Source: a virus. From it: a stretch of DNA of 43,556 bases. How positions within the stretch are numbered: the stretch's first letter is position 1; every line of letters begins with the position of its first letter. Shown piece after piece: positions 1 through 43,556 of the stretch. Location: IMG/VR virus record IMGVR_UViG_3300031656_000011, positions 1-43,556 of that record. The stretch is one strand, 5' to 3'. Under the pieces are notes generated by a model. It saw nothing but the letters and a program-made list of their open reading frames with translations, was not told the DNA's origin and searched no databases. The position numbers and the translations under genes were made by a program.

Positions 1-968
1 GCTGTAAAGTTACCTGTAAAAGAACCACTCATTGCAATTCCGTCTGCAGATACAGTAAGTCCATTACCTCCGCCAACGTTCATTGTAACTGTTTCACTAT
101 TAGTTTGGTTCATTGAGAATGCGCCGCCGCCTGTTAGACCTGAGCCTGCTGACATTGTTACTGTTCCGTTACCAATTGTTAATCCGTTAATAGCTGCTGA
201 AAGTTCAGCATCTGTTGCCATTGCATTTTGGATTTCTGATAGTGTGTTGAATGCTGCTGATGCACCGTTAACTAAGTTTGATACTGCTGTATTAGTATAT
301 GCATTCGAAGTTGAATTTGCTGAACTAATTGCTGCTGATTGCGCTGCATTAGCTTTAGCTGTTGCATCTGCACTTGCTGTACTGATTGCATTAGACTGTG
401 CCGAGTTAGCTTTAGCTGTTGCGTCTGCACTTGCTGTTGCATCAGCTGCTGAATTAGCCGCGTTAGCTTTAGTAGTTGCATCTGTTGCTGCTGCAGATTG
501 CGCTGCATTAGCTTTAGAAGTTGCATCTGCACTTGCTGTTGCTTCTGCTGCTGCTTCTCTAGCATCAACGTAAGACTTGTTAGCCGCGTCTGAAGCCGCT
601 GTTGGAGTCGTAAGTTCAGTAATCTTGTTACTGTTCATGTCGATTCCGTCACGTACATTCAATGTTTCTTCGAATCGAACTTCTTTCTTAAAACGTGTCT
701 TTTTGTTTACGTTAGAGTTGAATGAAGCTGCGTCTGAATCTGCTGTACCATCATCTGTTGTTGTTAGTGTAGTAGCAAGGATCGCAATGTTACGTTCCAT
801 GTCAGCCATACGTCGTAGAGACGATTTTGAACCTGACATAACAATTTCGTTAACGCCTGGTGTTCCAACTGATTCAACTAGGTCACCAGATGCATCATAT
901 TTGTATTTTTTGTTTTTGTTTAGAGCCGTTGTTACCTCGACACCATTCTTTTTATATCTTCTTGACAT
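1..968 (-). CDS. Tail-fibre-like structural protein (partial, C-terminus off left edge)
   Basis: The frame is open from ATG at 968 to the left edge (about 322 codons), so the C-terminus is missing. AGGAGAG lies six bases before the ATG. The first 105 residues are charged and non-repetitive (MSRRYKKNGVEV...), suggesting an attachment domain. Next comes the common fibre motif DGIDMNSNKITELTTPTAA, ending in SYVDA, then Ala/Thr/Ser/Asp repeats of the ADATTKANAAQ type predicted to form a long coiled stalk. The last visible part, rich in Gly (SAGSGLTGGG), resembles beta-structured fibre tips. It is the last gene of the leftward fibre cluster, 117 bases after the 862-aa fibre. I infer a virion fibre or whisker; receptor-binding function is not shown by the sequence. 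Confidence 0.65.
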   Translation of the reverse strand, partial: MSRRYKKNGVEVTTALNKNKKYKYDASGDLVESVGTPGVNEIVMSGSKSSLRRMADMERNIAILATTLTTTDDGTADSDAASFNSNVNKKTRFKKEVRFEETLNVRDGIDMNSNKITELTTPTAASDAANKSYVDAREAAAEATASADATSKANAAQSAAATDATTKANAANSAADATASADATAKANSAQSNAISTASADATAKANAAQSAAISSANSTSNAYTNTAVSNLVNGASAAFNTLSEIQNAMATDAELSAAINGLTIGNGTVTMSAGSGLTGGGAFSMNQTNSETVTMNVGGGNGLTVSADGIAMSGSFTGNFT

Positions 969-1047
969 TTTTTACTCTCCTATGAGTGTGTTTAACGCGA
1001 AAGAAATACTCTGTATCTCTCAAATCCTTATTAAATAAGAACTAAGT

Positions 1048-1068
1048 GAGCGGCTGTCATAGCCGCTC
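1048..1068 (-). promoter_or_regulatory. Hairpin between two fibre genes
   Basis: Perfect eight-base stem GAGCGGCT/AGCCGCTC with a five-base loop, 17 bases past the stop of the 862-aa fibre. No T-run follows on the minus strand, so it is more likely an RNA-stability or attenuating hairpin than a full terminator. I found no late-promoter box in the 117-base gap. Confidence 0.45.
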
Positions 1069-1085
1069 TCCGTTAGCTAAACGTA

Positions 1086-3674
1086 TTATGTAAATTTCCA
1101 GCCTGTTACTTCAACTTCGTCACCAGCGTCTACAATTGCTGCTACAAAAGTAACTACGCCTGTTCCGTTGTTAACTGAAGTTATTTCAGATGGACGTACT
1201 AATAGTCTGTTAATGTATATGCTATAATCTTCTGCGCCTATTAGGTCAGTAAATGTATATGCTACAGTAGCTGCACTAGTTACGTCTTGTACTGCACTAT
1301 GGAAGCGTAGCATTGAGATGTTTGACTCAATTGATGCCACTGCTGCTGTAATACTTGTACTATAAGCTGATGTAATTGCAGTTTCGCGTGTATCAGTGTA
1401 TGCAGTGGCTGTTGCTAATGCTGTGTTAGCTTTAGCTGTTGCATCTGCACTTGCTGTACTGATTGCTGTGTTAATAGCAGTTGCGTTGTTAGAAATAGCA
1501 GTTACATTACTAGCGATACCAGATGCATTAGTTGCTGTTGCATTCTCAGTGTCAGTTACACGACCTGCTAATGTAGTATGAGCAGATGTGTTAGCTGTAA
1601 TAGCTGATTCTGCTGTAGATACACGACCTGCTAATGTAGTAGTATCAGTAGAGTTAGTTGTAATATCAGTGTTGATACTAGTTAACTGTCCTGCTATAGT
1701 AGCACTAAAGCTTGCATCATCTGCAAGAGCTGCTGCTAGTTCATTAAGTGTATCTAATGCGCCAGGTGCTCCGCCAAGTAATGTTGTTACTTCTGCATCA
1801 GTGTATGCTTTTGCACTCACTAGTGCTGCGTTAGCTTTAGTAGTTGCGTCTGCGCTTGCTGTTGCTTCTGCTGCACCTTGTGCCGCGTTAGCTTTAGTAG
1901 TTGCATCAGATGCTGCTGCTGTTGCACGTACACCGTCTTTTGCTTCTGCTGATGCAATTGCATCTGCTTCTGCTGAGTTGGCTTTAGTAGTTGCATCTGC
2001 GCTTGCTGTTGCAATTGCGTCTGTTTCTGCTGAGTCAGCTTTAGAAGTTGCGTCTGCACTTGCTGTACTGATTGCTGCACTTTGTGCCGCGTCTGCTTTA
2101 GTAGTTGCATCTGTTGCTGCTGCACTTTGTGCCGCGTCTGCTTTAGTAGTTGCATCTGCACTTGCTGTTGCTTCTGCACTTGATTGTGCTGAGTTAGCTT
2201 TAGTAGTTGCATCTGTTGCTGCTGCACTTTGTGCCGCGTCTGCTTTAGTAGTTGCATCTGAGCTTGCTGTTGCAATTGCTGCTGCCTGTGCTGAGTCTGC
2301 TTTAGCTGTCGCATCTGCACTTGCTGTGCCTGCGCTTGCAGAAGTAACACTTGAAATTGCAGCTGAAAGTTCAGCGTCTGTTGCCATTGCATTCTGGATT
2401 TCAACTAATGTATCAAATGCTGCGCCAGCGCCGCCTGTTACTGCTGAAATTGCTGCTGCCTGCGCCGCATCTGCTTTAGTAGTTGCGTCTGCACTTGCTG
2501 TGTTAGTTGCTGCTGTAGCTTTAGCTGTTGCGTCTGCACTTGCTGTTGCAATTGCGTCTGCTTCTGCTGAGTTGGCCTTAGTAGTTGCGTCTGATTCTGC
2601 TGCATTTTGTGCTGCTGTAGCTTTAGCTGATGCATCTGCACTTGCTGTTGCTTCTGCTGCGCTTTGTGCTGAATCAGCTTTAGTAGTTGCGTCTGCACTT
2701 GCTGTGTTAGTTGCTGCTGTAGCTTTAGCTGTTGCGTCTGCACTTGCTGTACTGATTGCTGTGTTAGCTTTAGTAGTTGCATCGGTTGCTGCTGTTGCTA
2801 ATACTGCATTTGCTTTAGTAGTTGCATCTGTTGCTGCTGCTGCCTGTGCCGCGTTAGCTTTAGTAGTTGCATCTGTTGCTGCGCTAGATTCAGCTGAGTT
2901 AGCTTTAATAGTTGCATCTGATGCTGCTGTTGCAATTGCGTCTGCTTCTGCTGTGTTAGCCTTAGTAGTTGCATCTGTTGCTGCTGCGTTTTGTGCTGCT
3001 GTAGCTTTAGTAGTTGCTTGGTCTGTAGCAAATGTTTCTGTTAATGCAACCTGCGCATCAAGATAAACTGTAGTTGCTTTTAAAGCTAGTGCAGTTGTTA
3101 TAGTAGTTGCATAATTTGCATCATTTGACAATGCTGCTGCTAGTTCATTAAGTGTATCTAATGCACCAGGTGCTCCGCCAAGTATGTCACTAACTGCTGA
3201 GTCAACATATGTTTTGTTTGCTGCATGACCGTCTGCTGTTGGTGCTGCTACATTGATGATTTGGTTGTTGTCCATGTCAACTTTATCACCAAACGTTACT
3301 GCATTTCCTGCAGAGTCAGTAATCTTCTTACCTGGCTGCATTTGTAATGTTGCTGCCATATTAACTGTTGTAGCTGACGACAGTGTCATTACACCAAGTC
3401 CTGAAACTTTAGTTGTTAATGACTGACCTGCATCTGCTTGTACAACAATCGTACCAGCGTCAGATTCGATAACCTTTTGTCCGTCAATGTATAGTGAACC
3501 TTGCGACAGATAAAGGTCGCGCCACTTCATTGATGGCGAACCAAGGTCGAAACCTGTTGTACCATTTGAATCAATTGTCGGGATGATTGAACCCGTCATT
3601 GATAGATTGCCAGCTAGTACTGAATCAGCATTAGTTTGGAATCCACCGTCGATTATAAATTTTTTCTGTGCCAT
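1086..3674 (-). CDS. Tail-fibre-like structural protein, 862 aa
   Basis: The N-terminus (MAQKKFIIDGGFQT) and the following segment GSPSMKWRDLYLSQGSLYID match a pattern common at the start of marine T4-like fibre proteins. Next are a VDMDNNQIINVAAPTADG...KTYVD motif and the fibre motif GGAPGALDTLNELAAALSND, which recurs near residue 630. The centre (about residues 210-610) is almost entirely ADATTKA/AQSAAATD repeats, probably a trimeric coiled stalk. The C-terminal 90 residues are ordinary sequence (FHSAVQDVTSAATVAYTF) and may form the tip domain. AAGGAAA precedes the ATG by nine bases. It lies between two other repeat-rich fibre genes. The exact position in the virion is unknown. Confidence 0.7.
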   Translation of the reverse strand: MAQKKFIIDGGFQTNADSVLAGNLSMTGSIIPTIDSNGTTGFDLGSPSMKWRDLYLSQGSLYIDGQKVIESDAGTIVVQADAGQSLTTKVSGLGVMTLSSATTVNMAATLQMQPGKKITDSAGNAVTFGDKVDMDNNQIINVAAPTADGHAANKTYVDSAVSDILGGAPGALDTLNELAAALSNDANYATTITTALALKATTVYLDAQVALTETFATDQATTKATAAQNAAATDATTKANTAEADAIATAASDATIKANSAESSAATDATTKANAAQAAAATDATTKANAVLATAATDATTKANTAISTASADATAKATAATNTASADATTKADSAQSAAEATASADASAKATAAQNAAESDATTKANSAEADAIATASADATAKATAATNTASADATTKADAAQAAAISAVTGGAGAAFDTLVEIQNAMATDAELSAAISSVTSASAGTASADATAKADSAQAAAIATASSDATTKADAAQSAAATDATTKANSAQSSAEATASADATTKADAAQSAAATDATTKADAAQSAAISTASADATSKADSAETDAIATASADATTKANSAEADAIASAEAKDGVRATAAASDATTKANAAQGAAEATASADATTKANAALVSAKAYTDAEVTTLLGGAPGALDTLNELAAALADDASFSATIAGQLTSINTDITTNSTDTTTLAGRVSTAESAITANTSAHTTLAGRVTDTENATATNASGIASNVTAISNNATAINTAISTASADATAKANTALATATAYTDTRETAITSAYSTSITAAVASIESNISMLRFHSAVQDVTSAATVAYTFTDLIGAEDYSIYINRLLVRPSEITSVNNGTGVVTFVAAIVDAGDEVEVTGWKFT

Positions 3675-3687
3675 AATTTAATTTTCC

Positions 3688-3701
3688 TTTTTCGCGAAAA
3701 A
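3688..3701 (-). promoter_or_regulatory. Palindrome in leader of 862-aa fibre
   Basis: TTTTTCGCGAAAAA, a perfect 14-base palindrome directly upstream of the ribosome site of the 862-aa fibre gene. It may form a small hairpin or a protein-binding site. Confidence 0.35.
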
Positions 3702-3724
3702 AGTAATCTACATTGAGTAGTAAT

Positions 3725-3732
3725 GTATTTAC
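3725..3732 (-). promoter_or_regulatory. Weak late-promoter-like box GTAAATAC
   Basis: One mismatch from the ATAAATAC box, 51 bases upstream of the 862-aa fibre start. Position fits, sequence is imperfect. Confidence 0.3.
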
Positions 3733-3787
3733 CATTAATTTTCCCATATTAACTGCTTTTATATTTACATATTAAAGCAGGTATGTC

Positions 3788-3811
3788 GGGTGCAGCATCA
3801 TTGCCACACCC
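3788..3811 (-). terminator. Stable 3' hairpin after the giant fibre gene
   Basis: GGGTGTGGCA pairs with TGCTGCACCC (minus strand, two G-U pairs, loop ATGA), 17 bases past the stop of the 1814-aa fibre. The G-U pairs fit only the minus-strand RNA. No T-run follows, so it may stop exonucleases or terminate weakly. Confidence 0.45.
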
Positions 3812-3828
3812 TAGTTTTTTAGTTTACA

Positions 3829-6800
3829 TTACACATCAATGTAAGTTGCAATAACCTTCACTGTTGCTGTACCTGATGTAGGTGTATATGTAAGTTCAAC
3901 ATTGTTGCCATTCATATTCACACTTGCATCACCAATTAAATCAGATCCGGTATAAACCATAGCGAATTCAGTGATATAAGCTGTTGTGCCATCATGTACT
4001 ACTAGTGCTTCACGTGTTTCATAATTGCCAGCTCCGTCATCCACTTGGATAACATACTTAGCTGAACGATATGCTGTTCCGTCAAACGTATCTGTTACAG
4101 TTGAACCTGTAGCTGATACTGCTGATTTCTGCACATATGCTTTAATGTCTGCTGCTAGCTTCTCTTTAGTAACTTGACCATCAATTAACGTTGGATCTAG
4201 TCCAGCTGTTGGAGCAATTACAACTATCTGTGTGTCAACTGGAACAGCTGATACGAAAGTAATTGTTGCTGCTGCATCATTGATAGTATAGTGAGTTGCA
4301 GGATCTTGTATAACACCGCCTACAAATACCAAAGCTGATGTTTGCGTAGCATTAATAGTTAGTGAGTACGTTGTTGCTACTCCATCACCTGGGATAGTTT
4401 GACGACCTGATGTTACAAAGATTGTAAGTGGGTCAACAAGTTCCATACCTGATAAGTCTTGCTTAACTGCTAATACATATTCTGCTTTGCCAGTGTAATC
4501 AGTATCTGATACATCTGTTAAGTCTAGAACTGATTCGTTAGTGTCAATAGTGATAACACCTGTTGCTGAATCGTATGTTGCTAAGCCTGCGCCTGCTGTG
4601 TCAACAACACTTAGTGCTGAACGTGCTCTTGCGTCTGTGAAGTAAAGTGACGTGCCTTCTGCTAGATCATCTGTTGTATAAAGAGACATATCTTGTGCTG
4701 AGATTGCTGCATCTAGTACTGACTTTGATACTGCGTCACCTGGTAGTGAAGCTGTGCCTAGGCCTGATACCATGCTGCCGCCCATTGCAACGTTACCTGA
4801 CATTGTTCCACCAGCTAGTGGTAAACGTGTGTCGATATCTGCTTGTAATGTTACGTCTGCTGCTGCAAATTCACTACGGATTGCTCCGCGATCTGTTGTT
4901 GCTGTAGCGTGGTCTGTATTGTTATCAGCTGCTTCAGATGCTATTGCACTTGACAATGCGCCTTCTGCTGCTAATGCACGAGTTTCTTCTGCTGAAATAG
5001 CTGTAACGTTAGCTGCAACTGCTCCAGTTAAAGTACCGTCTGCGTTTTGGAATGCAGTAACAATTTCACTTAGTGAGTCTAAAGAAGCTGCGTCAACGTT
5101 GCTGATCACGTTAGCTACTGTAGCTGATAAAGTGTTAATGTTAGTTTGTAGAGTAGTATCATCTGCTAGGCGTGTTGCCGCTTCTGTTACTAGATCTGCT
5201 GCTACACCACTAATTGCATTTGCGTTAACTACTTCTGCTGCGCCTGCGCGTGTTGCTTCGCTTGCAATGTTAGTTGCGTTAGCTGATTCTGCTGCACGTG
5301 CTGTTGTTGCTTCTGCTGTTAAATTAGCTGTTAGAGTTGAGTCTGCTGCAATACGTGCAACTTCTTCTGCTTTAACTGCTGCGTCAATCTTCATGTCAGC
5401 GTCTGCTAGAGATGATGCTGTATTATGGAAGTTTGATGTAGTTGGAGCAACATACGTACCAGTTGCAGATAAACCTGCGCCTGCTTGTGTAGCTGTAATT
5501 TCAACTAAGTTAGCTGCCGTTGCATTTGCATTAGCTAGTTCTGCTGAACGTGCTGTGCTTGCTTCTGCTGTAACAGCGTCTGCGTTTGCAACTTCTGCTG
5601 CTCGAGCTGTAATTGCTTCTGCGTCAATGTTGCTTTGTAGTGTTGTGTCATTTGCTAAACGTGTGCCAGCTTCTGCTGTGTCTGCTGCGTCCGAAGTCGC
5701 TGCACGTGCTACGTCTTTTGCTTCTGCTGATGCAATTGCTGCTACTTGAGCGGCGTCTGCTTTAGTAGTTGCGTCTGCTGTTGCACGAATCTCTTCGTCT
5801 GCAATAGCTGTAGCGTTTGTTGCTACATCAGTAGTTAAAACACCTTCTGCTGCTGTTGCACGTGATGCTTCTGATGTAATTGCTGTTGCATTTACGCCTT
5901 CTGCTGCTGTTGCACGTGATGCTTCATTTGAGATAGCTGTTGCATTTGCGCCTTCTGCTGCACGTGCTGTTGTTGCTTCAGATGTAATTGCTGTTGCATT
6001 AGTAGCAATATCAGTTACGTTAGTAGCAATATCAGTTACGTTAGTAGCAATATCAGTTGTGTTTGTTGCTACGTTAGTAGTTAACACACCTTCTGCTGCT
6101 GTTGCACGTGATGCTTCATTTGAGATAGCTGTTGCGTTTGTTGCTACGTTAGTAGTTAAAACACCTTCTGCTGCTCTAGCTGTTACTGCTTCATCAGATA
6201 TAGCTGTTGCATTAGCGCCTTCTGCTGCTCTAGCAGTAGTTGCTTCGCTTGAGATAGCTGTAGTTAAAACACCCTCTGCTGCTCTAGCAGTAGTTGCTTC
6301 GCTTGAGATAGCTGTAGTTAAAACACCTTCTGCTGATGTCGCTCGGCCTGTTTCTGCTGTAATAGCATTTGCATTTGCAAGTTCTGCTGCTCTAGCAGTA
6401 GTTGCTTCGCTTGAGATAGCTGTAGTTAAAACACCATCTGCTGTTGCAAACTCTGTACGGATCGCTGCGCGATCTGTTGAAGCTGTAGCTGCTAGTGCAG
6501 TAATTGCACCATTAATAGTTGAATCTGCGCCTTGGAATGCAGTAACAATTTCTGTTAGTGAATCTAGTGCTGCAGAATCAGTGTTGCTGATAATGTTGTT
6601 AATTGATGCTAAGTTAGTGTCAACATCTGTACGTAGGCTGGCTTCGATTCCAGTTGCACGTGTTGCTTCATTTGAAATAGCTGTTGCATTTGCACTTTCT
6701 GCTGCTCTAGCAGTAGTTGCTTCGCTTGAGATAGCTGTTGCATTTACGCCTTCTGCTGCTCTAGCTGTTGCTGCTTCATTTGAAATAGCTGTAGCGTTTG

Positions 6801-9273
6801 TTGCCACATCCGTAGTTAAAACACCTTCTGCTGCTCTAGCAGTAGTTGCTTCGCTTGAGATAGCTGTTGCATTTGCACTTTCTGCTGATCTAGCAGTAGT
6901 TGCTTCGCTTGAGATAGCTGTTGCGTTAACACCTTCTGCTGCTGTTGCACGTGATGCTTCATCTGAGATAGCTGTTGCGTTAACACCTTCTGCTGCTGTT
7001 GCACGTGATGCTTCATCTGAGATAGCTGTTGCGTTAACACCTTCTGCTGATGTTGCTCGTCCTGTTTCTGCTGTAATAGCTGCTGCGTTAGTAGCGATAT
7101 CACTTACGTTAGTAGCGATTGCTGTATCATGTACACCATCTTTAGCTGTTGCACGTGTTACTTCGCTTGCAATGTTAGTTGCATTTACGCCTTCTGCTGC
7201 TGTTGCGCGTGTTGTTTCTGCTGAAATATCATTTGCATTTGCAAGTTCTGCTGCTCTAGCTGTTGTTGCTTCTGCTGATAATCCATTAGTAAGAGTTAAG
7301 TCTGCCGCTGCGCGATCAGATACTTCTTGAGAAATAGCTGCTACGTTAGTTGCAATATCTGCTTCAACTGCATCCATTTCGCCTTCAAGTGCTGTTGCAC
7401 GTAAAGATAATGCGTCATCTGCTGCGTCTGAAGTTACTGCACGTGCTACATCTTTAGCTTCTGCTGATGCAATTGCATCTGCTTCTGCTGAATCAGCTTT
7501 AGTAGTTGCGTCTGCACTTGCTGTTGCTTCTGCTGCTGCCTGAGCTGAGTTAGCTTTAGTAGTTGCATCTGCACTTGCTGTTGCTGCGCGTGTTACGTCT
7601 TTTGCTTCTGCGTCAACTACTGCTTGATCAGCTTTAGCTGTTGCATCTAATGCTGCTGTTGCAACTGATGCTGCGTCGCCTGATACACGGTTTGCAGATT
7701 CTGCTGTGTCTGCCGCTACTAATGCTGCGATTTCGCCGCCTGTAGTTGCAATTTCTGCGTTCAATGCTGTTGTAATAGCGCCTTCTGAAATACCAACTTC
7801 TGTGCGGATTAATGCGCGATCTGTTGCTGCTGCGTTGATTGCTGCTGTGTGAGCGGTATCAGCTGTTTCAAATGCTGAAACGATTTCAGTTAATGAATCA
7901 AGTGCTGCTACGTCAACGTTAGAGATAACATTGTTTACAGTTGTTTCCAATGTATCAATGTTGTCTTGTAATGTAACGTCTGCTGCACTACGAGTAGTTG
8001 CTTCTGCTGTAACAGCGTCTGCGTTTGCAACTTCTGCTAGGCCTGCGCGTGTTGTTTCTGCTAATACTTTAGCTGTTGCGTCTGCACTTGCTGTTGCTTC
8101 TGCTGCTGCTTGAGCTGAATCAGCTTTAGCTGTTGCGTCTGCACTTGCTGTTGCTTCTGCTGCTGCTTGAGCTGAATCAGCTTTAGCTGTTGCGTCTGCA
8201 CTTGCTGTTGCTGCGCGAGTTACGTCTTTTGCTTCTGCTGATGCAATTGCATCTGCTTCTGCTGCGTCTGCATATGTCTGCATAGCTGTAGTTACTGCTG
8301 CGTCTGCTGTTGCAAAGTCAGTGCGAACACTTGTATCTGCATTTGCGCGAGCTGTTGCTTCTGAAGCAATAGCTGTTGCGTTAGCTGATTCAGAACCAGT
8401 TGCGCGTGATACTTCAGTTGCTAAGTCAGATTGTAGTGTTGCAATTTCAGAACCAGTTGTTGCAATTTCAGATGCTAGACCTGAATTTAATGTAACAATG
8501 TCGCCTTCTACTGCTGTTGCACGTGCTGCTAGTGCGTTATCATCTGCTAAACGTGTTGCTGCTTCAGATGTAATAGCTGTTGCGTTAGCGCCTTCTGCTG
8601 CTCTAGCTGTTACTGCTTCTGCTGCAATGTCATCTGCTAGACTAGCGTCTGCTGTTGCACGTGCTGTAACTTCTGCTGCAATAGCGTTAGCGTTAGCTGT
8701 GATAGATGAAGATAGTGCGCTGTCTTGTGTTTGGAATTCAGCAACAATTTCACTAAGTGAATCTAGTGCTGCTGGATCGACGTTAGTAAGAATATTGTCG
8801 ATTTGTGATTGTATATTTGTATCAGCTAGCTGATACGCAGTTTCAATTGCATTTTCACGTCCTGTTGCACGTGTTGCCTCGTCAGATGTAGCAGTTGCGT
8901 TAACGCCTTCTGCTGCTGTTGCACGAGTTGCTTCTGCTGAGATTGCATTTGTGTTAGCTACTTCTGCTGCACGTGCAATTACTGCTTCTGCTGAAACCGC
9001 ATCTGCGATGTCTGTTACTACTGCTGCTTTAGCAAGGGCATTAGTAAAGTACTTGTTAGCACCTTCTAATAGATCGTCAGTTGTATATGAACCGATAAGA
9101 TCTGCTGCTGTTACTTTAAGTAGTGCGTCCGATGATGCACTGTGCAATAGGAATGTATCTAGTGATGCGACTGAACCTGCACCAGTTTGGCCAGAAACTG
9201 ATGATGGGGCCAGTTTGCCTACGATTACTGAACCAGTACCGAGTGCGGGTGCTTTAATTTGTCTAAAAGCCAT
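3829..9273 (-). CDS. Giant repeat-rich tail fibre protein, 1814 aa
   Basis: The chosen ATG at 9273 (MAFRQIKAPALG) has TTGGAGAA eight bases upstream; an earlier in-frame ATG at 9288 overlaps that site and is unlikely. The N-terminal 90 residues include the fibre motif LLEGANKYFTNALA. The body consists of short Ala/Thr repeats (ATAISSEATTARAAEG type), punctuated by four copies of a spacer like NVDxAALDSLxEIVxAFQ, encoded near 8760, 7900, 6570 and 5090. A second YTTDDLAEGTSLYFTDARAR motif lies near residue 1540. The C-terminal 250 residues are non-repetitive beta-rich domains (YSLTINATQTSALVFVGGV, then VIQDPATHYTI) typical of marine myovirus fibres. Its length suggests a very long fibre. Long antisense open frames across this gene are by-products of the repeats. 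Confidence 0.75.
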   Translation of the reverse strand: MAFRQIKAPALGTGSVIVGKLAPSSVSGQTGAGSVASLDTFLLHSASSDALLKVTAADLIGSYTTDDLLEGANKYFTNALAKAAVVTDIADAVSAEAVIARAAEVANTNAISAEATRATAAEGVNATATSDEATRATGRENAIETAYQLADTNIQSQIDNILTNVDPAALDSLSEIVAEFQTQDSALSSSITANANAIAAEVTARATADASLADDIAAEAVTARAAEGANATAITSEAATRLADDNALAARATAVEGDIVTLNSGLASEIATTGSEIATLQSDLATEVSRATGSESANATAIASEATARANADTSVRTDFATADAAVTTAMQTYADAAEADAIASAEAKDVTRAATASADATAKADSAQAAAEATASADATAKADSAQAAAEATASADATAKVLAETTRAGLAEVANADAVTAEATTRSAADVTLQDNIDTLETTVNNVISNVDVAALDSLTEIVSAFETADTAHTAAINAAATDRALIRTEVGISEGAITTALNAEIATTGGEIAALVAADTAESANRVSGDAASVATAALDATAKADQAVVDAEAKDVTRAATASADATTKANSAQAAAEATASADATTKADSAEADAIASAEAKDVARAVTSDAADDALSLRATALEGEMDAVEADIATNVAAISQEVSDRAAADLTLTNGLSAEATTARAAELANANDISAETTRATAAEGVNATNIASEVTRATAKDGVHDTAIATNVSDIATNAAAITAETGRATSAEGVNATAISDEASRATAAEGVNATAISDEASRATAAEGVNATAISSEATTARSAESANATAISSEATTARAAEGVLTTDVATNATAISNEAATARAAEGVNATAISSEATTARAAESANATAISNEATRATGIEASLRTDVDTNLASINNIISNTDSAALDSLTEIVTAFQGADSTINGAITALAATASTDRAAIRTEFATADGVLTTAISSEATTARAAELANANAITAETGRATSAEGVLTTAISSEATTARAAEGVLTTAISSEATTARAAEGANATAISDEAVTARAAEGVLTTNVATNATAISNEASRATAAEGVLTTNVATNTTDIATNVTDIATNVTDIATNATAITSEATTARAAEGANATAISNEASRATAAEGVNATAITSEASRATAAEGVLTTDVATNATAIADEEIRATADATTKADAAQVAAIASAEAKDVARAATSDAADTAEAGTRLANDTTLQSNIDAEAITARAAEVANADAVTAEASTARSAELANANATAANLVEITATQAGAGLSATGTYVAPTTSNFHNTASSLADADMKIDAAVKAEEVARIAADSTLTANLTAEATTARAAESANATNIASEATRAGAAEVVNANAISGVAADLVTEAATRLADDTTLQTNINTLSATVANVISNVDAASLDSLSEIVTAFQNADGTLTGAVAANVTAISAEETRALAAEGALSSAIASEAADNNTDHATATTDRGAIRSEFAAADVTLQADIDTRLPLAGGTMSGNVAMGGSMVSGLGTASLPGDAVSKSVLDAAISAQDMSLYTTDDLAEGTSLYFTDARARSALSVVDTAGAGLATYDSATGVITIDTNESVLDLTDVSDTDYTGKAEYVLAVKQDLSGMELVDPLTIFVTSGRQTIPGDGVATTYSLTINATQTSALVFVGGVIQDPATHYTINDAAATITFVSAVPVDTQIVVIAPTAGLDPTLIDGQVTKEKLAADIKAYVQKSAVSATGSTVTDTFDGTAYRSAKYVIQVDDGAGNYETREALVVHDGTTAYITEFAMVYTGSDLIGDASVNMNGNNVELTYTPTSGTATVKVIATYIDV

Positions 9274-9335
9274 ATTAGATTTCTCCAATCAATATATTGA
9301 TAAAAGCGTACAATTCTTTCATACGCATGAATTCA

Positions 9336-9358
9336 CACTATGTGGGAACCACACAGTG
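9336..9358 (-). promoter_or_regulatory. Hairpin at the predicted 5' end of the fibre mRNA
   Basis: CACTGTGTGG pairs with CCACATAGTG (one G-U pair, three-base loop). It begins one base after the transcript start predicted from the promoter box at 9365, so the mRNA would begin with this stem. Confidence 0.45.
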
Positions 9359-9364
9359 CGTATT

Positions 9365-9372
9365 GTATTTAT
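9365..9372 (-). promoter_or_regulatory. Late promoter box ATAAATAC before the giant fibre gene
   Basis: GATATAAATAC on the minus strand in the gap between the 346-aa structural gene and the fibre. Predicted start near 9359, leader about 85 bases. Confidence 0.6.
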
Positions 9373-9404
9373 ATCAATTTGACTTTAGTAAACGTATATG
9401 AAAA

Positions 9405-10445
9405 CTATACTGGTAGGTATCTTATGTCAACTATGTCATTAATAGCTGACGCTGTTGCAAGTGTAAGACGAGTGCCTACTACTGTGTAGATAGACGGAGG
9501 GATAATCTGGCCGTTAACGATAACGAAAATACTGTCAGCAGTGTGACCGGGATTAATATCATACAATGTTTGTATTCCATCACCTGCATATTGGTCACTT
9601 GTATAAACAATTTTGAGATGTCGAGGCTCAATGCTGTTATCAGGTATGCCAATTGCTGTCGTAAATGATGTTCTGTATTTAACATAAATATCTGCGCCTG
9701 TGGCTGGAGATGCTGTTAGTGTTAAAATATTTCCGGCTACACTATACACTTCATTTGGTCGCTGTAACACGTCATGTACATAAAGATCTATTGCATCTGC
9801 ATTTGCAGGTGAATATGAAAGTATATAAGAAGTTGCAGTGCCGTCTGATATCCAGCTGTCAGATATAGGGTATGCACCAACAGAGCCAGAACCGCCGCCT
9901 GTAGAGAAGTTAGACAGTCCTGTGTCGCCAACATATCTTGCACCTGTGATGTAAAGAGTTTTTCCATTAATAACAGGAGTAGGAAGCAAATCTCCGATAA
10001 AATGGATAACGCCGGATTGATAATCAAAAAACCATTCGTCATTTCCAGTCCCGTCAGGGAATAGTCGTGTTCCAGTGGTTTGAGGTTCTCCGGCGCTTGG
10101 TGAGTCTACATAGACTTTGATTTGATATGTTGGACCAAACTCTGGTGGTACCCAGTCAGCTTGACCAGTTTTCCATGTACGTAAAGGTTCTGCTGTATTA
10201 TCCATACTACACTCTACTGTAGTACTCAGCGTATCGTTGTGAACCTGAACATGCTCGGAACTTGTGGTGGGTATAACGGCAGAAACTTCATGTGCGTTAA
10301 CCCAAATCTTGTCGCCTCTTAGTAATAAAGGACTTGGAATGCTTTCGTTTGATGCACTCTTTTTACTAGGTCCATCAGTGGCAGTTGAGCCATATCCTAA
10401 CTTCTTCCAAAGATAGTCTAATTTTTTAGTATCGTTAATAGCCAA
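9405..10445 (-). CDS. Virion structural protein, 346 aa (neck/fibre-associated)
   Basis: Starts at TTG (10445): an in-frame TGA lies immediately upstream, and AAGGGGA sits seven bases before the TTG. The N-terminus (AINDTKKLDYLWKKLGYG) is a signature seen at the start of structural proteins of marine T4-like phages. Two similar beta-rich modules occupy the C-terminal half (SYILSYSPANADAIDLYVHD and TLYDINPGHTADSIFVIVNG), resembling the repeats at the end of the 1814-aa fibre. It starts 11 bases after the 602-aa gene. It probably belongs to the fibre or its connector; the exact role is not known. Confidence 0.6.
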   Translation of the reverse strand: MAINDTKKLDYLWKKLGYGSTATDGPSKKSASNESIPSPLLLRGDKIWVNAHEVSAVIPTTSSEHVQVHNDTLSTTVECSMDNTAEPLRTWKTGQADWVPPEFGPTYQIKVYVDSPSAGEPQTTGTRLFPDGTGNDEWFFDYQSGVIHFIGDLLPTPVINGKTLYITGARYVGDTGLSNFSTGGGSGSVGAYPISDSWISDGTATSYILSYSPANADAIDLYVHDVLQRPNEVYSVAGNILTLTASPATGADIYVKYRTSFTTAIGIPDNSIEPRHLKIVYTSDQYAGDGIQTLYDINPGHTADSIFVIVNGQIIPPSIYTVVGTRLTLATASAINDIVDIRYLPV

Positions 10446-10456
10446 TCAATGTCCCC

Positions 10457-12265
10457 TTAGTCTGCTGTCTTAAATTTCAGCTTTGTTAAGGAATCTAATG
10501 ACTCTAGCTTTATTCTTAATATAATCATTTCATCTGTTGCATTGGAACTCGATTCTGTTCCAAACGTTATGTTTACAGTTTTATTAGCTTGATGTGATCC
10601 GGTTATTACTACACCTGCTAGTCCACAACCATTTGACCCATTGCCGCCTGCTGCTGTAGTGTCGCCTGGTACACCAACTCCTTCGTACGGTACTGTTGCA
10701 TCTAACCAACCATTTTGCGAACTAGTTGTATCTGTTGTAGCACCTGGTAATCTGACCCAGCAGCCACTTATTTTACCAGTGTATTCTATTGCAAATTTAG
10801 ATACTGCTGTTCTGTTTAATGCAAACTGTACATACTGAGATGCAGATCTACCTGTGCTTAAATCAGGTCCTGGTGGCAAGTAACCAACACTGTAATCTGT
10901 TTGATCATGTGTCAGTATGCCGCCTGCTACTGTTGCGTCCCATGAATTCAATGTACTTGTTTGTCCTATAAAATCATTAAACGTTGTTTCAGGTGGTGTG
11001 TCATTGTTTACAGTTGATATGCGTCTAGCGTTGCCGTTTCCGTAACCAACTGACTCAACTGAAACTTGCGTTTCATCTATGATGTTTGTTATGTTGTTGT
11101 CATCTCGCATATATAGTATCTTGGAACCTATTGTAAATGTTTCTACTGCTGTTGCGTAACTGTTGTCCACTCTAATACTTAGCGTCTCAGTTTCGCTTGC
11201 AATATTTGTAGAATTTTTAACATTCACGTATGTTGCAATTAGCGTCGATGTTGCATTTAAATAGTTTCTCGGTAGTGGAGTAGGCAGGCCTGCTACTTGA
11301 TATGATATAGGGCTTATTGTATTTAATGCACTATTAGAGCTGGTGCCTGCGCTTGTAATAAAATTGTCAGTAGCAGGATAAAAATCTCCGCTTAATTTTG
11401 ACACATTAAAGCTAATGTCAAATTGTTGTTGTGATGTATAGTGCGGTATTGTACTAGAGTATACCTGACCAACGTTTACATTACTAGGTGTAATGCTTTT
11501 GTTTGTAACTAACGGATTACCTGGTGAACTTTGGTCGCTGTACCATTCTACTTTATTTGTTTGAGAATTTGTTCCGCCTACAAGGTCGTGCTGAACATAT
11601 ATATCATTCCATCCTGCAGGAACATTGCCGCTTACTTGAGCATTTATAACATAATCAAATCCCAATGGATTGCCTGTTATTGACCCATAATCTACATTAT
11701 TACTAATTACTAAATTATCAGTGTCAGTGTATGTGCCGTTGTTAATAGTTGCATCTAGAAGTTTAGTTGATGTAATTGTACCATTTTTGTATACATTGAT
11801 TGTTCCAGAATTACCAGGCCCAGCTTCACTTAGTGTGTTAGTATAAAAATTTTGAGAACGTGTGACGTTATTAACAACGGAACCAGGTGATGCTGATATA
11901 GATGTTAATGTATTGTTTGTTTGTGTAAAATCTGTAATTCTATAACTTGATAAGCTAGTAACTGATAGTACTTTAGTTGCAAACTGAGGTGGTGATTGCG
12001 GTGTTAATAAACTTATTGTGTCTAATGCGCTGTTGATTAAGTTTTGAACATCGCTTAATGTTACACCCACTCCGCCTGTTATGTTACTAACTGCATTTTC
12101 TAAAAATATTTTAGTTACAGCGTCTTGTGGATTAATTGGATCGAGTACATCTACTACTCTATTGCTTGATACACTAACATTGTATCCAATGCCTTCTGCA
12201 TCAAGGGCTAGATCTTTGCCACCTGTTGATATCTTTCCACTACTGTGGTTTACATTAATCGACAT
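10457..12265 (-). CDS. Virion structural protein, 602 aa (fibre-associated, unknown role)
   Basis: I chose the ATG at 12265 (MSINVNHSSGKISTGG), with AAAGGGAA upstream; a frame extension from a TTG at 12292 is less likely. The N-terminal segment contains VLDPINPQDAVTKIFLENAV, a variant of the DAVTKxYVD motif of fibre proteins. The rest is rich in Thr, Asn, Ser and Val with no Cys cluster or enzyme motif, consistent with stacked beta domains; the C-terminal 150 residues look like one globular domain. It is the first gene after the gp23 terminator and has its own late-promoter box and hairpin-bearing leader. It is probably a virion adhesin or decoration protein. I do not recognise a named family. 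Confidence 0.5.
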   Translation of the reverse strand: MSINVNHSSGKISTGGKDLALDAEGIGYNVSVSSNRVVDVLDPINPQDAVTKIFLENAVSNITGGVGVTLSDVQNLINSALDTISLLTPQSPPQFATKVLSVTSLSSYRITDFTQTNNTLTSISASPGSVVNNVTRSQNFYTNTLSEAGPGNSGTINVYKNGTITSTKLLDATINNGTYTDTDNLVISNNVDYGSITGNPLGFDYVINAQVSGNVPAGWNDIYVQHDLVGGTNSQTNKVEWYSDQSSPGNPLVTNKSITPSNVNVGQVYSSTIPHYTSQQQFDISFNVSKLSGDFYPATDNFITSAGTSSNSALNTISPISYQVAGLPTPLPRNYLNATSTLIATYVNVKNSTNIASETETLSIRVDNSYATAVETFTIGSKILYMRDDNNITNIIDETQVSVESVGYGNGNARRISTVNNDTPPETTFNDFIGQTSTLNSWDATVAGGILTHDQTDYSVGYLPPGPDLSTGRSASQYVQFALNRTAVSKFAIEYTGKISGCWVRLPGATTDTTSSQNGWLDATVPYEGVGVPGDTTAAGGNGSNGCGLAGVVITGSHQANKTVNITFGTESSSNATDEMIILRIKLESLDSLTKLKFKTAD

Positions 12266-12311
12266 AAACTTCCCTTTGTTAACTTTACCCAATGCTGGGC
12301 TTTGTTAGTAT

Positions 12312-12339
12312 GTGTCAATATGTACAACACAATTGACAC
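12312..12339 (-). promoter_or_regulatory. Second hairpin in leader of the 602-aa gene
   Basis: Eight-base stem GTGTCAAT/ATTGACAC with a 12-base loop, 47 bases upstream of the start codon. Confidence 0.4.
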
Positions 12340-12395
12340 TAAGATGTGCAATAAGCATTAAATTTCATGTGTTTTAATTCATTACTATTATCACA

Positions 12396-12429
12396 ATATA
12401 TTTTGCTAACATCACATAGCAAAATATAT
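12396..12429 (-). promoter_or_regulatory. Long hairpin in leader of the 602-aa gene
   Basis: Perfect 13-base stem ATATATTTTGCTA/TAGCAAAATATAT with an eight-base loop, beginning about 23 bases after the predicted transcript start of the promoter at 12458. Confidence 0.55.
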
Positions 12430-12457
12430 AACTTACATACACATTCCTTTACACTAT

Positions 12458-12465
12458 GTATTTAT
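12458..12465 (-). promoter_or_regulatory. Late promoter box ATAAATAC before the 602-aa gene
   Basis: GATAAATAC on the minus strand, downstream of the gp23 terminator. Gives a leader of about 190 bases carrying two hairpins. Confidence 0.6.
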
Positions 12466-12556
12466 CTAAAATATAATTCAGTATACATATAATCATATCT
12501 ACGTATATTATACATTATATTATTTATAATGTCAACGACATTGGTAGTTTAGTCAT

Positions 12557-12585
12557 AAAAAAACAGGCTCCTTAGAGCCTGTTTT
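12557..12585 (-). terminator. Rho-independent terminator after gp23
   Basis: 11-base perfect stem AAAACAGGCTC/GAGCCTGTTTT with a four-base loop, followed by a T-run on the minus strand (A-run at 12557-12563 on plus). It ends the head operon 26 bases beyond the gp23 stop. Confidence 0.88.
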
Positions 12586-12610
12586 GTGTAAATTATATTT
12601 CTAGTAAGAT

Positions 12611-13774
12611 TTACTGGAAAGACAAGTTAGCTGATGTAACATCGATCTTAGCTAAGTAGTCTGCTGCGTTACCAAGTGATGAAGCCTGGTTGTTAAGCTC
12701 TACGTAACCGTAACGTGTCATGAATGACACTGTTGGTTCGAATGTTGATGGATCTAGTACTGTACCAGATGACATTAGAGGGATATATGGGCAATAGAAC
12801 GCAGCTGCGTCAATTTCGCCTTCGCCTTTATAACCAACTAAGATTGGTGTAGCATCAGATGCATACTGGTCTACAAACACACGCATAGTGTTGTTTAGTG
12901 TACCAACAAACTTAGTATTAGTAGGTGCTTCAAAAGGACCTTCTGTAGTACGAGCAAATGCTGATGTAGTTGCTGACTGTAGTACTGTTAACATTGTTGG
13001 TGAAACAACAACGTAGTTACCTGCGCCACGACGTGTACGTGCTGCAATTAGGTTAGCTGCTCTGTTAATAAGAACTGCTAGTGCCGCATGCTGGTCACCA
13101 ACGAAAGTTGCTACGCCCGACACTGCTGCCTGGTCGTATGTATCAGTAGCAGAACCTGCTAATGTACGTAGAGAAGTAAGAACTTCTTGGTCGATTTCTG
13201 CAGTAATTTCTTGTGCAAGTGCTTGCATGATTTCTGCTTCAACGTCTAGACCGTGCATTGAGTTAGCATCTTGTGCTGCTTCAAAAGTCCAACGAGCTGA
13301 CAACTTACGTGTCTTAGCTTCAACAGTTTGCTTTAGAACTTGGATAGACATCTTGCGTCCAGCTTCTGCTTCTAATGATGCTGTTGATGATGGTCCACCA
13401 GTTGCTGCATCACCTGAATAGCCTTTAGCAATTGCGAATGGTGATAATGCTTCGTCACCAGCTGCAACGCCACCAGCTGACTGTGAGTAGCGGATACGTA
13501 GTGTGTGGATTTGGCCAACTGGGCCAGTCATTGGCTGTACGCCAACTAGTTCGTTAGCAATAACCGTAGGCATTACGCGGCGGATTACTGGTAAAATAAC
13601 TTTGTTTAATGTTGCAACGTTGCCTGACATTGTAGTTCCGGCATCTGCAGCTTCTGAAATGTAACGTCTAGTGTTTTCTAGAACTGATTCCATAACAACT
13701 TTCTTGTTGCCGTTTAAACCGTCAGTAAGGGCTTCTTTAGTTGCGCCCCAATTTTCGAATAAATTCTGTGACAT
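12611..13774 (-). CDS. gp23: Major capsid protein gp23
   Basis: 387 aa, shorter than T4 gp23 but with the family's order of blocks: an N-terminal propeptide-like segment (MSQNLFENWGATKEALTDGL), the conserved NKVILPVIRRVMPTVIANEL block (residues about 57-76), a QPMTGPVGQIHTLRIRYS stretch, and a C-terminal TVSFMTRYGYVELNN region. I39-S40-E41 fits the (I/L)xE rule of the gp21 protease, so mature capsid protein may start at A42. AAGGAG precedes the ATG. It lies 11 bases after scaffold gp22 and is followed by a strong terminator, as expected for the most abundant late product. It forms the hexameric lattice of the prolate head. Confidence 0.95.
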   Translation of the reverse strand: MSQNLFENWGATKEALTDGLNGNKKVVMESVLENTRRYISEAADAGTTMSGNVATLNKVILPVIRRVMPTVIANELVGVQPMTGPVGQIHTLRIRYSQSAGGVAAGDEALSPFAIAKGYSGDAATGGPSSTASLEAEAGRKMSIQVLKQTVEAKTRKLSARWTFEAAQDANSMHGLDVEAEIMQALAQEITAEIDQEVLTSLRTLAGSATDTYDQAAVSGVATFVGDQHAALAVLINRAANLIAARTRRGAGNYVVVSPTMLTVLQSATTSAFARTTEGPFEAPTNTKFVGTLNNTMRVFVDQYASDATPILVGYKGEGEIDAAAFYCPYIPLMSSGTVLDPSTFEPTVSFMTRYGYVELNNQASSLGNAADYLAKIDVTSANLSFQ

Positions 13775-13785
13775 GGTATACTCCT

Positions 13786-14886
13786 TTATTTGATACCTGC
13801 TAATTTTTTAAGGTTAATAATTTCAGCTTCAGATGTAACATCTGCTGTAGCTGGCTTATTACCTGTGACTTCAGTCTTCTGAGTCTCAAATAGCTTGTTA
13901 TTATCTGCTAGTGGTTTCTTTACTGTTTCGTTTAACACTGTTGGCAAGTATTTATTAAATGATGCTTTCAGTTTTGTTGTTTGAACTGTTTCGAGTAAAT
14001 TGGTCATTAGCTGACGCTTGTCTTTCGATAAAGGTGCAAGCAATTCAGACATTGCTGATTCACGTGCGCGGCTTTCATTCATTTTAGCAACGATCTTGTG
14101 TGCTTTTATGACTTGTGCCTCTTTATTTGTGTTCTCTTTCTGTGATTCATCAAGTTGATTCTTCACGTTTAAAAGTTCTGTAGAAAGTGTATTAATATGT
14201 GTTCCTTCTGCAAGGTGTGATCCCATAAACTCAGCTGCAAATGTTTCGAATATTTTGCGACCGAACATGTTCTCTTTAGCCTTCTTGATGTCTTCTTTAA
14301 GTGTACCTAGTTCTGTTGAAAGCGTACTTTCTACAATACTAGCTAGCTTAGTTGAAGATTTATCAATGAATGCTGCCTTAGCTTTAGCAATCATATTTTT
14401 ACCTTCTGAAACAAGTTTTACCTTCTGTTCAATAAGGTCTTTCTTGTCTTGGTGGAATTCGTTAAGTTCTGAAGTAAGTTGTTCCATTACAAAGTCTTCA
14501 AGCTTTGCGAAGTTGCCTTCTTGTAGCTTTCTGTCTTTGCGTAGTTCTGCGATTTCTTTCTTTAAAGTTTCCATCACAAAACCATCAAGTAATTCTGCAT
14601 GTTCTACAATTTTACGCTTGTACTCTACTTGAGATTCAACTGCTGCTTTTTTATCTGCTTGAAATTCAACCAGTTCGCCTTTTATTGTTTCTGATAACAT
14701 CGCATCTAGTGCTTCCACCATTTGTGATTTATCTGTTTCATAACGATCTGCGAATTCTTCGCGTAATTCAACAGTGATCTCTTCACGAGCCTCACTTAAT
14801 TTTGTATTCCAAGCTTCTGATAGTGTTGAACGCACTTCTTCTGATAGGACTTCTGAACTTAGGAGTTGTTCTATTGCATGTGCCAT
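13786..14886 (-). CDS. gp22: Prohead core scaffold protein gp22
   Basis: 366 aa, highly charged and predicted mostly alpha-helical and coiled-coil (Glu/Lys-rich from residue 20 to about 280), as expected of the T4 scaffold. It ends in the short hydrophobic tail INLKKLAGIK. Several L-x-E tripeptides (for example LSE near residues 9-17) are possible gp21 cleavage sites; the scaffold is degraded during head maturation. The start codon overlaps the stop of gp21 in a TAATG junction, with GGAGAAAG upstream, so translation is coupled. Position between the protease and the capsid gene gives the identification; sequence similarity alone would be weak for this fast-evolving protein. Confidence 0.88.
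   Translation of the reverse strand: MAHAIEQLLSSEVLSEEVRSTLSEAWNTKLSEAREEITVELREEFADRYETDKSQMVEALDAMLSETIKGELVEFQADKKAAVESQVEYKRKIVEHAELLDGFVMETLKKEIAELRKDRKLQEGNFAKLEDFVMEQLTSELNEFHQDKKDLIEQKVKLVSEGKNMIAKAKAAFIDKSSTKLASIVESTLSTELGTLKEDIKKAKENMFGRKIFETFAAEFMGSHLAEGTHINTLSTELLNVKNQLDESQKENTNKEAQVIKAHKIVAKMNESRARESAMSELLAPLSKDKRQLMTNLLETVQTTKLKASFNKYLPTVLNETVKKPLADNNKLFETQKTEVTGNKPATADVTSEAEIINLKKLAGIK
13948..13955 (-). promoter_or_regulatory. Possible internal late promoter for gp23
   Basis: AATAAATACTTG on the minus strand inside the gp22 coding region, 174 bases upstream of gp23. It shares ATAAATACTTG with the boxes at 31047 and 37018, but the same bases encode NKYL, so chance is possible. 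Confidence 0.4.
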
Positions 14887-15530
14887 TACTTTCTCCTATT
14901 ATTTATATCTAAGTTGTTAATGAACTTTAATACCTCTTCCTGGAGGTATTTTTGTGCTGTATTATCATGACAATTTGCGGCAGCAACGTCTAGCAAAATA
15001 TTGCCTCTGTTACCGTTCATTATTTGTTCATAAAGTGGATCTGGGTACGCATCTGGTGCGCTTGGGTTAGCAACAATGTCTACAGTTTGTATTTCAAAGT
15101 CACTCACTGATCCGCCTTCAGTAACATTACCACTACCGCGTGATGATACACCTAGCTTTACGCCGTTTTCTAACAGGGTTATGCAAATTTGCCCCATTGG
15201 AGTAGGCAATAGTTTTAGCCTTCCATAACCATCTGCACCGTTCATCCACATTTTTTCAATCATGTGGCTTACACGATCCAAGTTGACTTGCAAGTCTTCT
15301 GGATGGTCAGCTTCGCCTAATACTGTATAACCGGATTGGATTTTCTCTTGAACTGAGTTAACAGCTCGAGATATTTCTGATACCGGGTAAACTCTTTGGT
15401 TCTGATTACGTTTGTCACCTTGTACAAAGATACCTTCCATATACAAGCTTTTACCGCCGTGGCCGTTATCTTTGGCCTCAGTTATGATATTTGCTTGATC
15501 AAATGTTAGATGTTCTTTTAGTGTTAACAT
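14886..15530 (-). CDS. gp21: Prohead maturation protease gp21
   Basis: 214 aa. A serine protease of the T4 gp21 type: candidate catalytic His76 in LGEADHPEDL and Ser129/Ser130 in KLGVSSRGSGNV, followed by DFEIQTVDIVANPSAPDA, the conserved strand and Asp region of the family. The N-terminal SLYMEGIFVQGDKRNQNQRV is also typical. It would cleave gp23, the scaffold and other core proteins after (I/L)xE motifs once the prohead is complete. The start overlaps the stop of the upstream acidic core gene (TAATG), and its own stop overlaps the gp22 start the same way. Confidence 0.93.
   Translation of the reverse strand: MLTLKEHLTFDQANIITEAKDNGHGGKSLYMEGIFVQGDKRNQNQRVYPVSEISRAVNSVQEKIQSGYTVLGEADHPEDLQVNLDRVSHMIEKMWMNGADGYGRLKLLPTPMGQICITLLENGVKLGVSSRGSGNVTEGGSVSDFEIQTVDIVANPSAPDAYPDPLYEQIMNGNRGNILLDVAAANCHDNTAQKYLQEEVLKFINNLDINNRRK
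14900..14907 (-). promoter_or_regulatory. Possible late promoter for gp22
   Basis: A perfect T4-type TATAAATA box inside the last codons of gp21. The predicted start would cut into the gp22 ribosome site (GGAG), so its use is uncertain. Confidence 0.35.
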
Positions 15531-16363
15531 TACTCAGTGTTACCTTTCTTTTCTGCGCCGTGGCCGCGTGTTTCAGGTTTGAGACTTGCGCCACTGCCTG
15601 GATGTGCTACGCCCATTTCTTTTGCTTTTTCGTCTGATAAGCCCTTTTTAGAACCCTCAGATGCTTTAGCGCCTGTTTGAACTGTCTTTCCACCCATATC
15701 ATTTTTGCCTGCAACTGGTGATGATTTTCCGTCATCGCCTGCTGGCATATCTGCTGGATGCATGCCGTCTTTGCCTACTTTAGTAAGGTCAGCTGCTTCT
15801 TCAAGCTCTTCTGATTCTTCTTCAGTATCTGTAGACTCAACAAATGCTTCTTCAAATTCTGGTTCAATGTCCATTTCTGGTTCAAATTCGCCTTCCTCTT
15901 CTTCGCCTTCGTCATCGCCCATAATTTTAGCAAATTCTGCTTTAAGGTCTGCTAGTGCGTCTTCCACACTAACTAATTTTTCTTCCATGTCGCCGTGTTC
16001 TGATTCATGTTCATCAGTTTCGCCATCCATGTCAAAGTCTGGTGCTTCGTCGCCAAGTTCATCTGTAGCTTCAAGGTCGTCTAATTCGTCTTCCTCTGCT
16101 TCTCCAAATGCTTCTTCTGCTTCAATTTCTTCTTCGTCTGTTTCGATGTCATCAAGGAAATCATCAGCTTCTTCATTGCCGATAGCTTCTTCAATTTCTT
16201 CTTCTGCTACGCCATCTTCAATGATTTCATCTGCTTCAACGATATCATTCCAGATTTCACGTGCTTTTTCAACGAAAGCCTCATGTAATAGATCTGAAGC
16301 TGATGCTTCGTCTCCGTTCACTAGGCTCTCAATGATCTTCTTATAACGATCTCGATTACTCAT
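15530..16363 (-). CDS. gp67: Acidic prohead core protein, gp67-like
   Basis: 277 aa. Residues 1-45 (DRYKKIIESLVNGDEASASD then LLHEAFVEKAREIWNDI) resemble the N-terminal helix of T4 gp67, which is likewise followed by an acidic tail. Here the tail is very long: residues about 45-190 are dominated by Glu and Asp, followed by a Gly/Lys-rich end. T4 gp67 is only about 80 aa, so this is a large expansion. AAGGAG lies nine bases before the ATG, with a candidate late promoter further up. Its place between portal and protease matches T4 genes 67/68. It is probably a charged core component removed or cut at maturation. The match to gp67 is by N-terminus and position only. Confidence 0.6.
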   Translation of the reverse strand: MSNRDRYKKIIESLVNGDEASASDLLHEAFVEKAREIWNDIVEADEIIEDGVAEEEIEEAIGNEEADDFLDDIETDEEEIEAEEAFGEAEEDELDDLEATDELGDEAPDFDMDGETDEHESEHGDMEEKLVSVEDALADLKAEFAKIMGDDEGEEEEGEFEPEMDIEPEFEEAFVESTDTEEESEELEEAADLTKVGKDGMHPADMPAGDDGKSSPVAGKNDMGGKTVQTGAKASEGSKKGLSDEKAKEMGVAHPGSGASLKPETRGHGAEKKGNTE

Positions 16364-16441
16364 AGTTTGTGTCTCCTTTATTAAACAGGTTATAACATAT
16401 ATATTTAAGAAGTCTTGGTACAGACCAATGTATTATACGTA

Positions 16442-16481
16442 TAAAACCGCAGTTTTGACTACGATTACTCTTTTATTTATC
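16442..16481 (-). promoter_or_regulatory. Late promoter box and hairpin before gp67-like gene
   Basis: GATAAATA on the minus strand at 16481-16474, just past the stop of the 66-aa gene, with predicted start near 16468. An AAAAC/GTTTT hairpin at 16442-16455 and a TTGGT/ACCAA stem near 16414-16429 lie in the 105-base leader of the gp67-like gene. Confidence 0.5.
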
Positions 16482-16682
16482 TTACACGCCATCAGCGTCA
16501 TTTGCACCATAGATATCTTTATAATCAGCTACCTGTTCTGCATGTTCTGCTTTGGCTAGTTCTTTCATGTTTCTCATTTTGTGTAAGTGACGCAAGGTTA
16601 ATCTAGGACGTCTAGTGTCGTCGAGTTCCCACTTATTATAGTTATCTTCTTCTGCGTTCTGTGCTAAGTCATTAAATCTCAT
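16482..16682 (-). CDS. Small basic protein downstream of portal, 66 aa, unknown
   Basis: A 66-aa ORF whose ATG lies inside the last codons of gp20 (11-base overlap); AGGAGAC sits seven bases upstream, so it is translationally coupled to the portal. The middle is basic and helical (RRPRLTLRHLHKMRNMKELA), the ends acidic. Position between gp20 and the acidic core protein suggests a role in prohead core or initiator assembly, perhaps pairing with the acidic protein. I do not recognise a named family. It is probably real because of the overlap, ribosome site and charge pattern. Confidence 0.6.
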   Translation of the reverse strand: MRFNDLAQNAEEDNYNKWELDDTRRPRLTLRHLHKMRNMKELAKAEHAEQVADYKDIYGANDADGV

Positions 16683-18336
16683 CAGTGTCTCCTGGTGCTG
16701 TGTTACCCATTGGAGATGGATTGTCTACATCAACTTCCATGTCATCTCCTAGATCGTTTTCTGCATCTACGTCAGTTGGTTCAAACGTATCAATGTCAGT
16801 GTTTCTAACACCAAGGCCGCCTAAGTCTGCGGCTGAATCATTTGTAAACGAATTCTCATCTGTGTTGTTTTCTTCTTTCCACATGCGCTCATTATTAATA
16901 ACTTCGTCTTCTGATAGTCCAAGATATTTTGATAATATAAAGCGTCTTGAAAGATAAGGAACGCCTTCTAAGTTAGAGAACAAAGATGCACGTGCTGTGT
17001 CAAGTTCAAGTTCTCTATACTGGCTAAAGCTTTGTGGGTCAATAAAGTTTAATTCGAACAAACTACTTGATACTTCAATTCCTCTGTTTTTTATGAACAT
17101 TTTAAATTCTCTGTCCAGTGGTGGAAGTATAGTGTTTTGTAATCTTTCGCAGTACTTACTAAAACGGAATTCTTGTATCATTGCTGTGCCTACACGTCCA
17201 TCAGTGTATGACGCAGAACCATCGTCTGCTCCAGTTGGTAAGTAACTACTTGGTATGCGCAAGCCGCGCATTAACTTGTTGTTAAAGTATTTTAAATCGT
17301 CAATCTCACCTAGGTTGTCACCGCCTGGTAATACTTCTACTTTTGATCCACGACCCTCTGCTGTCTGAGCAAAGAAATAATCTTCCATTATTGATAATGG
17401 ATTGTAAGCAGCGTCCATTACTTTTGTTCCGCCACCGCTCATATTTGGAATACGTGTTTGGTGTACTTCGTTTTTAGTACGCTCAACAAATGCCATAGCT
17501 TTATGCGGTGGTAAGTTACCAACATCAACATAAAATACTCTACGCTCTGGAGCACGTTGTACACGATAGATAATAATACTATCTTCTAATAATTCTTTTT
17601 GCTTGTACACTTTAAATACACTATCAAGTATACTGTTACCAAACGGCCAAGCGTTTGTTAATCCGTCACTAAGTGCAATGTGTAACATGTTTGATGCGTC
17701 TACTGCAAACTCTGTCATTTGAGAGCTTGTGCCGCCAGTATTAACAATGCCTGCATTTGTTTTGTTAGGTGAAAGCATTGCAGTACCAGACTGAGCATCT
17801 TGTGTTTGCTTAGTGTCAACTACTACTTGGCTTTGTAAATTTAAACTAATATTTTTTACAAGGTACTGTTCTACTTCTTTGCCAGCACTTTCATTTATAA
17901 TTACCTTAGACACATCTTGTACGTTTACCCAGTATAACTTATATGTTTCCGGATCGCGTATAAAGAACTGGTCGCCATACTTAATACAACTGCGAAACAA
18001 TCCATGTATTCTACGATCAAATTCATTGATGTTTACCCACTGACGTAATGCTGTTTCTAATGCATTGACTTCTGATTCAGTTGCGTCGTCTTTGTAGTTA
18101 ACTTTAAATGGTAGTTTGGTATCTGCTGCAAATTGTGTACTGAATTCAGCAATGGTGTCAAGCGCCGAGTTTATCTCGCTGTCTTGGTCCATGATGTCGT
18201 ATTGACCATATCGTTCTACTCGGTTTGGTTGACCGCTGTAGACTTCTGGAAGCCAACTTGCCCATCGATTTGTTTTTTGTCCAAAAGCATTACCATTGTT
18301 TGGTTCGTATTTTGTAAAATGTTTTTTCCAGCTCAT
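16672..18336 (-). CDS. gp20: Portal vertex protein gp20
   Basis: 554 aa, close to the family length. Characteristic blocks: RYGQYDIMDQDSEINSALDT near residue 45, GDQFFIRDPETYKLYW near residue 120, YRVQRAPERRVFYVDVGNLP near residue 255, and SYLPTGADDGSASYTDGRVG near residue 370. These are the regions used to recognise gp20 in marine myoviruses. It forms the dodecameric DNA-entry ring at one head vertex and seeds prohead assembly. The C-terminal tail is acidic. A candidate late promoter overlaps the end of the upstream tape-measure-like gene just before this ATG. Genes 17, 18 and 19, usually next to 20, are absent from this window. Confidence 0.94.
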   Translation of the reverse strand: MSWKKHFTKYEPNNGNAFGQKTNRWASWLPEVYSGQPNRVERYGQYDIMDQDSEINSALDTIAEFSTQFAADTKLPFKVNYKDDATESEVNALETALRQWVNINEFDRRIHGLFRSCIKYGDQFFIRDPETYKLYWVNVQDVSKVIINESAGKEVEQYLVKNISLNLQSQVVVDTKQTQDAQSGTAMLSPNKTNAGIVNTGGTSSQMTEFAVDASNMLHIALSDGLTNAWPFGNSILDSVFKVYKQKELLEDSIIIYRVQRAPERRVFYVDVGNLPPHKAMAFVERTKNEVHQTRIPNMSGGGTKVMDAAYNPLSIMEDYFFAQTAEGRGSKVEVLPGGDNLGEIDDLKYFNNKLMRGLRIPSSYLPTGADDGSASYTDGRVGTAMIQEFRFSKYCERLQNTILPPLDREFKMFIKNRGIEVSSSLFELNFIDPQSFSQYRELELDTARASLFSNLEGVPYLSRRFILSKYLGLSEDEVINNERMWKEENNTDENSFTNDSAADLGGLGVRNTDIDTFEPTDVDAENDLGDDMEVDVDNPSPMGNTAPGDTDEI

Positions 18337-18362
18337 TGTCTTAAGGTACCTTTATTGTAAGT

Positions 18363-18370
18363 GTATTTAT
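18363..18370 (-). promoter_or_regulatory. Late promoter box ATAAATAC before gp20
   Basis: GATAAATACACTTA on the minus strand, overlapping the stop of the M15 tape-measure-like gene and 27 bases from the gp20 ATG. The 14 bases are identical to the gp26 promoter at 24607. Confidence 0.65.
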
Positions 18371-21297
18371 CTCGAGTTAGTCATGTCGGTTACAATCGCT
18401 TGATTTTGCGTATTATTCAACCGTTTTACGATAGTTTGTAATGTTTTAAGCGTTTGAACAACGGCTTCTTTGCTATGCAACAACTCAGAGAGGTCTGTAC
18501 TATTCTTAATTATATTACCTGATGACGTATCTGTCAACCTATTTTCGCTAATAGATTTAATTAGTTGCATCAAGCTAGTGTTATTCATTACACTTCCAGC
18601 GCCATCTGGAACAAATAGTTCAGCACTATCTAATCCATTTTGATCTCCAACTATGTAAGGGGCTCCACTTGCAACTTGGCCGCCTGCACGTCTTGGTTTA
18701 GGACCTAAATCATACGCAACTTGTATTTCAGGACTTATTTCATTTCCTAGGTCTTTGCTTGTTGTAACAGCAGCATATTGATTTTCTGTGAATTGGGTGC
18801 CTGGCACCCATACTTCTTTGGCAATTGTTATTTCAGATTTTGAAGCACTAGCTGTAGTTGAGTTGCTTCTTGTTCCTGCGTCAGCTGTTTCACTTGTTGG
18901 ATTACTAAAGTTGTGCCACAATGGTACTGCGGCAATTGGTGTAACTACGCCTGTTTTGATATTGCTTGGTACAACAGCCGATGTTTCTATTGCTTGGAAA
19001 TGGCCTGGGTCGTTTACACCTTGCACATTATCAAGTCCGTGCTTATTCATTATTCCTTCAAGGATAGAATTTGGGCCTTTGTAAAATCCGCCGTTGTTGT
19101 TTTCAATTATTTCGCTGTTTTGTACACCGAGTGCATCAAATGCTAAGCCATAATTGTGCCAACTGCTTCCACCCGGTGCTGCTGTTATACCGCTACTGTT
19201 TAACTGGTTGCTTCGTGTGTTACTTCTAAATCCGTCTGTGATCATTAATTTAATATCAGTGCCCTGGTACTGTTTTTCAAAATCAACAAGTGCGCCTGTT
19301 GCGCGTCTTCGCATTTCTGGCGTAAGTGAATTTAATTGTGCAACAGTGTTTTCAACATTATATATTTGTGTAAAATCTGTAAAATCAGAAACTGTAAGCA
19401 TATCTTTACTAATTAAAGTTGCCATAGTAGAATCCAATGCTGTATTAGTAGCAGTGTCTGTGTTTATATCCAATCCAGTACCACTTGTTAATTCAGTTGC
19501 GTCTCCGGTAAACCCTGCTGTATCAGTTGAACTGTTATTTAATACAGGCGAAACATACGTACCATTGTCTACTACATTGCCGTTTAATGATGTTGTTTTT
19601 GCAGTTGGATCAGATCCATCGATTCCACCAAAATCGTTATTATTATCAACGCCAGCGAATTTCAAAAGCTTTTGGAGTTTTTCTTTACTTCCTGCTAACA
19701 CGGTATTTAGTTTATCAAACATGCCTGCGGTTGTTTCCATATCCATTGTTAATGTTTCTTGTAATTGCAAGAACCGTGTAGTCATGTTATTCATTTGTGT
19801 TGTAACTAATCCTGCAGATTTTAAATTATTACGTTGTTCTAGTATAGCTTGGTCTAATGCACCATCTTCTGCTAAATTTCCTTGTTGTCGATTCACGGTA
19901 ATTGCTGCTGTCTGAAGTTCAGATACCATACCAGCTACACTGTCAGCTGATGAGCCTTGTGATGCTAAACGAATTTCCACATCTGCAGCTTTTATTGCCT
20001 TTGCAACATAACCAGATATGTCGTCTGCACTTGCTGTTCCGCTACGTGTTAATTCTTCTAATCCATTAATAAATCCAGGCATTACATTGCTTACTGCGGC
20101 TGTTAGCCCTGGCATCATTGTTTCTATTCTTGCAGATATATCAAAATCTGCCATGTTGCCATTACCTGCTTTTTCAAATGCTTCGCGCTGGTACGCATCT
20201 AGTATTGTTTGCATCATCTTCATATCAGGTGCCACTCTTCCAAGTTGCATTGTGATTGCTTCTAATACATCTGCATGACCTGGTAACCCGTGTTGCCTTA
20301 GAGTCATTTGTGCGGCTTCACCGAACTGATCAACTGATTGCAGTGAACGATTCATTGCTTCAGATCGTTCTAATGATGTTAGACTTGCAACTGCGCCTGC
20401 TTCTATTTGTAAATCAATGAATCTCTTGTTTACTTGGCTTGCACTGTTGTTTAAGTCTTTGTTAATTCTTCCTGTTCTACGCGAATAAGATATATACTCT
20501 GCATATGCTTTTTGCATATCAACTGATTTTAATCCTAAATCGCCTAAGCCTTCTGCTGTCTGGTCCAATGCTGCATAAAACTTTGTAAATGTACTTACGC
20601 CAGCGCCCATTGTGTCGCCGAGTCCTAGCATCCCTTCTCCAAACTGATGCACGTTGTCTATCAACGAAGTGTATGTATTACCAGAATCAATTGTGCGCTT
20701 TCTTATATCGTCAAATGCAGATGCGCCTTCACCGTACAATACACCCGCGTCTATTATTTTTGACTGAGCAACTGCGAACTGTTCTAGTTTTGCAGCATTC
20801 CAGCCTGCGTATGCAAGTACTGCGTCAATTGCAACATTTCCCGCAGTGCCAAGTGCTGCCATTCCTGCGCTACCAGTATCCATCATGCTAGAAAAATTTA
20901 ATATTCCAGTTTTAGATTTTTGTGAAGCTGACACAAGGCTGCTAGCGCCTGTAGTTAATGCAGTCAGTGGCTTATCTGCTTGGTCAAAGAAGCCCATTAC
21001 TTTGTTTATTCCCTTTGATGCTTTTACTACTTTGCTACTAAATTCTTCATTGCTTTCTTGTTGTACTTGGTCTTGAGCGTTGTCGCGCTGAGTTGCATCT
21101 ACCATGCTTGCAATAGTTTTTTGCAACGAGTTCATGTCGCTGCCCATTCCCTTCATTAGCTTTACAAATTGCTGGTCTGTTTTGTTAGTAGCTGACATAT
21201 ATGAAGCAACTCGATTCATTGTTTCTTCGCTAGCCCAGGCAGGTATAGATACTGTGTCGCCAGTTGGTAATGTAATGTTGTTTGTTTTTTCTGCCAT
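18367..21297 (-). CDS. Tape-measure-like virion protein with M15 peptidase domain, 976 aa
   Basis: The N-terminus has the motif IPAWASEETMNRVASYM, shared with the next gene upstream. Residues 60-570 are helical with Ala/Gly-rich hydrophobic stretches (near 130-170) and long polar helices, as in tail tape measures. Residues about 640-775 form a D-Ala-D-Ala carboxypeptidase/endopeptidase domain of family M15: DGFRSNTRSNQL, then SSWHNYGLAFDAL (S-x-H-x2-G-x-A-x-D zinc motif), then NDPGHFQA (third ligand His). Residues about 865-895 (GGQVASGAPYIVGDQNGL then AELFVPDGAG) match a C-terminal signature of many phage tape measures. I infer a tail-lumen protein that cuts peptide cross-links during DNA entry. 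It begins one base after the upstream gene. Confidence 0.72.
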   Translation of the reverse strand: MAEKTNNITLPTGDTVSIPAWASEETMNRVASYMSATNKTDQQFVKLMKGMGSDMNSLQKTIASMVDATQRDNAQDQVQQESNEEFSSKVVKASKGINKVMGFFDQADKPLTALTTGASSLVSASQKSKTGILNFSSMMDTGSAGMAALGTAGNVAIDAVLAYAGWNAAKLEQFAVAQSKIIDAGVLYGEGASAFDDIRKRTIDSGNTYTSLIDNVHQFGEGMLGLGDTMGAGVSTFTKFYAALDQTAEGLGDLGLKSVDMQKAYAEYISYSRRTGRINKDLNNSASQVNKRFIDLQIEAGAVASLTSLERSEAMNRSLQSVDQFGEAAQMTLRQHGLPGHADVLEAITMQLGRVAPDMKMMQTILDAYQREAFEKAGNGNMADFDISARIETMMPGLTAAVSNVMPGFINGLEELTRSGTASADDISGYVAKAIKAADVEIRLASQGSSADSVAGMVSELQTAAITVNRQQGNLAEDGALDQAILEQRNNLKSAGLVTTQMNNMTTRFLQLQETLTMDMETTAGMFDKLNTVLAGSKEKLQKLLKFAGVDNNNDFGGIDGSDPTAKTTSLNGNVVDNGTYVSPVLNNSSTDTAGFTGDATELTSGTGLDINTDTATNTALDSTMATLISKDMLTVSDFTDFTQIYNVENTVAQLNSLTPEMRRRATGALVDFEKQYQGTDIKLMITDGFRSNTRSNQLNSSGITAAPGGSSWHNYGLAFDALGVQNSEIIENNNGGFYKGPNSILEGIMNKHGLDNVQGVNDPGHFQAIETSAVVPSNIKTGVVTPIAAVPLWHNFSNPTSETADAGTRSNSTTASASKSEITIAKEVWVPGTQFTENQYAAVTTSKDLGNEISPEIQVAYDLGPKPRRAGGQVASGAPYIVGDQNGLDSAELFVPDGAGSVMNNTSLMQLIKSISENRLTDTSSGNIIKNSTDLSELLHSKEAVVQTLKTLQTIVKRLNNTQNQAIVTDMTNSR

Positions 21298-21298
21298 G

Positions 21299-24200
21299 CT
21301 ATGCTCCGCTTGTATCCATTAACTTAGCTAAGGTTTCAATTTCAGCAGTCAGTTGACGTTCTAGTGCTATCAATGTTCCTAGTTGGTCATTTGATAATTC
21401 CTTTGTAGCTGTATTTATTCCATCGCCGTCTTCGTCTATGATCATTGAAATATCATGTTGAAGAGATCTAATCTTTGTCTGTGCATCGATTGCTGCTGGT
21501 GCAATTGTATTAGCTGCTGATAGCTTTCCTGAATTCAATGCTTGTGAATATTCACCTGCAAATACCTGGCGTTCTGCAATATCAGTTAATCTCATATCCT
21601 GTGCTGCGCCTGGCGCCATGTCTCTAGGGTCTATTCCATATACAACTTTGTATGCTGTATACATGTTATCGAGATTATCTTGATATTTTTGCCACCATGG
21701 GAGATTAAAGTATGCAGCACTTGCCTGGGCGGCAATTTCCGGAGTATTCATTAAATCTGGATTGCCAAGTAAATCCTGACCAATCATCTCACCTACTAAT
21801 TTATAATTCTGTTCACCAGTAAGTTGAATAAAACCTCGTCCTCTGTAATCATATCCGCCTATATTGCTGTATACTACATCAAAAAACTCGCGGTCGTTTT
21901 GCTTTAACTGTGTAAGCTGAAACTCATTAAGATGTTGTACTCTGTTACCCATTGCTGATCGAATTCTATCGTTGTCTGTGTTTTTATAACTGCGTTCTGA
22001 TTGCATTTGCCAACCTGATTCACCTTGTATCATAGCTAGTATATTAGCTTGTGCTGTTGGATCAGTTATTCCTTGTTTAGTAAGTTCAGCTAACATTACA
22101 CCTTGCAATGATGCGCCTGCTTCGAAATTACTACTAGTTGTTACAGTAGCAGGTGTTTGATTTTTAGTCTGATTGAGCACTACTAATGCATCATTTAATG
22201 CCGCTTGCTTTTGAGTTAAGAGCACATTATTTGCAATTAGCACATTTTCCAATGCTACATACGCCGACTTATCTGGATCATTTGCGGCTGTTAGTTGTTC
22301 TTTTAATATATCAATTGCAATGTGTTGATCTCTGAATCGTTGTTGTGCTAATATTGCAGCTTCAGCTGCTGAATCTTGTTCTAATTGATTTTCTTCTGCT
22401 TTCTTTTCTAGTTCAGTAACTTTAAGTATAGCATCGCTTACTATAGTTTGTGCTTGTGTTCTTTCTTGTTCTAGCGCGGTAACTGTAGCTGTTTCGCCTT
22501 CAATCTTTGCTTTTTCTATTGCAGCCTCAATGTCAACTAAGTCGTTACGTTTGTTTTCTAACGCAATTGATCTAATATCGCTGTGTATGTTATAGCCTGT
22601 TTCCATTAAGTCTTTTATTAATGTTTCTCTGCTTTTAGATTTTGCAAATTCGTCTAACCTAATAGTTTGTAGCTTTGCTCTGGCATCTATTATATTTTGT
22701 TTAAGTAATTCTACCTGTACTTGATCTACTTCTCTGCCGTCTTCGAAGTTATTCAATTGATCCACAAGAGAATCATGTTCTTGTTGTGCTTTATTTACTA
22801 TATCAGTAATGGAACTGACACTAGTTGTTGCTTGTTCCACTGTCAGTGTTCCACTAACAGATGTGTTTGTACGAATAGGCAAATTATCATTGACGTTAAA
22901 ACCAGGGGCTGCTAGGTAAGCGTTTGCTGAATCTCGTTGAAAGTCTGTCATGACGTCTGTCATTGAACTGCTGCTGCCTGATCCAAATACATCTAACCAG
23001 AAATCTGTGAAAGTGCCAACTGAATTTTCCATAACAGTCATTACAGTTCCCATTGAACTAAATCCTGGCGTTACAGTGTGCAGTCCTTGCATGAATGCCT
23101 TAGACACAGATCCTACTATTTCTATACTGTCGTCTGCGCCATCAACTTTTGATTGTGCGGCTTCGAGTCGTGCTTTTATTTCAACCGCAGTTCCTTCTAG
23201 AAACGCAAGAGGCACTGTTGTTGCTGTAGCAATAGCCATGTTTACATCATCTGCAAATGAGCTTGTACCTAACAATGCAGATGAACCTTTTATAAGTTTA
23301 AGTATTTCAGTGTATCTTGTTGCCATATCTTCTGGAGTTTTTATTGAACCAATTGCATTGTCTTCTATTAATTTTACTACTCCTTGGAATACACTAGGTC
23401 CAAGTCCTTGTAGCATTTCTGTAAATTGTGGATCAAGCATGTTGTTAACTGCACTACGATCAAACTGTATATCAGCAGTAGTGCCTGCTATTACATCAGC
23501 TAGTTGTCCTGCAAACGTGTCTCCCATTGTGCCAGACGCTAGCATCATTAGGAAATCTGCGCCTTCTCTGCTTCTTGCTGCAGCGCCATCACCGAATGTT
23601 TCGTTTAAATATTTTGTATTTTGTACAAATGCTAACTGATAGTCTTGATTTTCTCTCAGTAGCTGCCTCGATGCTAACATAGCTGAACGCTGAACACCAA
23701 GCGTGTCTGCTAAGTATAAACCCATTTGGTTAGCGCCCTCGAAACTATTAATTACTTTTTTCTGTTCTACTGCTCCAAGTGTGTTAATTTCGTTTAAAGC
23801 AAACAATTGCGCGGTCTCATCTGCTAACAATGCCGCGGTTTCCTTTGGTGTGTATCCAAAGTTCTTAACACTTTTTACCATGTTATCATCAGTTAAGAAT
23901 CTAAACATGCGACCTGATCCTTCAATCATGCTTCCAGATGTTGATGTTATAACTGCACCTGTCTGTTGTAATATTGCTTGATAATCACCAAGAGACATAC
24001 CAAATGCGGCTGCTTGTCCACGCATTTCTGTATAATTATCAACGTCTCCCATTACAACGCCTAAGTCAATCATTGCTCGTAATTGTTTTTCTTGGCTACT
24101 AATTAGTTTAGCAAACACTGCTGCAATGCCTGTTAAAGCAACTGCTGCTCCTGTAGTGGACGTAGCGGCCCACTTAAATGCTTTTGCTCTTCCTGGTAAC

Positions 24201-24574
24201 ATGTCTGTTAATCCATGCGCAGCTGCGTTCATTGCCTCTGATCCAGCCGAAGCAAGCTCGGTCATATTTTCAAGTCCGCTTGATTTGGACATTAAACTGC
24301 TGCCCAAGTTACGTGTGTGCTTGTCAATTGCATTAGTTGTTCTGTTAGAATCTGCTAAACTTCGATTTAAATCTTGTGTTGCATTTTTTATGTAGGTTTC
24401 TAGTTGCTTTGCATCAGCGGCGCCTGCTACTTGCTGTATTGCAACAGCTAATGCAGTAGTCTTGATGCTGCTGCTTCTGCTCAATTGTGCGATTCGTTGT
24501 ACTGTATCTTCGCTGGCCCACGGATATTGTGCGTGAATTTGCTGTATTGCCTGCTGTATTAGTTCTTGATCCAT
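21299..24574 (-). CDS. Tape-measure-like virion protein with GH19 lysozyme domain, 1091 aa
   Basis: The N-terminus YPWASEDTVQRIAQLSRSSS is related to that of the adjacent 976-aa protein. Residues 100-800 are mostly helical, with a hydrophobic Ala/Gly segment near 140-165 and a Glu/Lys/Gln-rich coiled coil near 590-790. Residues about 815-1010 are a GH19 chitinase/lysozyme-like domain: IQGESGWQMQSERSYKN supplies two candidate acids (Glu in GESG and in SER), followed by YRGRGFIQLTGEQNYK, the most diagnostic GH19 block, and NPDLMNTPEIAAQASAAYF. I infer a virion-associated glycan hydrolase fused to a tape measure or hub. It is divergent from gp26, with a late-promoter box upstream; AAGGAA precedes the ATG. 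Confidence 0.72.
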   Translation of the reverse strand: MDQELIQQAIQQIHAQYPWASEDTVQRIAQLSRSSSIKTTALAVAIQQVAGAADAKQLETYIKNATQDLNRSLADSNRTTNAIDKHTRNLGSSLMSKSSGLENMTELASAGSEAMNAAAHGLTDMLPGRAKAFKWAATSTTGAAVALTGIAAVFAKLISSQEKQLRAMIDLGVVMGDVDNYTEMRGQAAAFGMSLGDYQAILQQTGAVITSTSGSMIEGSGRMFRFLTDDNMVKSVKNFGYTPKETAALLADETAQLFALNEINTLGAVEQKKVINSFEGANQMGLYLADTLGVQRSAMLASRQLLRENQDYQLAFVQNTKYLNETFGDGAAARSREGADFLMMLASGTMGDTFAGQLADVIAGTTADIQFDRSAVNNMLDPQFTEMLQGLGPSVFQGVVKLIEDNAIGSIKTPEDMATRYTEILKLIKGSSALLGTSSFADDVNMAIATATTVPLAFLEGTAVEIKARLEAAQSKVDGADDSIEIVGSVSKAFMQGLHTVTPGFSSMGTVMTVMENSVGTFTDFWLDVFGSGSSSSMTDVMTDFQRDSANAYLAAPGFNVNDNLPIRTNTSVSGTLTVEQATTSVSSITDIVNKAQQEHDSLVDQLNNFEDGREVDQVQVELLKQNIIDARAKLQTIRLDEFAKSKSRETLIKDLMETGYNIHSDIRSIALENKRNDLVDIEAAIEKAKIEGETATVTALEQERTQAQTIVSDAILKVTELEKKAEENQLEQDSAAEAAILAQQRFRDQHIAIDILKEQLTAANDPDKSAYVALENVLIANNVLLTQKQAALNDALVVLNQTKNQTPATVTTSSNFEAGASLQGVMLAELTKQGITDPTAQANILAMIQGESGWQMQSERSYKNTDNDRIRSAMGNRVQHLNEFQLTQLKQNDREFFDVVYSNIGGYDYRGRGFIQLTGEQNYKLVGEMIGQDLLGNPDLMNTPEIAAQASAAYFNLPWWQKYQDNLDNMYTAYKVVYGIDPRDMAPGAAQDMRLTDIAERQVFAGEYSQALNSGKLSAANTIAPAAIDAQTKIRSLQHDISMIIDEDGDGINTATKELSNDQLGTLIALERQLTAEIETLAKLMDTSGA
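21411..21418 (-). promoter_or_regulatory. Possible internal late promoter before the M15 gene
   Basis: AATAAATAC on the minus strand inside the 3' end of the GH19 gene, 114 bases before the next start codon. Confidence 0.35.
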
Positions 24575-24607
24575 GGTTTCCTTGCAATTAACTGGTATTT
24601 TAATTTG

Positions 24608-24615
24608 ATAAATAC
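24608..24615 (+). promoter_or_regulatory. Late promoter box ATAAATAC for gp26
   Basis: GATAAATACACTTA facing right, predicted start near 24621, leader about 28 bases to ATG 24649. Confidence 0.65.
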
Positions 24616-24630
24616 ACTTATACTACTACA

Positions 24631-24638
24631 GTATTTAT
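24631..24638 (-). promoter_or_regulatory. Late promoter box ATAAATAC for the tape-measure-like genes
   Basis: CATAAATAC on the minus strand, predicted start near 24625. It forms an inverted repeat with the gp26 box at 24608, so the two start sites are about four bases apart and the boxes face each other. Confidence 0.6.
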
Positions 24639-24648
24639 GGAGAAAAAA

Positions 24649-25479
24649 ATGACAAATCCTCTTATTCAGGCATATAGAAAGCCTGCGTTATATGTTGCAC
24701 TGCCAAGTGGCGGCAGGTATTATAATACAAAGCCAACATTAAGTGTAGACGGTGAACTTGCTGTATACAGTATGACAGCAAGAGATGAACTTGTATCTAA
24801 GACACCAGATGCATTGTTCAACGGTGAAGCTACTTTTAGTTTAATTAAAAGTTGTGCGCCAGGTATCGGAGATCCACACGAAATGCCAGTGAATGATCTA
24901 ATGGTTGTACTAATTGCTATTAGACAAGCAAGTTACGGTGAAGCAATTGATGTTGATATAAAATGTCCAAAATGCGATCACATGAACCAATTAAGCATCA
25001 GTACCAATGCGTTACTAGGTACTGTAACATTAAATGAGAGCTCAAACGAGGTTAATTTTGACAACGGGTTTAACCTTTCGTGCAAGCCGTATAACTTATA
25101 CGATCGCACTAGGCTTCAACTACAGCGTATTAAGCAACAAAAGTTAATTGAGAACTTGAGTGACGCTGAATTAGATGACGAAGAACGCCAACGTAGATTT
25201 GGTGAAACGTTTATTGAAATTGCAGACATTACAGTGAAGTTGATTGCTAACTCAATTACTAGTGTTACTGCGCCTGAGTCAGAAGCAACTGTTGACTATG
25301 CTACTATACTAGAATGGTTACAGTCAATTACAAAGTCTGATTATGATTTAATTAAGACATGCGTAGAAGATCTAAGCGACAATCAAATTGATACATCGTT
25401 TAACGCAAAATGCCAAGATTGTGGACACGAGTGGGAAACTACCATTGACTTGGATCTTGCAAATTTTTTCGCGGGTTGA
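24649..25479 (+). CDS. gp26: Baseplate hub / tail assembly protein gp26
   Basis: 276 aa from ATG 24649, which has GGAG seven bases upstream; the ATG at 24637 overlaps this site and is unlikely. The N-terminus NPLIQAYRKPALYVALPSGG is the marine gp26 signature (NPL...R.P..Y..LPS.G.YY). Two Cys pairs, C106/C109 (CPKC) and C255/C258 (CQDCGH), look like a split zinc ribbon. T4 gp26 is described as a baseplate hub component. The last codons contain T TTT TTC followed by a hairpin; a -1 shift there would extend the protein by 78 residues instead of ending at TGA 25477. The gene sits back to back with the tape-measure-like genes. Confidence 0.82.
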   Translation: MTNPLIQAYRKPALYVALPSGGRYYNTKPTLSVDGELAVYSMTARDELVSKTPDALFNGEATFSLIKSCAPGIGDPHEMPVNDLMVVLIAIRQASYGEAIDVDIKCPKCDHMNQLSISTNALLGTVTLNESSNEVNFDNGFNLSCKPYNLYDRTRLQLQRIKQQKLIENLSDAELDDEERQRRFGETFIEIADITVKLIANSITSVTAPESEATVDYATILEWLQSITKSDYDLIKTCVEDLSDNQIDTSFNAKCQDCGHEWETTIDLDLANFFAG

Positions 25480-25496
25480 TAGCGTCTCGACAACCC
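25464..25496 (+). promoter_or_regulatory. Candidate programmed -1 frameshift signal in gp26
   Basis: Slippery heptamer T TTT TTC at 25464-25470, in the correct register for gp26 (codons TTT, TTC; after slippage TTT, TTT, all read by tRNA-Phe). Two bases later a perfect six-base stem pairs GGGTTG (25473-25478) with CAACCC (25491-25496). The last stop in the -1 frame upstream is TGA at 25446, and the gp26 stop is at 25477, so the signal lies in the only 31-base window where a shift could work. The spacer is short compared with the usual five to nine bases. Confidence 0.65.
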
Positions 25497-25706
25497 AGTG
25501 AAATATATGAAATTGTTGAACGTTACAACAATGACTTAAAAGCAACAGAGTCTAGCTATTTTGATTTAGTTATCAAATCGGGAGGTTTAGTTTCATACAA
25601 TGAAATAATGACAATGCCTGTTGATGCGTTGGCATTATTTGTAGAACGATTAAACAAAAACAAAGAAGAATCTAACGCGGCTGCAAAAGCAGCTAAAACA
25701 CGATAA
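25476..25706 (+). CDS. -1 frame extension of gp26 (probable frameshift product C-terminus)
   Basis: This frame is -1 relative to gp26 and is open from 25449 to the stop at 25704. Its only plausible independent start is TTG 25476, which overlaps the gp26 stop and has no ribosome site. The frame instead overlaps slippery T TTT TTC at 25464-25470 and a GGGTTG/CAACCC hairpin at 25473-25496. Shifted ribosomes would make a 352-aa fusion. The extension ends in a SYNEIMTMPVDALALFVERL motif that resembles the C-terminal part of frameshifted tail-assembly chaperones (GT type), followed by a Lys/Ala tail. I infer a chaperone role for the tail tape measure; independent translation as a 76-aa protein is the alternative. 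Confidence 0.6.
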   Translation: MIASRQPSEIYEIVERYNNDLKATESSYFDLVIKSGGLVSYNEIMTMPVDALALFVERLNKNKEESNAAAKAAKTR

Positions 25707-25710
25707 TGTG

Positions 25711-26166
25711 TTACACGGAAGTAATACTATCTAAGTAAGCTTTAGGCCAGCTGTCGTAATAGCTGGTCTTTTGCATTACTGCTCTCTTTTCCATTATGTC
25801 CTCTCGTGATTGTATAAACACACAATTAGTAAAGTTTTGAACAAAATGCCCAGATTCTGGTGTACTAGTAAAGTATAGTAGTTCTGGATGTTCGCTTGAC
25901 AAGACGTCAAGTACAGTCTGTACATCTACTATATTATTACCATCTACCCACGCAATGCCAATTTCAAATTTAGTTCTATCAAATGCTCTATAACTATCTA
26001 AGTTATTATCTCTGCAATCCATAAACTGAATTGCATTAGTTATTCTAGCCTTACGGGCAAATGGACATACAGCAAAGCCATCAAGTTTTTTTGCTTCTAC
26101 ATCTCTTATAGTCCACTCGACAAATTTTATACAGAACTCTTCAAAAGTCATAGCTGTCCATTTCAT
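25711..26166 (-). CDS. Conserved hypothetical protein with CPFARKAR motif, 151 aa
   Basis: 151 aa, soluble, no signal peptide. Near residue 33 is GFAVCPFARKARITNAIQF, a CPFA-x-KA motif also seen in small phage and bacterial proteins of unknown function (DUF1415-like, only a resemblance). The C-terminus QKTSYYDSWPKAYLDSITSV is aromatic. The protein probably has one alpha/beta domain; Cys in the motif could be catalytic or metal-binding, but nothing confirms this. No strong ribosome site precedes ATG 26166; the ATG at 26151 (MTFEEFCIK) is an alternative. It converges on the gp26 operon with only four bases between the stop codons, and its 3' end contains the terminator for the opposite strand. 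Confidence 0.6.
   Translation of the reverse strand: MKWTAMTFEEFCIKFVEWTIRDVEAKKLDGFAVCPFARKARITNAIQFMDCRDNNLDSYRAFDRTKFEIGIAWVDGNNIVDVQTVLDVLSSEHPELLYFTSTPESGHFVQNFTNCVFIQSREDIMEKRAVMQKTSYYDSWPKAYLDSITSV
25745..25772 (+). terminator. Rho-independent terminator for the gp26 operon
   Basis: An eight-base stem, GGCCAGCT (25745-25752) with AGCTGGTC (25761-25768, one G-U pair), an eight-base loop and then TTTT. It lies 39 bases after the stop of the gp26 extension and inside the coding 3' end of the converging 151-aa gene. Confidence 0.6.
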
Positions 26167-26194
26167 ATTAAGATTATATATTGTTTAGTATATC

Positions 26195-26237
26195 GATGTC
26201 TTACGACATCATCATCTTCGTAATGCTAAAGCATTAC
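26195..26237 (-). promoter_or_regulatory. Two hairpins in the leader of the 151-aa gene
   Basis: GATGTC/GACATC (26195-26210, four-base loop) and GTAATGCT/AGCATTAC (26220-26237, tight loop) lie between the candidate promoter at 26304 and the start codon at 26166. They may shape the leader RNA. No riboswitch class is recognised. Confidence 0.35.
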
Positions 26238-26303
26238 TTCAATGTTATTTTTAGAACTCTTATACTTAAGATTAACTAATAGTGATATACAACATAGTAA
26301 TTA

Positions 26304-26311
26304 TATTTATG
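26304..26311 (-). promoter_or_regulatory. Possible late promoter for the 151-aa gene
   Basis: CATAAATA on the minus strand, 138 bases upstream of the 151-aa start codon; lacks the final C seen in the stronger boxes. The leader would contain the two hairpins at 26195-26237. Confidence 0.35.
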
Positions 26312-26425
26312 ATTATATATTAGTTACTATTTCCTTGATTTGTTATTCACACTTAGCTTTATAAAGCCAAATGCAAAATAATTTCAATAAAAATGTCAGA
26401 ACATTTCCCATCAAAGTTACCCACT

Positions 26426-26687
26426 CGTTATAGTAAAACCGTATTAGCACACGGAAGAGGCGGTTGTGCGGTACCTCTTTACTTACTGCTTATCAGCGCA
26501 AGAACACCTATTGCCATAACGACGACTAAAGGCTACTCGTAAGTTCCAAATTGTCAGGAGAGCTTACTCATTTTGGTTGGTCAGACCAGCGCATTGACCA
26601 AGGGCACACCAGTATCCGATCACGTGAATTAGCACGTAACCTCAAGGTGTAGTCGAGAAACCCGACCAAACAGAGCCATGTGGTGCC
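26426..26687. ncRNA. Candidate structured RNA, unassigned class, strand unknown
   Basis: Nested pairings suggest a folded RNA. P1 26426-26431/26516-26521 (CGTTAT/ATAACG) encloses P2 26432-26437/26478-26483 (AGTAAA/TTTACT), extended by ACC/GGT and GCACA/TGTGC (26447-26451/26465-26469), plus P3 GCAA/TTGC (26498/26511). GAGG 26457 could pair with CCTC 26474 as a pseudoknot. Further stems: TTGGTCA/TGACCAA (26577/26595), ACGTG/CACGT (26622/26633), GTCG/CGAC (26652/26663), GGCAC/GTGCC (26603/26683). It does not match tRNA, tmRNA, RNase P or the group I conserved core as far as I can see. Confidence 0.35.
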
Positions 26688-26690
26688 TTT

Positions 26691-26712
26691 ATTAGAAATG
26701 TATTAGAAATGT
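26691..26712. repeat. Tandem duplication of an 11-base unit
   Basis: ATTAGAAATGT occurs twice head to tail at 26691-26701 and 26702-26712, just before the longer tandem repeats. Confidence 0.7.
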
Positions 26713-26732
26713 ATTTTGTGTTTGTATTAGCG

Positions 26733-26794
26733 TGACTTGGTGTCTGTGCTTGAATTGACTTGGTGTCTGTGCTTGAATTGACTTGGTGTCTGTG
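26733..26794. repeat. 23-base tandem repeats, 2.7 copies
   Basis: Two exact 23-base copies (26733-26755, 26756-26778) and a 16-base third copy (26779-26794). Each begins TGACTTGGTGTCTGTG and the full copies end CTTGAAT. At each full-copy junction the sequence reads TTGACT. They lie 30 bases beyond the end of the GIY-YIG gene. Iteron-like protein-binding sites are possible but unproven. Confidence 0.85.
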
Positions 26795-26823
26795 TATTTC
26801 TTGTTAGCAGCATAACATAAATG

Positions 26824-27276
26824 CTATAGCTTGTCGACCTTTCTTAAATGCTCTGTGAGAATCTTAGAACTTCCAACTCTCACATTAATAATACCGTTGT
26901 AGTAATCATCTGATTCTAAAACTTTACGATCAAACTGTTCTTTTGCTTCTAAGTAACTTAATACTCCTCTGCTAGGACAGTAATGTATAATTTCTCTAGT
27001 GAAGCTTTCTTCACCTAACATTAATAAATCTGCATTCAAATGATCTGAAGAACCCCAATAGGTCCTCCAATCACTTTCCTTTGTGCCTCGTCTCTTATTC
27101 TTTCTTCCTTTAAGAGGAGGCTTAGTTGTTTTAAACCTTGCTAACTTCTTACCTATATACTTACGGTTGTTAGTAAGGTTTGTAATTAAATATACAAACC
27201 CTTCAACATCTACCGGCAGTTCATCAACTGCTACATTGTTATAAGTCCAGTTGCTAGTTTTGCTTTCACTGCTCAA
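26824..27276 (-). CDS. GIY-YIG family endonuclease, 150 aa
   Basis: Residues 26-42 contain GFVYLITNLTNNRKYIG, the two-part GIY-YIG core, followed by a basic stretch (KGRKNKRRGTKESDWRTYWG) with the conserved Arg, and later the Glu/Asn-bearing segment YLEAKEQFDRKVLESDDYYN. This small family is widespread in marine T4-like phages and often annotated as a Seg-like homing endonuclease. It starts at TTG 27276 (no ATG is available before the motif) with AGAAGAA upstream, 11 bases after gp46, so it is the last gene of the gp55-gp47-gp46 operon. It may be a free-standing homing enzyme or a repair/recombination nuclease working with gp46/47. Confidence 0.75.
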   Translation of the reverse strand: MSSESKTSNWTYNNVAVDELPVDVEGFVYLITNLTNNRKYIGKKLARFKTTKPPLKGRKNKRRGTKESDWRTYWGSSDHLNADLLMLGEESFTREIIHYCPSRGVLSYLEAKEQFDRKVLESDDYYNGIINVRVGSSKILTEHLRKVDKL

Positions 27277-27287
27277 ATTATATTCTT

Positions 27288-29063
27288 CTATGCGTCAATG
27301 ACTTCCAATTCTACATTAAATGTAGTGAAGCCATTCTCTTTTGTAACTTGTAATACATTGTCTACTCTGCCTACTAGCTCATCTCTGTGACTAATAAGTA
27401 AAATGTTCTTATGACGTTCACGTTCCATTTTCTTCAGAACGCCTAATGCACTCTCGACACCAATAGTGTCCATGCCGCTGTCTACTAGTTCGTCGATACA
27501 AACCAAGTTTATAGGATGGTTCATACTTTCAAACACATCACGAAAACTCCAGCTTAGTCCAAGTATTAATCTGTTACGCTCGCCTCTTGACAAGTTGTCG
27601 AAGTCCAAGTCCTGTCCTAACTGTGTAATAGTAATAGTTAAGTCACTTTGGAACTGTACTTCATGTGGAAGGCCTAATCGTGTAATGTAATATTCTAGCC
27701 GTGTGTTAAGGAACTGTAAGTTTTGTTCAATGATTTTCTTACGTACAAAGCTGTCTTTGTTTGTAAGTAGTTTCAATAAAAACTCCTGATGTTCTCTTAG
27801 TTCGTTTAGTCTATTTACCTCACTCCAGTCAACAACCTGCAGACCAGTGCTTTTTAATGTAATTATTTGATCATCGTATGGATTTATGTCATCTACGGCA
27901 CGATCAATGTTTGCACTAGTAGCACTTAATTTGTTCTGGTGTTCGTATGCTTCCTTTATACTATTATAGTGCATATTAGGTGCAATGTCAAGTGGACCAA
28001 TTTCATTTAATGCAATGGTATACTCTTCTATTTTAGTAACATATTCAGTAACATGTTCTTTACTTTCAGTTAGTATTTCATTTTTCTCTGCAACAATCTT
28101 CTCATGCTGTTCGTCATGTAAGTCTTGTCCACACGCATAGCATGTGTGTTCCAACGTAGCATTAAGGTCGTTTTGTGCCTTGTCTAACCGTTTCTGTTCG
28201 CGCTCGTTACTAGTAGTTAGCCTTGCTATTTCCGCAGTTAAAGTATCTATTTGTGTTTTTTTACTTTGAAATATTTCAAACTTTGCGTGTGCTTCTAGTT
28301 CATCATCAACGTTAATGTGTTGTAGATTTAACAAGTCGGTTTTAAAGTTTTGCATATCTTTAGTACGCTTCTGTTCCCAAATGCTACGTCTGCGTTCTAG
28401 GTCTTTGATAGTACTACCTATGTGTTCGTTTGCTTCCTCGGACGCGCGAATACGATATGTTTCGTGTTGTATTTTATCTTTGCTAGTCCTAACAAGTTCT
28501 TTAAGTACGTCAGCCTTTTCACTTAGCTTTGTAATACCAAGGAGCTGTTCAATTAACTCGCGCTGATCATTTGCTCGCATACTGAGAAACGGTTCTGTGT
28601 ATGTATTCAATGCAACAATGTGTTTAAACATTGTGTGACTCATGCCAAGCACACGCTCAATTACACGCTGACTCTCACGTCCTTCGCCTTGCATTTCATC
28701 TGTAATCTCAGCATTATCATCTACGTTATTAACAAGGAATTTAAATACGTTGGCTTTACGACCACGCTCAATACGATAGTCAATTCCATTCATTTCGAAG
28801 TCACATGTTACAAGCATGCCCTTGTTGTTTGTTTTGTTTACTAAGTTATCCTTTTTAATATTGTACAATGCTGCGCCGTACATTGCATAACTTAATGCGT
28901 TAACGATAGTTGTTTTGCCTGTTCCGTTACGAGAACCATCACCGCCAAGGTCCATGTTATTGCCTAACACTAGTGTTAACCCAGCGTTGTCAAAATGCAC
29001 AGCCTGTGTCACATTGCCAACACTCATGAAGTTACGTACGGTTATATTTTTAATCTTTAGCAT
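27288..29063 (-). CDS. gp46: Recombination endonuclease subunit gp46 (Rad50/SbcC-like ATPase)
   Basis: 591 aa. N-terminal ABC ATPase half with Walker A RNGTGKTT (residues 45-52); a coiled coil carrying a zinc hook CYACGQDL near residues 307-310; a C-terminal half with the signature NLSRGERNRLILGLSWSF near 485 and Walker B INLVCIDELVDSGMD near 517. This is the Rad50/SbcC arrangement at T4 gp46 length. With gp47 it resects DNA ends for recombination-dependent replication and host DNA breakdown. Its ATG follows the gp47 stop directly (TAAATG), so the two subunits are translationally coupled. Confidence 0.95.
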   Translation of the reverse strand: MLKIKNITVRNFMSVGNVTQAVHFDNAGLTLVLGNNMDLGGDGSRNGTGKTTIVNALSYAMYGAALYNIKKDNLVNKTNNKGMLVTCDFEMNGIDYRIERGRKANVFKFLVNNVDDNAEITDEMQGEGRESQRVIERVLGMSHTMFKHIVALNTYTEPFLSMRANDQRELIEQLLGITKLSEKADVLKELVRTSKDKIQHETYRIRASEEANEHIGSTIKDLERRRSIWEQKRTKDMQNFKTDLLNLQHINVDDELEAHAKFEIFQSKKTQIDTLTAEIARLTTSNEREQKRLDKAQNDLNATLEHTCYACGQDLHDEQHEKIVAEKNEILTESKEHVTEYVTKIEEYTIALNEIGPLDIAPNMHYNSIKEAYEHQNKLSATSANIDRAVDDINPYDDQIITLKSTGLQVVDWSEVNRLNELREHQEFLLKLLTNKDSFVRKKIIEQNLQFLNTRLEYYITRLGLPHEVQFQSDLTITITQLGQDLDFDNLSRGERNRLILGLSWSFRDVFESMNHPINLVCIDELVDSGMDTIGVESALGVLKKMERERHKNILLISHRDELVGRVDNVLQVTKENGFTTFNVELEVIDA

Positions 29064-30086
29064 TTAGTAGCTCAATCCATTGTAAATGTCAATTAACATT
29101 TGTTTCTTTATAGTGTCGCTTTGTACTGAATCTAATTGTGTTAATACAATTGTATCAACACTTTCTACTTCAATATCAACACCTTTGTTCCAATCACTTG
29201 TGTGTTCTTCTTTCTTGCTTGGTATTAAACTAATTTCACGCAAGTCATATTGCTTTGCAAATGTCTCTTTAATGAAGTTTGCTTCTTCATATGTAATACC
29301 AACGTCTAATGCAATTCTGCAATACGTCTTATCAGACAAATATGCACCTGGATCATCTATTAACTTACTAAGAGGAACAGTTCTGTATTTAGGTGCCTCG
29401 GGCCAAGCTGCGTATTCAATATCACCGCTCCAGTCAAGGAACATACAACCACGTTCGTCATCCCATGCATCACTAAAGTTATGAGGGAAACAGTTACCTG
29501 GGTAAATTACATTACCACGTTCTTGACGCTTATGAAAATGTCCACTAAACACTTTCTGTGGTTTGTTTAAGTCTTCTGCTTTTAGTCCACCATGGTCTGG
29601 CATTTGAACAAGTGCGTTCATGTAAAAGCTTGGGAGTTCAAAGTGTCCAAACATAAATTTGCATTCTACTTCACGAACTTTCTTCCATTCATCATCAACT
29701 AACCACGGCACAAACGCACAGTCGCCTTCTTGATAAATCTCTTCGTTTACAATACGTATGTTAGGAAATTCAGTAGCCATGGGCATACTATGTATCTCAC
29801 GTTTCTCACGATAATATAAATCGTGATTTCCCATAATCATAATGACTTCATCAAACGAATCATTTAATCTACGTAAATTACTTACAGTATAGTTAAGTGT
29901 ACTAACGTTAATTGTTGCACGATGGTGATGCCAATCGCCCATGAATATACATTTCTTAACACCACGTTCGTGTGCTTGCTCAATCATCCATATAATAAAA
30001 TCTTCACAGTCCTGGTTGTGTAAACGTGAATTGTTCTTATTACCCATGTGCAGATCTGTAAAAACTACTGCTTTTTCAAATAACAT
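29064..30086 (-). CDS. gp47: Recombination endonuclease subunit gp47 (Mre11/SbcD-like)
   Basis: 340 aa. Calcineurin-type metallophosphoesterase motifs in order: FTDLHMGN (Asp11, His13), CIFMGDWHHHR, IMGNHDLYYRE, MFGHFELP and SGHFHKRQE. These provide the two-metal site of Mre11/SbcD nucleases. It forms the nuclease half of the gp46/gp47 complex. It lies second in the operon, 14 bases after gp55; the last residues run straight into the gp46 start. Length matches T4 gp47 (339 aa). Confidence 0.95.
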   Translation of the reverse strand: MLFEKAVVFTDLHMGNKNNSRLHNQDCEDFIIWMIEQAHERGVKKCIFMGDWHHHRATINVSTLNYTVSNLRRLNDSFDEVIMIMGNHDLYYREKREIHSMPMATEFPNIRIVNEEIYQEGDCAFVPWLVDDEWKKVREVECKFMFGHFELPSFYMNALVQMPDHGGLKAEDLNKPQKVFSGHFHKRQERGNVIYPGNCFPHNFSDAWDDERGCMFLDWSGDIEYAAWPEAPKYRTVPLSKLIDDPGAYLSDKTYCRIALDVGITYEEANFIKETFAKQYDLREISLIPSKKEEHTSDWNKGVDIEVESVDTIVLTQLDSVQSDTIKKQMLIDIYNGLSY

Positions 30087-30100
30087 ATATTAATTAACCT

Positions 30101-30979
30101 TTATTTTAGCTTTGCGTCTAAGTTCTTTTGTCTCATTAATTCAATTTCTTTCTTCTCTTTCGCTTCCCATTCTGCATTGAAAGTTCTAGTGAAGCTTGGA
30201 TTTAATCCTTCTTCTTCAAGTAAGTCATCGCGAATGTTCTGGCTACGCTTCTCAAGGTTAAGAACACGTGTAAAACTATTATTAATTGCTGCTGTGTAGT
30301 AAGCAAATGGATTCTGGCTTTTAAACTCATTAAACTGTAGTCCAATTTGGCTTAGTTGTACAAGTGCTTGACCACGCATTTCGTCTACATAGGTGTAACC
30401 ACGCCAGTTGCCGCGCATACTATAACGTTCGCACAACTTAATGTACATAGCGCCTAGTGTGTTGTTAGTCTTGCCGTGTGTAACACTAAAGTATCCATTG
30501 TCCATGCCGCCTTCCCAATGACTACGAGTTACTTCTTCTAATTCATTGTTAACGTATGCATAATGCTTAAATGGTGGAAAGTTACACTTACTGTGTAAGT
30601 CTGCTTCTGATTTTGGTTTGTTTTTACGAGCTTCAAGTGGTACATGTTCAAATGTCATTACACGAATAACAATGTCTGTATCAAGAATAGAATCTGGATC
30701 TACATAAAAATCAGCTACGCGTGGCTTTGTCTTCTTGCCAGTTAACCCCTTTTCCCAACGTTTTACTTCTACATCATGTGCTTTCTTTTGAATACGTGTT
30801 GCGCGAGCCTGCTTAGACTCAGAAACCGCTTCTGTTGTAATGTCATCAAATGATTCCACAATCAAGTCATAGTCTGCGTACTGGTCATCTTTGACATAGC
30901 AATACGTCATCTTTGATTTATGGATCTCTTTGAGTAACTCTTTGTTTGTTAAATAAAACTGTTTAGGTGCTGCTGCCAT
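30101..30979 (-). CDS. gp55: Late-transcription sigma factor gp55
   Basis: 292 aa from ATG 30979, which has a strong GGAGGA site eight bases upstream; the longer frame from 31048 would begin upstream of the sigma-70 promoter and is rejected. The diagnostic region is MRGNWRGYTYVDEMRGQAL (about residues 188-206) followed by NPFAYYTAAINNSFTRVLN (about 223-245) and a basic NLEKRSQNIRDD segment, matching the sigma region 2-like core of T4 gp55. gp55 replaces sigma-70 on host polymerase and recognises TATAAATA-type late promoters. The protein is longer than T4 gp55 (185 aa), mainly through an N-terminal extension and insert with many basic residues. Confidence 0.86.
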   Translation of the reverse strand: MAAAPKQFYLTNKELLKEIHKSKMTYCYVKDDQYADYDLIVESFDDITTEAVSESKQARATRIQKKAHDVEVKRWEKGLTGKKTKPRVADFYVDPDSILDTDIVIRVMTFEHVPLEARKNKPKSEADLHSKCNFPPFKHYAYVNNELEEVTRSHWEGGMDNGYFSVTHGKTNNTLGAMYIKLCERYSMRGNWRGYTYVDEMRGQALVQLSQIGLQFNEFKSQNPFAYYTAAINNSFTRVLNLEKRSQNIRDDLLEEEGLNPSFTRTFNAEWEAKEKKEIELMRQKNLDAKLK

Positions 30980-31000
30980 AATTATTCCTCCGTTGATACT

Positions 31001-31029
31001 ATTATAGCTTATCTTTCCGCACAAGTCAA
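31001..31029 (-). promoter_or_regulatory. Sigma-70 promoter for the gp55-gp47-gp46-GIY-YIG operon
   Basis: On the minus strand -35 TTGACT (31029-31024) and -10 TATAAT (31006-31001) are separated by exactly 17 bases, near-consensus for the host housekeeping sigma factor. Transcription should start near 30994, 15 bases before the gp55 start codon. Confidence 0.8.
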
Positions 31030-31046
31030 CCGTTGATTTCAAAGGC

Positions 31047-31054
31047 ATAAATAC
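31047..31054 (+). promoter_or_regulatory. Late promoter box ATAAATAC for the baseplate operon
   Basis: CATAAATAC at 31046-31054, facing right, predicted start near 31060. The 15 bases ATAAATACTTGTATG recur at 37018. It is back to back with the sigma-70 promoter of gp55. Confidence 0.65.
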
Positions 31055-31078
31055 TTGTATGAATTGGAAAAATACGTT

Positions 31079-31708
31079 ATGATCATAAATGAAATTATAA
31101 ATATGTCAGAAGACAATCCTGCTAAAGTTGCAGCATTTGCTTTTGGTAGAATGAACCCGCCTACTATAGGTCACAAGAAACTAGCTAATGCAGTTGCAGC
31201 TCAACAAGGTGATGCTTATATATTTTTAAGCCAATCATCTGGTAGCAAGTCAAAAGCAACAGGATCAAAGGGATACGAAAACAAAGATCCATTGCCATTT
31301 GAAATGAAGGTTAAATTTGCGCAAGCAAGTTTTCCAAACGTCAAAGTAGGAGATTCACAGGTTAAAACTGTAATGCAAGCAATGGCAAAGTTAGAACTTC
31401 TTGGATACACAGATATTATATATGTAGCAGGAAGCGACAGAATTAACGAGTTCAATAAAATTCTAAATGATTATAACGGCAAAGAATATAACTTTAACAG
31501 TATTAATGTAGTAAGTGCAGGACAACGCGACCCAGACGCAGATGGCGCAGAAGGAATGAGTGCCAGTAAAATGCGACAAGCTGTTAGAGCAGGCGACTTT
31601 AATTCGTTTGCAAGTGGCGCAGCAAGCTCAGGCATTGCAAAGCCAATGTATGATGCACTACGAAATATACTAAGCCAGAATCCAATGGACGGAGATAACT
31701 TCCAATGA
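31079..31708 (+). CDS. HxGH-family nucleotidyltransferase (cytidylyltransferase/adenylyltransferase-like)
   Basis: 209 aa from ATG 31079 (weak GGAA nine bases upstream); a TTG at 31055 lies before the predicted transcript start. ATG 31103 is an alternative. Motifs: AFGRMNPPTIGHKKL (residues 20-34, with T29-x-G31-H32 as the HxGH-type nucleotide site) and MSASKMR (161-167), equivalent to the ISxSxxR motif. VAGSDR (118-122) is the third conserved strand. This family occurs in many marine T4-like phages, usually called cytitidyltransferase or NMN adenylyltransferase-like; the substrate is unknown. It is first in a late baseplate operon, and its stop overlaps the next start (ATGA), which suggests a virion-assembly or protein-modifying use, but this is inference. 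Confidence 0.75.
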   Translation: MIINEIINMSEDNPAKVAAFAFGRMNPPTIGHKKLANAVAAQQGDAYIFLSQSSGSKSKATGSKGYENKDPLPFEMKVKFAQASFPNVKVGDSQVKTVMQAMAKLELLGYTDIIYVAGSDRINEFNKILNDYNGKEYNFNSINVVSAGQRDPDADGAEGMSASKMRQAVRAGDFNSFASGAASSGIAKPMYDALRNILSQNPMDGDNFQ

Positions 31709-32328
31709 TAGTTGATTCATCTAACAACGAGTTTATAGATTCATATCACGGCAGCGTATCACTAAAAGTGAAAGCAGGTAATCCGTTTGATCTAGAAGGT
31801 ATACTTGCTCCGTTAAAGGATGACGGCGGTTTAATTTTTCCATACACTCCTACAATTCAATTTGGACATCAAGCAAACTATGGCTCGTATGATGTCACAC
31901 ATACAGCGTATCAACCGCAATACTTTATATCAACACAGAATCCATCAATAAGTATCACAGCGAATTTCACAGCAAATGATATCAAAGAAGCAAGTCATAC
32001 AGCAGCAATGCTTCACTTCTTTAAAACATGCACAAAGCCAGACTTCGGCGAACAGCGTAGAACGACAGCAGGCACACCACCACCGATACTAAATCTTAGA
32101 GTGTATGGCAGAAACGCACTACATGCAAAAGCAACACCTGTAGTTATAAGAAGTTTCAACTACACGTTACCAGAAGATGTTAACTACGTAGAAACTGAAT
32201 ATGGAATTATCCCAACGATGTTAGTTATATCATTGGAACTGTCTGTTCAACTTGCGCCAAGTGAAGTTAGAAAGCAATTTAATATTAATACGTTCGCAAA
32301 AGGAAATTTACTTGGAGGCTTTGCATAA
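31705..32328 (+). CDS. gp48: Baseplate tail-tube cap protein, gp48-like
   Basis: 207 aa. Central pattern PTIQFGHQANYGSYDVTHTA, then QNPSISITANFTANDIKEA, then TAGTPPPILNLRVYGRNAL and a C-terminal QFNINTFAKGNLLGGF. This order (Y.SYD.THT, NPSISI...F, AGTPPP.L.....G) resembles the marine myovirus protein annotated as gp48 tube cap, which begins tail-tube polymerisation on the baseplate; the gp54 fold is related. Its start overlaps the nucleotidyltransferase stop and its stop overlaps gp53 (TAATG). The gp48 name is by resemblance and context only. Confidence 0.58.
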   Translation: MIVDSSNNEFIDSYHGSVSLKVKAGNPFDLEGILAPLKDDGGLIFPYTPTIQFGHQANYGSYDVTHTAYQPQYFISTQNPSISITANFTANDIKEASHTAAMLHFFKTCTKPDFGEQRRTTAGTPPPILNLRVYGRNALHAKATPVVIRSFNYTLPEDVNYVETEYGIIPTMLVISLELSVQLAPSEVRKQFNINTFAKGNLLGGFA

Positions 32329-32612
32329 TGACAGAATATAGAAGAGATAGCCTTTATAGATCAACTGTAATCGAAGATAAGAAATACCTTGGGATATGGG
32401 AACCAACTGTTGCAGACATTAAAAATATATCAACAAATACATACACTATTGAAAATAAATATCACCAACGCCCAGACGTACTAGCAAACGATTTATATGG
32501 CAATGCTAAATTATGGTGGATATTTGCAGTAATTAACCAAGATGAACTCAATGATCCCATTGTTGATTTTGAAGCAGGACTAAAGATAAAAGTACCAACA
32601 AGGTTTACATAA
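32328..32612 (+). CDS. gp53: Baseplate wedge protein gp53
   Basis: 94 aa. The family signature is present: YHQRPDVLANDLYGNAKLWW followed by IFAVINQDELNDPIVDFEAG and LKIKVP, a LysM-like fold found in gp53. T4 gp53 is about twice as long, so this is a compact version. gp53 joins neighbouring wedges into the closed baseplate. Translationally coupled to the gp48-like gene through TAATG. Confidence 0.8.
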   Translation: MTEYRRDSLYRSTVIEDKKYLGIWEPTVADIKNISTNTYTIENKYHQRPDVLANDLYGNAKLWWIFAVINQDELNDPIVDFEAGLKIKVPTRFT

Positions 32613-32613
32613 C

Positions 32614-34443
32614 ATGTTAAAAGACAACTGGCTCAATACCGTTTCGTCAGGCACCTACAAATTTACATTCTATATTGTTGACAGTGAAGTGTTCAATGAT
32701 CCGTTTGCATGGCTTAGCCAATCTGATGACGCAGCACTAAACGCAGGCAAAGCAGTTATTATTGCAGAAGACGGAGTAGAAGCTGGTTATGCAGTGCAAA
32801 ACGTAATGATTAAGTCAAATACCGGCTCAGTGCAAAATGGTTATGCAAATGTAACACAAATTACATTCGATCTAATAGAACCATTAGGCTTTAGTTTACT
32901 AGACAGAATTTTAACAATTGGGTCTTACTTAAACAAATCAACAGACGGCGGCGTTAATTTTGAGTCAATGCTGTATGTTCTAAAGTTAGACTTTGTAGGC
33001 AGAGATCCAATAACAGGAGCCACAAAAAATTATCCAGAACCATTTTTGTACACAGGCAAAATCAGAGGCATTACCGGTTCACTTGGCAATGCAGGCGCAA
33101 AGTACTTTGTGGATTTTGCTCCGCACATTATCATGGCGCAACTAGAAACAGTAACAACCAGTACAATAACAGTAGAAGATGTAACAACAGTAGAAACATT
33201 TTTAAATGGTCTGGAAGTATCACTAAATGATGCATCGTGGGCAGCAATGGACGAACGCCAAGATAGTCCACTAGTGTTGTATAAAGTTAATTTTGATAGT
33301 TCAATGTCTATTGCAGCACAGGACGCACTACTACTGCCAGCATTTGATTTAAAATCTGCTCCGTGGGGCGGCACAGCAAACAGTGGCGAAGCTGGTGGCC
33401 AAGGCGAAACACTAGACAAGCTAGGTGTAAGAACAGTTACAATTAACACTGAAACACAATTAACCGCAGCTATTAAAAATCTAATAGCTGCCAACACTAC
33501 TACCTTTGCAGAATTCTCAAAAGTAGCCAGAGAGGCCGGAGTTACATATGCAATAGAAGTAGAACCTAGTGTTGAAATGCTGGGCATAATGTGTCCAATA
33601 TATAATCTTGAACGCAGAATGATAACACTTAATGTGAGAACTAAACTGCATGGCGACAGCACACCAATAAAAAAGGATAGCATTACTCAACTTAGAAATA
33701 CGGCAACTGTACAAGAACGTCGATTTGATGAACTAGTGTTGCCAGGATTAATTAAAAAATATTCTTACCAGTACTCAGGTGAAAACCTAGAAGTAATGGA
33801 TATAGATTTAACATTAAAAAATCTATTCTTTAACGCACTCTCGCCAATGGGTGGAATATATTATGCAGATAATAATAATATGTTTGAAGCAAATATCGAA
33901 CCAGAAAAAGAAAATACAGATGATACAGATGATACAGCAAACCCACAGTCAGCTAGGTCAGCAGCTCCTGTGAAGTATCTAAGCGATCTAACATTACAAA
34001 AGTATAACATTAATCAAAGCCCAGTATTTAGAGAACAAACAGTTGGAGCAGCTGGCCAGCAAGTAAACGAAACAACATCAACTGATAAAATAGCAGCTGC
34101 TTCAATGGACGCACATGCTAGTAGAATCGCAGACGCGCAGATGCTATCACTTGAAGTACGCGGCGACCCTGTATTCATGGGCAACAACAATACAAATTTA
34201 TTTAACTCTGCATCTCATGCAATATACATGGCCTTTATTAATTTTCAACCAAATGCAGATGATTTATTACTTAGGCAAATGAGAGGCCCAGTTGACATGA
34301 TAACAACAGGCATATATAAAATTACAGAAGTTGAAAGTAAGTTCCAGCAAGGATCTTTTACACAACGTGTAAGTTCGCTACGTGATGCAAACAGCAGCTC
34401 GTTTTTGTTACTTGACACACTAATAAACTTAGAGGTAGAATAA
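32614..34443 (+). CDS. Baseplate hub structural protein, 609 aa (gp27 position)
   Basis: 609 aa, no signal peptide or transmembrane segment. The N-terminal third is a beta-rich domain (NWLNTVSSGTYKFTFYIVD, then VTQITFDLIEPLGFSLLDR, then FEPFLYTGKIRG-like PEPFLYTGKIRGITGSL), similar to structural proteins found beside gp5 in marine myoviruses. Residues 245-300 are Gly/Ala-rich; residues about 440-480 contain an acidic linker (EPEKENTDDTDDTANPQSA); the C-terminus again looks globular. Lying between gp53 and the gp5 spike, it could be the gp27 counterpart that seats gp5 in the hub. Sequence alone does not prove gp27. Confidence 0.5.
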   Translation: MLKDNWLNTVSSGTYKFTFYIVDSEVFNDPFAWLSQSDDAALNAGKAVIIAEDGVEAGYAVQNVMIKSNTGSVQNGYANVTQITFDLIEPLGFSLLDRILTIGSYLNKSTDGGVNFESMLYVLKLDFVGRDPITGATKNYPEPFLYTGKIRGITGSLGNAGAKYFVDFAPHIIMAQLETVTTSTITVEDVTTVETFLNGLEVSLNDASWAAMDERQDSPLVLYKVNFDSSMSIAAQDALLLPAFDLKSAPWGGTANSGEAGGQGETLDKLGVRTVTINTETQLTAAIKNLIAANTTTFAEFSKVAREAGVTYAIEVEPSVEMLGIMCPIYNLERRMITLNVRTKLHGDSTPIKKDSITQLRNTATVQERRFDELVLPGLIKKYSYQYSGENLEVMDIDLTLKNLFFNALSPMGGIYYADNNNMFEANIEPEKENTDDTDDTANPQSARSAAPVKYLSDLTLQKYNINQSPVFREQTVGAAGQQVNETTSTDKIAAASMDAHASRIADAQMLSLEVRGDPVFMGNNNTNLFNSASHAIYMAFINFQPNADDLLLRQMRGPVDMITTGIYKITEVESKFQQGSFTQRVSSLRDANSSSFLLLDTLINLEVE

Positions 34444-35693
34444 TGGCATCAGCAGCCGGCTCAGGCATAAAAACAACAGGCGTTAATATTGCTAAACGTG
34501 CAAACGTTAGCCAGGGATATAACGTCAACGTACTCAACGGTATATACGTAGCTGAAGTTATAAATGATTCAGATGCCCAGCGCAATGGTCGCATAACTGT
34601 AACTATTCCTGAACTTGGACCCACAGCAGAACGCATTATATTATTAAGCACACCATTTGGTGGCAGCACTAGAATATCAGATTCATCTGATAACGTCGAA
34701 GATTATGGCGACACAAGTAGCAGTGTTAACGGAGCCCCTAAAACTTATGGCATGTGGCCACAGCCACCATCACCTGGATCAAATGTTCTTGTAGCATTTA
34801 CTGGATCAATGGAACAGGGCTTCTTAATTGGATTTCTTCCACCACGTGATAGAAATGCAACAATGGGCGGCAACGCAAGTGGCGACGCGTATGACGGAGT
34901 TGATGATGACAAAGATGTTACTTATCTTTCACCAACTGCTGAAAAGAATCCAAACGACACTGAGAATCCAGATACCCGCCCATCAAACCCAGAAGCATAT
35001 AACAATCTGGTTAAATCTGGGTTAGCAAATGACTATGTACGTGGACATAGTGAAAGTAGTGCTAGACGTGAAAGCCCAAGTAATGTATTTGGTATTACAA
35101 CAAAAGCAGGACACACACTAAGCTTAGACGACGGCAACGCACAAGGTGGCAGCGATAACATTAGAATTAAAACACGTGGCGGCGCCCAGATATTACTTGA
35201 TGATTCAAATGGATTTATTTTCATAACAAACAAGGGCGGCAGCGGATGGATAGAAATGGACAGCGAAGGACAAGTAGATATATACAGCCAAGCCGGTGTA
35301 AGCATAGCAACTGATGGCGATTATAACGTGCATGCTAAGGGAAGTATTAACATGCAAGCAGAGCAAGGCGTAAACATTAAAAGTTCAGGAAGCGAAGGCG
35401 TCAAGATAGAAAGCAGTGTTGGATCAATTGATGTGTACAGTGCTCTTAACCTTAACAGCAATGCTGACGGCAATATCAATGCAACTGCTTCTCAAAATGT
35501 TTATATGCAAGGAAGTAGAATTGACATGAACGGTCCTACTCCAAAAACAGCCGACAAAGCAGCAGTTCAAGCACAAACACAAAATTCAAATGTTACACAA
35601 AGCATTAACAGCCGTGTACCAGAGCATCACCCATGGAAAGGTGTAACAGGAGTACAGGAATCATTTGAAACAGGCAAAGGAAACACAGGCTAA
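34443..35693 (+). CDS. gp5: Central spike/hub protein gp5-like, without lysozyme domain
   Basis: 416 aa. Residues about 32-135 are the gp5 OB-fold: IYVAEVINDSDAQRNGRITV, then TYGMWPQPPSPGSNVLVAFT and GFLIGFLPPRD. Then comes a linker and, from about residue 215, a repetitive beta-strand region (GAQILLDDSNGFIFITNKGG, DGDYNVHAKGSINMQAEQG) that fits the triple-stranded beta-helix of the cell-puncturing spike. T4 gp5 has a lysozyme domain between these parts; here it is absent. The next gene encodes a lysozyme-like fold instead. Start and stop both overlap neighbours in TAATG junctions. Confidence 0.78.
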   Translation: MASAAGSGIKTTGVNIAKRANVSQGYNVNVLNGIYVAEVINDSDAQRNGRITVTIPELGPTAERIILLSTPFGGSTRISDSSDNVEDYGDTSSSVNGAPKTYGMWPQPPSPGSNVLVAFTGSMEQGFLIGFLPPRDRNATMGGNASGDAYDGVDDDKDVTYLSPTAEKNPNDTENPDTRPSNPEAYNNLVKSGLANDYVRGHSESSARRESPSNVFGITTKAGHTLSLDDGNAQGGSDNIRIKTRGGAQILLDDSNGFIFITNKGGSGWIEMDSEGQVDIYSQAGVSIATDGDYNVHAKGSINMQAEQGVNIKSSGSEGVKIESSVGSIDVYSALNLNSNADGNINATASQNVYMQGSRIDMNGPTPKTADKAAVQAQTQNSNVTQSINSRVPEHHPWKGVTGVQESFETGKGNTG

Positions 35694-36418
35694 TGGCAAA
35701 CTATGTATTACCAAATGTAATTGAATCAAAGGATTTATTGCCGTTTGATTTGTTTCCAGTAGCAAACAAAATAACGGCTACTACGTTGATTGCAATAAAC
35801 AAACTTGAAGCAAGCAATGAGATGATAAATCTCATGTTGCGTACTATAAAATGGAAAGGATTTGCGTATAAAGATGTTGACAAAATAACAAAAATTGGGT
35901 ATAATTTAGTAGACGGTATTGATAGTGCAGGACTGACAGAAGCAGCATCTTACAATAAATGGATTGAAGTGTTCAAAGACAAAGAACGTAAATTCAAAGA
36001 AGTGTTTGTGTTAAAGTCACTAAGTCAAAGCCAATATGACGGCATGCTGAGTATGTATTACCTCACAGGTGATTGGACACGTGTCGGCACGCCAGAGCGA
36101 ACATTTGAACTATATGACTACGTAAAAAACAGACAATGGGATTACGTAGCTACTGCAATGACAAACAGCGGCAATAACAGAGTAGCTAGGCAACTAGAAG
36201 CGAAAGTTATTATGCTCGCTGATTATGGAATTGCCAAAGACCGTTCATTAATTAAAGAACAAGGAATACAAGAGATAGCAAATAAATATCCAGATAGATT
36301 GTTAGATGACCATAGCAAAGCACAAGCTGAATATGTTTATTATGCAGAAACAAAACGGTTCTTGCCAAAGACAGCAGAATCTAGAAAACGGATATTATCA
36401 TCTATGCTAAACCTGTAA
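35693..36418 (+). CDS. GH24 lysozyme-like baseplate protein, probably inactive
   Basis: 241 aa. Residues about 48-78 (MLRTIKWKGFAYKDVDKITK then IGYNLVDG) resemble the active-site stretch of T4-type lysozymes (E...Y.D...TIGYG), and the C-terminal half has LSQSQYDGMLSMYYLTGDW and NNRVARQLEAKVIML, like the second lobe. The catalytic Glu expected before the Gly is Lys here (WKG), and the GYG His is missing (GYN), so hydrolase activity is doubtful. Located directly after the lysozyme-free gp5 and coupled to it. It may be a structural relic of the gp5 lysozyme domain now encoded separately. The fold assignment is tentative. Confidence 0.45.
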   Translation: MANYVLPNVIESKDLLPFDLFPVANKITATTLIAINKLEASNEMINLMLRTIKWKGFAYKDVDKITKIGYNLVDGIDSAGLTEAASYNKWIEVFKDKERKFKEVFVLKSLSQSQYDGMLSMYYLTGDWTRVGTPERTFELYDYVKNRQWDYVATAMTNSGNNRVARQLEAKVIMLADYGIAKDRSLIKEQGIQEIANKYPDRLLDDHSKAQAEYVYYAETKRFLPKTAESRKRILSSMLNL

Positions 36419-36431
36419 AAGGAACAGAAAC

Positions 36432-36989
36432 ATGCATGCCAGTGTACTACTTTTAAATGCAGATGCACAACCACTAAGTATGTTGCCACTTAGTACTATA
36501 AGTTGGCAGACTGCAATAAAAGCAATGTTTGGAGACAAAGTTCGTGTTATTAAAAATTACGAAAATAGATTTTTAAGAAGCAGTAGTCTTACTATACCAC
36601 TACCAAGTGTTGTTATGATGAATAGATTTCACAAGCACCCAACAAGAGCAAAGTTCTGCCGCAGGAACCTGTACATACGGGATAAATTCTGTTGTCAGTA
36701 CTGTAGCAACATGTTCGCAGCCGCTGACTTAACTATTGACCATGTAATACCAAAATCCAAAGGCGGAAAGCTAATATGGGAAAACACTGTCGCGGCATGC
36801 GGACCTTGTAATGTTAAAAAAGGTGACAGACCCGTAAGGCCAATAACTAAGCCAGTTAAGCCAACATGGTATCAAATTAACGGCGCTGCATTACACTATG
36901 ATTTGTACATCCCAGACATGGCATGGCAGGATTTTCTCCACTGGCCTGAAGAAAAACTACACTTAGCAGAGATTGTCACTCTAGAATAG
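36432..36989 (+). CDS. HNH endonuclease, 185 aa
   Basis: Residues 87-91 (CCQYC) and 123-126 (CGPC) form the zinc-binding pairs; between them LTIDHVIPKSKGG supplies the catalytic Asp103-His104, followed by WENTVAACGPCNVKKG with the conserved Asn residues. The N-terminal 80 residues (MHASVLLLNADAQPLSMLPL) match the longer bacterial-type HNH family in which a fixed N-terminal domain precedes the nuclease. AAGGA lies eight bases before the ATG. It sits in the baseplate operon between the lysozyme-like gene and gp25. Could be a homing endonuclease or a packaging/repair nuclease; context does not decide. Confidence 0.85.
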   Translation: MHASVLLLNADAQPLSMLPLSTISWQTAIKAMFGDKVRVIKNYENRFLRSSSLTIPLPSVVMMNRFHKHPTRAKFCRRNLYIRDKFCCQYCSNMFAAADLTIDHVIPKSKGGKLIWENTVAACGPCNVKKGDRPVRPITKPVKPTWYQINGAALHYDLYIPDMAWQDFLHWPEEKLHLAEIVTLE

Positions 36990-37017
36990 CCCGTTAAATA
37001 CCTACAGAATTTTATTG

Positions 37018-37025
37018 ATAAATAC
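37018..37025 (+). promoter_or_regulatory. Late promoter box ATAAATAC for gp25-gp6-gp7
   Basis: GATAAATAC at 37017-37025 with the same downstream bases (TTGTATG) as the box at 31047. Predicted transcript start is at or next to 37030, the A of the gp25 ATG. Confidence 0.6.
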
Positions 37026-37029
37026 TTGT

Positions 37030-37413
37030 ATGGATAATATAATAGGCTACACAACTATAAATCAGACAAGCACAAGTTTAAGACTAAAAAACATGGAGCT
37101 TGCTAAACAAGATTTAATAAATCATTTCAACATCCGCAAGGGTGAAAAATGGACTGACCCTACATTTGGCAGCAACTTGCCATACTATATCTTTCAACCA
37201 CTTGACGAAAACACAATTGAACTTATCAATGATGATGTTTATCAAGTTATCTCGTACGACCCTAGATTTGAAATATCAGATACTGAAGTTACAGTGGTCC
37301 ACGATTCACATACAATAACAGTATCAGTCAAATTAATATATCTACCAACTACCACTGCAACAGATTTGCAGATAAAATTTGATACTGATTTTACTGAACA
37401 GGCAGAGTTTTAA
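37030..37413 (+). CDS. gp25: Baseplate wedge protein gp25
   Basis: 127 aa from ATG 37030, close to T4 gp25 (132 aa). The GPW/gp25 family pattern is clear: SLRLKNMELAKQDLINHFNI then RKGEKWTDPTFGSNLPYYIF, followed by an acidic beta segment (YDPRFEISDTEVTVVHDSHT). gp25 is the wedge protein that contacts the sheath initiator ring. No ribosome-binding sequence precedes the ATG; instead a late-promoter box ends five bases upstream, so a leaderless transcript is possible. A TTG at 37015 in frame is less likely because it lies upstream of the predicted transcript start. Confidence 0.88.
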   Translation: MDNIIGYTTINQTSTSLRLKNMELAKQDLINHFNIRKGEKWTDPTFGSNLPYYIFQPLDENTIELINDDVYQVISYDPRFEISDTEVTVVHDSHTITVSVKLIYLPTTTATDLQIKFDTDFTEQAEF

Positions 37414-37414
37414 C

Positions 37415-40400
37415 ATGGCACAAAATACTAGACAATCAAAACTTTTTGCAGCAGAGGACTACGTAGCAGTTTACGAATCATACATTAATGCAAACTTACA
37501 AGCATTTGACTATGACACTATTCGTACTGCAATGGTCGACTATGTGCAAAGCACTTATCCAGAGAATTACAACGACTGGATTGAATCAGCAGAATTTGTA
37601 GCACTACTTGACGTAGTTGCACAAATGGGACACAACTTAGCATTTAGAGTTGATCTTAACTCCCGTAACAACTTTTTAAGCACAGCAGAACGACAAGAGA
37701 GTGTTTTTAAGTTAGCTGAATTTATTGGATACACTCCACGACGCAACGTGTCAGCGTTTGGCGAGATGAAAGTTATAAGCGTAAAAACAAATGAACCTGT
37801 AATTGGTAGTGCAGGAACAAGTTTAGGCGGCAAAGAAGTAAGATTTGAATCAACTAGTAATGTAAACAACTTAGATGATTTTATTGCTGTAATGAACAGC
37901 GTACTACAATACGGCAATCAATTTGGTAGCCCAAAGAAACAAACAACAGTTGGTAACATTACACAACAATTTTACGAACTAAACAACAAGCCGAAACAAA
38001 TCAAGTTTGACATTACAGGACTTGCAAATGGCGATAGTACACAATACAATATTGTAAGTGTTGATTATGCTGACAATATTGTTTATGAAAAATCTCCTAA
38101 TCCAAATGGAAGCTTTGGTGTCTACTATAAAAATAGTGGCCGCGGATTGTCTGACAAGGACACTGGTTTCTTCTTTGGAGTCAAAGAAGGTGGATTACAA
38201 TTTAAAGACATTAAGATTGATAAGCCAATTGACAATCAAACAATTGATATTAATGTAAACGATATTAATAATAGCGATGTATGGGTACAGACTATTAACG
38301 CGCAAGGCGCCATTGTAAAAGAATGGACAGGTGTTAAAAGTGTAGCGTACAATCCAATTATTGCAACTAACAGAAACATTTTTAGTGTAAAAACTAGAAA
38401 GAATAATCAAGTATCAATTAATTTTGCAGACAGTGCATTTGGTAATTTACCAATTGGCATTATCCGTGTATGGTTCCGTGTAAGTAAAAACGAGTCATAT
38501 ACAGTACGCCCAGATGATTTAACAAACAAAAAAGTTACAGTAAATTATACTGGACTAGACGGCAATACATATGTAGCATTGTTTACTTTGCAATTGAAAA
38601 CAAGTATTACCAACGCTAGTTCATCAGAAACATTAGACAGCATTAAACAAAATGCACCGCTTGCATACGCAAGTCAAAATAGATTAGTAACGGCAAATGA
38701 TTATAATACATTGCTTACTCAGCAATCATCAAATGTAGTTAAAGTAAAAAGTGTTAACAGAACATTCAGTGGACATAGTAGATATGTTGACTTTACAGAC
38801 CCAACAGGCGAGTATAGTAACTTATTGCTAAACGGCACAGATGGAAAGTTGTATCAGTCAACTGTAGTTAAAACACAAACAACAGTCACAGGACAAAACA
38901 AAGATTACATCTATAAGAAATATGTAAAAACTCAGTTAGCTGATTTTGATCTTATTAACTTATATTATACTAAATTCTCAACAGCATTTGATAATCTAAA
39001 AACAGAATACGCATATGATGAAACAGTTAGCGGATACCAATGGAATGCCCCTGGTAGTAGCTCTTATAATGCAAACACAGGTTACTTGTCAGACAACACA
39101 TCTGGTGCAAAACTACGTGTAGGCAAGTCACAGACTAATTACTTACGCCAGTTTAACGTTGGCGCTCTAATTAAATTTGTTGCACTAGACGGCACTGTAA
39201 CATGGGCTAAAGTACTAAACGTATTTGCATATGGATTGGGTGTAGATCTTGATGGATCGCAACTTGGACAACCAAGTGGATTACGATCAAACGGATTGGG
39301 CGCAATAACACTTGATAAGAATGTACCAACTGGTAGTATCATTGATATAATTATACCTAGCTTTAATCGCTTGTTTAAGACCAGAGAAGCAAATATTATT
39401 AAAGCATACATTGATTCAAAGAAAACATTTGCAATTAGATATGATTATAAAAATCAAAGTTGGGAACTAGACAACAACCCTGCCGCATATACATCAACGT
39501 ATCCAGCTATACTTAATAATACAGATGATTCTTGGTTAATGTATTTTGAATTCGCTGACCAGAAATATAATATATACACACGCACACTTAGATATGTCTT
39601 AGAAAGTGCAAGTGTTGCATTTACAAATGTTAGTTTAACAGCAGGACTTGATTCGCTTACAAAGAAAAAAGCACAAGATACTATTAGCTTTACTGGCGTA
39701 TTAAATGGAGCAATTGCTTCACTTGGCAAAATGTATGTAAGCGGAATAGAACAAGACGCAAATGGTGTAATTGATCCATCTCATGTATTCTTGTCAATTG
39801 TAGATGACAACGCTGATAGTAGACCTGACAACCCACTAGTGTTCAGGGAGATAGTTGACCCAACTAACATTTACCCAACTAGAGTATCACAAACTGATTT
39901 AAGATTTGAATGGCGCCATTATGCGGCAGACAGGGAGATAGTTGATCCAAGTTACACAAACATAATTGATGTGTACGTACTTGATAAAACGTACGACACT
40001 GAATATAGAAATTGGCTATTAACAGATTTAGGATACGAACCAACTCCACCTACAAGTGATGCATTAACAACTAACTTTGTAGGAGTTGAACAACAAAAAA
40101 CAATCAGTGATACAGTGATTTACAAACCAGTTAAATACAAGACATTGTTTGGACCTTCTGCAATTTCATCACTACGTGCTACGTTTAATGTAGTAAAAGT
40201 CAAAGGCAGTAATGTAGTTGACAGTGAAATAAGATCAGCAGTTGTAGCAGCAATAGCTACATTCTTTGATGTAACAAACTGGGACTTTGGTGAGACTTTT
40301 TACTTTACTGAACTTGCAGCATTTGTACACAAAGAGTTAGCAATGTCAATAAGCAGTTTTGTTATTGTACCACAAGGTTCATCTAGCGTGTTTGGTCAGC

Positions 40401-40486
40401 TATTTGAAATAACTCCAAGCATTGATGAAATGTTTATACCTGATGTTAGCGTCGACGATATTGATATCGTTAGTAACGTCATTTGA
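37415..40486 (+). CDS. gp6: Baseplate wedge protein gp6
   Basis: 1023 aa from ATG 37415, two bases after the gp25 stop. The N-terminal block (YDTIRTAMVDYVQSTYPENY, then SAEFVALLDVVAQMGHNLAF and FLSTAERQESVFKLAEFIGY) is characteristic of gp6, and the middle has APLAYASQNRLVTANDYNTL, the baseplate-J-like core motif. T4 gp6 is 660 aa; marine versions are longer, with an added C-terminal beta-rich part as here. gp6 dimers link wedges into the inner baseplate ring together with gp7, encoded next. An upstream start at 37379 would overlap gp25 and lacks the family N-terminus. Confidence 0.93.
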   Translation: MAQNTRQSKLFAAEDYVAVYESYINANLQAFDYDTIRTAMVDYVQSTYPENYNDWIESAEFVALLDVVAQMGHNLAFRVDLNSRNNFLSTAERQESVFKLAEFIGYTPRRNVSAFGEMKVISVKTNEPVIGSAGTSLGGKEVRFESTSNVNNLDDFIAVMNSVLQYGNQFGSPKKQTTVGNITQQFYELNNKPKQIKFDITGLANGDSTQYNIVSVDYADNIVYEKSPNPNGSFGVYYKNSGRGLSDKDTGFFFGVKEGGLQFKDIKIDKPIDNQTIDINVNDINNSDVWVQTINAQGAIVKEWTGVKSVAYNPIIATNRNIFSVKTRKNNQVSINFADSAFGNLPIGIIRVWFRVSKNESYTVRPDDLTNKKVTVNYTGLDGNTYVALFTLQLKTSITNASSSETLDSIKQNAPLAYASQNRLVTANDYNTLLTQQSSNVVKVKSVNRTFSGHSRYVDFTDPTGEYSNLLLNGTDGKLYQSTVVKTQTTVTGQNKDYIYKKYVKTQLADFDLINLYYTKFSTAFDNLKTEYAYDETVSGYQWNAPGSSSYNANTGYLSDNTSGAKLRVGKSQTNYLRQFNVGALIKFVALDGTVTWAKVLNVFAYGLGVDLDGSQLGQPSGLRSNGLGAITLDKNVPTGSIIDIIIPSFNRLFKTREANIIKAYIDSKKTFAIRYDYKNQSWELDNNPAAYTSTYPAILNNTDDSWLMYFEFADQKYNIYTRTLRYVLESASVAFTNVSLTAGLDSLTKKKAQDTISFTGVLNGAIASLGKMYVSGIEQDANGVIDPSHVFLSIVDDNADSRPDNPLVFREIVDPTNIYPTRVSQTDLRFEWRHYAADREIVDPSYTNIIDVYVLDKTYDTEYRNWLLTDLGYEPTPPTSDALTTNFVGVEQQKTISDTVIYKPVKYKTLFGPSAISSLRATFNVVKVKGSNVVDSEIRSAVVAAIATFFDVTNWDFGETFYFTELAAFVHKELAMSISSFVIVPQGSSSVFGQLFEITPSIDEMFIPDVSVDDIDIVSNVI

Positions 40487-40509
40487 AATAAAAACTAGGA
40501 TAATATTTA

Positions 40510-43500
40510 ATGTCTAAGAAAAAAGCAGGAAGTTATAATACTCCACAGATGAAAGCGTCTAGTCTAATACCTCAGGTTTTCAATACTGATGTAAACAAGA
40601 ATTGGCTAGATAGTACACTTGATAGAATGATTTCAAAAGGTACGTTAAAAAATGTGGAAGGCTTCATTGGAGACGTGTCAGGCAAGAACCGATCAGTGAA
40701 TGATGTGTATTTGCCAAGCACTGACATGCTGTCAACGATTACAGTAAGAGATAAAAATAAAAACTTAATAGACGCAATTACAGTAGACGACATTGCAAAC
40801 GCTATTAATGTAAACGTTAGCGCATATAATTACAACGCAGCATACGCAACAAAGCAATATGGTTATTATCCTCCAATTGACACTCATAAGTTTATTAACT
40901 ACGCAAGTTACGCATGGGTTGATCAAATGCCAACATATGAAAGTATACGAACATTAAGTGATCCAACAAACATATTACATTCACGCAATGGTAACTATGC
41001 AGGATTCAGCGATGTAATAAACCCAATCGACCTTTCAGCTGATCAATTAACATATATACTAACTGATAACAATAATACATTTAATCTTAGAGACCAGATG
41101 CATATAAAGTTTACTGGCAGTGGCTGGCATGCAGATGCACAAAACTACACATACGCAGTGTCAGGGACAGGGACAAGCATTAAGCTTACTCCAATTTATA
41201 ATTGGACAACACATACAACTATATTACCAAGAACAACAAAAACAACAGTAACAGTTGGCGGCTTATGGGATGAGAAAATCGCAACATTAATTGATCCTAA
41301 TGTAAGTAGTTCATTTTGGACAACACATAATCTAACAACACCAACAGACATGCTTGCACATTACAATGCAGACGCAACAAGATTGCCATTGTTTGATGGG
41401 TTTACATTTACGTCTGCAGAATCAAACAAAACACAGTTTGTAGTTGGCGACCTTATTGCATTTAGTCAAGAATGGAATCTTAACGAAGTAGAACACCATA
41501 AGCTATATTACACTACACGCACAGAAGCAGGCGATATTGCATTTGTATTATTAATTGATGCAACAGAAACAGCTACCGGATTTACACAATCAATGGCAGC
41601 AGGCACAACAGAGGCTGCAATAGCAACATACAAAGATAAACTAAAAGGCTGGGATACTTCACACTATGATAAGTCAGTTGTGATATTTACAGAAAAGGAT
41701 TACGTTGTATCTTCTACTAGCAGTGTGTTCAATACTGCCTGGAGCAGAAATAATAAATGGACAAACGTAGACACACTTAAATTAATAAACGATTTAGTGT
41801 ATGGCGGCATTAATATAGAAGAGTTAACAGCACAGAAGAATATTGCATCACGTCCAATTGTCGAGTTCGAAGGCAACATGAACTTATGGGATTGGGCTTC
41901 TTATAGTCCTACTCTTGCTAAACAATGGCTGGGCATAGTTGACTTTGCAGTTGAAGTTGGATCAAGTCTTGCTGTACTATCAGAAGTACAAGTTGGTCAA
42001 ACTGTTATATTCATAAACGAAGACGGCACATCAACTGATACAAACGTTTACACAATAGCAAGCAAATCATTTGATGCCTCTACTAGTACTTGGACTATAA
42101 CTAAATCAGTTACAGCCGTGCTAGAAACAAACCACACAGCATATATTAGATCAGCACTACCAGACACAATGGATAAAGCTTGGTCAAATTCAGATGCATG
42201 GTGGACAGGCGCGAAGTGGAGTACTGGTCAGCAACGCATTAACATTAATCAAATGCCATTATTTAGGTTGTACGATACAAGTGGCACACCACTTGAGGAC
42301 CTGCCTGGGTCTGCATTTGCAGGCAGTCGCGTATTTAATTACAAAGTTGGCAGTGGACTAACTGACAAGGAATTAGGATTTGCTCTTGCATACAAAGACG
42401 TCAACGGCATTGCAGAATATCAATTTGAAAATTATATTCTAACAGAAACTCAATACCAAAGTGTTACTTCTCAGTTTAGCAAAAAAGTAAATCAGTACCG
42501 CAAAATCGATGGCACATACTTGTTTAAGAACAATAATTTATTAAGTAGTGTGTACAAGCAAAGCGAAAAAGCCAATGCTGCAGAAACACTTATAACAGTT
42601 GATGTAACTGATCTAACAACTGATCTAACAATAAATGTTGGGTCTAGCACATGGTTACCAACTGATCACGAACTTATATTACACCAAGCATTAAAAAATG
42701 AAAATCAGACTTGTGTAATAACAGAACTAAAAAATGGAACATATCTTGATAAAACTAATGTTGACCATAACTTTGTTTATGTGAATAAAGGATCAACTAC
42801 AATACATAATAATTTACTCAATTCAGCAGTTACAATTAAAACTGTAAGCGGAGTAGACGTTCCACGTACTACACCAACTGCTGACCAAGCAGACAATACT
42901 ATTGTGATAGATTTATCTTCTTACAATGAAAAGATTGTTATCGCACCAGTTGATGCAACAATCAATGGTACCTACACACTTATACCAACTAACAAACAAG
43001 ATAGCCTATATCACACTGTTAACGTAAATGGAGTGTTTCTAGGAACAGACAAATATACAATTAACGCAGCTAATATTGTAGTCGCTAAAGAACACATTGC
43101 ACTAGGCGATGTAGTTGATGTGAGATATTATGATAATAATGTTAGCAACAATACATTGAACATTACATCACCTGATACGATTAAAAGTAACCCAACAAAT
43201 AAATTACTAACCACATTCACAATGAGCGAGACATTTTCTCATTGGAAGAATATGCTAGAAAACACACCAGGATTTACTGGAAATGTATACGGCACTAACA
43301 ATTATTCGCAGTTGTTTAAAGGCAATTACTTAGGCGGTGAGATTTTTGTCCACAAAGATATTAGTATCATAAGTGATGCATTGTATGCAAGCAGTGTTGT
43401 GAGTGTAACAGATGCATTAAACTCTGCAGGTGTAGAATGGGATAACTTTAGAAATAGATTTAGAAACCAAGTTGTTAGAATGTATGGAAAGAAGAACTAT

Positions 43501-43556
43501 GCATCCGTGAAAAGTTTAGTTGACGATGTACTAAAATCAATAACTATCAATCGCAA
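40510..43556 (+). CDS. gp7: Baseplate wedge protein gp7 (partial, C-terminus off right edge)
   Basis: Open from ATG 40510 to the right edge (1015 codons, no stop). The N-terminus SKKKAGSYNTPQMKASSLIP followed by VFNTDVNKNWLDSTLDRMIS, and the later blocks AWSRNNKW and RPIVEFEGNMNLWDW, match marine T4-like gp7. The order 25-6-7 is conserved in T4 relatives. The C-terminal visible part (VTDALNSAGVEWDNFRNRFR) is helical. TAGGA lies about eleven bases before the ATG. gp7 forms the wedge arm that carries peripheral baseplate proteins. Confidence 0.82.
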   Translation, partial: MSKKKAGSYNTPQMKASSLIPQVFNTDVNKNWLDSTLDRMISKGTLKNVEGFIGDVSGKNRSVNDVYLPSTDMLSTITVRDKNKNLIDAITVDDIANAINVNVSAYNYNAAYATKQYGYYPPIDTHKFINYASYAWVDQMPTYESIRTLSDPTNILHSRNGNYAGFSDVINPIDLSADQLTYILTDNNNTFNLRDQMHIKFTGSGWHADAQNYTYAVSGTGTSIKLTPIYNWTTHTTILPRTTKTTVTVGGLWDEKIATLIDPNVSSSFWTTHNLTTPTDMLAHYNADATRLPLFDGFTFTSAESNKTQFVVGDLIAFSQEWNLNEVEHHKLYYTTRTEAGDIAFVLLIDATETATGFTQSMAAGTTEAAIATYKDKLKGWDTSHYDKSVVIFTEKDYVVSSTSSVFNTAWSRNNKWTNVDTLKLINDLVYGGINIEELTAQKNIASRPIVEFEGNMNLWDWASYSPTLAKQWLGIVDFAVEVGSSLAVLSEVQVGQTVIFINEDGTSTDTNVYTIASKSFDASTSTWTITKSVTAVLETNHTAYIRSALPDTMDKAWSNSDAWWTGAKWSTGQQRININQMPLFRLYDTSGTPLEDLPGSAFAGSRVFNYKVGSGLTDKELGFALAYKDVNGIAEYQFENYILTETQYQSVTSQFSKKVNQYRKIDGTYLFKNNNLLSSVYKQSEKANAAETLITVDVTDLTTDLTINVGSSTWLPTDHELILHQALKNENQTCVITELKNGTYLDKTNVDHNFVYVNKGSTTIHNNLLNSAVTIKTVSGVDVPRTTPTADQADNTIVIDLSSYNEKIVIAPVDATINGTYTLIPTNKQDSLYHTVNVNGVFLGTDKYTINAANIVVAKEHIALGDVVDVRYYDNNVSNNTLNITSPDTIKSNPTNKLLTTFTMSETFSHWKNMLENTPGFTGNVYGTNNYSQLFKGNYLGGEIFVHKDISIISDALYASSVVSVTDALNSAGVEWDNFRNRFRNQVVRMYGKKNYASVKSLVDDVLKSITINR

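Follow-up and report, generated by a model that had tools for sequence, protein, structure and literature searches.

A probable programmed -1 frameshift in gp26, a putative tail assembly chaperone gene of T4-superfamily phages

The window, that is, the whole stretch of 43,556 nt analysed here (IMG/VR virus record IMGVR_UViG_3300031656_000011), encodes a gp26 homologue (24637..25479, plus strand) that ends in a conserved slippery site. An open -1 frame under selection continues past it, a stem after the site covaries in the window's clade, and the downstream frame has no conserved start. We infer that the shift happens, at some frequency, and that the product has a chaperone role. Judged from the sequences, the frameshift is very probably real. 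Taken as a whole, the data are best explained, and we say so with high confidence, by gp26 being the T4-superfamily tail assembly chaperone with a long form made by a -1 shift.

In the proposed mechanism, most ribosomes would stop at the gp26 stop codon, TGA 25477-25479, and give the zero-frame short form of 276 aa. A minority would slip back one base at T TTT TTC with the help of the downstream hairpin, adding 78 residues to give a form of 352 aa. In lambda, the two forms G and GT coat the tape measure protein and recruit the tail tube protein; by analogy, both gp26 forms may do the same. In jumbo phages, cyanophages and uncultivated relatives, such a shift would yield the long form belonging to a core tail gene. 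The downstream frame was annotated as a separate small gene or left unannotated in the records examined.

The gp26 gene and its predicted role

The window gp26 matched PF12322 (T4_baseplate) with an E value of 2e-23 and 83.7 bits against a cut-off of 24.5, which places it in the T4 gp26/gp51 family. It also matched phrog_150 (E 4.9e-23). The ORF listing begins the gene at ATG 24637, giving 280 aa for gp26 and 356 aa for the fusion. The true start is likely ATG 24649, which has GGAG directly 5' of it; the product sizes from this codon are 276 and 352 aa, matching those given by the initial annotation.

Next to gp26, on the minus strand, lies a divergent gene of 1091 aa (21299..24574) with a chitinase class I-like segment (PF00182, E 1.3e-8). 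A second long tape-measure-like protein (18367-21297, minus strand) gave a weak VanY match (PF02557, 7.9e-4, below cut-off); both long proteins thus carry cell-wall enzyme-like segments. All 46 window-clade members with enough flank have a divergent open frame of 400 aa or more ahead of gp26, and the RaK2 gene in the same position is annotated as similar to tape measure protein. The tape-measure identity of the gp26 neighbour rests on its length, its position and this RaK2 annotation. No such long divergent neighbour was found upstream of gp26 in cyanophage-like loci. On the other side, a convergent gene (25711-26166) begins only four bases past the end of the -1 frame. It is followed by 657 bases (26167-26823) without an ORF of at least 60 aa, between two minus-strand ORFs.

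The AlphaFold2 model of gp26 had a mean pLDDT of 86.4. With Foldseek it gave 63 viral matches at E 0.001, including predicted hub proteins of T4-like and jumbo phages, and no PDB match at E 0.001 or better. A further structure comparison returned YqbN of B. subtilis (3klu; Z 5.8, 82 of 119 residues, rmsd 3.3) and the V. cholerae PICI-like ORF19 (5ir0; Z 5.0, 86 of 103 residues, rmsd 4.2), both below trust level. These two aligned over residues 28-249 of the model, and the higher-scoring rows (Z up to 6.8) aligned mostly to one helix pair. We take YqbN to be an XkdN-like tail chaperone. PF08890 (Phage_TAC_5) was not matched in the window; among 14 control genomes, it was matched in B. subtilis only. 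A search of solved-structure sequences by alignment found nothing below E 0.6. T4 gp26 matched 13 residues of two zinc-finger chains (E 0.0025 and 0.0056); we took this as a shared zinc motif and rejected the matches.

The chaperone reading is probable from homology, as it fits the relation to T4 gp26/gp51, which we take to be the T4-like tail assembly chaperones of Vladimirov 2022. The frameshift might instead be real and make a part of the baseplate hub, not a tape-measure chaperone. Annotations speak for this: T4 gp26 bears the annotation baseplate hub and T4 gp51 that of baseplate hub assembly protein, many relatives are annotated as baseplate hub, and the CBB copy is annotated as a structural protein. 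We nevertheless consider a hub part unlikely. A T4-like Acinetobacter phage annotates its gp26 as a tape measure protein assembly chaperone, and the weak fold match to YqbN points the same way. The PA5oct record carries mass-spectrometry notes on the portal and on the divergent structural neighbour and none on gp26, as expected for a chaperone absent from virions. The available part of PRFect, drawing on Vladimirov 2022, describes a short chaperone gene and a longer fusion gene in some T4-like phages; the genes are unnamed in it, and the description fits gp26/gp51.

The -1 frame and its possible starts

The sequence agreed with the initial annotation on the layout of the site. T TTT TTC lies at 25464-25470 in the gp26 register, a GGGTTG/CAACCC stem follows two bases after the heptamer, and the -1 frame is open from 25449 to 25703, with its stop at 25704-25706 (25449..25706, plus strand). 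The claim that the downstream ORF has no ATG or ribosome site also held. Past the heptamer, the only nearby start in this frame is TTG 25476..25478, which overlaps the gp26 stop and has no Shine-Dalgarno-like sequence; the first ATG comes 131 nt after the beginning of the gp26 stop. After the slip, 78 codons (25470-25703) would be joined onto gp26.

The -1 frame behaves as protein-coding sequence in relatives. The fusion reads without a stop in all 154 distinct loci with a complete downstream frame (6 of the 160 site-bearing loci run off their locus), and the extension adds 56-83 residues. Past the gp26 overlap, the median dN/dS was 0.38 in the window's clade (118 of 1081 pairs scorable), and the other two frames there gave 0.97 and 1.63. 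Median values were 0.11 for cyanophage-like extensions (338 of 1891 pairs scorable) and 0.05 for clade K (L192-L207; 62 of 66). Scoring was limited to pairs with 0.1 < pS < 0.6, or 0.05 < pS < 0.6 for the other-frame controls. Every scored pair of the three clades had a dN/dS below 1, indicating purifying selection on the overlapping -1 frame as protein. The F clade (eight members, the L083-L096 group) had no scorable pair.

Comparison by hhalign linked the window-clade extensions to 11 jumbo-phage extensions at 98.0%, with the best of 11 controls at 2.6%. Pfam gave no match for the window's extension, and a PHROGs match to a portal family (E 0.016) was rejected as noise. The extension alone gave one weak tblastn match, to SCTP-2 (E 2). 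Its predicted structure was all helical with a mean pLDDT of 89.4; Foldseek found no viral match for it at E 0.001, and a second structure comparison returned adenylate kinase only (Z 2.0). Two Erwinia phage Special G proteins with close accessions, A0A191ZCG4 and A0A191ZCG7, were hit in the Foldseek BFVD search, one each by the gp26 and extension models, and PhiEaH1 W8D0E1 was also hit by the extension model. The extension hits are weak (E 0.8-1.7). These model-based matches hint that the gp26-extension pair reaches further phages.

The downstream frame could also be a separate small gene, translated by termination-reinitiation at TTGA, TAATG or an ATG at +5. In its favour, 23 of 47 window-clade members have a TTG that overlaps the stop, and all 62 cyanophage-like members have a start within 15 nt (ATG in 48, TTG in 14). 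TAATG is found in Cygsa01 and Vibrio D506, which lack the heptamer, and separate genes are annotated in 121Q, Sf-FS3, XacN1 and CBB. As a general account, however, reinitiation is very improbable. The members with no start 15 nt or less from the gp26 stop number 24 of 47 in the window's clade, 10 of 25 in the mixed jumbo and T4-like set, 6 of 8 in the F clade, 12 of 12 in clade K and 0 of 62 among the cyanophage-like, and the PA5oct -1 frame contains no ATG, GTG or TTG at all. Where starts are nearby, their median anti-Shine-Dalgarno energies are weak (0.9, 0.1, -1.4 and -2.2), and reinitiation would leave the conservation of the heptamer unexplained. For most lineages we set aside reinitiation at the overlapping TTG, the start being absent from those 24 window-clade members. 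In some lineages reinitiation may supplement frameshifting, and the branch without the heptamer may rely on it as a rule. Since a proper start is missing, the conserved residues beside the junction can seemingly be reached only by shifting in several lineages.

Some annotated genes sit within the -1 frame that extends gp26. They are 121Q gene 595 (L012 3340-3549), CBB gp249 (L105 3367-3543), XacN1 ORF316 (L102 3352-3534) and GAP32_242 (L108 3367-3543), all annotated separately, and their assigned starts differ. The short gp51 annotated with an ATG at +5 in Sf-FS3 and S-SSM7 is likewise the -1 extension of gp26.

The slippery heptamer and its putative stimulatory signals

The heptamer T TTT TTC (25464..25470, plus strand) has the form X XXY YYZ in the zero frame. 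Neither it nor the stem beats chance within the window: TTTTTTC occurs 10 times against 12.7 expected, and the stem region gave z -0.69, a fold equalled or bettered by 47 of 200 shuffles. The frameshift is convincing because of the comparison with relatives.

In frame and close to the stop codon of gp26, 160 of the 163 distinct related loci have TTTTTT followed by C, T or G; these counts are not probabilities, since the loci are related and not independent of one another. The 163 came from 204 loci, with identical fusions counted once; L016 and L208 were omitted for incomplete gp26, and Aeromonas 31 and T4 were not included. By sets, T TTT TTC lay by the gp26 stop in 87 of 88 loci (83 from IMG/VR, PA5oct, Atu_ph07, RaK2, 121Q and the window), the exception being L016 with only part of gp26. 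A second set of 15 named phages had the T6 heptamer in 13, as TTTTTTC in 10, TTTTTTT in XacN1 and CM1, and TTTTTTG in RL38J1; Cygsa01 and Aeromonas 31 were without it. The heptamer was found in 96 of 97 further IMG/VR loci (80 found by cyanophage gp26 and 17 by Cygsa01 gp26), the exception being L208, matched over residues 6-199 only. Seven further named phages comprised Aeh1, VH7D, YB07, S-SSM7 and Milchi with the heptamer and Vi01 and Vibrio D506 without. T4 gp26 and gp51 had no heptamer. An overlapping heptamer just upstream, A AAT TTT (25461..25467, plus strand), is also in frame and is a possible second slip site; it is missing in four named jumbo phages and nearly all of the 97 further IMG/VR loci.

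This conservation goes with gp26 identities of only 17-39% between the window and outlying alignment members. The codons at the site are also unusual. The 93 Phe-Phe pairs elsewhere in gp26 genes are encoded by TTC TTT (62), TTT TTT (20) or TTC TTC (11), and never by TTT TTC; TTT makes up 1145 of 1603 other Phe codons. The heptamer requires a preceding codon ending in T, as do 66% of Asn, 57% of Ser and 76% of Asp codons elsewhere. The eighth base, after TTTTTTC, is G in 149 of 154 cases.

An Ackermannviridae-like branch is without the heptamer. The three distinct loci without it, Cygsa01, Vi01 and Vibrio D506 (L099, L209 and L213), form one branch in which ATTTTC or CTTTTC replaces the heptamer and the -1 frame is present. 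The -1 ORF starts at TAATG in Cygsa01 and Vibrio D506, and Vi01 has no ATG near. Reinitiation or a weaker slip site may have taken the heptamer's place in this branch.

The GGGTTG arm of the window stem (25473..25478) pairs with CAACCC (25491..25496; both plus strand) across a 12-nt loop. A repeat search missed this stem; folding of the strand forms it. The usual heptamer-to-stem distance is 5-9 nt, and the window's 2 nt is closer. Among 43 distinct window-clade sequences, 94.2% of the cells of the six-pair stem were paired, a value reached by none of 500 shuffles. The pair 25476-25493 was C-G in 22, U-A in 15, U-G in 6 and unpaired in none, indicating that the stem covaries in the window's clade and may act as a stimulatory element. 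The outermost pair (25473-25496) was unpaired in 15 of the 43. Three of five measures exceeded all 500 shuffles; pairs changed on both sides (336/500) and further pair types (500/500) did not exceed the shuffles. At the covarying pair, TTG/CTG changes along with CAA/CAG, both synonymous in the -1 frame. The U-to-C change falls on the first base of the TTG start, so that start is lost while the stem is kept.

Cyanophage-like sequences also paired well at the site (90.4% of cells, a level that none of 500 shuffles reached); here too, two of five measures, pairs changed on both sides and further pair types, did not exceed the shuffles. The inner pair that changes on both sides was unpaired in 4 of 36, and the loop-closing pair was open in 16 of 36. 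The mean z of local folding after the site was -2.39 in the window's clade (17 of 25 below -2), -2.56 in cyanophage-like loci (19 of 25), -1.52 in the F clade (3 of 8) and -1.01 in the mixed jumbo and T4-like set (5 of 24); the first two were sampled at 25 of 43 and 25 of 51 sequences. Clade K showed no folding signal after the site (mean z -0.05, 0 of 15 below -2). Control places mostly gave values close to 0; their lowest means were -1.1 in cyanophage-like loci and -0.92 in clade K. The site helix beat all five of its own controls in 33 of 47 window-clade, 43 of 64 cyanophage-like, 12 of 23 mixed, 5 of 8 F and 0 of 12 K loci, with a Mann-Whitney p of 0.0012 for the mixed set. Individual stems varied widely: L014 has 18 pairs beginning 1 nt past the heptamer, XacN1 has 11 pairs beginning 6 nt past it, and CBB, GAP32 and XbC2 have 4-5 (just 4 in GAP32 and XbC2).

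A different signal was seen upstream in cyanophage-like loci. In 51 of 64 of these (L097, L112-L191 and L214), 10 nt separate a GGAGG from the heptamer, which the stem follows. The codon for Glu at this place is GAG in 58 of 64, compared with 368 of 1494 Glu codons in other places. This GGAGG and hairpin resemble the E. coli dnaX signal. An internal Shine-Dalgarno motif was absent in 43 of 47 window-clade loci when the five sets were compared.

The initial annotation had proposed that relatives should share the run, the -1 frame and the stem. All were found in the window's clade, jumbo phages and cyanophages; in clade K the slippery run stood and the stem did not. It had also held that relatives without the run and with a separate gene having its own ATG and ribosome site would speak against a frameshift, and Cygsa01 and Vibrio D506, confined to one side branch, are in part of this kind. 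That the T run and stem are kept only through the Phe-Phe protein and the overlapping frames, with no function of their own, is extremely improbable: Phe-Phe is indeed conserved, the stem arms are coding and the window stem alone is unremarkable, but the codon choice at Phe-Phe led us to set this aside, as did the synonymous change of the covarying pair and the selection on the -1 frame as protein past the overlap.

One gene or two, and comparison with known systems

The site was present in 21 of 24 named phages with one PF12322 copy, and 21 of 22 scored named phage records bearing the site had one copy. These 21 are PA5oct, Atu_ph07, RaK2, 121Q, Sf-FS3, RL38J1, XacN1, CM1, CBB, Hallingskeid, SE_PL, GAP32, BF, XbC2, Phosso, Aeh1, VH7D, YB07, S-SSM7, Milchi and Vibrio 2.275.O (partial genome). 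SCTP-2 has the site and gave no PF12322 match at E 0.001; PAC2 (L009) was read and left out of scoring. The heptamer is missing from Vi01, Vibrio D506 and Cygsa01, each with a single copy. T4 and Aeromonas 31 lack the site as well and carry the family twice, as gp26 and gp51.

Residues 147-246 of T4 gp51 matched phrog_634 (1.2e-23), as did the extensions of VH7D (7.9e-22), Aeh1 (2e-14), Milchi (3.2e-20) and a cyanophage-like locus (1.3e-26); the 121Q extension matched phrog_18291 only. A profile of the 154 extensions found the gp51 C-termini of Aeromonas 31 (4.4e-7), Acinetobacter PhT2 (1.5e-4), T4 (0.0018) and RB43 (0.0023), with the best of 387 decoys at 0.09. By hhalign, no sequence link was found between the T4-side extensions and those of the window's clade (1.4%) or the jumbo set (7.9%). 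Since this link fails, the equivalence of the window's extension to the gp51 C-terminus rests on place, frame and length. In the PF12322 tree, seven T4-type gp26/gp51 rows grouped at 91/91 among the frameshifting rows and three heptamer-less rows grouped at 99/98; the root is at the midpoint only, and we infer which state is old and which derived.

We consider it reasonably likely that in the whole T4 superfamily with its jumbo phages the T6 frameshift is an old and common way to make a long gp26, that T4 gp51 is a later duplication freezing the long form, that the cyanophage "gp51" is no independent gene, and that the slip site stayed fixed while stimulators were swapped between lineages. The window's clade would use a hairpin only, cyanophages GGAGG 10 nt upstream plus a hairpin, and several jumbo phages long-range stems; none was found in clade K. 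Setting the two-gene solution of T4 against the frameshift solution of its relatives would make the cost and benefit of a fixed short-to-long ratio testable in cultured phages such as cyanophages, Aeh1 and 121Q.

The slippery sequence of lambda is G GGA AAG. The tail assembly chaperone frameshifts of lambda G/GT, P2 and similar phages were reportedly treated by Xu, Hendrix and Duda in 2004 and by Christie in 2002. Like lambda G/GT and P2, the window would make a short protein and a longer -1 fusion from one gene, with a heptamer near its 3' end; the gene lies beside one that is tape-measure-like by length and position. The likeness to lambda G/GT is one of gene layout: the window uses T TTT TTC, its hairpin is only 2 nt off, and its gp26 diverges from the tape-measure-like neighbour, unlike lambda G/GT.

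The accessible text of the Adele paper (PMC12846349), citing Vladimirov, Gautam and Davidson 2022, describes poly-T slippery signals as known for the TAC-N genes of T4-like phages, and according to the available part of PRFect some T4-like phages have a short gene and a long fusion gene in place of frameshifting. It is thus probable that frameshifting in the tail chaperones of T4-like phages is already in print, and the initial annotation, which knew of no description of frameshifting in gp26, was probably wrong for the kind. In the portions of the literature at hand on gp26, T4-like chaperone and cyanophage gp51 frameshifting, the surveyed conservation, the stems, the cyanophage GGAGG and the jumbo-phage cases were not found described. 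In the same text (PMC12846349), the tail chaperones of Vandenendeviridae and Andersonviridae frameshift at a GTTTTT motif. They resemble the window in motif and layout, a poly-T -1 site ending the short chaperone and a downstream frame annotated as hypothetical, and they belong to another phage lineage.

For cyanophages, the accessible part of Sullivan 2010 (PMC3037559) gives gp51 as about 20% of the length of other gp51 proteins, with the first ~200 residues lacking in cyanophages and marine vibriophages and gp51 missing in Aeh1; the word frameshift does not occur in the text. A frameshift would account for the truncated look of cyanophage gp51 and for the reported loss in Aeh1. What Sullivan 2010 treats as a reduced gene is, in the cyanophages examined here, the -1 extension of gp26. 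With T4, the likeness is PF12322 in both gp26 and gp51; gp51 has the same N-terminal domain as gp26, and its C-terminal extension is a homologue of those that cyanophages, Aeh1 and VH7D would add by frameshifting. The difference is that T4 and Aeromonas 31 use two separate genes, whereas the window and its relatives have one gene and, very probably, a frameshift.
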